64,000 nt of DNA from Lepraria neglecta. Its lineage: Eukaryota; Ascomycota; Lecanoromycetes; Lecanorales; Stereocaulaceae. The notes under the pieces are model-generated. The model made no database searches. It worked only from the letters and a program-made list of their open reading frames with translations, and was not told the DNA's origin. Location of the stretch: NCBI GenBank assembly GCA_033220425.1, contig CM065649.1, forward strand, positions 3,286,001 to 3,350,000. Reading direction: 5' to 3'. Shown here in pieces: positions 1-64,000 of the stretch. The first letter of the stretch is position 1. Each line of letters starts with the position of its first letter. A program made the translations under genes and the position numbers.

Positions 1-11256: not shown

Positions 11257-11322
11257 CCCAACTCACTCCGCGTACACCCTATCCCACTACGCGTACACCC
11301 CATGATTCACTACGCGTACACC
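11223..11322. repeat. Mariner-type terminal motif in four spaced copies
   Basis: The motif CGCGTACACC occurs four times on the plus strand, with GTACACC starting at 11251, 11272, 11293 and 11316, so 21-23 bases apart. The first copy lies in TTCTCCTGCGCGTACACC, the reverse complement of the terminus at 19001-19018. The second copy is followed by TA, the target used by Tc1/mariner elements. The 18 bases just before the first copy (11223-11240) match 20333-20350 on the opposite strand. This is probably the leftover end of a mariner copy in inverted orientation to the one at 19.0 kb. Confidence 0.5.
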
Positions 11323-11382
11323 TTGCGGGATTACTAGCTTCCGCCTTATCCGAACCAATCGACGCACGAGTAAAAATTTCAA

Positions 11383-11756
11383 AAGAACCTCATAAGCAAA
11401 AACACTACTATTTGCAAAATACTCCTCCCCCACCGCCACCACCACTATGCCCCTATAACTACCGCTAGAAGGCTGGCAAGTAGCTCTCCTCTATAGCCTT
11501 ATACTACAGATATAATAGTATATAGGCCCGCAGGGCTACGCTATCCTCAAAGCCTATACTAAAAAATTCAAGAAGACCAAAGTAGACCGCCGTACTTAGA
11601 TACGCGAGGGCGCGCACATGTATATACTACGCTAGGGCGGGGCGGGGCAAGGCTACTCGCTTAGCCAGCTCGGCGGCGCCCTTAAAGCGACCGTATCAGG
11701 GCGGCGACGACAGCAGCGCTGAGTCTTACCCGCGGTGGGAGAGCTCGGGGCAACGA
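11383..11756 (+). mobile_element. Mutator-like (MULE) transposase N-terminal relic
   Basis: From the ATG at about 11444 a frame with several stops reads GPQGYAILKAYTKKFKKTK and later ALKATVSGRRRQQR. This resembles the N-terminal FAR1-type DNA-binding region of fungal Mutator-like transposases: a Pro-rich leader, a Gln-Gly-Tyr-Ala block, a Lys-rich run, an Arg-rich strand, then a His-Asn-His-Glu end. The Cys ligands are not preserved and at least five stops interrupt the frame, so it is long dead. The gypsy element is inserted at its right end, about where the final His-rich motif would fall, and no clear continuation was found beyond 18495. The call is by resemblance only. Confidence 0.4.
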
Positions 11757-12269
11757 TGTTACGATCAGGAAACATGATCAGGGATGCGCTCAAGGAGCGT
11801 AGCGCCCGTCATGGTTCGAGTCGACGAATCGGTGTCCGACTCGGACAGACCCTGAAGGCTTGGCATGTTAAGCGATGAGCGCAGTGGTCGCAATAAGCGC
11901 GGTGCGATCAGTGCGATCAGTGCGATCAAGAAGGCTTGGCATGTTAAGCGATGAGCGCAGTGGTCGCAATGAGCGCGGTGCGATCAGTGCGACCAGTGCG
12001 ATCAGGAATGCTTAGTATGGATTTCGTATGTCTATATATGCGGAGCACTACTCACCACTTGGAGCATCGTGCTCAACTTGCTATTCAATTGTTTACTACA
12101 TACGATAGATCTCTTAGGCTAGGCACTAAACATATATCATCTAATCATATACCAGACCCGCTTAGCATCACTTGAAGCCTGCTTCACCCTCTTACTCTAT
12201 TATACCTCTATCCCTATTAAGAATCAATCTATATATAACGGACCACCGCACGCAACGTGGTTCGTAACA
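11757..12269 (+). repeat. 5' LTR of the gypsy element
   Basis: The repeat is 513 bp and pairs with 17978-18490. It contains a 76-bp tandem duplication (units starting at 11855 and 11931) rich in GCGATCAGTGCGATCA-like motifs; the same duplication is in the 3' LTR, so it pre-dates insertion. The outer half is little altered while the inner half is more AT-shifted. Confidence 0.92.
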
Positions 12270-15200
12270 CTTTGAGTACCCTTAAGGATAAGTGCTATAC
12301 CAAGAGACCCTAGGGTACCTACTCTAAGCTCCTTAGGAGGAGGAAGCGGATAGAGACACCCTACTATTAACGAAGGACTCAGCAGGTATATTAAGATAGC
12401 CTAGCCCGACTTATACTATAGAGAGAGGGATAAGCTTAAGGGATAGCTATCCTAGGTATTATTATATCTGAAGTTCCAAGGGGACCTTATACCTATATAG
12501 AGATATCCTACCTTCGCTATTACTTACTTACGTAGAAAAGCCTAAAAGTAGGTTAATCCGTTCCTAAAGAAGTATATAGAAGATAACGACGAGGACGGTA
12601 AGATTAAGTAGTAGATAGAAAGTATAGCAATATTTAGGCTTGAAATCCGCCGTATATTCGGACTATCTAATAAAGTTAATATAGTAATACGAACTATCTA
12701 GTACTTAACTTAGAAGAAGTCTATATCGGAGTATTCGACTTAGTTCTAGCAGTATATAGTAAAAACTAACTAGGACGATAACGTATTAATAACTATATAC
12801 CGAAGAGGTCTAAAGGATAACGTTAAGGACAAACTTATAAGGATAGGAATTATTCTTAATACCCTCGATAAACTAACTAAAGAAGTAATCGAAATTAATA
12901 ATAAGTTATTTGAAAGGACTATAGAAAAAAGGTATAACGGAGGAGTCGGCGGGATAGGACGCTCGAGCTTTTTTACTAAATCGAAGAGCTATCGCCTAGG
13001 TTATAAAGAACGCGACCCTTATAGACTAGTACTAATAGAATTAGATTTCACGGAGAAGAAAGGTAAATAGGCCTTTAGAGGGCTAGCTAGGGGCAAGAAG
13101 CAGTAAGGGGGCAGGAAGAAAATACTCACGTATTATAGCTATAGTAAACCGGGCTACTTTACTAGAGACTATAAGTCGAAAAATATAGTATATCGATAGT
13201 AGCTGAATATACTAGAAAAAGTACAGGACCAGGATAGTAATTCTAGTAGAATCTTACTAATATAGAACGAAGTCTATAGTTAGTAATAAGAAGAGGAATC
13301 TAACTTAGGAGATAAGGAGTTCTCCGACGACAGCTTTACGAATAAAGCTAATACTTAGATAGGGAAGCTATATATTAGAGATAGTAGTAACGCCTAGGGA
13401 AAGTAATCTAAGTAGGATTAGGATAAGGAAGAATCGGAATAGGAGGTTATAATCAAAAGAAAAGGACTACCGATAATACCCGAACCTAGATCTACTATAT
13501 CTAAGGAGAAGAGAGAATACTCAGAGGAAGAAAGACTAAAAGAATTCTAGAACGATTTTAGTATCTTAGACTTCAGGTATAACTACTATTACCCTAAATA
13601 TAAGGAAGTCTACTAGAGATAGTATATAGAAAATAGTTACGACTATTATAGAATTAACCGTAGAAAAGAACTAGGAGTTCTAATAAAATCATCCTGTAGT
13701 AATTACTAGTACTATAAGTATAAGGACGATAGATACCCTTAGTACTTAGCAAGAAAGCGATAACTAAGCTACTTTCTATATAAGAAAGACGAGGAAGAAG
13801 TATACTACCGAAACCAAATAAGACGTTAGAGTTTAGAAGTAAACCAGTGCCACCTATAATAGTAGTATATATATTTATACGATAACTGCAAGAAATACAA
13901 GTTCGAGAAGTAGCTTGTAGGATTCCTCCCCGTACAGGGAAAAGAGTAATCCCTCGTAGTAGGGGTAGCCATAAGGAGATTAAGATATTAACCCCCAAAT
14001 AATATCTATATTCCGCGCAATATAATATATATATAAAGATACCGGTAATCGTTAATAGATAGCGGACTATTATAATAATAGATTCTAGAGCTACCAGAAA
14101 CTTTATCTCGCGAGACTTAGTACAAATAACTAGAATACTAACTCGAAAGAAGTTATAGTAGTATAATCTTTAGATAGCTAATAGGTTAATACTATTAATA
14201 GGAAAGGTAGACGAAGAGATACTTTCGTTACCTATTATAATTTAGCGCTACTATAAGGAGATTACCTTTAATATTATTAGGATAGCTATCTATTATATAA
14301 TTTTAGGGATACCTTAGTTAAAGAAGTATAATCTAATAATTAATTAGGCTCGAGAAGTACTCAAGATAGATTAATCCGGCAATATCACTAGGATTATACC
14401 TATGTATTAGCAGCGTTTAATAGTAGATAAGAAGTCGAACCGAAGACCGGTCGAGGTATATATTACCTTAGCTTCGCATAAGGACGGTACTAAAAGGTAG
14501 TTCGACTCTATAGTTACTAGCGAAGGTTAGCGGGATAATAAAGTAAGAGTTAGAGGAGGAACTAATATACCCTCTATCCCTCGAGAGTATAGTAGGTAGG
14601 TATACTTATTCGAGGAAGAGACGAATATAGAAGTATTACCTAGGTACTAGCTATAGGATTATAAGATCGAACTCGAACCTAGTAAATAGCCGATATTTAG
14701 ACCTATTTACGTATTATTAGAAAAGGAACTTAAAGTACTTTATAGGTATATTAACGAGAACCTTAAAAAGGGATTTATTCGAGAATCCAAATTACTAGTA
14801 GGTTACCTAATCCTCTTTATACTAAAGAAGGACGGAAGCCTATAACTATACGTTAACTATCGAAAGTTGAACGATATTATAATCAAGAATAGATACCCTT
14901 TACCTAATATCGGCGAGCTATAGGACCGGCTCGAGAAAGTAAAGATATTTACTAAACTAGATCTTAGAGGCGTATATAACCTAATTCGGATAAAAGAAGG
15001 CGAGGAATAGAAAACTACCTTCCGAACAAGATATAGCTACTATAAGTATCTAGTAATACCGTTTAGACTTACTAACGTACTAGTAACCTGCTAAGTACTT
15101 ATTAGTAATATTATATAAGTATACTTAGTTTAAATAGCGATAGCGTACCTGAATAATATACTAATTTATTCTAAGAATAAGAAAGAATATATTATATATA

Positions 15201-17977
15201 TATAGGATATCCTCGGATACCTATTATAAGCGAAACTTCTTCTTAAATCAGAAAAGTGCGAATTCTATAGGGAATTAGTAGAGTTTCTAGAATTTATAGT
15301 TAGTATAAAAGGTACTAGTATAAGCCCGGAGAAGATTAAGGCTATAGCTAAATAGCCTATACTACAGGACGTTAAAGTAGTATAAAGCTTCTTAGGATTT
15401 ACTAACTTTAATAGGAAGTTTATCGAGGGCTACTCTAAGAAAGTACTACTACTAATAGATATTACAAAGAAAGATATCGGGTTTATATAGGGAAAAGACT
15501 AATAGAAATTATTCGATATATTAAAGAAAGTATATACAGATCTACTAGTACTCTATACCTTTCAAATAAATAAGCTAGCTTATATCGAAACGGACGTATC
15601 GGATCTTATAATAGAAGTATACTTATACTAGATAAAAGACTAAAAATAGTATCTAGTTACCTACTATTCAAGGAAGATATTAGTAGTAGAATAGAACTAT
15701 AATATATACGACAAGGAGTTACTTACCGTAGTATATATACTTAGAACTAGCGAGTATACGTAGAAAGCTACTTAGACTTAACTATCTTTACGGACTATAA
15801 GAACCTTCTTAACTTTATAATAATAAAGGAGTTAAATAGACAATAGGTCCGATAGTTAGAACTACTAGGTTAATATAAGTTCAAGATAACCTATACCCTA
15901 GGGAAGGATAATAGTCGAGTAGACGCCCTTAGTAGGCGATTAGACTATATAGAAGAAAAGAATATTATAGAACGACTAATCCTAAAGAAAGAAGCCGATA
16001 GATTATTAGTACTATACTAGGTATTAGCTATAACCCTTTATATAATAGGACCTAATATAACTAACAGGATCGTAAAGGCCTACGAAGATAATATATTCGT
16101 AACAATCCTAAGAAAGGATTAGCCGGATACGGTATTACTTAAATACCGGGGAAAGACTTATCTACCTGAGTAATATATAGAGGAAGTAGTTAGGGATTAC
16201 TACAACGACCTATTATAAGGTTATCCGGGAGTCGCTAAAATAATAGAGCTCCTAGAAAGGGAATATACGGCGCTAAAGCTTTGAGCGCGCGTTAAATAAT
16301 ATATTAAAGAATATATTCAATACTAGCAGAATAAGTCTATATAATATACCAAATATGGATAAATATAATTTATACTAGTTCTAGAATCACTATAGGACGA
16401 TATTATAATAGACTTTATAGTTAAGTTACTACTATCTAAGGATCTAGCTACTTAGGATACCTTTGATTCAATTATAGTTATTATAGATAAACTAACGAAG
16501 TATACTATTATAGTACCTTTCAAGGAAACCTATAAAGTAGATCAGCTAGTATTTATATTATTAGACAGGCTAATAAGGGATTATAGTATACTAAAGTTAA
16601 TTATATTAGATAGAGATAAGCTCTTTATATCTAATTACTAGAAGACGCTTATCGGAGTAATTAGAACGAAACTAAGGATATTAATAGTATACTATCCGTA
16701 GATAGATAGATAAATAGAATATATAAATTAGATAATAGAAGCGTACCTTAGGTACTACGTCAACTAGAAATAGGATAACTAGGTATTACTACTTCTAATA
16801 GTATAACTAGTATATAATAATAAGATATTAGATATAATAAAGCTAATACTATTCTTTACTAATTATAGAAAGAATATAAATACTTTTCTATAACCTAGGG
16901 AGGGACCTAATATAGAAAAAGCCTTAGTAAAGGTAGACGAGCTAAAGAATTTATATAAAGATATATAAAGATCTATCGAAAGCTTAAATTCTAAACTAAA
17001 GGAATATATTAATAAGAAAAGAAAGAATATTCCTTAGCTAAAGAAGGGGGATAAAGTATACCTCCTAATAAAAAATATAAGAACGACGAGACTAAGTAAG
17101 AAACTAGATTATATTAAGGTTAGACTATTCTTAATTAAATAGGTAAAAGGACCTATTAACTATAAACTCGAGCTTCTACCTGATACTAAGGTATATCTAG
17201 TATTCTATATCTTACTCTTAGAGCTAGCAGACTCTAATATACCCTTATAGGAAATATTTTATTATAATATTAAAGAAGAAACGGAGTTCGAGGTTAAGAG
17301 GATTCTAAATCAGGTCGATTAGAAGTATCTAGTTAAATAGAAAGGGTACGATAATACCGAAAACACCTAGGAACCTCTTAGGAACCTCCGGAACTGCTAG
17401 GACCTTCTGTAGGAGTTCCGGGAATAATCGGGAAGGAGGACCAATTGGTTCCGTCTAGGAAGCCAAACTGTTCAGACAAGATATTGAATATCTAGCTATT
17501 AGGAACGCTTAGGATAGACCACTAGTCTTCTTCTAACTCCTTAATATTCTATATCTCTCGGTCTATAATCTTCCGCTTTTTATCTTCGAGTTATTTATAC
17601 TACGTCTAAAGGCGTATCAGTATAGCCTAAAGACGTATAGACTCTTCCGTATTACGAGCCAACTCTTCGCGCGTAGTTTTTAACTATAACTACGCTTCCT
17701 TTCGTTCTATCTTGATATAATATATCTTAAGGGGCGATACCATAAGGTCGTATTTTCTACCGCTGCCTATACAGTTAGAACACCTATCGGAACCTGTACC
17801 TATTAAGTACTACTTGCCGCTGGCAACACATCGGGAACACGGCCGCATCACGACTTCGGTTAGCTTACTAGCCAACACCGTTCGGCGGACGGTCGGTTTA
17901 TCTAAACGTTTAGTATATCGGGGTAGTATAAAGGATAGATAGTTTCTCGGGACGAGAAATCTAGGAGAGGGAGCTAA

Positions 17978-18490
17978 TATTATAATCAGGAAATATAATC
18001 AGGGATACGCTCAAGGAGCATAGCGCCCGTTATGGTTCGAGTCGACGAATTAGTGTCCGACTCGGACAGACCCTGAAGGCTTGGCATGTTAAGCGATGAG
18101 CGCAGTAGTCGTAATAAGCGCGGTGCGATCAGTGCGATCAGTGCGATCAAGAAGGCTTGGCATGTTAAGCGATGAGCGCAGTGGTCGCAATAAGCGCGGT
18201 GCGATCAGTACGACCAGTGCGATCAGGAATGCTTGGCATGGATTTCGTATGTCTATATATGCGGAGCACTACTCACCACTTGGAGCATCGTGCTCAACTT
18301 GCTATTCAATTATTTACTACATACGATAGATCTCTTAGGCTAGGCACTGAACATATATCATCTGATCATATACCAGACCCGCTTAGCATCACTTGAAGCC
18401 TGCTTCACCCTCTTGCTCTATTGTACCTCTATCCCCATTGAGAATCAATCCACACATAACGGACCACCGCACACAACGTGGTTCGTAACA
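17978..18490 (+). repeat. 3' LTR of the gypsy element
   Basis: The repeat is 513 bp, the same length as the 5' LTR, with the same internal 76-bp duplication. It is followed directly by the AACGA target duplication. Here the inner (left) end is the AT-shifted side and the outer end is well preserved. Short ORFs in this repeat are not genes. Confidence 0.92.
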
Positions 18491-18495
18491 AACGA

Positions 18496-18999
18496 GTCAA
18501 CGGTCAACCTCTACGGTGGCTATACATATTGGGGTGCTTACGACGCTGACGCATGGTAGTAAGCTTGTATGCAAGCTCCGACCAATCAGATTGTATACTG
18601 GGAGAAAAGTTTCAACTGCAAAGACGTCGTTTTTGAACGATTTGGACTGTGATAGATCGATATCATATGTGCGGAAACCTTAGTGATCTGCGGCGAACGT
18701 GTGATGGACCATCTCTGCTGCCAAGCCATTTAGGGCTGAGGCCCGCATATAATCAGATTTTGCAACTCCGCATAGAGGGCATCATCTTATATATTATTCA
18801 ACCAATCAGATCTTATCGATCCCAGTCCATTTCGTGACAGAACGGGGTACTTCTATCTAGGAGCGATTTAGGTAGTAGATTGTGTACCTCGTTCTTTGAA
18901 TATATATAGTATTCTCTCCTCTCAGACCTAGACTTGGGGCTACACTTCCAGCGTAAGAAATACATCTGTTTACTAGCAATTTAGTAGAGGAATTATGTA
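18496..18999. other. Spacer between gypsy and mariner elements
   Basis: No open frame above 62 codons and no recognisable motif occurs. It is the continuation of the sequence into which the gypsy element inserted, but no further Mutator-like coding was recognised in it. Confidence 0.45.
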
Positions 19000-20350
19000 G
19001 GGTGTACGCGCAGGAGAAGCCTAGGGCCCCTAAAATAGGCCCCACAACCATCAAATTCTTCTACTTACACCACCAATACCATCTTCCTGCCCCCGTCTAG
19101 CCCTCCCAATATGCCTCGAGAGACCCGACATAATGTATGCGATACCCCCTAAAAGTCGAAAGTCCAGGGCGCTCACGAGTACTGCGTCGCTAAGGGCTTC
19201 CCCTACGACGTATCCGATGTCTCTAATTTCTTCGGGGTCAAAGGCTCCGGGTACGATTTAATCTAACTAGGCGCCCTATCACGTACCAAAGCATATCAAG
19301 AGGGTAATAAAACTCGGGGGCGAAAACAAAAGCTCTCGGGGGCTGATGTACGCGAAACAGACTACTTATTAGAGGAGTCGGGGGTCGGAATAGAGGCCAA
19401 AGGTATGAGCTGGGACGTCGCTTGGACCCTAGATCTGGACATTTCGGGGCAGACCCTACGCCAAACGATGGGCCAGTGCCTCCAATATGGCAAATACAAG
19501 GCAGCTATAAAGGAATGGGCCCCGGAGCCCCTAAAGAAGAAGCGCAAAAAGTGGTCTGAGGATATATACGCTAAATATCCTAAACCCGAGGATTGGTATA
19601 GGGTACGATTTAGGGACGAGATGCACTGTGGCTATGGCCCCGAAGGACACTTATGGATTATACGTAAACGGGGCAATCAGATGCGCTATAGGCACGACAA
19701 TATCCAACATAGGGACCCTCCCCCCAAAAAGATTACCCCCGAGTACACGTCTGGGGCGCTATTGGGTACAATTTCAAGTCGCCCTTAATATTCTACGAGG
19801 TCCCCGGCAATTCTAATGGGGCTATAACCTATAAGGTCTATATTGAGCAGATTCTAGAGGTGGAGGTACGCAAATGGATCGAAAGGGGGAACGATTTCGT
19901 GCAGGACGGTGCTTCGGGGTATAGTAGGGGCCCTCGAGCCCGAAAGAATAACCCTGTGGCGCGCTAGAAGGAAGATAATGGGCTTGAAACCTATCTCAGT
20001 TGCGCCCAGTCCCCCGATCTGGCCCCTATTGAGAACTGCTGGCAGGCCCCGAAGTCGTATGCACATAAACAGCCCCATTGGGACAAGGAGCACCTAAAGA
20101 AGCTTCTCCAGGAGGGGGTGGGACGCCCTAAGTATTCCCTTTATTAATAAGCAGGTCCGTAGTATGCCCCAGAGGCTCCAGGACTGTTTTAATGGTGATG
20201 GGGAGATTACAGGGTGGTAAATCATGTAAATAGTAGCTATACAGACTTAATTCATAGAGGGTTTAGCGTCGGTTTTAGGGGCGGTTTTAGGGGCAGCTCC
20301 CGGGACGCTCCGGGGCTCACTTCACAAAGTATTTTTAACACGACGAGGAC
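19000..20350 (+). mobile_element. Tc1/mariner-family DNA transposon, degraded
   Basis: The left end GGGTGTACGCGCAGGAGAAG starts at 19000 directly after a TA (18998-18999), the canonical mariner target. A transposase relic fills 19111-20220. No matching right terminus is present nearby; the sequence TATTTTTAACACGACGAG at 20333-20350, shared with the 11.2-kb end, is used as the approximate right limit. The right inverted repeat therefore seems lost or rearranged. Confidence 0.65.
19111..20220 (+). pseudogene. Tc1/mariner transposase pseudogene
   Basis: The frame starts at the ATG at 19111 (MPRETRHNVCDTP). Stops at 19150-19152 and about 19264 interrupt the DNA-binding half, each explicable as CAA to TAA. 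The catalytic half reads DWYRVRFRDEMHCGYGPEGH, with the first Asp of the DDE triad. A frameshift near 19735 follows, then [17 protein letters not shown], a DGASGYS block (second Asp) and CAQSPDLAPIENCW (third acidic region). More stops follow toward the end. The order and spacing are those of Tc1/mariner transposases with a DDE superfamily endonuclease domain. It is inactive. Confidence 0.75.
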
Positions 20351-20503
20351 CCCTCGTGTCGAAGTTTGCCTTCTTCTGCCTTACCACTTTCCTCACCGCC
20401 CGCCCCCTTTGAAGCCCATTGAGAGAGCTTTGGCCTGAACATAATAATAAAGATTTGGAAACAGCGCCTACCAGATCCACATGCCAAGGCAGAGGACGGT
20501 GCC
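20221..20503. promoter_or_regulatory. Upstream region of HET-B, partly transposon-derived
   Basis: The HET-B start lies about 150 bases after the last mariner-like sequence, so its promoter must be short or include transposon-derived DNA. The stretch contains a local palindrome (ACGAGG then CCTCGT around 20345-20360). No TATA box stands out. The regulatory role is inferred from position only. Confidence 0.3.
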
Positions 20504-23023
20504 ATGACGTCCAGCAGAAGTTGCCATCCTCAAGGTCCTATGGAATATAATCCGGCACAGATGGAAGGAGCCAACCAGCATAGCGATAGCACATCGCTGT
20601 CACCAGGCCCAAACACATTTACCACGGAACGTATACAAGCAGTATTGGAAGCTGACACTTTCATTTTTGACCCGAGCGTGCATAGAGGCATTCCAGCACC
20701 ACTGATCTGCTGGGAATTTGATTATGCCTTCGAAAATGGAGAACATTACCACTATGGTGTGGAAGAACAAGCTTCACGCCGCGAAAACTTCTGTTCGAAG
20801 CTCTACAATCAGGTCCTCGATCCAGAGGGACATGTCTCACGGCTCGATCAGGTGTTCTCCAGCCTTGTCCCATGCAATTTTGAGCCCAAGCTACCGACAC
20901 AAACAATACTAGGCCGTGTGTCTCAAATATTGACCCGGCTTCCTGAAAGAACAACCGAGCTACCTGACATGCCGCCAATGCTACCCAGTGGATACTTTAC
21001 CCTTTCGCACGACCATGAGATGGGGCGTGCATGGGATAGTCTGCAAGCCGCATCTCATATAAGTACTAATGTACTTCGAGCCACTCTAAACATAGTGATG
21101 TTTCCACTCAATGGTCATCAGTCGTTAAATAAGGTCCTTGATACCTTTGCGGAGATTATAGAAACAGCAAATGGGCGATTTTTAACGGCTAAGTCTGAAA
21201 TCGCCAAACAAAGATGGTTTATAGTCCGAACATTCTTATGGACATCCTGGCAGCGCATATTGATGATCTTCTTCTACGGCTACTTCGAGCATAATGTGAA
21301 ATGGGGGTTCTCTGATTATGACGGCATTTCTCTGAATTTACGAAGGCCGTCTCCGGTTCCTACGTATTCCTATCAAGAAATTTCGAGGCGCTTTACTACC
21401 TCAACAAAGTCATCACATATGTGCGGCTGGGCTTTTGAGCTTCTGCGTAATGATCCTGTGTCTATCGGGATGGACTTTCGAAGATTTCATGAGCGCTATT
21501 CTAGCATTTTTGGAAACCGATCCGGTCGTTGTATGCCTAATTCGGGGCTTTCGTGCCGAGGAGATGATCCAGACATGTGTCAGAGATTCAAGGGTATGGA
21601 AGTTCGAAATCAATCAGCTCATGATCACGGATGCAGGGGAGATTGCCGAGGCCTGACTTGGGACGAGGAATCATATCGGTCTGTTGGCGGTGGTAGAGCA
21701 GTATCGCTTGATGAGGAAAACCAAGCTACTGGTATCTTAAGATATTGTACAGCGTCCGAGAAGACACTTGCAATCTCTCATGTCTGGAGTCATGGCCAAG
21801 GTGGAAGGCCGGAAGGGCTACCTGGCTTTAACGAGTGTCTCCATCGCCGTTATATAGCAATCGCGAGAACGTTTGATTGTGATTCGTACTGGATGGACAC
21901 ACCTTGCATTCCCGAAGAACATCAACTCCGAGCAGAAGCAATTTCAAACATCAATGCAATCTTCGAAAAAAGCAAGGTAACACTTGTATGTGACAGAGAC
22001 CTCATGGCCATCGATGCCACAGATCTCTCCATCAGAGTACGGGAATCAATCTTAGTTACAGCTTTGGTATGTGATTGGAATCTTCGCCAGTGGACTTTCC
22101 TCGAAGCTTTTCAAGGAAGGAGCTCTGTCTATGTGCTTTGCAAGAATAATGTGACTATTCCACTGAGAGAGACAGTTGAAATAGTCCATCGCCAAGGTTG
22201 CATAGACATTGCGCTCTTTCTGCTCACTGCCCCTCACCTCCTACCACCATCAACGGGACAGCAGAAAAAATCCTCCCAACGGCCACAAAAAGGTCTTTAC
22301 CCATACAGAGATGGGTTTCTTTCCCTGGAGACTGGTGGAAGTCTCCTCAGTCATCGAGCTGCCTCCAGACCTGGTGATGATATTGTGATCTGGAGCCTAC
22401 TTATTGACTACAAAGTTCATAACGATGCAGAGTCTCTGTGGAGGAGTAGCATAGGTCGTGTCGTGTCCACTAGTTACCTGCTTTCGAGCGCACCACGTTT
22501 GACTGTACCAGGATTTCGGTGGGCTCCTGCCTCCCCTACCGCCAAGCTGACGTCGGATCCTTCGGCTAATGTTAGATCTCGATTGATAAGTTATGACGGC
22601 GTCGGGAGCGAACCTGGGGTCGTCACTAGCGATGGCTTTCAATCAGAATGGCTTAAATACGACTTTGTAGGACAAGGAAAACATCTCAAGCTACCAGCCG
22701 CTCTATTAGAGCTATGGATAGACCGCGAAGAGAGAAGTTGTCGCATCAATATGCGGAGAATCCGTAAGCAGTACATGAGGGGCTTTCGATCGGGAACTTT
22801 ACTCCGGCCAGCAGCCGCCGAGAAGACTTCTGGATCGCCGGCAGTAGACAGGTTCGATGCTTCTAGGATCTTGTTAGCTATTTGTGCTACGAATCAAAAA
22901 TATTATTATTGGAAGAAACCTAAAGACGATAGGGTATTTTGGGAATGGAGAGGTGTCTACGAGTGGGACATGAGCGAGCCTTTGCCGAAGTTTACGTATA
23001 GAAAGGATATTATGCTTGTTTGA
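20504..23023 (+). CDS. HET-domain protein, paralogue B (HET-B)
   Basis: A single open frame of 839 residues from the ATG at 20504. It is a paralogue of HET-A with the same block order: FLWTSWQRILMIFFYGYFE (about 246-264), a Cys/His module at about 342-382 with exactly the HET-A spacing (C-x7-C-x7-C-x13-H-x3-C-x3-C), the HET core LAISHVWSHGQGG (about 424-436), SYWMDTPCIPEEHQLR, then WEWRGVYEWDM near the end and a hydrophobic IMLV tail. The second HET motif has WMDTPC rather than the WIDSAC of HET-A. No disabling change is seen. HET proteins act in incompatibility and programmed cell death; the specific role here is unknown. Confidence 0.88.
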   Translation: MTSSRSCHPQGPMEYNPAQMEGANQHSDSTSLSPGPNTFTTERIQAVLEADTFIFDPSVHRGIPAPLICWEFDYAFENGEHYHYGVEEQASRRENFCSKLYNQVLDPEGHVSRLDQVFSSLVPCNFEPKLPTQTILGRVSQILTRLPERTTELPDMPPMLPSGYFTLSHDHEMGRAWDSLQAASHISTNVLRATLNIVMFPLNGHQSLNKVLDTFAEIIETANGRFLTAKSEIAKQRWFIVRTFLWTSWQRILMIFFYGYFEHNVKWGFSDYDGISLNLRRPSPVPTYSYQEISRRFTTSTKSSHMCGWAFELLRNDPVSIGMDFRRFHERYSSIFGNRSGRCMPNSGLSCRGDDPDMCQRFKGMEVRNQSAHDHGCRGDCRGLTWDEESYRSVGGGRAVSLDEENQATGILRYCTASEKTLAISHVWSHGQGGRPEGLPGFNECLHRRYIAIARTFDCDSYWMDTPCIPEEHQLRAEAISNINAIFEKSKVTLVCDRDLMAIDATDLSIRVRESILVTALVCDWNLRQWTFLEAFQGRSSVYVLCKNNVTIPLRETVEIVHRQGCIDIALFLLTAPHLLPPSTGQQKKSSQRPQKGLYPYRDGFLSLETGGSLLSHRAASRPGDDIVIWSLLIDYKVHNDAESLWRSSIGRVVSTSYLLSSAPRLTVPGFRWAPASPTAKLTSDPSANVRSRLISYDGVGSEPGVVTSDGFQSEWLKYDFVGQGKHLKLPAALLELWIDREERSCRINMRRIRKQYMRGFRSGTLLRPAAAEKTSGSPAVDRFDASRILLAICATNQKYYYWKKPKDDRVFWEWRGVYEWDMSEPLPKFTYRKDIMLV

Positions 23024-23599
23024 AAGTCAATATGTGTCATCAATGGCCTTCAAACCTTTTTGAGTCCTTATACGTGGGCAACCTCTCTAGCTACATTGAC
23101 AACGCTTTCTCATGCACTTTCCTAGCTAGACGCACTCCAGACAGATGTCTCCATGTCTAGCCTTAACCACATTCGCTAACCTTGACCTTACCATGCTTCG
23201 GGCAACAAAGCGGAGAGGGTCTTCGGGGACGGTTATAACCTAGCTCGATCTCTATAGATGGAAGGGGTGTGATGTATCAAATGACGATGTCAGCCTATTA
23301 CAGCTCACCGTTTGGACGGGCGGACATGGAAATTTGCAGCTCAGTGCGAATAAATGTAATGCTTGCTCAAAGGATGGTACACTCAACGATTTTAAATTTA
23401 GCTACAAGAGCGGATCACTACACTCCTGCTAGATCAATGCAAGCTTTTCGCCTTACAACAAATCCCTTTTGGCCAAGTGTACCCCAGGCCCCAAGACTTG
23501 AGACCTTTCTGCACTGCCAGCTCTATTTTTAGCCCATGTTAATATTTTGCTACTCTGAAATGCTAAGATTTACCGCCATTCACGATTATCTGTCACGTG

Positions 23600-26540
23600 A
23601 GGATCTCTCCAAATCACATATGTCCCTATACAAGTAGAATCTCTCTAATTTCCCAACCTGAATCTTCATCCTCACTAGGCTCATGCTCAGCTTTGGCAAC
23701 CCCCAACGGCATACAGACATATCTCCTATCCATTCTGAATTCTCGAACTGGCGCCTCATACACTCCTTTCCATTCCCACACCACTCCATCAACAGATGCG
23801 CACAAAATTCCCTTTTCAGCCTTAGCGCCTTCCTCGCGGCTGTCCGCTGCCTTGTATACTGTCTTGCCATCTTCAGCCAATGCCTCTATGAATATCACAC
23901 CCCGATAGCTACTCTCGTTTCCAAATAGGAGCTCATAGGCACGTTTCCAAACGATATTCCGTTCCGGAAAAGGATTACAAGCTGACTTCATCGCTCTTGG
24001 CATAGACTGAAAGTCTACGCGATCTTTGATAAGCCAAGTCCACCATTTTGCTCTGAACCCACCGAGTGTGACTTCCCCAGCAAGACTTCCGTGCCCGTCA
24101 TAGGAGTGGTAGGATGGCGAAGTGATATAAGCATTTGCTCTCGCACCTTTCGCGTTGTTGTCTGTGTGTGCCGGCGATGGCTCAATACCTGCGTGACTTA
24201 GGAAACGAGTAGCATTTGGGCTGTTGTTCGCTGGATGCGGGCCGTCTGCGAAGGTATCGGCGTTGGTTGTTCCAAAGGTCCAGCGGGTTTTCGATCGAGC
24301 CTAGGCGTTTCTGGTGCCCATCGAAACCCTTCCCTTTAGCTTCGAGGCGAGCTGGAAACGAGGCACGCGGTCCTGATGTGCTTTATCTCGCTAACAAGAT
24401 CCTCGATCCGCTTATGCGCCCTGCCAGTACAAAGAAGACTCCATATCAGAACACCATCGCCTGGTCTTGAGGCATGTCGATGGCTAAGGACATGTCAGAC
24501 TTCTTCAAAGCCATGGAAAAAATTCTGAGTTGGAAAAAGATGAAATGTGGCTGAAAGAAGTACCACAAGATCAAGCGCACCATGATCGCAAAGCATTCTC
24601 ATGCCGGCGTGAAAGTCTACCGTCATATTGTTCCTCGTGAAAAGGTGCAGTTGCTTACTTCCTCTGACAGCTTCCAAGAGCGTCCATGCACGGATGTTCC
24701 AATCTGACAATAGGAGACACGCAACAAGGGTCTCCCACTGTTGGACAGTAAGACGCTGATCTGTAGATATTTCCATAAGGTCTTTATCGCATACCAACGT
24801 CACTTTGCTGGTCTCAAATACGTTGTTGATCTTCAATATGGCCTCGGTGCGCAGTCTCTTTTTCAGCTCTATACCATCTTCTGGAATGCATGCCCTGTCG
24901 ATCCAGTAGGAATCATAGTGGTGGCTCCGTGCGATGGCACAATAGCGGCGATGTAGGATTGAGACCTTGTTCGGGTCTTCCACCTTGTCCATGACGCCAG
25001 ACGTGGGGGATAGCTAGGGTGTTCCTACCGCCTTGACGATATCTCAGTCAGGGCTCGCGACGGTCCGTGGACTGACGGTCTGGACTGCTAGTCCAGACAT
25101 CCAGTCCTATCTTTAGACCGTCCAGTTTATGATTATATTCAGACCGTCTGAATTCAGACCGTCCAGTCTGACGTCCCCATTAGACGGTCTGGACTGGTTG
25201 GACTGGCAGTCCAAATGGGACATTCTGATTGGCTGAAATTTGCGGGGTCGGGTACTCCCGTGCGTAGCGAGACTTAGCGTTAATCAGTCTATATAGACTT
25301 TTTGTCCATATAAAATTTCAGTCACTACGTCTAGGTGTTTTCATCCTCGCACTTTGTCAGTCAGGAAATTCAAGAAAAGCACTCACCCTAACCACTGCGC
25401 CATGCTGCCTTATTCAGATAACATGGATAAGTGGCAAATATATACCATTGACACAAAATTGGCAGTGTATTAGCTCTATGATTGAATTTTTACTAAATAT
25501 ACATGCTTGGACTAGCAGTCTGACCGTCAGTCCGACAGTCGGTCCAGTCCACCAATCAGACGGTCTGAATTTATACAGTCTGAAATTTGGACTGAAGAAG
25601 ACCGTCTGGTTTGCCCTTTGGACTGGACCGTTTGGACCGTCGCGAGCCCTGATCTCAGTACAGTCTCTGATGGGCCACCACTGATATCCACCGCTCGAGG
25701 CGTCCCCGCTTCAAGATAAGAAGTCTCGTCCCATGGAATGCGTGCGCATCGTCCAATGATACAGCCAGCATCGTGAGCGAAGTGGGCTGGGTCCTTACCA
25801 ACGACTTCGGGATCTTGGAAGCGGTGCCAATGCTGGGAGCCTGTCCCAGGACATGGTCGTGGCGGGTTGGAAAAACATCTCCCACTTCTCTGGGATCCAC
25901 ATTGCTCTGAGAATCGAATGATCTTTGTCCTGAAATCCAACCCTACCAGAGTCCTGCAAGTGGGAAGAAGCTCGAAAGCCCATGGACACAGATATGCTGG
26001 CAATTCCATCTTCTCACTATTACCCATTAGATTTCCGCCATTAACAAGGACGGCTCCCCGTAGAGCAAAGACACCATCGATGACGCGGCATTAGGTTTGG
26101 TTATGAACAATCCAATATAGCACCAATATGGTTGAGCGTTGCCAAATTGTCCACAAGAAGTGCATCACAACAGCTCGAGGTCTGACCTTATCATCATCGT
26201 CATGAAAGTTGCTCTCTCCAAATTCCGTCTCCACGAAACGGTTGGGAGATATTAGAGCTTGCCTTTGCTCAGCTGATGACTTTCCTTCCGGATTGCCAGT
26301 GGATGTCAGAGAGCTTATCCTCCAGCACATAGTCGTGCCGTACGAGATATTACTCTTCCCAATCTCCAATGAAGCTCTTCTTCTCGTAAGGAGAATAGTG
26401 CAAGTTGGCAGGGAAGCGATCGAAGTCCAGCATCAGCACTTGCGATGGTACCGAGGGCAGTCTTCTCAGTAGCTTTGCTGTGGAGGCTAGAGCATTTTTA
26501 TTCGCTTGATGAGTAGTAGTCACGCCGCACAACAGTTCCG
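23600..26540 (-). pseudogene. HET-domain paralogue C (HET-C), broken and MITE-interrupted
   Basis: The minus strand carries the HET-A/B family in pieces: FLWTIWQRSTILVLYWIV (about 26160), CPWAFELL and the Cys/His module (about 25990-25750), the HET core LAIPHVWRHGQGG (about 24990), YDSYWIDRACIPED (about 24900), SKVTLVCDKDLM, and WEWKGVYE near the end (about 23760). A 603-bp MITE sits between the Cys/His module and the HET core. Further damage includes a TAA at 26091-26093 (context fits CAA to TAA) and frame changes near 26350 and 24960. One module cysteine is Trp. Without the MITE and one copy of its target site the frame runs SETVLRYRQGGRNTLAIPHV, so the insertion hit coding sequence. Confidence 0.85.
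25049..25651. mobile_element. hAT-type MITE inserted in HET-C
   Basis: The element is 603 bp with terminal inverted repeats CAGGGCTCGCGACGGTCC at both ends (25049-25066; reverse complement at 25634-25651). It is flanked by the perfect 8-bp target duplication ATCTCAGT (25041-25048 and 25652-25659), the length typical of hAT elements. The body is filled with short GGACTG/CAGTCC and GACGGTC motifs in both directions and has no transposase frame, so it is non-autonomous. Ends and target copies are intact, suggesting a fairly recent event. Confidence 0.9.
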
Positions 26541-26860
26541 TAATACGTGCGTCTAGCTCGATGAAGTGTTGACGCGGGTTTTGCCGAACTTTTTGGAAAA
26601 GCTCCCAACAGTAATAGAACTAAACCACTGGAGCCGCGTTGCAGATGAATCGTTGGCTATGTCCCCTTGTCGTACTCTAGAGATCCGCTCTTCAACGCGG
26701 CTTTGGTCATCGTGTTAGTTGGGGCCGGCCACGCTTAATGGAACGTAATATGGCATGTCCAAGCAAAAAGCAAAAAGGATTGGGACAGATTGCCCACGGA
26801 ATGCTAGCAGGCTTGGTTACGACGATGAGGACGGCACGGAGAGGTGTTCAAACAGCCCAC

Positions 26861-27320
26861 CAGTGGGTGCAATAATTCGTGACGGGCCCGAGCACAAAGC
26901 GCCATTTTCAGGGCAAAAGTCGTACTTTTCTTAGGGAGTCTATATTTTTTTCTAGGTCACAGAATTTTCTATTACTTTTATTTTAGATTATTTCTATATT
27001 GTTAATCTATTCTCTATACTTACAGCGAGTAATACCTAGAAGTAATTCTTGAAAGTGAGGTTAGAGTGGAACGGATTTTCCCCCGCGCAATTTTGGTGTG
27101 GATTTCTTAGCTAACTTTAATTCCTTCTCTATAGATACTCAAAGACAAAATCGAAAAATCGAAAAACAAAATTAGTAAATAAGTATCTTAAATATACTTG
27201 TAGAAATTTTGAAGAGATTATATTAATAGAAAGGGGTTGATTTATATGGGTGTAAAGTACGACTTTTGCCCTGAAAATGGCGCTTGTGCTCGGGCCCGTC
27301 ACGAATTATTGCACCCACTG
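26861..27320. mobile_element. MITE with about 68-bp terminal inverted repeats
   Basis: The left arm 26861-26929 starts CAGTGGGTGCAATAATTCGT and the right arm 27253-27320 is its reverse complement, differing in one A in an A run plus the inner end. The arms contain GACGGGCCCGAGCAC. The 320-bp middle is AT-rich and non-coding. I could not identify a convincing target duplication, so the superfamily is open (Tc1/mariner-like is possible). It lies about 320 bases beyond the 5' end of HET-C. Confidence 0.75.
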
Positions 27321-27502
27321 TGGCCTTCAGACTCGGATGACTCAGCAATTTGAGGCGGTTTAATTCGCTATGTCAAAGGATCAGAAGCTAGTATGTATTG
27401 AGTTTCGATTTGAGCACCATTAAGCTCAAACAGCCCGTTCATATCAGGCCTCATGATATACTCAGACCCTCTCGATGGTTCGCAGGCATGCCAGCACGAC
27501 AT

Positions 27503-28205
27503 TCATTCAGAATTGACATCTCCGGATGAAGCATTGACGTAGGTGCCGTTGAGCTGTGAACCAGCGACAGGCTCCCCGAAGATCCTACCCTGGTCAACAG
27601 ACTCGGAATGGGTAGGATCCTTAATCCACTCAATTTTGTAACTGTACGCTCTCGAATAAGCGAACCGAGCTGTTGTCTCTTCATCGAAGATTGTAACGAA
27701 TTCCAGGGCTTTGAAGATGAGTAGAATATCGCTAAAGCAGGCTTGATGCTTGGTGAACATGTTCTGCCAGAAGAGTATGGATACAGGGCCCCAGTTGACT
27801 CGAACTTGGAGCGGAAATATGGCTCCTTCACCTTTGTTGATTCTGGCTTCGATTTTATTGTAACTAGCGAGATAGGCTTCTTGGAGCTGGGATGTTGAGA
27901 GACGTGAGCCGAAAGAGTGGAGATGAAGCATGTAGAATGTGTTGGGTATGCGGTAACTGAGACTGTCTGTGATTGTGCTGAATGGTATAGATAAGTAAAT
28001 AGATTTCTTCTCCATCGAGTAGTACGCACGTGGTGTTTGTAACTTGAGTGCTATTGGGTAATAATTGAAAGGGTTCTGGAGTTCTAGTGAGGTTCTGAGC
28101 TTGAGGTGATTGAGGCTCGCTGTCGGAGGTTGTTGGAAGGGTTGCTGCTAGTAAGCTGAACCAAAAGCAGCAGAGAAATGGGGCAAGAATGGCGAGAGAA
28201 CCCAT
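27503..28205 (-). pseudogene. Secreted protein gene with an apparent frameshift
   Basis: The ATG at 28205 starts a classic signal peptide (MGSLAILAPFLCCFWFSLLA, then ATLPTT). A Ser/Pro/Asn linker with N-glycosylation sites and TNTTCVLLDGEE follow. The frame then closes, while the overlapping frame carries on as IYLSIPFSTITDSLSYRIP and runs to the stop at 27503. The switch lies near 28005-28015; no intron with good ends fits, so a single-base indel (or a sequence error) is the simplest reading. The second part has no domain I recognise. The intact product would be about 230 residues and secreted. It may be effector-like, but that is inference. Confidence 0.55.
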
Positions 28206-29015
28206 CCTTGCACAACGCACAGATTTCGAAATATAAACCAGCTGTCTGAGTGACGGAAAAGAGCTTGATCGACAAGTAAAACCCTCCACAATCGAAGAAG
28301 GGACTACCAAAAGGAAGTGTTAATATAGGCCTAGAAGAACGTCTCTCCAAAACAGGGAATGGCGTCAAGACTCCAAATAGAACGGGTTATCAAAAATCTA
28401 GTCCTTTGGCGGAGACTAAGCGCACGCGTCATATCGCATAATGAGATACCGATATTCTACTATGGTTTTGCGCTACCGACTAAGTTACGCGGAGCTTGGT
28501 CCGAGGTGCGAATAGACGCTTGGGCATCCTGATTTCGAAGATTTCCATGATAGAAATATCAATATGCGATACTGGCAGAAGTTGCACCCAAACAGTGGTC
28601 TTCACCTACCTAAACAGTGGACATTTTTAGCGTGGGGCGGATTATTTGACCTCTGGTGGTTCAAGGCTCGGGGAGTAGTCTGCCTACAGGCTAAGCGCCT
28701 GGGGCGCTGGTGCAGGTGAGCGCGGAGGACTGGCACAACCCTATTCAGCTCGTTTCTTGCAGCTAGAGGCGGCACTCTAAGGAGCGTCAATAAAAGGGTG
28801 GTGACGATTTCTGCGAATAATACCATGTCGACCACTCTTCGCATCGACGCGTGAAAACCATCAACCCAGATGACAGCTAGAGCTGTACACGACGCATCAT
28901 CATCATATGACAGCTACTCAACATCGTTGAGGCAAGCACAAGAGGTAGCCTTCTCCAAGATCTCACACTGCAACACAAAGGGCCCCAATATCCCTTGACG
29001 TGACGATTCACATCT
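28206..29015. other. Intergenic stretch without a recognisable gene
   Basis: Short minus-strand frames occur at 28602-28844 and 28877-29080 without motifs. A weak A-box-like match near 28490 lacks a B box and is not a tRNA. Confidence 0.45.
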
Positions 29016-31128
29016 TCATTGCAAGACAAATTCGCGAAGCTCGACTTGCTCCTTCTCAAGTATTCCGATAGCTTCTTCATCCATCAAACCGTAAGCATAG
29101 CATTTTCCAAGCAATTCGTACCGTTGAGCTACCCTAGTAGGTACACATAAGGTGAAGATCCACCAAGTAGCAAGCATAAGAAGTCTCCCGGCCGCGCACG
29201 TTCTTGTATCAAACCCATATGTCCTGTGTCTGTGAGGCAGAGTATACGGCCCTTGGTTACTCTTCCAAGAGAAGCGGATCTTAGATAGTTGGTGAAATTT
29301 TCTGTAAATTGTTCTCTGGGCATAGCCTGTGGCAGCTCTTGATATGCTTCCTCGTTCGATATCTCTACACCCGAGTCTGTAGACTGCTTCGTCCAAGCTA
29401 GATCTGTGCCTCGTTTGCAAATTAATTGCTGACTTTCCGGGGTGAAGTTCCTCGAAAAGATATCAGAAAGCCAAAGCTGGGGCTTGGATGTGTCACTTGA
29501 ATGCCACCATTCCGGGATCTCGTCTCTGGGCTCTTGTGGCCACCGAGGCGGCCTCTCTTTACCCATGGAGCTGATAATACCACGGATTTCCTGGTGATCT
29601 GCCACGAGGGTTCGGAAATACGCTTGCCATAACGTCTCACCAGTGGACACGTATTCGCGGTCTGCATCTCCCAGCAATATTTCCCAATCGCTTTGTCAAT
29701 TCTTTCGTAAATCATATGCTTCGTCGCTGCAGTGTTGGATTGAGCCTATGCTTGTGCCGGTAGGTGTAAGAAGTCCTGCGGCTATATTGATATTGAACGT
29801 TGCAATTGTCTTACCGCTACTTTGGTAGATTGGGCCCCCACTCGAATTTAAGAGATCGAAAGAGGCTCTATGGCGGGCCCTGTCCTCCAGTCTGGGCACC
29901 ACGATGGTAGGTCTGCACTAATCGTGGTGCAGCTTCTGAAAACATCAACGTTCCCTGTTATTAAGATGAAGTCAATCACACACTTCGAATACACTTCCGG
30001 AACTGATGCAGCGTAATCGGCCTTGAAAGCGGGATCTGAGGACTCCAAAGTGATGTCAAACGCTGCATACAACTTGTTACGGGGGTCCTTGCCTTCTTGG
30101 ACGCGTTTGACTTCGAGTGTCGGCAGTAAATCATGGCGCCAGAGGTCTCCTTCCAGAGCGGTCATCCTTGGAGAATCTTTTTCAGGCCGGAATTGGTGCA
30201 GTGAGAACATCGGAAGCCTGCGTATTCTAGATATAGCAATGTTGAATGTGGTTTGGAGGTGCCATGCCTCATACAAGGCTATCCGCATGACCTTTTCCAT
30301 ATCCGCACCGCCCAAGCCCTCGGGGAACCCCCCTTTGAACGCTACCGGGCGGACCATGATAGCAACAAGCATAATGAATCGCCGTAGAGCAAGTGTCTGT
30401 GACTGCCGCCCAAGGATCACTTCAACATCCTGTTGGACTGGACAAGTCATTTCTTGAAGGACCCAGACCCTGGTCCAATAAAGATCTCCGAAAAGGTTGG
30501 CAACAGCTATCCATTCGCGTATGAGTGCATCAACACCCGCTTTCGGTAGAGGACCCACTATCTTCCTGTCCACGCAGTAGTTCATTTTTTGGAGTAGAGT
30601 ACTTGAGTGCGCATTCTCTGCAAGGTTTTGGCTGTCTTGCCGGAACTTGCTGATTTCATGGCCGATTTCATCTCCAGAGATAACGCTAGCTTCTACAGCT
30701 TTAATCATCACAATCGCTCGCTCTGTTTCTTCCGTAGGGGCCGGAAACCAAATCAAGACCTTGGCAGCTTTCTTGTAGATTTTCATCATCAGCGGGACTT
30801 GCTGATTTCGTTCTGGAATATCGTTCTAAATTTTGCACAGGGAGTCTATCCAAAGAAACCAGGTTCTACCAGTACCTTCGACCTGACGAAGATTCGACAG
30901 TGCTGATGCAAGCCTCGTTGTGACGATGAAGCTGAGACTATCAATGAGCACAGTAGAGCCATTCTCCGAGTCTCCCCACCTGTAAGAAAGTGCGTCGTAC
31001 TTTGGTGCTCGGCGAAGTGAAACGTGAATCAAGCTGAGCCGCATTGTGTCGTTCCCAGCCCCCGCATAGAGATACAAAAGCCTTATGTTCGAGTTTGGAT
31101 CCTCTAAGGGTTGATATCTGAAAGGCAT
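29016..31128 (-). pseudogene. Classical HET-domain gene (HET-D), broken
   Basis: The ATG at 31128 gives MPFRYQPLEDPNSNIRLLYL and the HET signatures YDALSYRWGD (about 30990) and TWFLWIDSLCKI (about 30840). A TAG at 30826-30828 falls where HET proteins usually have Gln (CI-Q-x-D), and the frame then continues as NDIPERNQQVP and through VWVLQEM (about 30470) to 29880. A frame change occurs near 29870, then a TGA at 29696-29698 between YDLRKN and QSDWEILL, then another frame change near 29130 before the conserved C-terminal block YELLGKCYAYGLMDEEAIG. These make it a pseudogene with at least two stops and two frameshifts. The family is the broad HET class and is not closely related to HET-A/B/C. 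Confidence 0.85.
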
Positions 31129-31535
31129 TTTCTCCTGAGAGGCTCAAGTAAAGGAAACTCCTCTACTCTCATTGGCTTTGTGGAGGATGAATCGTTCTTA
31201 TCGTAGGCCTCTGAACCCCGCCACCATATTTTCTTTGGCACTCGTAATAAAATATTCTGCAAAACAGGAAGTAACCGGTTGAAGACTGCAGATTTAAGAT
31301 TGTAGATGAATCGCTCATCCACGTAATAGTGCAACCAGTCAAGCCACCGTCGTCTTCTTGGGTTTACCGAGATGAAGAGCCAGCAAATAATGATGAAGAG
31401 GACGATGTTGAGTTCGATCGGTAAGACCAATGGTCGCTCTCTGGGAGCACTCAGATGAAAACGAACGCCAATCCGCACATGCCAGGTATTCGATTGCCAC
31501 TTTATGAAGCGAAGGGGTATTCGCAGAACACCCAT
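31129..31535 (-). CDS. Possible N-terminal membrane segment upstream of HET-D
   Basis: A 143-codon minus-strand frame (to 31104) has one clear transmembrane segment (LPIELNIVLFIIICWLFISV) followed by a basic stretch (NPRRRRWL), then runs into the HET-D start in another frame. It may be the original N-terminus of HET-D, now frameshifted, or a short separate protein. Which is correct is not decidable by eye. Confidence 0.3.
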
Positions 31536-32359
31536 TTCGACGTAAGGTTCTGTGAGAGATCATTCGGTATTGGCGAGACATCTTCGAGTCTAGATCACCA
31601 AACAGTCGCTTTCCAAGATGGAGCTTCCAATCTTGATATCAATCTTTACGCATGAGCGAGGAATGAGCCCCAGGTCGTGAGGTCGAAAATACCGATTCAG
31701 GCGCCAGATTGACTGTTCCAAATACAAGGATCATCAAAGTGTACGAAAAAGCTTTCTAGTATCCCACTTCTTATAGATATATCGTGGTTCGCGGATGGCT
31801 CCATGAGTTCGGTGGACAAAGCGAAGGTCGTTCGCTTGATTCTCCGAGATTGGAGCTCAAAGCCCATCAAAAGCTTGATAGTATGTCCCGATCTTTTATC
31901 AACAACAGTCTCGGCGGAGTACGCGATCGCCTTTTTTGAATGAGGTAATTTGTGTGTATCTTACAAGTGCAGAGGAAGCTGCAGCAGACCTGATTACAGC
32001 CCGGCTAATTATCGGGTGAGTTTCACTAGCGTGTCAGTGGCCTATTAATAGCACACGGCCACGTCTGACAACCATCGCCAGGCGGAAGGAGAGACCATGA
32101 CATAAAATAGAGCTACCACTGTCAGGCATCACAGTCCCAGCCACATTGTATGCTGAAGCACGCTGTCTCACTGGAGAAAGCCAATGTGACCCTATTTCTT
32201 GCAGTACTCTCGTCTAGGGTGCGTCCAAGGCTGGGTAGCCCAGAGTTGAACCCTTCGTCGTTCATGAACTTACCTAGATAGGGCCTGGAGGTATCGGATC
32301 CCTGCTTCTCCTTGTAATTGCTGGTAGCCTCGCGCCTCCACAAACATCAGCTCCCGACA
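31536..32359. other. Divergent intergenic region between HET-D and the kinase gene
   Basis: No frame with a recognisable motif occurs. It separates minus-strand HET-D from the plus-strand kinase gene, so it should contain both promoters. No clear TATA box or repeat was picked out. Confidence 0.4.
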
Positions 32360-34618
32360 ATGGACCCCTCCCTTGATTTGGTAGACTTCTTCAGGCTCGA
32401 AGCCGACTTTCTACCGGGCTCTACGCGGCACACCACTTTCAAATCGGACCGTGCTCATGGCAAAAGAAAAGTCAAAGTTGTAACGATCTGGTCCAGAAAT
32501 CGAGACCTTGGCCATGGGAGCTATGGAAAGGTCTGGCTGGAGACGGCGGAAGATGGGTCTGAAAGGGCGGTCAAAGGGATTGCGAAGGAGATGTGTGCCC
32601 GCGAACAAATCGATTATAAGAGAGAGCTTGCAGCTATGGCCAAATTATCAAGAGTAAGCAACTCCCGATGAGCTCCCAGATCCGGCCAGTTGGGACTTGA
32701 TTTCCATGTTGCCAGAATGTGACCTATGGCCAACCATCAGCCCGTAAAGATTCACATACTAGCAATCACACGTTACTCTGACGCCTCCAAAAAAAATGGG
32801 TAACTGATGTGCTTCAGAAGCTAACATTTCCCTCAGTACGAATATGTGTTCCTGCAGTTCCACGGTTGGTATGAAAATGTGGATTATATCTTCCTAGCCA
32901 TGGAATACTTCAAGTATGGTGATCTTCAGAGCCATATGAACACCCCAATACCCGAGGTACAGAGCAAGATCATTACCGCTCAGTTGCTTCAGGGCCTCAA
33001 ACTTATGCACCAAGAAAAGTTCACACATCGAGATCTTAAGCCACAGAACATCTTTGTTGTCGAAACGCAACCATACTTCTGGGTGAAGATAGGCGACTTC
33101 GGTATTACGAAACGGATAACGAACGACCAAACGATCCTAAAGACCGAGATAGGAACACTAGACTACTTAGCACCCGAGGTTCTTGGCTATGTTGATGAGG
33201 AGACGTCACAGTATACTAATTCTGTCGATATATGGTCTTTGGGATGCGTTTGCTACCGGCTTCTTACCATGAGCCCCCCTTTTCCGAAGCGATCTGCGCT
33301 TGCATCCTACTGTTGGGGTGCCAGCCTGTTGCCAATCGAGTCGAACAACTCTACCACGGCGGACGGAAGCACCGTTGGTGTCCACGGTATAGAGTTCGTG
33401 AAGGCTCTGATGAGACCTCAGCCAGATGAGCGTCCAAGTGCTGATAAAGCCTTATGTCACCCTTGGTTACAGGACGTTGAGTTGGAGGCTGATCTTATTG
33501 CCAGCGCAGCAGAACGCTCATCAGAACCATCAGAAAAGATTAGTCAACAACGGCAAGAAAACCTTAGGCATTCCACAAGTAACTCATCCCAGTCTGACCT
33601 TTCGACTGTACGAATGGTGTCTACTCTTGTCGACAGAGGTCCACCAATTGCATCAGAAAATGGGGATATTCCGGCGCACGGCGTCAGTAAACAAACTAGA
33701 ATCTCTGGAGGGCTCGAGTCTAGTCTCGGAAACATGTCACTACAGCAAGCGAATTTGGCAGTATCGTCAATCAGCGAAGCTACAAAGGCTGGCCAAGAGA
33801 ACCACGAGGGCCTTCTAGCCGACGCAATAACGCAGCAGACGCCAAGCATTGTTACCCAATCACCCAAACCACACCTCGCAAACACCTCAATTGCTCTCAA
33901 CGAGTCAATAATGCCACTGACTGCCGGCCTCAACAAACCCCAATACTCGCGGACTATTGGCAGAAGGACTCCACCGTTGCTCTCATTGCAATCAAGAAAG
34001 GTCGAGATTGTTCGGGACTTCCGCAGGGCTGGCTTCAACATTGAAGAGATCGTAGCCCAAGGGCCAGAATTGAGGATGACAGATGCATTTGAATGGGCAG
34101 CGAATCAAGCAGATAAAATTTACATCGAATGCCTGCTGGATATGGGAGCCCAAATCAGAGACCCAAGTAGGTCTCTTCGCTGGGCATCGGCCAGCGGGAT
34201 TATCAGCGCAGTGCAACGCTTTTTGAAGCGTGGAGCAGATGTCAATTCTACAGGCAGCCGTGGACTTACGGCACTTCATACGGCCTGCCGGTGTCGACAT
34301 ACAGATGTTGTGCGCCTTCTGCTCGAGAGTGGAGCGGATGTTCATGCCAGGACTAATGAAGGAATGACTGCTCTACAGTTAACTCCAACGGATGACCAGA
34401 GACGACGAGGGCCTATAACGTCGTTACTGTTGGAGTATGGGGCAAGTCCCAAAGGAAGCCAATCAGCGATGCCCTTTGGATTACCAAAGAAGGACGCTAC
34501 TCCAGGAAGCACAGATTCAAGAAATGTTCAGAGCTCCCCAACGGCTTTAATGCGACAGGGTCCGCCCTCAAGAGGATTTGCTGCCTGGGTAAATAGTTTC
34601 AAAATTGGACCGAGTTAA
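32360..34618 (+). CDS. Ser/Thr protein kinase with C-terminal ankyrin repeats
   Basis: Two exons, 32360-32653 and 32837-34618, join in phase 0 across a 183-bp intron (GTAAGC...CCTCAG), giving 691 residues. The kinase domain is at about 45-307: glycine loop LGHGSYGKVW (about 50), AVK with the ATP-binding Lys (about 71), catalytic loop HRDLKPQN (about 162), DFG (about 186), LAPEVL (about 210) and VDIWSLGCV. All catalytic residues are present. A Ser/Thr-rich linker (about 310-500) follows, then ankyrin-type repeats at about 550-640 (GADVNSTGSRGLTALHTAC, LLLESGADVHARTNEGMTAL). An upstream ATG 14 codons earlier is possible. The gene looks intact although its neighbours are broken. The kinase could be an output of recognition signalling, but that is inference. 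Confidence 0.88.
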
Positions 34619-34923
34619 CGATATTGATATTCTACATCATCTCGATGAATAAAAATCGGATTGATTCGGGCGTCGGATTTACTAATATCCCAAGAGATGG
34701 CCCTGAGAGCAGCACACTACGCAGAGGCTGCCTAACACCGTCCCCTGGCACTGCCACCGCGAACACATTCTTCCTTTTGGCCATCATCGTTCTCCTATGG
34801 AACAATGACCTCAGAAAACCTCTTCTAGACCTTGGCAGCAAACCGAAAGACACTTCAGGGGTATGGATTGGTTTGACGCATTCATAGGCCACAGCAGCCA
34901 TTCGTTAGGACAGTGGATCAGTC

Positions 34924-35838
34924 GCGGGTATCTTGAAGGTAGATGAGGATGCAGACTATCAGGAGATGATGGAAAAAATCCCAATTGGAGACCATCCGCA
35001 TCCTCTACATCCTCCAGAAGCTCACGCAGTCCTAGCAGCAGTGCTTGGTAGAGCTACTGTCACGATCTGTGGGACTGGCCTCATCAGTCCTGGAAGGATT
35101 CGAACAGCCGCCTGGTTTCACTCTCACTATAGACGTAGACCGCTTTGCAAGTCTCCTTCGCTGCCTCCGAGATACAGCAGAGCAGGTGCTGGGTCGCCTC
35201 CCCCAATCCTCCATGATTGTGCAGCCACGATATCAGGGAAACTACAGAATACATCGGCCTTATCGCTCTCACATATTCTAGAGGAGAGCATCGTAAAGAG
35301 TTGTGTGCGGCTTGTGCTGGCTATGGCCACTCAGAAGAGGATTGTAGGATCGGGGAGGACAACATGCCGTACCAATGTACCTTGGCTATCTCATATACAG
35401 AGACGACATTGATGACGGATATATTCAATAAGAAAACAGCTGATCTGACATGGAAAGAGCCCGAGCTCACGTACTCGGCCACCTACACCCTTAACTAGGA
35501 CGCTCTGCCAGACGATGCGCAGGACGCCAAGGCTTATTGGAAGCGTGTACGTCGTCAGGTACTCGAGCTTTCCCTCAATGGGTGGCAATTGGATGCTTCT
35601 GTGGATAAGGTCTTACTCCTTAGGGAAGGTTCTACGGATAATAGGTTCGTGGAGGCTGTGTCGTATGCCATGAATGGATTTCAGAACCATACGCCTGAGA
35701 TTCATGCCGGGGATCCGCTCTACGTGGGTGTCCAGGGGCCAGCTGATTTGCTAAACAGGCACAGGGGGAAGGCGTGCACTACTATGACAACGAATTTGAC
35801 GGCCATTTCATCGAGCTCCGAGATCAGATGCAAGTAAA
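34924..35838 (+). pseudogene. Fragment of a possible Hsp70/actin-like ATPase family gene
   Basis: Pieces in different plus frames look like one decayed gene: MEKIPIGDHPHPLHPPEAHA (about 34970), FASLLRCLRDTAEQVLGR (about 35150), CTLAISYTETTLMTDIF (about 35380) and VDKVLLLREGSTDNRF then GDPLYVGVQGPADLL (about 35600-35750). The order and spacing recall fungal proteins with an Hsp70/sugar-kinase/actin-like fold, where a Leu-Gly-Glu-x-Gly strand and a Tyr-Val-Gly-Ala-Arg-Gly-like helix end the domain. A TAG at 35496-35498 is followed in frame by more coding-like sequence (DALPDDAQDAKAYW). The family assignment is tentative; the decayed state is more certain. Confidence 0.4.
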
Positions 35839-36095
35839 TTCGTGCCTTTCTACATTTCTTTAAGCTCGGTCATTAACCCTTACACTCAAAAGCAGGTTTT
35901 GGCTTTTGATCCCATGTAATATCGAGTTACGGGCCTTCACTCGAGTCTCACGCGGAATGGAACCGTTTGTTGGAAACCGATGTGTCTGTTTACAGTGAAG
36001 AATCACTCAAATCATAGTCTATGTAACGCATACTAGAAGTATCCTGATTGAAGCACTTGACATCACTTTTTCACCACCTCCCGAAGACCTCATCT

Positions 36096-38060
36096 TTACA
36101 ATTCCTCCTCGACCTTCATCTCTTCAACGTTGACCCAATCATTGCGTTCCTGAACCTTTCTGGCATCCTTACACTCCACAGTCACCTCACTAACATCCCC
36201 ACATACAGTGACCACGCGCACATTGTAGTTCGGCAGAGGCCTGTCGTTCATACCATCAGTGACCTTTTCAATCTCCCCGAAGAATGCATCCGTAACTTTC
36301 CTCTGAATGCCACGCACCACAGCGCTTTCAAGCGAGCGAGCACCAAGTTCTACATCATAGCCATCCTTCGCTAGCCATGTGGCGATACTGCCATCATCGA
36401 CATAGTTGATGAACGAGTGCCCTGGGAACTAATTTTGGGCAGTGTTGAGCGGAGCCCGGACTTTGTTCCTCAACTGACGCATGAACTTATAGGTCGTCAC
36501 GGCTTGCTCGTTATGGTTGAAGGGAAAGAAAGGAACAATTTCTGATATTCATCCTGTCACTGGCGCTGAGATCTCGCTGATGGCCTTTGTCTTGAGTGAT
36601 GCTTCCAAGGTCTTGAATGGAGCCTTCTTCTGCTGTTCCAAGCTTCTATCCTTGAGGTATTTAGTCCAGAACTTGCTGACGATCTCGACTCCGAAGTTTG
36701 TGGCAAGGACCCAGATGATCTGCGAGCAGTCTAGTTGCTTGTGGTTTCGGCGGTCTTTATAGTCGCCGTTCTCGAATAGCAGGAGCATTGATTTGCGCAC
36801 ATCGTCTGTCGTCTTCTCGTATTCATCCAAGAAGACCACAGCGCGCTGGCCGCTCAATTTGGCAAGGTGGTTGTTGAGTGGAGTGCCAGCTTGATGGCTC
36901 TGGTATGGAGCTTTTGGGCCGAAAATGTCTATCTCCATGCGCATCTCGGTGCAGTTGACAACCGGAAGGTCAAGCGATAGAAGACTGTCCATCCGTCTGG
37001 CGAGCTCGGTCTTTCCATGGCCGCTAAAGGCCGGTGAAAAGCAGAACCAGGGGCGTCTCGTTCTAGAACAGTCTGTGTCCCAACACAGCTTTCTGGACCT
37101 GCTCGGTAGCGTGGTGTTGTCCGATGACATGGTATGGTACTTCGAAGAGTGGCATCATCTCCCAGGCTTCCGCATACTGCAGCATTCTCTGGGTTGGATG
37201 GCCGATGTTCCAAGTTTTCCAAAGACTATACCGCTGCATGAGGTTGAGGTTCCGGCACAAAGTTTTTCGTATCTCTCCGGTACACCATTTGTAGAGAAGA
37301 ACCTTGTCTCAATTCGTGGAGTAAGTCACGCTCATTGGTGGTGCCTTGATGTAGTCTTGCCACATGTCTTGAGGAACATCGTGAGGGTTTGCTCCCCCTG
37401 AAAGCAGAGCCATAACAGTGTCAGTTATATCAGAGAGAGCATATTCGGCGCTCAGGATAGCATACGACAAGACTGGAAACCCTGCTGATGCATCAGAGGA
37501 GAAGACGCGGAGGCTTCGGTCTGCGTCTGCTTTGCACAGCATTCGTATGATCTGTGGCGAGTTGCGCTCCACAGCGAAGTTAAGTATCGGATATTGACAG
37601 CCTTGTGAGCCTAGCTGTAGCTGAACCCAAGAGCATAGGTCATGCTTGACTTTTGACGCTTCGTATGTGTTGAGGTAGGTCTCTATGGCCTTGGGATCCA
37701 TGTCGGCCTGGATGGCCCAGGCGACGCGTATTGAGAAGTCATGATGAAGTCTTGCGTGTTCGAGTCTGGCGGTGGTATTGCTTCAATCACAGCACTCCTC
37801 TAGATATGGCTCGAGGTTGATCTGTGGCAGGAAGAAAGGTAGGATGCTGAAACTCATGTTTGTTAGCAATAGAGCAAGGAAGACCTGGAGTTGCGCCTTA
37901 CTTGATGGGCATTTTCTCGCTGGTTTGAATTGCTTGTTTGAGCTTGAAGCCAGCGAGCTGCCTTCCAAAAGAGTGAGTTGCACGTTTGGATCCTCTGTGT
38001 CTACGGGACTTGACGAAACGTGTCGTAGGAGGCGGTGTCAAGCTATCAGGATGAGGTGTC
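36096..38060 (-). pseudogene. Clp/Hsp104-type AAA+ ATPase gene with ankyrin-like N-terminus, broken
   Basis: On the minus strand the 5' part (about 38040-37890, LKQAIQTSEKMPIK) precedes a likely intron, then LPFFLPQINLEPYLEECCD and a region with ankyrin-like spacing (ILNFAVERNSPQIIRMLCKA). The ATPase follows: YHVIGQHHATEQVQKAVLG, Walker A SGHGKTELARRM, Walker B AVVFLDEYEK, sensor IIWVLATNFG, then ISEIVPFFPFN and a Clp-type C-terminal region (GYDVELGARSLESAVVRGIQ). Stops sit at 37783-37785, 37063-37065, 36549-36551 and 36429-36431, the frame continuing after each, plus frame changes near 37040 and 37960. Such proteins are unfoldase-like and are found beside fungal recognition genes. Here it is a pseudogene. 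Confidence 0.75.
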
Positions 38061-38983
38061 GTTGGCATTTAGTCGCCTTGCCTGGGGGATATCTGTTTGT
38101 CGACATACATGTCTTTGTTCTGTGGTGGAGTTGCTGAGATGTACATTTCAAGCTCATGAGTTTCGTTGCCGAAAAGTATCGCGGGGTTGAGTATCAAATT
38201 GGTGTCATCGTTGCGTGTTGATGAAGACTCAACACTTCACATTCACGTGATGCTGTGCTCTTCGGGGCACTGCGAATGCAGGGGTTTGGTATATCAACAT
38301 AATCTCGACTCACGGCAACAAGCGCTTAGCTTTGTCTTTGTGGCTCCGGTGAATGTATGCCACGGTTTCTTTGTCATAGCCCGGGCGATTGTTGCTCGAA
38401 GGCCCATTGTACAGTAAAAGAATAACGAGAAAATAAATCTAGCTCGCTGGAGCTCCTGCATTCGACGATCGACGAAGCATGATGATGGTCATGTTAGCGA
38501 GCAATAGCATGCTATGCTCATTATATGAAAATCTCTCTGTGTAAAGGCAAAGGATTCAGCCGAATTTGCTAAACCGATAGATACTTAGCAGAGACCATAC
38601 AACAGCGTTAACAACATTGATGAAATCTCCCGCTGTAGATGGTGTGGTTGTGATGGTTCTGATGCCTTTGCTGGACCTTGGACCTTGTGCTCTACAACTT
38701 TGGAGCACATCATCTTTGCTCACAGATGTCCATGCCATATTTCAGACTGCCACACAATTGAGCAGTGACGTATACGATATGTCGGTTTACCGCTCACGTG
38801 TGTTGTGGCAATAAATTGACTCTAAGTCTGCTCTGTGGCTTAGTACTTTAGATGATGTAGGAATTAAGACTGGCTACTTTACGCTTCGAACGCGTCTCAA
38901 ACGCGCTTGATTGGACCTTCCCGATTACAAGCACCGACCTAAATTAATGTACAGCGCCAGGTATTCAATGAGATTTTCAGAAT
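38061..38983. other. Intergenic stretch without a recognisable gene
   Basis: Only short frames without motifs occur. It lies between the 5' ends of the divergent Clp-like and MYND pseudogenes, so it would have held both promoters. Confidence 0.4.
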
Positions 38984-40551
38984 ATGGCTTCCGTCGTCAA
39001 TGGTACCCGCGTGGCTCTGCCATTACTTGCAATAGTAGGTCATCTGTGTTGAGAATGCAGGAATGCCAATGGAGACAAAGGCTTGAGCCGATGCAAAGGG
39101 TGTAGACGTGCCGTGTGAGTGAACAACTTGGCCGGCCAATCAGCTTCGAGTATCCAGAAAGCTGACGCATGATAAAGATACTGCAGTTCAGCTGGCCAGA
39201 AGAAGAACTAGGACTCTGAACATAAGACGCTGTGCAAGCAACTTCGGCGGTTGAACGCTGGACCCTGGAAGGCACGTGGCAGACTCACTTGGGACAAGTA
39301 CCAAGAGCTACAGGTAGTCCAAAGCCTTTGTCTCGGACCTAGGATCTGGTGCTGATGGCATTCCATGGTGTAGCTTCTACGTTACGCCACTGCCATCGAG
39401 AGGGATGCGGATGGCAGAAAAAGGCCACATCAGATGAACAAAGACAAAATCGTACAGTAAGAAGTGACAACTTTCCGTGAAGTAGATTGTCCTGACTCAA
39501 CTTTCTTAGATTCCAACCTAAGTGCGAAAGCTGCTTCAGAACGCCCTTTGACGACGTAGATGTCGACTTCCACCCAAGTCCTTGTCAGGCATGCAAGCTT
39601 GCCTTCTTCTGCTCCGACCACTAACGATCCGATACTTTTGACGAGCATCGATCCCGGCAATGTGAGTATCTGCGCGAACACGGAGCCTGTGAGCTGGTCC
39701 GCGGTGATTACATACGCGAGACTGGATAAACGGCGATCCAATTGCCAACGGACGCCCCGCGATGGACGTACAAACTACTGAGTACGACGAAGAACTGGAA
39801 GGAATATTTCGACGATATCTCAGACAGTCCGCTTGCTGCATACATCACGAACGATTTCCAACCCGTATTCAATGACGAGTATTCTTTGAACAAATGTCGG
39901 TTCGTGAAAGTCGCAGTCAAGTCAAGCACCTATATCCTTGCCGGACTGGAACACGAATTTCCTGATGTTCCATCCAGGAAGAGCCTTACTGTTCACATTG
40001 TTGGAGCCGATGAGCAAGAGACCTTCACAGCAATGATGGCTGAAGAATTGCTCCACCTACTCCCAAACCTTAATAGCCTGACTGTAGGCTACATTGGGCC
40101 AGACGCTATTGAGAACCCCACTACTCAAACGGAGCTTCTGGATGTCGAACGTTGCCCCACATGCCAGCAAATGGGTCGGCCGCGGCGAAAAGTCTTTGTA
40201 GCTGGAGGTCTGTACCACGACTTCGCGCAATCTGAACTATTCCGTCGCCACCCTCCGGATTTGATCGTCGCATTTCATTCTGGCCCTTTCGAGTCAGAAA
40301 CCAGCACATGAAGGCCCACACTTGAGAGGATACTGGACCTTGGCATTCCTGCGTTGTTTACGACGTACAATAAGCATGAACCTATTGAAGAGGAGAAAGC
40401 ATTCGATGAAATGGGCGCATGCTTTTCGAAGAGGATGGAGAAAAATCGCTGGAGTGGCGTGCTTCCCTATTTCGACAGCTTTGGGGGGCGGTATGATGTG
40501 TACCATTTCAACGAGTACTGGTACATGGTGAAAGGGAGGCAAAGCGGATAA
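38984..40551 (+). pseudogene. MYND zinc-finger / MSS51 C-terminal-like gene, broken
   Basis: The ATG at 38984 (MASVVNGTRVALPLLAIVGH) leads into the first half of a MYND finger (ECRNANGDKGLSRCKGCRRA). An intron probably begins at GTGAGTGAAC near 39112. The second half follows (about 39178: YCSSAGQKKN, then DSEHKTLCKQLRRLN). The long C-terminal part from 39742 (EELLHLLPNLNSLTVGYIGP, then YHDFAQSELFRRHPPDLIVA) matches the MSS51 C-terminal type that follows MYND fingers in fungal proteins. Stops at 39050-39052, 39209-39211 and 40309-40311 each interrupt an otherwise continuing frame; the second replaces the Trp usual before x-x-His-Lys. The original may have had a role in protein interaction. It is now a pseudogene. 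Confidence 0.75.
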
Positions 40552-40559
40552 AGAGCAAA

Positions 40560-41400
40560 ACCCCAGGATTCCGGCTGCGAACGGCTTTTTAGGTATCTTA
40601 ACATCTTGTATCCCATAGCGGCGACTCCAAAGTCCAAGCCTTGCCGAGCCAGAAAATTGTTGTTTGGGAAAGTGGAAGCTAGTAAAGCTTTGGGATTGCA
40701 CAAACAAGCGCTATAAATGAATGAGATCCCACTTGGTACCGCGGGCTCCAGCATGACCGAGATGAGCTCTAACCTACTCGGTATGAGCTATGCCAAACGG
40801 CCATTCGCCTCATCATCGCCATGGTTTGACTCTCCTCAATTCCTAGCTTGCAAGATCCAGTGATCCCATGATATAATTTCAATTAGTCAACTTGTTGCCT
40901 CATATCGAGCAATATCACAGAACTGTGATACTGGAGTTGCTTAAACGGTGATTGCCAGTTGTTGGTCTCTTACGTTCGCCTCTGGGTCTTATCGTCAAGT
41001 TTGACATTTGACCCTTCCTGGTGGGTCAATTTGACTCATTCTTGCCTCGCATGGATCATTATAAAAGCCCCTGGTTCTCCAGAAAAGTGTCTCATCCAAA
41101 TCCCCCCTTCAAAAGCAGCTCATATAACTCAAAGTCACCACAAGTTTTACACAAAGGCCTCAAATCGATTTCTCCAATCACCACACAATGTGTTGGGTTA
41201 CCATTGTAACTTATTCTTGTCGTTGCAGCTCTTACACACGTACCGACCGGACTTGTTATTTCGTCAATGGATCATACCCTTGTGTGAAGATCCCAAGCTA
41301 CGAAAATTCTCCCATGGCCTGTCCGCGCTGTGTCGACGCATCGTACTACCGTAGGGGATAGCAAGGATAGACATCTGGGTCTATGGATACCTGATGCCAT
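40560..41400. repeat. Left copy of a divergent tandem duplication
   Basis: The stretch resembles 42280-43080 in order and content: a block containing GTCCAAGCCT and AGATTGCACAAA-like sequence, a TTGGTACCG block (about 40733), a TATAAAAGC box (about 41060), a TTTTACACAAAG block (about 41147), then a tiny Cys-rich ORF. Spacing between copies is about 1.7 kb. Similarity is moderate, so the duplication is old. Confidence 0.6.
41188..41361 (+). CDS. Small cysteine-rich protein, 57 residues
   Basis: The ATG at 41188 starts MCWVTIVTYSCRCSSYTRTD and the TAG is at 41359-41361. There are seven Cys (2, 11, 13, 23, 32, 45, 48), including a C-x-C and a final CPRC. There is no signal peptide, so it is probably intracellular or a metal-binding peptide. 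A TATAAAAG box lies about 125 bases upstream. A related ORF lies in the right duplicate copy at 42854-43021, which supports coding. The family is not named; similar short proteins starting Met-Cys with C-x-C are common in Pezizomycotina. Confidence 0.5.
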   Translation: MCWVTIVTYSCRCSSYTRTDRTCYFVNGSYPCVKIPSYENSPMACPRCVDASYYRRG

Positions 41401-42279
41401 GAGGAGCTTTTGAGGGCGGATTGCACCCGATTCAACATCGAGTGCAATAACACGAGGTACAAATTGTCGGCAGGATTGTTGATGGAAATAGAATGTGAGA
41501 TGAATGCCCTGGAGTTGGTGGGAATGTTGTGGCCAAGCGGTATCTAGTTAACACTTTGCACTTTTTCAAATTACCCTTTCAAACCGAGAACATGTTGAAG
41601 AGAAAAGTGATACGGATGGAACATAGCGGCCCTTGCGCGCCTTGTGATAATGTATGAGGCTCCGAGACGACTTTTATTGGCTTCTGGTCTGAGACCTAGC
41701 TGTCGCTGTAGCGGAGTTCTCAGTTATCGAGAAAACATACAAGAAGGTCACCTGTATTTATGACTCTGACCTTGCGCTCCTACTCAAGCACAAGCCTACC
41801 AACTGAGGTTGTCAGTTGGCACTTAAAGCACGCTTGGGCTACTCATAAATTAGTTTCGGGTTTAACTGAATGCCAACTTCTGGTATCAGTATTATGCGGA
41901 GAAGACGTGCAGTGTCTGCTTACAGGAGCAATACTATACCGGACCATCCCCAATGTCTTGTCACTAATCATCATCTCGTCGCCTCATGATAGCATCAGGA
42001 TCTTCGTGACTGTCGTATGTATAGCCCTATCCATTAGCGACAAGGATTTCTCGGTCAGCCTAACAACTGACCCTTCTCACTTATGACTTTGGCGGAGTCG
42101 TAATGCCGCTCAACTAACCTAGCTCAGCTTTCGAGGCCTCGATCTACCTTAAGAAGGGCAGCCAGGTGAGCCAAATCCTCCCAGAAAGACCACTAATACT
42201 GCTGCGTAACGAATTCACCGTCAGGACATCAGAACCACGATACATACATGTGCACTATGACCGTTTATGAGAGCCCGAC
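41362..42279. other. Spacer between the duplicate copies, no recognisable gene
   Basis: A 108-codon plus frame at 41760-42086 has no motif and no partner and is not called. No repeat or RNA gene was seen. Confidence 0.4.
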
Positions 42280-43080
42280 TTGCAATGCAGATTTCTGTTT
42301 CCGCTGTAACATTGAAGTCCAAGCCTCACCGGGCTAGAAAATGAATGCTTGAGGGACGGGAGGAACTAGGGAAGCGTTGAGATTGCACAAATAAGAGCTA
42401 TGATTGTGCTGAGATTAGGCTTGGTACCGTGGAAATTTTTGCCATCAGTTTACCCTGTGGTTGCTTCGTAAATGAGTAATTAAGAGCGAGGCTTCTCTTA
42501 ACCATTGCTCTCGTTTGATGTACCCCCTTCCCTTGCGTGGCAAGATCTAACAGCCCGCGATATCGTCACCTCCATATGTTAATTTATCGCCTTAGAACGA
42601 GCCTCCGGGCAAGAGATGGAACATCGAAGCTCCTTCGATCGTGATTGTCAGCTCTTCGCCTCTCCCGCAGATCTCTAGATTCCGTTACGTTTGATGCTTT
42701 GACTCTCCGTTTTGATTCATACTTGTCGTCCTATGGCTTAGTATAAAAGCGGTTGCTCCTCTGAAATAATCTCAATAGACACAATTCAGACAACTTAAAA
42801 TTCCCGAACTTTTTACACAAAGACCCCAAATTTCATCTTACGATCACCTCACGAGGTGCTGGTATACCAAAGTCTATCCATCTTATAGTTGCGGCTTTGA
42901 AATCTGCATTGACCGACAGTGTCAATTTTATGGAGGAGAGCATCCAGGTTGTGTAACAAGAGAGGAGCTATCCACGGTACCCTGTTTGGACTACTGGTGG
43001 AATAATCGAGCTAGGGGATGATCGAGATAAACTGTGAGCCTTCCAATATTTATTGGCGTGGAAAGTATTTGCGTGCTGAC
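42280..43080. repeat. Right copy of the divergent tandem duplication
   Basis: It shares ordered blocks with 40560-41400: GTCCAAGCCTCACCGGGCTA, GATTGCACAAATAAG, CTTGGTACCGTGG, GTATAAAAGCGG (about 42741) and TTTTTACACAAAGACC (about 42817), then a Cys-rich ORF without ATG. The promoter-like TATA element and the leader are the best conserved parts. Confidence 0.6.
42854..43021 (+). pseudogene. Small cysteine-rich protein copy with lost start codon
   Basis: Aligned to the left copy, the start position has AGG instead of ATG (AGGTGCTGG against ATGTGTTGG). The frame then reads CWYTKVYPSYSCGFEICIDR and stays open for 55 codons to the TGA at 43019-43021, with Cys at comparable places. No other ATG lies close upstream in this frame. 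Either the start was lost recently or translation starts elsewhere. Confidence 0.5.
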
Positions 43081-44066
43081 TGTATCAGGTCGAAGTGAAG
43101 TCGAATAACGTTGGGCATAGGAGGGTGGTTTACGGCTTGATGAGATAGCACACACGTATATTTTGCAATAGAGTTTTAGAACAGAAACAAGGTTCAGACA
43201 GGGTTTCCAATTTCGTTCTTGTCATTAAGCCCAGTGTGCTCAAAGAGTCCCACGACAGAGCCCTGGCCTAGGATATATGGCCTGGGGCAGGAGAGTACGG
43301 TGGTAGGGGATGTGGCCAAATAAGTGCACGTGATCGAGCCACTGAGACTAAACTGACTACAGAATGGAACCTGAAACCTCCGTCAAGAGCCATCTAGAGT
43401 ACGACCATCTAATTTTGTCGATGTCAGCAACAGTGAGTCACCAATCAGGGCATCCGATTCCTCGGCATTGGCAGGGGCTTTGCTTCCAGTACGGCTGACG
43501 GTCATGTGGCCCGAATATGTATTATCACCAAGCCAATCATTTGCACGACTGAGACTCAGCCCATCTGCGACCCAAAGCGTAGAGATATAGTATGGATGAG
43601 CGTATTGTTACAAATCCCTTCTCGGCCATCCTACCATAGTCGATAAGTCATAAAATCGTAGAGTCGGCGTCGTCTCGTCTAGGTCCTCACTTAAAGTGCT
43701 CTTCTTCAAGCTTTCGTTAATAATTCTACTCGTTACCATAAACCAGCTTTTTAGATAACATTCATCCCTTTTCCTATCTCAAGTACCTTTTAATATACCC
43801 GTAAACGTCGTATCAGCCCAGTGTCGTAATATGCGCCTCATCCAGAGGAGCTCGAAAAGGGGAAGTTCCCCAGGAAGACGATAAGAACTGCGGCATAGCT
43901 AAAAACTGTCAGGATTCACACTTTTCAATATCGACGAGTATGGATACGGTTGGTTGCAGTAAAGACTGACGAAAGCGCGTAGGACGTAGATTAAAATGTT
44001 GTCTTGTGTATTTGCGTAAGACGATTGAGCTGTCACTCGCGTGAAACGTGCAAATGCATTAGGAGT
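43081..44066. other. Intergenic stretch without a recognisable gene
   Basis: No frame of 60 codons or more lies here. The region is mixed in composition and shows no repeat or RNA gene that I could recognise. Confidence 0.45.
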
Positions 44067-45495
44067 CTAACAATCGAACTCTAAAGAGGGCCATGTGCCA
44101 TCCGATCTAGCAGGGACAAAAAAAGATCAAGGGGCCATGACAGAATGCTAAACTTCGTAACTCACGTCGCGGTAGCGGCCAGCATTTCATGTCTCCTCGC
44201 CTTGGTGAACAAACTCACCGCCACGCTGAAGAGGAGCGTGAAAACCATGATTATGATTATCTTCAACGGGCCGTGTCCTGAAACGGTATACAGGACCGCA
44301 GATGGGCCAATCAAAAGTCCAACGGTCGTAAGGGTGAGGACGAGCCGTACAATCATATCAATGCGGTATTTGCTGATTAGGTGTATGTATGGGTCATTAC
44401 TTTTGCGGATTTGCTCCTTGGAAGTGAAAAGGCGCTGTATGGACGTCAGTAACTATATCTGATGACAATTCCACGTTATATTGTGGGTAATCGAGGATTG
44501 AGCGGTACCTCTCTTGTATGTTTGGGAAGACACCATTTCAGCGCGTCCTCGATTTTTCCATCAAGCCAGCCAGCTTCTTGTCCACTGTCTAAGGACACAA
44601 AATCATCCTGATGCTCCAGAAAATCCGATTCTTCCTGGGTGAGTGGTGCCTCATTCTGCATCCAGTTTACGAAGCTTTTTAGATTCCGAGGCGTCGGAGC
44701 TGTTAGTGACAAATATGCTCGCATCTGACTTACGGCAGAGTCTATAGAGATTGTCAGACTTCCTGGTCACCCAAAACAGGGATCAAAATAAGGGCACTCG
44801 CCATATTGTTTGAGCTTTGCATCTATTCTTTCAATCAGCGGTTTGCGGGAGAATTCGTCCTGTTCTCGGTCTTCGTCTGTCTTCCTCGACCTCAGTGCAA
44901 GGGGACATGCTATTGCGTCTTCTTCGTCCGCCTCGAGTAGATCTCTTTCTAATTGTCTCAATTCGTCCTGACGATAGAGGAGTACTCTGCTGCGGAGGAA
45001 GCCGTATTTTCTGCATATCATAAAGTTTTCGTCGCTGTTCACAAAGGCTGCTAGTTGGGGATACCCTTGAGGATGATCTTCGACTGTATCGCCATTAGAA
45101 TTGAGCTGTGATGACCCTCGTTGGTGGTGCATACTTCTTTGAACAAGTTTTAGGGCGCCATCTGACTGTCTATGCCGGGACAGGACCAACGGAGAGCTAG
45201 CGGACAACGTGAATTTCTTTAATGAGTCTGTAAGCCTGCGCTGAAGACTTCCTTCCTTGGAGTCTGTCCATGTCAGTCTTGATGGTAAGGTCGGGGGCGT
45301 ATTCCGCTGCGACTGACCGACTGCGGTGACATCACTTTTCTCGTTCACATCTGTTTCTTTAGCGGCCTCAGCGTTCTTCTCGGGGTCAACATCTAGAACA
45401 CAGTCGCCTGATGGCGCAACGACTGTACTGGTAGGTGATGTAGGACTGGTAGGAGCCGTGGGTGGTGGAGTCTCGGGACCAGAAGCATTTGGCAT
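44067..45495 (-). CDS. DUF6594-like membrane protein
   Basis: The ATG at 45495 (MPNASGPETPPP) follows a TTG that is not a start. Residues 1-100 are Pro/Ser/Thr-rich and disordered. The DUF6594-type core begins at QGYPQLAAFVNSDENFMICR, then RVLLYRQDELRQLERDLLEA and SRKTDED. After an intron near 44760 comes MRAYLSLTAPTPRNLKSFVN. A 74-bp intron (44508-44435, phase 0) precedes RLFTSKEQIRKSNDP, then two or three membrane segments (VRLVLTLTTVGLLIGPSAVL, IIIIMVFTLLFSVAVSLFTK) and a last 59-bp intron (GTGAGT...TGCTAG) to a stop at 44067-44069. The first intron ends are unresolved. The protein is likely an integral membrane protein of unknown function. It lies downstream of the 97-aa and caspase-like genes on the same strand. 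Confidence 0.7.
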
Positions 45496-45941
45496 CGTCA
45501 ATGTGTTACAATGAGACCTTCAACATGAATGTAACGTCGCAATGTCTTCGTCCAACTCTACTCAGGCTATTTGGACGACCTCACTTCATATAAATCTCTC
45601 ATGAAGGCTTACCGTAAGCTGTGGAGTAGCAGCGCACTATGGTGAGGCGCGACAGGGCGCCACCTCGCATTAGGAAGGTGCTAAGCTACATTAGCCTCGC
45701 ATTGGCGCTCCTGAATGCAGGATGCCCCACACTTAATGTGCGATCGAGTCGCATCGGAACTGACCGGCCGTTCCAGCCCCTCCGACTCCGCCCTCCCTCA
45801 AGGCTCAGCTCACAGAATTTGCGGGATCAACGAGGGCTGACGGCTGTTTACAGCGATTGAATTATAGCAGTGGCCAAAAAGCCAATTATCAAACAGGAAT
45901 GAGAGTCATTGTGCCTTGCGCCCAATTTGCCATCGATCGTC

Positions 45942-46362
45942 TCATGGGTGTGTCTTCAGGTTCGCTTGCAAATACACCTTGTTCTCCACGACACCATTGC
46001 GTGTCAACTTATACTGCCCCCTTCCAAGAATTTGGTATATCCTGTACGGATTGAGATCTGAGCCTCGACGGCCGTGGACATAGACTTCTTGGCCGAGCAT
46101 GTACATTTCCGGATACTAAAGGAGCCGGATTCTTAGTCGGTGGGATTCATGCACCACAGTACTACGAACTTACCTGGTTCTGCATATCCGCTGGCTTCTC
46201 GTAAACCCTACTTCTCGTGTCAGGCCTGAATGGCTGATCCTGGTCGTCTGACCCCCCGGTCTGAGAAGACTGTCCAGCCTTGTAAATTGGTCAGTGGAGC
46301 TGAAAACCTCGTGTTGGGTGAATGGACAGGAAAAGCCGGGTGTCCACCTTAAGATCGTTCAT
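45942..46362 (-). CDS. Small conserved-looking protein, 97 residues, three exons
   Basis: No long uninterrupted frame exists, but three exons join in phase 0. Exon 46362-46348 is MNDLK. Exon 46278-46174 (AGQSSQTGGSDDQDQPFRPD, then TRSRVYEKPADMQNQ) has a perfect GTAAGT donor. Exon 46115-45942 (YPEMYMLGQEVYVHGRRGSD, then YRIYQILGRGQYKLTRNG, KVYLQANLKTHP) ends at TGA 45944-45942. The C-terminal half looks like a small beta-barrel of the type with KVYL/GxYKL strands; the N-terminus is disordered. The first intron donor GTGGAC is weak, so exon 1 is the least certain. It sits between the caspase-like and DUF6594-like genes on the same strand. The function is unknown. Confidence 0.55.
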
Positions 46363-47085
46363 TGCGAAACAAGGCGTCTTCTTGTCTTTTACTAGAATTC
46401 GGCGGTCAATGTGGTGCTGATGAAAAAGCAAGGCTATAAGGAAGTCTCTGTGTCTTTATGTGTCTGGAATGGGGTTTTGAACATCGTGGGGTGACTGATA
46501 AGCAGGAATGCGGCTCTGCCTAGTTTTGCCTTGTGAGGGGTTCTGGCTATCATGCATGACATTGCTTTGCAGCGTCGCGTAAATGCTTACCCAATGAACG
46601 CCGACTTTATTAGAATGATTAGCAATTATTATTCCTAGCGGTGTGTGTAGGTCGGCAGACGCTAGGGTGGGATGGATAACCCTGAGTTGTTGATTCGTAT
46701 GAGTGCAAGTCCGTCTCGTCCAGTATTACTAAGAATATCGGAGACCATGGTGCTCATTATTTTCGTGCGAAAATCAGGACCCAGGAATGAAAGCGCCGTT
46801 TCATTGGACCGATCCAGATAGTGTATCGAGCATGAAGGGAAGCGAGCGCACAGGGCACAGTAATCTTCCAAAGCCTAGAACTTCATTCATTCCCTTTCTT
46901 TCGTTCATGGCGACATGATCCTCTCAGTCGTAGATGTGCGTAAACCCAATCGATGTCCTGATGCCAAGAATCAAACAAAAAACCTCCGATGTCCAGTATG
47001 CAAGGATGCAGGCCTAGAACTCCATTCGGGACGTGAAAATCCAACCGCGACAGGCTTATCGATGTTATCTTTCCCCTCGGAATTT
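46363..47085. other. Spacer between caspase-like and 97-aa genes
   Basis: Minus-strand frames at 46662-46871 and 46883-47095 lack motifs; the second overlaps the caspase-like 3' end in another frame. The promoter of the 97-aa gene should lie here. Confidence 0.4.
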
Positions 47086-49017
47086 TCAAGGGCACCAGCA
47101 GAATGAGATCAGTATGGACACTGCAAAAGACAGTACTATTACATGCAACGTCTTGTCATGACGGACATGCTTCCATAACACATCAAATATAACACCCGAG
47201 GCCGTATGTTGCGAACCCGGCTTGGCCAGTTCTGGGTCAATGTTGCTGGTCTCGATCCCTATCGGCTCCGTCTTCGCAGTCGTCTGTACTGCTTGGACTA
47301 TATCTTCAGTGACGGGATGCAGGACGGTGCCGTTGGCAGTGCCGTTGACCTTGTTGAAGTCTGTCTTGGCACGAGGAGCAACTCCTGCTAGAAAGTAAGC
47401 ATTGCCATAGGCACCTGAATACGAAGAAGTGAAGGGCTCCAAGTTCGTACCGGAAGCTTGCGCATGGGTCGAACCACTAAATGTGTTCACCCGACGAGAT
47501 GTAGAGGCAGGACGAGACGTAAAAATGGGACCAGGGTCAGGAAGAACATCGACATGAGTCTCGGCTGAAAAAGATGAGTCGGAGAGAAGTGACATTGTAC
47601 TCGAAGAATAGTCGGCCCGGGCAGGCGGCCAGGTTTCAGACTTCTTCCTGCGATCTCGAGATTCCTCTGAACCTCTCGGGGTGTCCTTCGGAACCACAGC
47701 ACTGCTCCAATCGTAGACCGGGTTGTGTTTGTGCTCTATATGCAGGGTCATCAGACTCGTGGGCGGCGAGACTCCAGCATTCTGTCGTGTCATTTCCAAC
47801 GCCTTTCGGAGCTGGCGCCTTGCGTGAAGTCTTCTTATCAAAGGGCGAAGCTTCTGCGCCTGCATCACATGCTGCATGAAATTCTCGATCTGCTGCCTCG
47901 GAGCATACAGTCCCTCGAACCTAACCTCCTCGACATGGGGCAAAAATTGAAGTTGCAAGGCAAGCTCGTTCATAATGGCGGCGTCCGGCTCCTTATTGAG
48001 TCGAAGAGTCAGCTTGAGGAATTTGCCCTCCTTTTCGGTATATGGTTTAGCGCTTGGCGTCTGGGGACGTAGCCAGATTTTGCCATAATTGTGATGGGCT
48101 TGGTCGAAGAGGAGAGGTTTTATATCCGGCACTTCGTGGTACAGTTCACGGTACAGTTGAGAGGTGCAGAAGCCACTTGGACTCTTTTCCAGAAGCTTTT
48201 TGAGGAGATCGGTGAGCGTTCTAGTGAAGGAGTGTGGTAGACTCGGCGCAAGGCTCTCTCTGTCGTGGGCTGCGGAGGCCAGAAGCTCAAACTTCTTTTT
48301 GCCGATATGCTCGCGTGAGAACGCCCTGGCCGCGAAACAGCAATCGATAATCATGAGTTGGTCGCAGGTAGGGAGTCGTAGGCAGGTTCGGATGTCATTG
48401 AAGAAGGCGCGCGGATCACCATCGCCGTTATTCTTGAACTTCCTAGAAGATTGATCAGTCAGCATTAAGAAAGTCATCAATTGTATATCCCGTGGCTTAT
48501 TTGAGGAGAAATGATTTGCTGTGCACTCACGCTGCAAGCTTGAACTCCCCTGTTTCCTCTCCTGGGTACCCATGTCCACCGTAATATAAGATTGTCAGGG
48601 TATCTGGGCTATCGAACTCATGACAGAAGTCGGCTACTCTTTTGTGTAGGGCCGTTTCCCATTTTTCAGAAGGGATCTCGTAGTAATCCGTCCTGAAATG
48701 GAATTGAGTCGCAAAGAGCTCTCTCAGTTTGTCTACCTATTGGAAGGGCGTCAGGATATAATCCTCATATGCTCAACGAGTCTACCCACTTCAGTCGCTT
48801 TGCATTGCATGTCATCGTCCTTCCATGTGAGGAACAAAGCGGCAACCTCCTTGTATCCTGTTTTCCCATGACGATAGTGTCCTCCAATTGTCTTATTGAA
48901 TATGACTCGTTCTTCCTCATACTGTACTTCGCTGGCAGATTTGGCTCTATGATGATTGGGAGGCTGATCTTCGACTTGTGCCTCGACGGAGGCGTTCGTG
49001 GGAGGCACGTCCGACAT
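47086..49017 (-). CDS. Caspase-like (C14-type) protease with C-terminal transmembrane helix
   Basis: Three exons, 49017-48778, 48736-48531 and 48442-47086, join cleanly (introns of 41 and 88 bp, GTTGAG...AATAG and GTGAGT...TCTAG) into 600 residues. The caspase-type core has the catalytic His in LTILYYGGHGYPG (about 135) and the catalytic Cys in LMIIDCCFAARAF (about 183-184), with FELLASAAHDRESL after it. The Asp-Cys-Cys differs from the usual Asp-x-Cys-His-Ser-Gly of metacaspases. A disordered Ser/Thr-rich region (about 350-570) leads to a final membrane helix (LHVIVLSFAVSILISFCW, about 578-597), so the protein may be tail-anchored. No disabling change is seen. A role in programmed cell death is inferred from the family; membrane anchoring is inferred from the helix. 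Confidence 0.8.
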
Positions 49018-50243
49018 CGTCAGTGGTCAACGTGCTGCAGGGCGACCAGTTCGCAGCTTTCGCAGTGTGAGGGACGAATGATGGCCTAAGAAGATTGCGC
49101 GCATCGTGGGACTATGCTAGTGATATAAGCAAGCCAATTTCACTGGTAATGGTTGCAGCATTCCATGACGAAGTGGGTTACCTTGCAGTGGGGGCTGTGC
49201 TTTGGGTGAAAGGGCATTGCGGCCCAAAAGCCAAGGGAAAAACATCGTGATAATGGCTATGCGTAAGCCGGTGAGAAGCTGAGAATAAGAATGGCGCTTC
49301 ACGGCTTCAGCTTTAATTTGCCTTGTTTTTGATGCTTGAATCATAGCAGACTAACACAGGCTAACCACAAGAAGCTAGTGCGGCTTATCTCTAGCTAAGA
49401 TATTTCATCATCCAGCACCCTGAGCTGGGACCCGGCACGGACCGAAGTCGGCAACAATTGGAGGCTCGGTGTCGTAAAAATAAACTGGGTGCCCCTGAAC
49501 CACTTTTTCCACTCCACCACCGCCAAAAGCACACCATTATGCCATCCATACAAATGAAATCTACCACCAAATTTACCATTTTGTATAGCTTCAACTTGCC
49601 ACCGAGTCTAGCAGTACTTTGGGTCGATTTGAGGATATATAGGCGTAATTTTGGTGGGGTGGGCCTTAAACTCGCTTATTTGATGGGGGCCGTCCAGTTC
49701 ATTTTTACGACACCGACGGAGGTTACTGGCAGTAGATCTCGTTGCCGAACATGATGTATGGAGTGTTCTGGTAAGGCAGCCTTAGTCCATGGGAACCCAA
49801 ATTGTGCTCTAGTCGTAGGATTTTGAGCCCTACCTTTTCCTCGTGTTGTTCCAGACCTCGCAGTCAGATGAATGGGAGAATTATTTATTCAACTTTCAAG
49901 TATCAACTTCTTTTCTTGTCATTATTTTGGCCATTTTGTTGAGACGACCTTGATATCCTTGTGCCAGATACACCGCCGCACAGTTAGGTGTTATTGCTTC
50001 TCTGTATCAAATTATGTTGGCGCCGCCTCCGACTGAAGTGCAGTGTAGTTTGTACTCCCCGACAGTCGATCATACACAATCAGCAGTAGTTTAGAACGTC
50101 GATACGCTGTCAAAGCTGCTAAATGTAAACCTCTTGCTTCATTCAATGTGCTCAAGATACTTCTTTGTAATGATAGTAATAAACATAGCATCGATCTCTT
50201 TGAAGCAATACCTAAAGATCAAACCTAAGCATCCACAACCATG
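49018..50243. other. Intergenic stretch without a recognisable gene
   Basis: Short frames at 49117-49344 (minus), 49391-49594 (minus) and 49458-49754 (plus) have no motif or partner exon. The upstream part should contain the caspase-like gene promoter. Confidence 0.4.
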
Positions 50244-50783
50244 TCATTGGGTCTTCACCATCTCTCCTCCTCCAATATACCCAATCCGGAAATCTGTGAT
50301 GTTAAAATGCAACTGAAAGCGAAGCAAGTTAAGGACAATTTGATCATAAGCACCGCACCATATCCTCCACGTCATCTCCGGACCAGGTCTAAGCGTCAGC
50401 TCCACACCACCATGAGCCCAAAGCCTCCAGCCCGTTCCAAGGCGAGCGTCTGGGGTTCGAGCTAAGCGGACTTCACAGTCTCGTAGAATGCCCGTGGTAA
50501 CTGCGTGGCAATCAGGATGAAATAGAGAGCGGCCGAAGCTGTAGATTTTGATTGTGCCAATATCAGGAAGGCCAGGTAGGCCGTAGCCGTAGGACGATGG
50601 ATCTCGGGGACGAGCATTGAGGTTCAGTGGTATCGTGTTATTATATGGGAAGGTGGTATTGTAGAGTAGTAGGTTGTCGAAGCTTTGTCCGGGACTCGAC
50701 AGTAAAGGAATCGTAGCTGTAAAGGCGATGGTATAGAATTGCCATTGACAAAAAGTGAAACAAAATATTTTTAATTTTTTCAT
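50244..50783 (-). CDS. Secreted hypothetical protein, about 179 residues
   Basis: The ATG at 50783 gives MKKLKIFCFTFCQWQFYTIA, a plausible signal peptide with a basic start and a hydrophobic core. An upstream in-frame start 14 codons earlier would weaken that and is less likely. The mature part has several N-glycosylation sites (NTTF, NNT) and five Cys (HPDCHAV, LRDCEVRL, WCGAY). No domain was recognised. A small secreted protein with Cys could be effector-like or a cell-wall protein; this is inference. Confidence 0.5.
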   Translation of the reverse strand: MKKLKIFCFTFCQWQFYTIAFTATIPLLSSPGQSFDNLLLYNTTFPYNNTIPLNLNARPRDPSSYGYGLPGLPDIGTIKIYSFGRSLFHPDCHAVTTGILRDCEVRLARTPDARLGTGWRLWAHGGVELTLRPGPEMTWRIWCGAYDQIVLNLLRFQLHFNITDFRIGYIGGGEMVKTQ

Positions 50784-51177
50784 GGTGAATGAGATATGAA
50801 CCACAATGAATAAATATGAACACAATGCATGGGCATTTAACGTGTTTCTCGCATGTCGCTCTGTCGCATTTACGTTAGCTTGCTAGGTGATGTAAGGTCA
50901 AGCGCAATGGAAACTGGCTGCTTAGCACAATTAGTAGATATGTTATGCGACTGTCGAGAAGCGGTCTTTCCGAGAGTTTCAGGCAGTTTGTTTCAGGACT
51001 CACCTGTGACTACGGGCAAAGGGTGATGTATGGTTAAAGCCAGGGTGTGCGACTCAATAACATGTGTGGTGCACATTGAGTTTGAACGCACATAATGAAC
51101 ATGATTTGTGTACACGAGTTGAAGCCTGACGTCCCAACTAAACTTCAGTTCAGTCCGTCAGAGCCATCTCTATGTCA
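50784..51177. other. Short intergenic stretch without a gene
   Basis: No open frame of interest occurs between the secreted protein start and the Bli-3-like stop. Confidence 0.45.
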
Positions 51178-51853
51178 CTAAGAGGGAGTCTTCCGCATCG
51201 CCTCAATATCTTCCTGCACCAACTGCCTCTGCACACCCGTATTCGCAACCTGCCCCGTGAAGCTTGCCTGGGCGACTTCCTTCACGAAGCTCAAACTGTT
51301 GACCGTGCTCTTCCAATAGCTGACATATTTTGCCTTGACCTCAATCAGCGCCATGCGTGGGTCTTCCGCGGTGCCGTTATGTGTACCATCACCCAAGTCA
51401 CCAAACCAGGCCGCTGTGCCCTTTGAGTATAATTCCTTGATGCGGGGGTCGTCGTTGGAGGATGTGGTGCAGACGCCTGTGATAGAAACCCAGTCTTGGG
51501 AGGAGGAGTTTTGGAAGGTGACTTGGGCTTGCTTGTTGTTGGCTAGATCGGTGAATTTGTTTGAGTGCTTGTTGGCTAGGAAGAGGAAGTCTGGCCCATC
51601 TCGCTGGGTGGAGTCAGCCAAAATGTCTCACAGGGATATGGCTCAACATGATATATACCTTGGCAACGGCCATTGAGCGAGAGACTGGGCCAAGACCATC
51701 ACGGATGGTGGTGAGCAGACCAATCTTCATGCCATCAACAGTCTTGTAGAATTCTTCTATCTGCTGCTTCTTGGGTGTCTCATCATCCCACTGCTTCGCG
51801 ACTGACGGGTCGGTTTGCGAGTTCACTTCGGAGGCTTTGAGTGGTTCAGGCAT
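51178..51853 (-). CDS. Bli-3-like FMN-binding split-barrel protein (PNPOx family)
   Basis: Two exons, 51853-51659 and 51603-51178, join in phase 0 across a 55-bp intron (GTATAT...ACCCAG) into 206 residues. The N-terminus has EEFYKTVDGMKIGLLTT then SRSMAVAK, and the second exon DFLFLANKHSNKFTDLANNK and QDWVSITGVCTTSSND. This is the split-barrel flavin fold of the pyridoxamine-phosphate-oxidase-like superfamily, closest to fungal Bli-3 (blue-light inducible) proteins. The block KYVSYWKSTVNSLSF is also typical. It probably binds FMN in the cytosol; the substrate is unknown. All expected blocks are present and it looks intact. Confidence 0.85.
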
Positions 51854-52564
51854 TTTGAGGTTGGTTGACGTGATGAAGGTTTTGTATAAGCTGGGATAAA
51901 CCGACTGCTGGAGTATTGATCGAGATGCAAGAAGTCGGTACGAAGTTGTTCGGAGGAGGAGTATTGAATAGTAAAGAGAAAGAGGGGGAGAGAGGAGGCC
52001 ATGACGAGATGTATAACAACGTCAATAACGTTGAAGGAAGAGTTACATCATGATCGAGCTGGAGACCAGGAATCTGCTACCGAAGGGTGGGAGGCGGGAT
52101 GGCCCGCGATGACGTTGTTACGGGGCCTCTTCCCGGGGCTTTCGTTACACGCATTCGACGATTACATGATAATTAGAGAAGTTGCCCTTCAAGATTGACG
52201 CAACAAGCAAGACGTTCTCTACCTATAGTCACGAGAAAGGTTACAGTGGCAACCTCAACGGAACACATTTCCTAGCTGCGTTGCTCATCAAGGAATGTCT
52301 AGCTGTCTTCGTTGGACACGAGTCTGCTCTCCTGTTTAGATTACCTAACCCTAGACTCAGTGGTCAACAGGCATGCACTTCGTATACCAAGTCTAAACGC
52401 CCTTACGAATGGCAACAAGCGACCTTCGATGTTCGAGAAAATTTCATCCCCAGAATGCCTATGTACTTGGCTGCACTTAATCCTCCAGCCACCAGAAAGA
52501 TATGTACTCGAAATGACGGTGCCACAACAACCACTGGCCATCAATCATCAACCTCGTTTACTCG
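51854..52564. other. Intergenic stretch, convergent side of the Ser-rich gene
   Basis: A 128-codon plus frame at 52182-52568 has no motif and starts at a non-ATG codon; it is probably chance. No repeats were seen. Confidence 0.4.
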
Positions 52565-53875
52565 CTAACCAGCATCACCACTAATATCCTGATATACTGG
52601 GCCCTGATTACACACATAAGCCCCGTCCCCATCGTATTCGTCCCCGCTGGCTGCTTGTTGATCAAAACAACAATTCAACCCATTCCCAGTACTGAAGCAG
52701 TCCGCAGGGACTATACTAGTTGGTATCGATTTCCCAGCCTTGGCAGCAGCATATTGGAATGCCGACCACGCAGCTGTAGCCTTAGCTTTTGACACTTCCT
52801 GTGGCAATTTTTTAGCTGCGGGAGAAGCATTTGGCACAGCAACAGGCTGTGATGAGCTAGAGCCAGGTTCCGATAATGTGATGAAATCGCCCGATGAAAT
52901 GGACGAAATGGATATGCTGAGCGGGACGGAGCCATTGAGTGGATTGGATACGTTTGACGAGTTGGCTCCAGCAGCTGATATAAGCCCAGCTACGCCTACA
53001 GATTGAAACTCGCTTTGGAGTATGGCAGCCACGTTCGAGATTGCCGCCATATCGACGGAGTTATTTGGCATGATCCAATCCTGAGAATATTGTCTGGCAC
53101 TAGGTGCAGGGGTTATCGAAGCAATCGATGAATTCGAACTTGCACGGCTGGTGGAGAGAGCCTGGTTGGATGAAGGAGTCGATTGTGGATATGAGGTCTG
53201 CATGGCCGAGGGAGCTTCCGTAGGACCCTCGGTGGGGAATTCGGCTGTCTCCAGCTCCGGATTCCTATCCTCTTGGAGCTCAATCCCCTCGCCAAAGTCT
53301 TGCACGGCTCCATAACCCCCTGCAGCGGCGTCTTGCAATGCATTGTAGTAGTCGTATACCGCAGCACCCACTGCTCCGCCGACTAACCCTGCAGCGGCTA
53401 TTTCACCAGGGACACGGCTTGGGTCTTCTTCGGGTAATTGGCCTGTAGCGGACGCATTCGCTGAAGCACCAGCCTGAGGAGTCGTGGAATTGATTGATAA
53501 TGGGAACGAGGTTCGAGCGGCTGCCGGTCCTGTTGCCGATATTGAGTTCGAAACCTGCTGACAGACCACTCTCCCTAGAAATTCTGTATCAGCCTATATT
53601 GATGTGATCTCACTAGGATGGCAATCTTTAGGCTTGGACTGACCAGACGCCCCTAGTTGACAGTGGAGTCCGGCCTTAGGATTGAGGTTGGCCCCATTGC
53701 TGTAGGTCAATGGGAAAGAGCTGGCACTGGCTGACGTAGCCGGTGCAGGAAAATTTGCACTTTTTGAGGCTCCCAATGAAGAGGAGCTCATACCTGCAGA
53801 TACGGTTGCTTGACTAGTGACCAATGTGGGAAGGAGATATAAAAGGAAAGAGCAAAGCACTATTCTCAAAATCAT
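52565..53875 (-). CDS. Secreted Ser/Ala/Pro-rich protein
   Basis: Exons 53875-53614 and 53574-52565 join across a short 39-bp intron (GTGAGA...TTCTAG, phase 1) to give 423 residues. A signal peptide is clear (MILRIVLCSFLLYLLPTLVT). The long middle is Ser/Ala/Thr/Pro-rich, likely O-glycosylated, with a glycine-alanine hydrophobic patch (GLVGGAVGAAVYDYYNAL). The C-terminus has a Cys cluster (ADCFSTGNGLNCCFDQQAA, then VCNQG). No enzyme domain is seen. It is probably a cell-wall or extracellular structural protein. The intron is shorter than most but its ends and phase fit. Confidence 0.65.
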
Positions 53876-54533
53876 GAGTGCGTCCGTAAGAGTGAGGACT
53901 CACTTGCAGGATGCGAGTGCTTGAAAGCCCACGGTCAGCGACCGATTTCAAAAGATGCATATTCCAAATTAATCGGGAAACAGCAGAAGTAAAGAATATC
54001 CTGAAACCGTTTCAGGAAAACCGTCGCTAATCGGATGGTTCTGCGCAATTGTTTCTAAGGAGCGGCTGCAATTGCCGCTTCCCCGTGTGTCAGTAGACCA
54101 GGCTAGGAAAAAGGCCGCAGATCATTGATGCCTCAGAGATCCCAATGATTCTTCAACAAGGTAAGAAAAGCCCTGATCGTCAGCTTTAGATTGGTCTATC
54201 TTTATCCGCCGCCGCCTCATAGCTTTTTAGCGCTCGGCAGACCACATTTTCAAACCTCATAGTGCGAAATCCATGTCGTGGATTATGCCTACTAGACGCA
54301 CTCGAGTTAGGCTGAGGAATATTCACGTTTTTTGGAGGGAAGGATCTATGGGGAAGCTGGCTACCCCACGCGAAAGTTTCCCCCGATCTGCGCAAGAGGA
54401 GTATCCCTCATAGATGCAATCCCGCTTACGACGCGGGTTCTGCATGCGTATTCAGCTTCAAAAAGACGCAGCATCCCCTTATGCCCCATCTACTACCTTC
54501 TGATATTCATGAGCAAATGAATTTAATCTGAAA
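53876..54533. other. Divergent promoter region
   Basis: The stretch separates the minus-strand Ser-rich gene from the plus-strand metallopeptidase gene, so it should contain both promoters. Short frames (for example 54186-54395 minus) have no motif. No repeat was seen. Confidence 0.4.
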
Positions 54534-55711
54534 ATGTTAGTAAGATGGAAGTCTGGCGCATGGACTCATGGTCTCTTCCGGCTTCTTATGGTCGTGTCTC
54601 TTTCGACTCTCATATGTGCCCAGATCGTACAGTATTGCGACCAACATGGAATCCACGGCATCCAGGCCGCTATAGATGAAGCCATATCGTTAGCACAAAA
54701 TGCCGTTCTCTCTTATGCCCAAACAAGTGTACGAGTCCAAGCCTTGTGGTATGCCTTAATAAAAAACCCGAATTCTTATTTACTCGCTGTGGGTAAGTGT
54801 CGAAGCCAACACTCCTTTTCGTCGCAAAGAAAATCGATACTGACTCTGGTTGAAGGCAACCTACGACGGGTGGCAAACTTTCTCTCAGTTCCCCCAAGAA
54901 TCTCAATCTACTGTAGTGATGATTTTATCGCCCAAGGTCCAGACGGGCAATGGTACGAGTCTTCGGACCCTAGAAATCCAACGCTGGTTGCCGGTGATTT
55001 CGAACCATGCTCCGGCTCTGCTTCGCGGGGATATGTACTACGGTCTCAAACCGCTCCGCTAGTCATCTTATGTCCCATTGGTCTTACCTCCCGGATGCAG
55101 ATCGGTGAAATCTCGCGGCACATACCGCAGATAAATGTACCGCTCGACAACGCAGTTGGGGTGTCCGCGACGATACTGCACGAGTTCTTGCACATTGCGA
55201 GCCCCAATGGTGGGTAGATTCCTGTAATGGCTCTCAGAATTTTGCTGAAATTGAAGTCCAGTCAGAGATCAAAGCTATGTCCCTACACCCGAGGAGGTAG
55301 CAAAGTATGGGCCTGCTCCAAACAAAGAATACGCGGCATATGAATGGGCATCTTGCGTGCGTCTGGCACTCACCAAGGGTGGTTCTGTGGCTGCCAATAA
55401 TGCGGACACTCTGATGCTGCTTGCCGTGGGTAAGCACAGCCTCGGCTTCCCAGTCGGAGTCTGTAAGAAACATCGTTGACGTCTCTCCTGCAGGTCTTTA
55501 TTTCACCAACACGCAATTCGCTTACGGCGTAGGGACTCCAACAAGTAACGCTTTGTTATTACCACAACAGCCCAATTGGCAAATGGTGGCCGTGGCAACT
55601 TTTCCATCATTGTTCAATGGGAATCGGCGGAGGCGTTTTAGGGGACGTCCAAAAGATCCAGATCTTCTGAACGCGAATGTATATACCATTGGCGAGAAGT
55701 CTAGTGAATAG
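54534..55711 (+). CDS. Secreted zinc metallopeptidase, aspzincin/M35-like
   Basis: Four exons (54534-54792, 54856-55209, 55262-55429, 55494-55711) with introns of 63, 52 and 64 bp (GTAAGT...TGAAG, GTGGGT...TCCAG, GTAAGC...TGCAG), all joining in phase 1, give 332 residues. A hydrophobic N-terminus (GLFRLLMVVSLSTLICAQ) acts as signal peptide. The active site is ATILHEFLHIASPN, with HExxH just before the second intron, followed after the junction by RDQSY, an Asp placed 8 residues after the second His. Such an Asp is the third zinc ligand in aspzincins (deuterolysin type). Cys pairs are frequent. The family placement is by motif only; secretion is inferred. Confidence 0.7.
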
Positions 55712-56442
55712 CGATGGACCATCATAAGCCTCAAATGTACAAATGTGCTACTAGTAAAGATCTCATAAACGAGTTGTACCTCTTAAAGTGTATTTGGGGC
55801 CTGATTTTGAGACGGAGACTGGGACAATATTCACCCTAGAACGCGAAGACAGGAACTTCTGCATGGGGTTATTGACACAGGAGACTGCGCCTCTTGACGC
55901 GTCCATGCTTGCCATGGTACGAGGATCAGTGGGGAAGTATGGGCTCTTTTTTGCGTTGAAGAGCACATCCCTAGACCAGTGAGACCAGCCATCTGGCGAC
56001 AAAGATGATGTGGTTGCAGACGTCGATGAAGACCGGATGAGTTGTAATGTACGATCCCATCTTCAGACGCAGTACCACCAAGTGCTAGCTTCTGATGAAC
56101 AGCAGTCGAAAACAACGCTTTTCAATATACAGCGAGCTCCCTAAGAATGCATACCTTAGGTCGATGTTCGGAGGGATGTTGAAGGAGGAAGAGCTGCCTT
56201 GACTGATGGCAGGCTTTTTAGGCGGCTGAAGACCCTAGACTGGTGCCCCTGGTGCCCCTAAATCCCCTGAGCAGCTCTCTATTGGGGGCAACTCCACGCG
56301 GAGGGATCACCATTCAGGCAATATAGAGTTGCCGGTCCAACTGTTGGAAGTCTTACTTCATCACGAACAACGACCCTTCGCCTTCCGTAATCTGATTCCC
56401 ATCTAGGTCAAGACCACTCCAAGCACAACGCCCTCCCACACC
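55712..56442. other. Spacer with possible degenerate coding remnants
   Basis: Both strands show short open frames over 55763-56115 without motifs or plausible splice partners. They may be a decayed gene. The right part should contain the epoxide hydrolase promoter. Confidence 0.35.
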
Positions 56443-57757
56443 ATGTCTCGAGATGCCCATGGTTCCCACCTTAACACGCCAATCCCCTACAAGCTCCATA
56501 TAGACGAAGAGCTTCTCGCCAATACGAAGCAAAAGCTGCAACTTGCGCGTTACCCGGAAGAGCAAACAGATATTAGAGACGATGACTGGAATCAAGGCGC
56601 CAAGGTTAAGGTAGTCAAGAGGTTGGCCGACTACTGGAAAGATGACTATGACTGGAGGGCAGAGGAGGTGTTTGTTCCCCACATCACCCCAGCCAAAGAC
56701 CAGTCGTTGCTAACCTCGCTTCCTCCTACAGGCAAAGATAAACCAAGAATTCGAACAATACACAGTTAAAGTCGACATACCAGACTACGGCCCCCAAGTC
56801 CTGCACTACGTCCACGCCCGTTCCTCCTCCCCAACCGCAATCCCCCTAATCTTCGTCCACGGCTGGCCCGGTTCCTTCCTCGAAACACGCAAAATCCTCA
56901 AACCCCTTACATCCCCTTCCAATCCCAAAGACCAAGCATTTCACCTCATTGTCCCCTCCCTCCCCGGCTACGGTCCCGGCCCCGCGCCTCAGAAATCTGG
57001 CTTCGGTCCCGTCACGTCCGCTAAGGCATTCAAGCTTCTCATGGTTGATGTGCTAGGCTATGATAAGTTCGTCACCCAAGGGGGCGACTGGGGCGCCTTC
57101 GTAACGCGATCGCTAACTATGCAATACCCCCAACACGTGCGCGCATGCCACACGAATTTCGTGCCCTGTGGGCCGCCCGCTTGGTATAAAGCCCCTCTTA
57201 CTCTCGGAAGATTAGTATTGAATTCATGGCTATATACAGCAAGGGAGAAGCAAGGGTTGGAGATGATGCAGTACTACTTGCGCGAGCAGAACGGGTATCT
57301 AAAGCAGCAGACTACACGGCCGCAGAGTCTAGGATTCGGGCTAGGTGATAGCCCCATCGGACTGCTGGGTTGGTTGGTGGAGAAATATCATGAGTGGATG
57401 GATGTTGCGCACTACACTCAGCCCGACGACGAGGTCCTAGCATTCGTAATGATGCACTGGATGACCGGCGCCACGCCCGCGTTACGGTTCTACAAAGCTG
57501 CGTTTCAAGAAAAGGGCCCGAGTTGTGTCGAGAATGCGTTTACGACGTATTTAGGGACACCGTTGGGGTTTAGTGCATTTCCGAGAGAGATTGCGAGTCC
57601 GCCAACGGATTGGATAAGGCCCGTTTGTAATTTGCAGTGGCATCGGGAACATGATGAGGGTGGGCACTTTCCTAGTGTGGAGTGTCCGGAGAAGCTGGTG
57701 GGGGATTTGAGGGAGTGGTTTGGGGGTGAGGTTGTTAGGAAGGCTATAGAAGGGTGA
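56443..57757 (+). CDS. Epoxide hydrolase (alpha/beta-hydrolase with EHN domain)
   Basis: Exons 56443-56667 and 56732-57757 join in phase 0 (64-bp intron, GTGTTT...CCTACAG) to 416 residues. The N-terminal epoxide hydrolase domain has TPIPYKLHIDEELLANTKQK and YWKDDYDWRAEE. The hydrolase core has the oxyanion motif FVHGWPGSF (about 118), the nucleophile Asp in TQGGDWGAF (about 193) and the general-base His in GGHFPSVE (about 386). These are the catalytic signatures of microsomal-type epoxide hydrolases, which open epoxides to diols. Length and blocks are normal, so it is probably active, in detoxification or secondary metabolism. Confidence 0.9.
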
Positions 57758-57869
57758 AGTGTGGAGAATGGACTATTATTGTGTGTGTGATGTCAGACGC
57801 TAAAACGACGATACCCATGGATAATCAAAAGCTATCGTTTGACATCTCACTCTTCTTCTCGACCATCAC

Positions 57870-59229
57870 CTACTTCTTATCAATATCATACGCCGGTGAT
57901 CTTTCCAGCGTATAGCTCCTCCTAGGCGGAACAGGCTGCGAAGCTTCTATATCCGGGGTCGGAGTCCAGTCCCTCTGTTTGACCTTCTCGTCAACTTTCT
58001 CATCAACCTGGGGTTCGTCGTTCGAAGTATACCAGGGTCCCGTGAGCTGGCTTTGCGATTGAAATCCCCGGGAGCCGTATTCGATCCTTGGTTTGAATGA
58101 CCCTCTTGGCCAGGAGACTTTAAGTGAAGGGCTATCAGATCTAGTGGTTCGCTTTTTGCTGAGGATGAAGAATGAAGATGGAAGTATGCGGATGAAGATT
58201 GGGCGGAGAGTGGGGAGGCAGGCGGCTATGATGTAGTTTGCTGGTTCGTTGATCGTCCAGATTGTCCAGACTAGTGATGTGCCTTCTCAGTGTCAGTATA
58301 AGAGCTTTTGATCTAGATTACAAAAGTTTAGTGAGTGGACCATACCGCTTGTAAAACTGTTCAAATTAGTTGAAAACAGTATGCTCAGTCGAGCACAGCT
58401 TGCAACAAATCCGCTGTTGGCTTATTAGCCGCACCCATAAGAATGTCGCTCACGCGTCGAAACTTACATGATCCCATGCAGGAAAGTCGCGGTCAACGCG
58501 ATCTTCGCCGAGACGTCGATTTCCAAATTCCAAACCACAGGCAATGGCATTATTAGCATCACCGCGCCGGTGACCACATTTGGGATAGCCATGTATCGAG
58601 AAAACGCGACAATATCAATGCAGTGTCCTCCTTTTATAGATTTGTTCCACGCGAATGCTCGAGGAGAGCATTGGAAGATGGCACCCAACGTATTGACTAG
58701 CCCAATCAAAATGACCACGAATCCGACTATGCAAGCCGTTATTGTGAAAGTCTTCTTAGCAGTGGTGAACACTCGGACATAGAGTAGGAGAATGGCGCAT
58801 TTGGCGAATGCAATTGAGAGGCCGTAGACTATCATCCAGGCCATGAACCACTGGTTATGATTAGCAGATATACCGAGTCTGCGGTGTGAGACCATGTGCC
58901 TACCTGTCCGACAGTATCATTCCCATTTTGAGTCATCATCGGAACTGAGAGATAATATTAGCAAACGATCTTCTTTCCAGCGGATCGGCGCAGATCCTGG
59001 AAGATTACTCACATGCAATCGCAATCGCACAAAGCCCTATGCTCAGAATTGTTGCAACCAGGAGAACATAGTCATCAACTGCCACCCCTGTACGCTTGAG
59101 TCTTCGGGACACCAGGCGGCCAGTCACCATCAGAAGTAGCATTAGAATTAACACCCCAGCGACAATGACAACTTTGTAACCGCCATAACTGAAGTCAGTG
59201 ACATCCACGAAAGCATATGGTACATTCAT
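57870..59229 (-). CDS. SAT4/PTH11-like rhodopsin-type integral membrane protein
   Basis: Five exons (59229-59013, 58944-58904, 58850-58468, 58413-58346, 58270-57870) join through introns of 53-75 bp into 369 residues; total length and phases are consistent. Membrane helices are seen at about 18-36 (VVIVAGVLILMLLLMVTG), in ILSIGLCAIAIA, WFMAWMIVYGLSIAFAKCA, ITACIVGFVVILIGLVNTLG, the VVTGAVMLIMPLPVVWNL segment and a segment near SVWTIWTINEPANYIIAAC. This is the seven-helix layout of the fungal rhodopsin-like/SAT4 family that includes PTH11-type proteins. Between helices are the family Cys (FQCSPRAFAWN, GGHCID). The cytosolic tail is Pro/Ser rich. It is probably a plasma-membrane receptor or sensor. 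Confidence 0.85.
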
Positions 59230-60752
59230 GGTTGACTAGGATTAGAGATAAGGTCTAAAGGAAAATAGAGTGCCTAGGAAAGGCCATAGACTGGGTCAAA
59301 GATTGTAGCTAGGATGTACAAAGTATATATGGGGTGAGGAAGGATCCACGCTTTATCAACGGATCCCCGTAAGATCATGATCTGAAGAAGAGCGACGCGC
59401 AGGGCTTCCAACTCAACGAGCTTGGTTCGCGCCGCTTAGATGGAGTCTTACAAATAGAGCTTGGGGAAGAACGTGGATGCTCGGCTATGTGGATCCTTGC
59501 GTTGTTGATAGTAGGTGCTGGGTTGGGCCCGTGCACCCCTGCAGATGACAGGCGTATCTAGCAGTGGCCAGCTCGGCCAGGTATGGAGGTGCAGGTACCA
59601 CGCTCCGGGGCTTGCTGGGACCAACCAGTGGCAATGAGGTCTGAAAGATTCGTCAAACAATGTTTTTAAGTTTATAAGCGATTTACGGAACGAGGCGACT
59701 CGGTAGGCTAGCACTGCCGTGCCAGTGACAACCTGGGGGAAATCGCAAACGCAGAACAGGAGATCGTATGGACTTTACCGGCGTCCTTGCATGCAGGATG
59801 GCGTAGGTGAACGCTCGAAGGGTCAGTGGGTTGCGCCGAACTGTGCATTCACTTCTCGTGTTGTATAGAACCAACAAATTCCTGTGAATGCCGAATTGAG
59901 AGGGGGTTTTCTTTTGATATCAGTTCCAGATAAGAAAAACGAAAACTCTTCGACAGGATAAGAAAATAATGTGCATGATGAAGTGCGAGAAGTCCAATGG
60001 AGGCCACGCCCGGTTCTCCGCGACATATCCCATCTTCAGATTGTGCACATTAGACAGCTGTTTGGATCCCAGACATCTGAAAGGCAGAGACTAGTGATTT
60101 CCGCCCAGACAGGATAGCTCTGACCTGAAACATGGTCCAATTATTCAATCTACATAGCTTACAGGAGATCAGTCGCGTGAGACTGTTCCTTAGTTACCAT
60201 TCGCCAACTCGCAGAGCTCTAGGCCTTAAGCAAGCTGAATGTAACAGGGTTCATCGATAAAATTTGGAAGGCATCTTAATGTCTTCGCGCAGAGAGTCAA
60301 GATAGGAATTCAAGGGGGCTCGACGGAGGCGACGAGATCAAAACAGGATCGTGAATTTCTTGTAAGGCTTTCATGGGGGCTTTTTTGGCTAGAATATAAC
60401 GTGCATCAAATATGCAAGCCTTTGGAATAGGAGAGTGGAGAGGTTGGGGGCTGTGGCTCGCGTTGTTGTTGTTGAAGAAGATGAGGAGCGCCTGTGAACG
60501 CCAGGTTTGTTTACAATCAGAACGAATCCAACACTGGTGGCGCTACGGTGGAAAATTACTTTACGTGCCATCTACTCCATTGAGTAGAACAAAGGTTTGA
60601 TCTCCAGAGGACAAAAAATCTGCTAAGTTTGTCCTGGGGATTCCAATTCTGTCATTATCATCAACGCTTTAGATCTCATTCAATACACCTACCAACATCT
60701 TTAGCAGATGCTCAGTCTTCTCAATTCAAGCACTAAAATGCCTAAGGTATTT
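59230..60752. other. Intergenic stretch without a recognisable gene
   Basis: Several short frames (such as 59448-59714 and 60412-60600) have no motif. No repeat, RNA gene or transposon end was identified. The left end should carry the promoter of the SAT4-like gene. Confidence 0.45.
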
Positions 60753-62136
60753 CTAATAAACAGTGATCTCGGAAGGTGCAATTCCTGAAAAACATGACTT
60801 CTTGAACCAACGTACCAGTCCCACACGCGTGTATGCATCTGAAGGCTTGTCCTTTTTGACAAGCGCTAATCCCATAACCATTCTACCTGACTCCTCGTCA
60901 TCCTGAGGCTCGATTTGTCGATTACAAATGTGATAAGGTCTCTCGATTATCGACCAATACCATTCGTTGCGTACGTTTATGCAATAAACGACTTGACCGT
61001 GCTGGAGCTCCGTCAGAATGTCAGCGTACATCACGCCTATCGTTTCTCCAGCAGGATCCAAAAGCAATCTCCATCCTTCGTCATAGTCTGCATTCTCTCG
61101 AGGAGGGTTCGTATTGAGTGTGGCGGCCCTCAAACAACCAGTCAATCTTATCCAGCCATCGGATACTACTCCTGTCTGATCTTCGCTGACAGTGGTCACA
61201 GAAATGTTCCTGACTTGGAAGGTCCCAAAGTCGTATTCTGCAGACCGAGAATCTTGATCAGATCCTCCACTAGCTAACATCTGGCTCTCATAGGAAATAC
61301 GACCATCGATCGATGCCCATGACCAGGTTGGGGCTCGGTAGTGGAAAGGCCTGCGTGGCATGAATGCTTCAAGAAGCGAATTTGGTGGAGATCGCACCGT
61401 CCGCCACAGCAGAGCTGACGGCAGAGTTCTTTCCCAAAGCCCTGCAGCATACACATCATGGATTCTGTGGGATTTTTGAGCCAAACCGGACAACACTGGC
61501 AACTTGTCTGTTTCACACGTAAGGAAACGCTTAGAATAATCCTTAGCTAGATCAAACTCGTCTCCCGTAATACTATGGTTTCACTCTCTCTATTTAACTC
61601 CGCAACCTCATTCGCGAGCAGACTTGGCGGTGGATCTTCAATCTTCATCTGCACCCAAGGAAGTTCACTTGAAGCTTTGGAGGTCTTGAACTCCCAGAGT
61701 AGTAAGCTATCAGTGGAATAAAGACTATTAGTTGACAGAGCTCGTCCTTGCAGCATCCAGGCTCGCGTGCGTAATGATCCAGTGCCCCATGCTCGATTAC
61801 AGTCTTGCGGACTCTTTTCAAAGAAACAGATCCTCTGCGACCCTATACTGAGATCGAGGGGAGGGTTGCGGTCTATTGAGGTGGGTGCTTTAGAGCCTAC
61901 GCGACAACCTCCTTCGCTGCTTTCCGAGCTTGAGGCAGCAAGAGTGCACAGTGAGTGAGCGTAGATCTGTCCCATCACAGCTACTTCCCTCTCCCAGTCC
62001 TCGCGCGAATCTTGGGCAATACATAATGAGTCTATCCAAAGGTAACGCACGTCTAAGCTAGGGATGATCTGCACAGCATCTTTGAATGATAAAGGAAGTT
62101 CGCCAAATGGGACCCGCTTGAGCTGCTGTCCTAGGT

Positions 62137-62279
62137 TGTTGCAATCCGTTGCTTGATTGCTTTCTATACGATTCTAGAAGCCTGTTGCTAGCCGTTCTTT
62201 GTCTGTTTTGGGCATATATGGGGCCCTGGGGGCCCCCATTAGCTAGACATCCTTCCTAGCCTATTGCCACATTGCAACA
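62137..62279. repeat. 5' LTR of the TRIM
   Basis: 143 bp, starting TGTTGCAATCC and ending CATTGCAACA. It contains a GGGCCCTGGGGGCCCCC palindromic stretch. The copy at 63044-63186 appears identical. Confidence 0.9.
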
Positions 62280-62291
62280 GGTTATGAGCCC
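62280..62291 (+). promoter_or_regulatory. Probable primer binding site for initiator tRNA-Met half
   Basis: GGTTATGAGCCC directly after the 5' LTR is complementary to the anticodon stem-loop of fungal initiator tRNA-Met (GGGCTCATAACC). Priming from a half tRNA of this kind is known in Ty1/copia-type elements. This suggests a copia-derived TRIM. The tRNA sequence is recalled, not searched. Confidence 0.55.
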
Positions 62292-62429
62292 GGACAGCGC
62301 CTATTTCGCTGTACCTTTATGGGGAAGGTTCCCTCGCAGTACGGTGTCTGCGTTGTATACGTTCAGCCCTCGGATTTGCTTACCAATCCAGAACTCAGTA
62401 GAGGTATCATGGAGGAATTCGGCTCCCAG

Positions 62430-62960
62430 CCAGTTATTTCTGGGAGTATTTCGGTCCGGATACAGGGGAGATAAATTCTCAGGCCTACGACGACCACTCA
62501 AGCCCTATATGGGCATAGCTCCTCAATCAGTTATATCTGGGAGCATTTCAGTCCGGATACAGGGGAGATAAATTCTCAGGCCTACGACGACTACTCAAGC
62601 CCTATATGGGCATAGCTCCTCAATCAGTTATATCTGGGAGTATTTCAGTCTGGATACAGGGGAGATAAATTCTCAGGCCTACGACGACTACTCAAGCCCT
62701 ATACGGGCATAGCTCCTCAATCAGTTATTTCTGGGAGTATTTCGGTCCGGATACAGGGGAGATAAATTCTCAGGCCTACGACGACTACTCAAGCCCTATA
62801 CGGGCACAGCTCCTCAATCAGTTATTTCTGGGAGTATTGCGGTCCGGATACAGGGGAGACACATGGATTCTCAGGCCTACGACGACTACTTAAGCCCTAC
62901 ACGGTTCTGTACGCACGGCTCCGGATACAGGGGAGACATATGGATTCTCAGGACTATCAA
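62430..62960. repeat. 97-bp tandem repeat inside the TRIM
   Basis: The anchor ACAGGGGAGA occurs at 62462, 62559, 62656, 62753 and 62850, exactly 97 bases apart, with a shorter final unit at 62927. Units contain CTCCTCAATCAGTTAT and TTCTCAGGCCTACGACGAC. They vary by few bases, so the array probably expanded before transposition. Confidence 0.85.
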
Positions 62961-63043
62961 CGACCTCTCGGACGCCGACAAATGTTTTAGGTCCAGGATT
63001 GAGGGGAGCGCTAGCAGGGATATGTTTCTAGCATCGAGGGGAG

Positions 63044-63186
63044 TGTTGCAATCCGTTGCTTGATTGCTTTCTATACGATTCTAGAAGCCTGTTGCTAGCC
63101 GTTCTTTGTCTGTTTTGGGCATATATGGGGCCCTGGGGGCCCCCATTAGCTAGACATCCTTCCTAGCCTATTGCCACATTGCAACA
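63044..63186. repeat. 3' LTR of the TRIM
   Basis: 143 bp, same start and end as the 5' LTR, followed by the TAGGT target duplication copy at 63187-63191. Confidence 0.9.
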
Positions 63187-63672
63187 TAGGTTTGCCGTGG
63201 TAGTTGTCACTGGGCGTTTCGAGAGTGGATCCCAGCAGTGGCTCAGCGTCATACATATTTGCTCCTCCTGGGTCACACCAGTCCCAGCGACAAGGACTAC
63301 ATCCCATGACTCGCCCAAAGCATCCAAGTCTAGGAGTCTGGTCGGCCGGAAAGGTTTAGCATCTGCAATGCAATTCAGATGACTCCCGGAGTCAATTCAT
63401 CGACATTTGTATCCAATTTAGCTCGTGGAAGTAGCTGATCCAGTATGAGGTCAGCACCATGCACTTCACCCCATCGCAATGACAGGTAGTGTACCGAATG
63501 AAGGCGGCACATAATAGAAGAATACATGATTCATATCATCGACCCCAATGCAAAGGTCAAAGCCTTGTTCAGGATTAATATTGGCTCTTTCCGACTGTAT
63601 GGGTTGGCAAGCACGAATTGCCGGAGAAAGAAGGTCATCTGCATAAGCCGATTCAATAATGCCGGCCGGCAA

Positions 63673-64000
63673 GGATCCTGCATAGTGGGCACCCTGAAAC
63701 CGCAGACTGACGAAGTGAGTCTATAGGGAGATGAAAGGGTCTCATCTTCATATCAGCTCCGAAGAAGGCTTCCGGTACATTTTGACAGAGTGCCATTGTT
63801 CAAGATCTCTGCTATTTGGCGTTACTCTTTCTGTTTGATAAAGAGAAGTAGGGAGACGATCTGAGCATATTCTCCAATGTAACAAATGCCAGCCTTACGA
63901 CTGCCTTAGGAAGACAGCTGGCACATTCAAGCTTAACGACCACTCACGTTGATAGCGCTCACACTCTCCTAAGCTGTCGGGTTACACCAACGCTGTATGT
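63673..64000. other. Right margin, upstream of HET-E
   Basis: No clear coding or repeat is seen in the last 328 bases. It may be the upstream region or first part of HET-E, whose start is not resolved. Confidence 0.35.

What the first reader, a model, noticed from the sequence alone, without database searches (positions are those of the whole stretch)
62137..63186. Young TRIM with apparently identical LTRs, 97-bp array and a half-tRNA-type primer site, inside a HET gene
The sequence shows 143-bp repeats with TGTTGCAA/TTGCAACA ends, a TAGGT target duplication, a purine tract, a site matching the anticodon stem of initiator tRNA-Met, and about 5.5 units of a 97-bp repeat. With one TAGGT copy, the HET reading frame is continuous across the site (TTTANL then GQQLKR). 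Fungal TRIMs with half-tRNA priming and internal arrays are rarely described. Identical LTRs suggest the HET-E break may still vary between strains.
Basis: partly seen in the sequence, partly recalled or inferred. Interest (0 to 1): 0.78.

Follow-up and report, generated by a model that had tools for sequence, protein, structure and literature searches.

The report
Multicopy mini-retrotransposon inside a decayed gene
A 1,050-base gene-less retrotransposon, one of a family with many copies in a lichen fungus, has jumped into a fungal self-recognition gene that also looks broken elsewhere; it is a clear and well-preserved case of a known kind of mobile element.

Summary
Window 62137-63186 is a TRIM (terminal-repeat retrotransposon in miniature): identical 143-bp LTRs, TAGGT on both sides, a primer site complementary over 14 nt to the anticodon arm of an initiator-like tRNA-Met gene of the same genome, a purine tract and a 97-bp array. 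A nearby gene identifies Lepraria neglecta, a lichen fungus. The LTR core occurs 157 times, the reversed pattern 0 times. Of 13 complete copies measured, 12 have perfect 5-bp target duplications, all different, and 8 have identical LTRs. A Copia family with 163-bp LTRs shares LTR ends, primer site and purine tract and is the likely mobiliser; 9 of its 10 listed RT places carry stops. The RIP index is negative in 12 of 13 TRIM copies and positive in two partner bodies. Corrections: anticodon-loop priming is the majority type in fungal Helenus TRIMs; identical 143-bp LTRs give only a loose age limit; the HET gene is also frame-shifted near 61575 and perhaps elsewhere. Strain variation was not testable. 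New member of a known kind.

The parts
62132..62136 (.). target site duplication, left copy (TAGGT)
62137..62279 (+). 5' LTR, 143 bp, TGTTGCAA...TTGCAACA
   Evidence: identical to the 3' LTR; LTR core pattern 157 times in the genome, control 0
62280..62293 (+). primer-binding site complementary to the anticodon arm of an initiator-like tRNA-Met
   Evidence: 14 of 14 nt against the tRNA gene L032:1538-1469 (-); LTR-PBS junction pattern at 44 places with up to 2 mismatches, control 2 (the 44 include other Copia families and a few likely chance hits)
62280..63043 (+). internal region, 764 bp; no Pfam match in the 7 stop-to-stop ORFs of 64-116 aa scanned
62431..62904 (+). 97-bp array, 4.8 copies
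   Evidence: unit spacing and number differ between copies
63034..63043 (+). polypurine tract TCGAGGGGAG, same 10 bases as in the 163-bp-LTR Copia copy L027
63044..63186 (+). 3' LTR, 143 bp
63187..63191 (.). target site duplication, right copy (TAGGT)
63187..63396 (-). upstream piece of the interrupted HET gene (...TTTANL)
61550..62131 (-). downstream piece of the HET domain (GQQLKR...), PF06985 profile positions 30-145 of 146, E 9.7e-22
60756..61580 (-). C-terminal piece of the HET gene, in another frame

Best explanation
62137-63186 is a Copia-type TRIM of Lepraria neglecta. Proposed cycle: the LTR drives a short RNA; partner proteins pack it; a tRNA-iMet fragment bound at 62280-62293 starts minus-strand DNA; the purine tract at 63034-63043 starts plus-strand DNA; the partner's integrase inserts the copy with a 5-bp staggered cut. 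The likely partner is a Copia of about 4.75 kb with 163-bp LTRs that share the TRIM's outer ends, PBS and PPT. The copy here landed inside the coding sequence of a HET-domain gene. Shown: anatomy, copies, target duplications, shared signals, uninterrupted site in relatives. Inferred: transcription, packaging, priming, integration in trans and the identity of the partner.
For: Identical LTRs and TAGGT duplication. 13 complete copies with the PBS and PPT in place, 12 with perfect and different TSDs. 157 LTR cores, control 0. PBS matches 14 nt of the genome's own initiator-like tRNA. No Pfam hit in 7 ORFs. Partner: L027 has two 163-bp LTRs with 1 difference, TCCTT on both sides, the same PPT decamer and a PBS with one change (GGTTATAAGCCCGG), and pol pieces RVT_2 and SH3_retrovirus over their cut-offs. 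TRIM and partner LTRs align over their first 38-39 bp, score 26, best of 1000 shuffles 19; the LTR of another Copia (L040) scores 9. LTR pairs spanning 4,753 bp flank RT matches on C1 and C8.
Against: No transcription or transposition data. The LTRs of TRIM and partner are alike only near the ends, and no shared internal sequence beyond PBS and PPT was noticed (by eye only). By coordinates 10 RT places lie on the same strand within about 3 kb of a 163-bp LTR listed; 9 carry stops and the tenth is partial, so no working partner was seen, though both lists are capped. L013, L016 and L018 begin with a 163-bp LTR and PBS but are not RIP-like downstream (15 of 15 slices negative); how much of that is element was not established. 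One of 20 fetched regions, L010, holds a copy with a damaged 5' LTR that my 125-bp filter dropped from the 13, and L026 has an imperfect duplication and 9 LTR differences.
Confidence: 0.93

Rival explanations
1. A Helenus-type TRIM (TRIMp3), driven by an RNA polymerase III promoter from a tRNA-like sequence in the LTR.
For: Fungal Helenus also have 5-bp duplications, a Copia link and iMet anticodon-loop PBSs (PMC10886601). The minus strand of the LTR has an A-box match with 1 mismatch, as good as the control tRNA's.
Against: No Rfam tRNA hit in 61900-63400 up to E 5; ARAGORN (bacterial code) finds none. Best B-box match on the LTR plus strand has 3 mismatches, the commonest value for shuffled LTRs (278 of 500), and 5 on the minus strand. 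The LTR holds a TATA-like CATATATGG. The control tRNA itself had 2 B-box mismatches, so the box scan is weak.
Confidence: 0.05
2. Not one amplified TRIM: each copy is an independent deletion derivative of the 163-bp-LTR Copia.
For: Shared LTR ends, PBS and PPT.
Against: Copies share the same internal region: 11 of 12 copies match the window copy in 72-80 of the first 80 and 58-59 of the last 60 internal bases (the twelfth, L026, has an LTR one base longer and was compared out of register).
Confidence: 0.03
3. A segmental or array artefact, not a transposon insertion.
For: None beyond the presence of tandem repeats.
Against: 12 different perfect 5-bp duplications at 12 loci; relatives uninterrupted at the site.
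Confidence: 0.01

Closest known systems
TRIMs of plants (PMC4717578, passages seen)
   Same: Short LTRs, no coding capacity; 11 of 289 subfamilies there have related larger Copia or Gypsy elements
   Different: Partner LTRs there are 79-98% identical to the TRIM LTRs; here likeness is limited to the ends. Fungal host, long internal arrays
Helenus TRIMs of fungi (PMC10886601, passages, section 3.6 read)
   Same: Anticodon-loop tRNA-iMet PBS, 5-bp TSD, Copia link
   Different: No tRNA-like sequence found in this LTR; the fungal Helenus named in the passages are mostly from rust fungi, this one is from an ascomycete
Ty5 and Drosophila copia (as named in PMC10886601)
   Same: Reverse transcription primed from a tRNA anticodon region
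   Different: Autonomous elements with coding genes (recalled)
Copia-related TRIMs of Cochliobolus heterostrophus (PMC4112212, passages) and the TRIM family of the lichen fungus Umbilicaria pustulata (PMC8773270, passages and table lines)
   Same: TRIMs annotated in ascomycete genomes, one of them a lichen fungus
   Different: No internal array or half-tRNA PBS mentioned in the passages I saw

Membership tests
TRIM | Two short LTRs flanking a short internal region, total under about 1 kb | tested here: met
   143-bp LTRs. The window copy is 1,050 bp, just over the 1,000 bp quoted in PMC10886601; 5 of the 13 copies are under 1 kb (708-989 bp), 6 are 1,050-1,339 bp and 2 are enlarged by inserts (L012, L020)
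TRIM | PBS next to the 5' LTR and PPT next to the 3' LTR | tested here: met
TRIM | No coding capacity | tested here: met
   0 Pfam families in 7 ORFs of 64-116 aa
TRIM | Multiple dispersed copies with target duplications | tested here: met
   12 of 13 complete copies
TRIM | Moved in trans by an autonomous LTR element | not testable with these tools
   Candidate partner only
Copia superfamily | Copia-type RVT_2 pol in the same element | tested here: not met
   The TRIM has no pol; only the candidate partner L027 does. It works like a Copia satellite and cannot itself be classified by pol
Helenus / TRIMp3 | tRNA-like sequence in the LTR | tested here: not met
   (the box scan is weak; one A-box-like match on the minus strand)
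Retrozyme | Hammerhead ribozyme in the LTR | tested here: not met
   no hammerhead match in 61900-63400 up to E 5
LARD | Large (over about 4 kb; recalled) non-coding LTR element | tested here: not met
   708-3712 bp in 13 copies

The most novel reading that the evidence does not exclude
A TRIM family that escapes the fungus's repeat-induced point mutation by being short and carrying unstable arrays, and so has kept near-perfect LTRs while its larger Copia partner was mutated to death; the TRIM now depends on another Copia lineage or is stranded.
Probability: 0.25. Interest if true: 0.5.

Novelty: new member of a known kind. Interest (0 to 1): 0.33.

Why it matters
It gives a documented TRIM family in a lichen-forming ascomycete with a candidate partner, a candidate primer tRNA gene of the same genome and many datable copies. 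It makes one question testable: whether short non-autonomous LTR elements survive RIP longer than the elements that move them. It also warns that a transposon in a gene need not be the thing that broke the gene.

Tried and rejected
Hammerhead or other Rfam RNA in the element: one hit, far below its cut-off (psbNH, E 1). LTR fold: z -0.98, unremarkable. Array as a row of spare purine tracts: AGGGGAG occurs 8 times in the window copy, but copies with 69-bp units hold fewer (4 in L009 and L023) and still have identical LTRs, so the extra ones are not essential. Arrays homogenised within an element: not supported; the nearest unit lies in the same element in 0.043 of cases, 0.084 in shuffles (36 units). 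L012 as a gene-capturing TRIM: left open; its 2.6-kb insert codes for a protein with 19 close relatives (76-93% identity), of which the 3 named are from Lepraria, and 2 weak ones, so it may be a nested repeat. NCBIfam gave nothing for it. No PDB match for the HET piece.

Not done because the genome machine stopped answering: reading further TRIM copies and full-length partners (19 regions), a search for HET paralogues or an empty site in this genome, and the 3 unread tRNA-motif places. Copy numbers are lower bounds (only best candidates scored); one search gives a whole count of 157 but listed only the first places.

Full report
What is there. The window lies on a 5,201,525-base contig (C4; length) of a 42.0-Mb genome. 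The stretch 56774-57754, translated, is 100% identical to a protein named OEA41_008050 of Lepraria neglecta on a contig of exactly 5,201,525 bases, so the organism is this lichen-forming fungus. At 62137-63186 two 143-bp LTRs are identical, flanked by TAGGT. A PBS follows the 5' LTR at once and a purine tract precedes the 3' LTR. The 97-bp array has 4.8 copies. Seven stop-to-stop ORFs of 64-116 aa in or partly in the element have no Pfam match.

Primer. GGTTATGAGCCCGG is complementary over 14 nt to a tRNA gene with a CAT anticodon at C2:547784, which scores 46.5 bits with RF00005 (cut-off 29). Its AUCGAAA T loop and strong anticodon stem are those of an initiator (recalled criteria). The gene has a two-base gap in the acceptor stem, ARAGORN with the bacterial code did not call it, and a looser pattern found no second copy. 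Of the 13 places with the core motif I read 10; 3 were not read. The exact primer gene is therefore not secured; the match to an initiator-type anticodon arm is.

Family. The LTR core pattern occurs 157 times (87 and 70 by strand, up to 3 mismatches), the reversed pattern 0 times. The 5' internal region drew 29 first-look candidates. Of the 20 regions fetched, 12 hold a complete copy; with the window copy that makes 13. L010, also fetched, has a damaged 5' LTR and was dropped by my 125-bp filter. 12 of 13 have a perfect 5-bp duplication, all 12 different (L026 has ACAAC/ACAAA). LTR differences within a copy: 0 in 8, 1 in 3, 2 in 1, 9 in 1. A solo LTR with ACTGC on both sides is seen in L015. 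Sizes run from 708 to 3,712 bp because array units differ in length (69, 97, 101, 105, 109, 110 bp) and number, with a second 74-bp array in some copies, and because L012 and L020 hold inserts. The window copy shares the 97-bp unit with L017, L022 and L025, and its LTR differs least from L025's (1 base).

Partner. Places with the same LTR-PBS junction led to a second family with 163-bp LTRs. L027 has both LTRs (1 difference in 163), TCCTT on both sides, the same purine decamer, a PBS with one base different, and Copia pol pieces: RVT_2 4.8e-20 (positions 12-113 of 244), SH3_retrovirus 8.2e-21; gag and Pol_BBD matches were below their cut-offs. LTR pairs spanning 4,753 bp flank RT matches on C1 and C8. 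TRIM and 163-bp LTRs align over the first 38-39 bases only (score 26; best of 1000 shuffles 19; the LTR of Copia L040 scores 9); TTAGCTAG in the middle and CATTGCAACA at the end are also shared. By coordinates, 10 RT places lie beside a 163-bp LTR listed; 9 carry in-frame stops, mostly TAG and TAA, and the tenth is partial.

RIP. The composite index is negative in 12 of 13 TRIM copies (-0.79 to -0.13; L026 +0.04), against -0.56 for 36 kb of the window. Partner body L024 (+0.47) and all five 1-kb slices of L028 (+0.84 to +1.51) are RIP-like, L027 is about neutral (-0.04), and the slices downstream of the PBS in L013, L016 and L018 are negative (15 of 15). Several TRIM copies, and the pooled TRIM internal regions (-0.13), lie above the background value, and in most copies at least half of the LTR differences from the window copy are transitions in CpA context (undirected count; L026 left out), so mild RIP of the TRIMs is not excluded. 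PMC9970103 (passages) suggests that MITEs in Zymoseptoria escape RIP by their short length.

Host gene. The piece at 61550-62131 (minus) matches HET, PF06985, positions 30-145, E 9.7e-22; the other three pieces scanned have no hit alone. A search with the frame pieces found 438 relatives, 120 listed. I compared 13; 12 hold both pieces around the insertion and in all 12 they abut with no gap; the thirteenth (P0008) lacks the upstream piece. But the frame also shifts near 61575, where the pieces are continuous in relatives and only 5 bases separate the two frames, too few for an intron. Further frame changes near 63655, 63475 and 63390 are less certain: the piece between the last two is short, matches relatives only weakly (E 0.04 or worse), and an intron there is not excluded. 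Unless these are assembly errors, the gene is broken for other reasons too, and whether the TRIM came first is unknown.

Age. Zero differences in 143 bases is compatible with up to 2.1% divergence (95%), about 1 My at 1e-8 or 10 My at 1e-9 per site and year, both rates assumed. 'Recent' is likely, 'still polymorphic' untested.

Known or new. PMC10886601 (section 3.6 read) states that the majority of fungal Helenus TRIMs have an anticodon-loop PBS, tRNA-iMet dominant, with 5-bp duplications and a Copia link. So the combination is established; what is particular here is the ascomycete lichen host, the lack of a detectable tRNA-like sequence in the LTR and the shifting internal arrays. I did not see this family described in the listings or in the passages read, in a library of open-licence papers only.

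Noticed in passing
window 11756-12269 and 17977-18490, with 12001-18000 between: A 514-bp direct repeat pair (94.7% identical, each holding a 76-bp array) flanks a 31-36% GC block with a strong RIP signature (index +1.37): probably a RIP-mutated LTR element.
   Followed up: partly
L020:889-2297: A second TRIM-like element, 1,409 bp, nested in a copy of this family: 109-bp LTRs (2 differences) with unusual ends CGTTAGCA...TGCTAAAG, CGGCT on both sides, and the same half-tRNA-iMet PBS.
   Followed up: partly
L040 (C4:1435000-1442500): A Copia copy with an uninterrupted 1,459-aa frame over the RT and 182-bp LTRs (1 difference) that have the same unusual CGTTAGCA...TGCTAAAG ends and AGATC on both sides: a likely partner of the nested second TRIM.
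   Followed up: partly
L012:1501-2878 (minus): The 3.7-kb TRIM copy holds a 2.6-kb insert coding for a protein of no known family, with 19 close relatives (the 3 named ones from Lepraria) and 2 weak ones.
   Followed up: partly
L030 around 1466-1574: An inverted repeat of a TGCTAAAG-type LTR end around a tRNA-like T arm and acceptor sequence, joined to the PBS motif; perhaps an aberrant reverse-transcription product.
   Followed up: no
C4:3350759-3350791, minus strand, just beyond the window: Another LTR core of the same TRIM family 1.6 kb from this insertion, in the opposite orientation.
   Followed up: no
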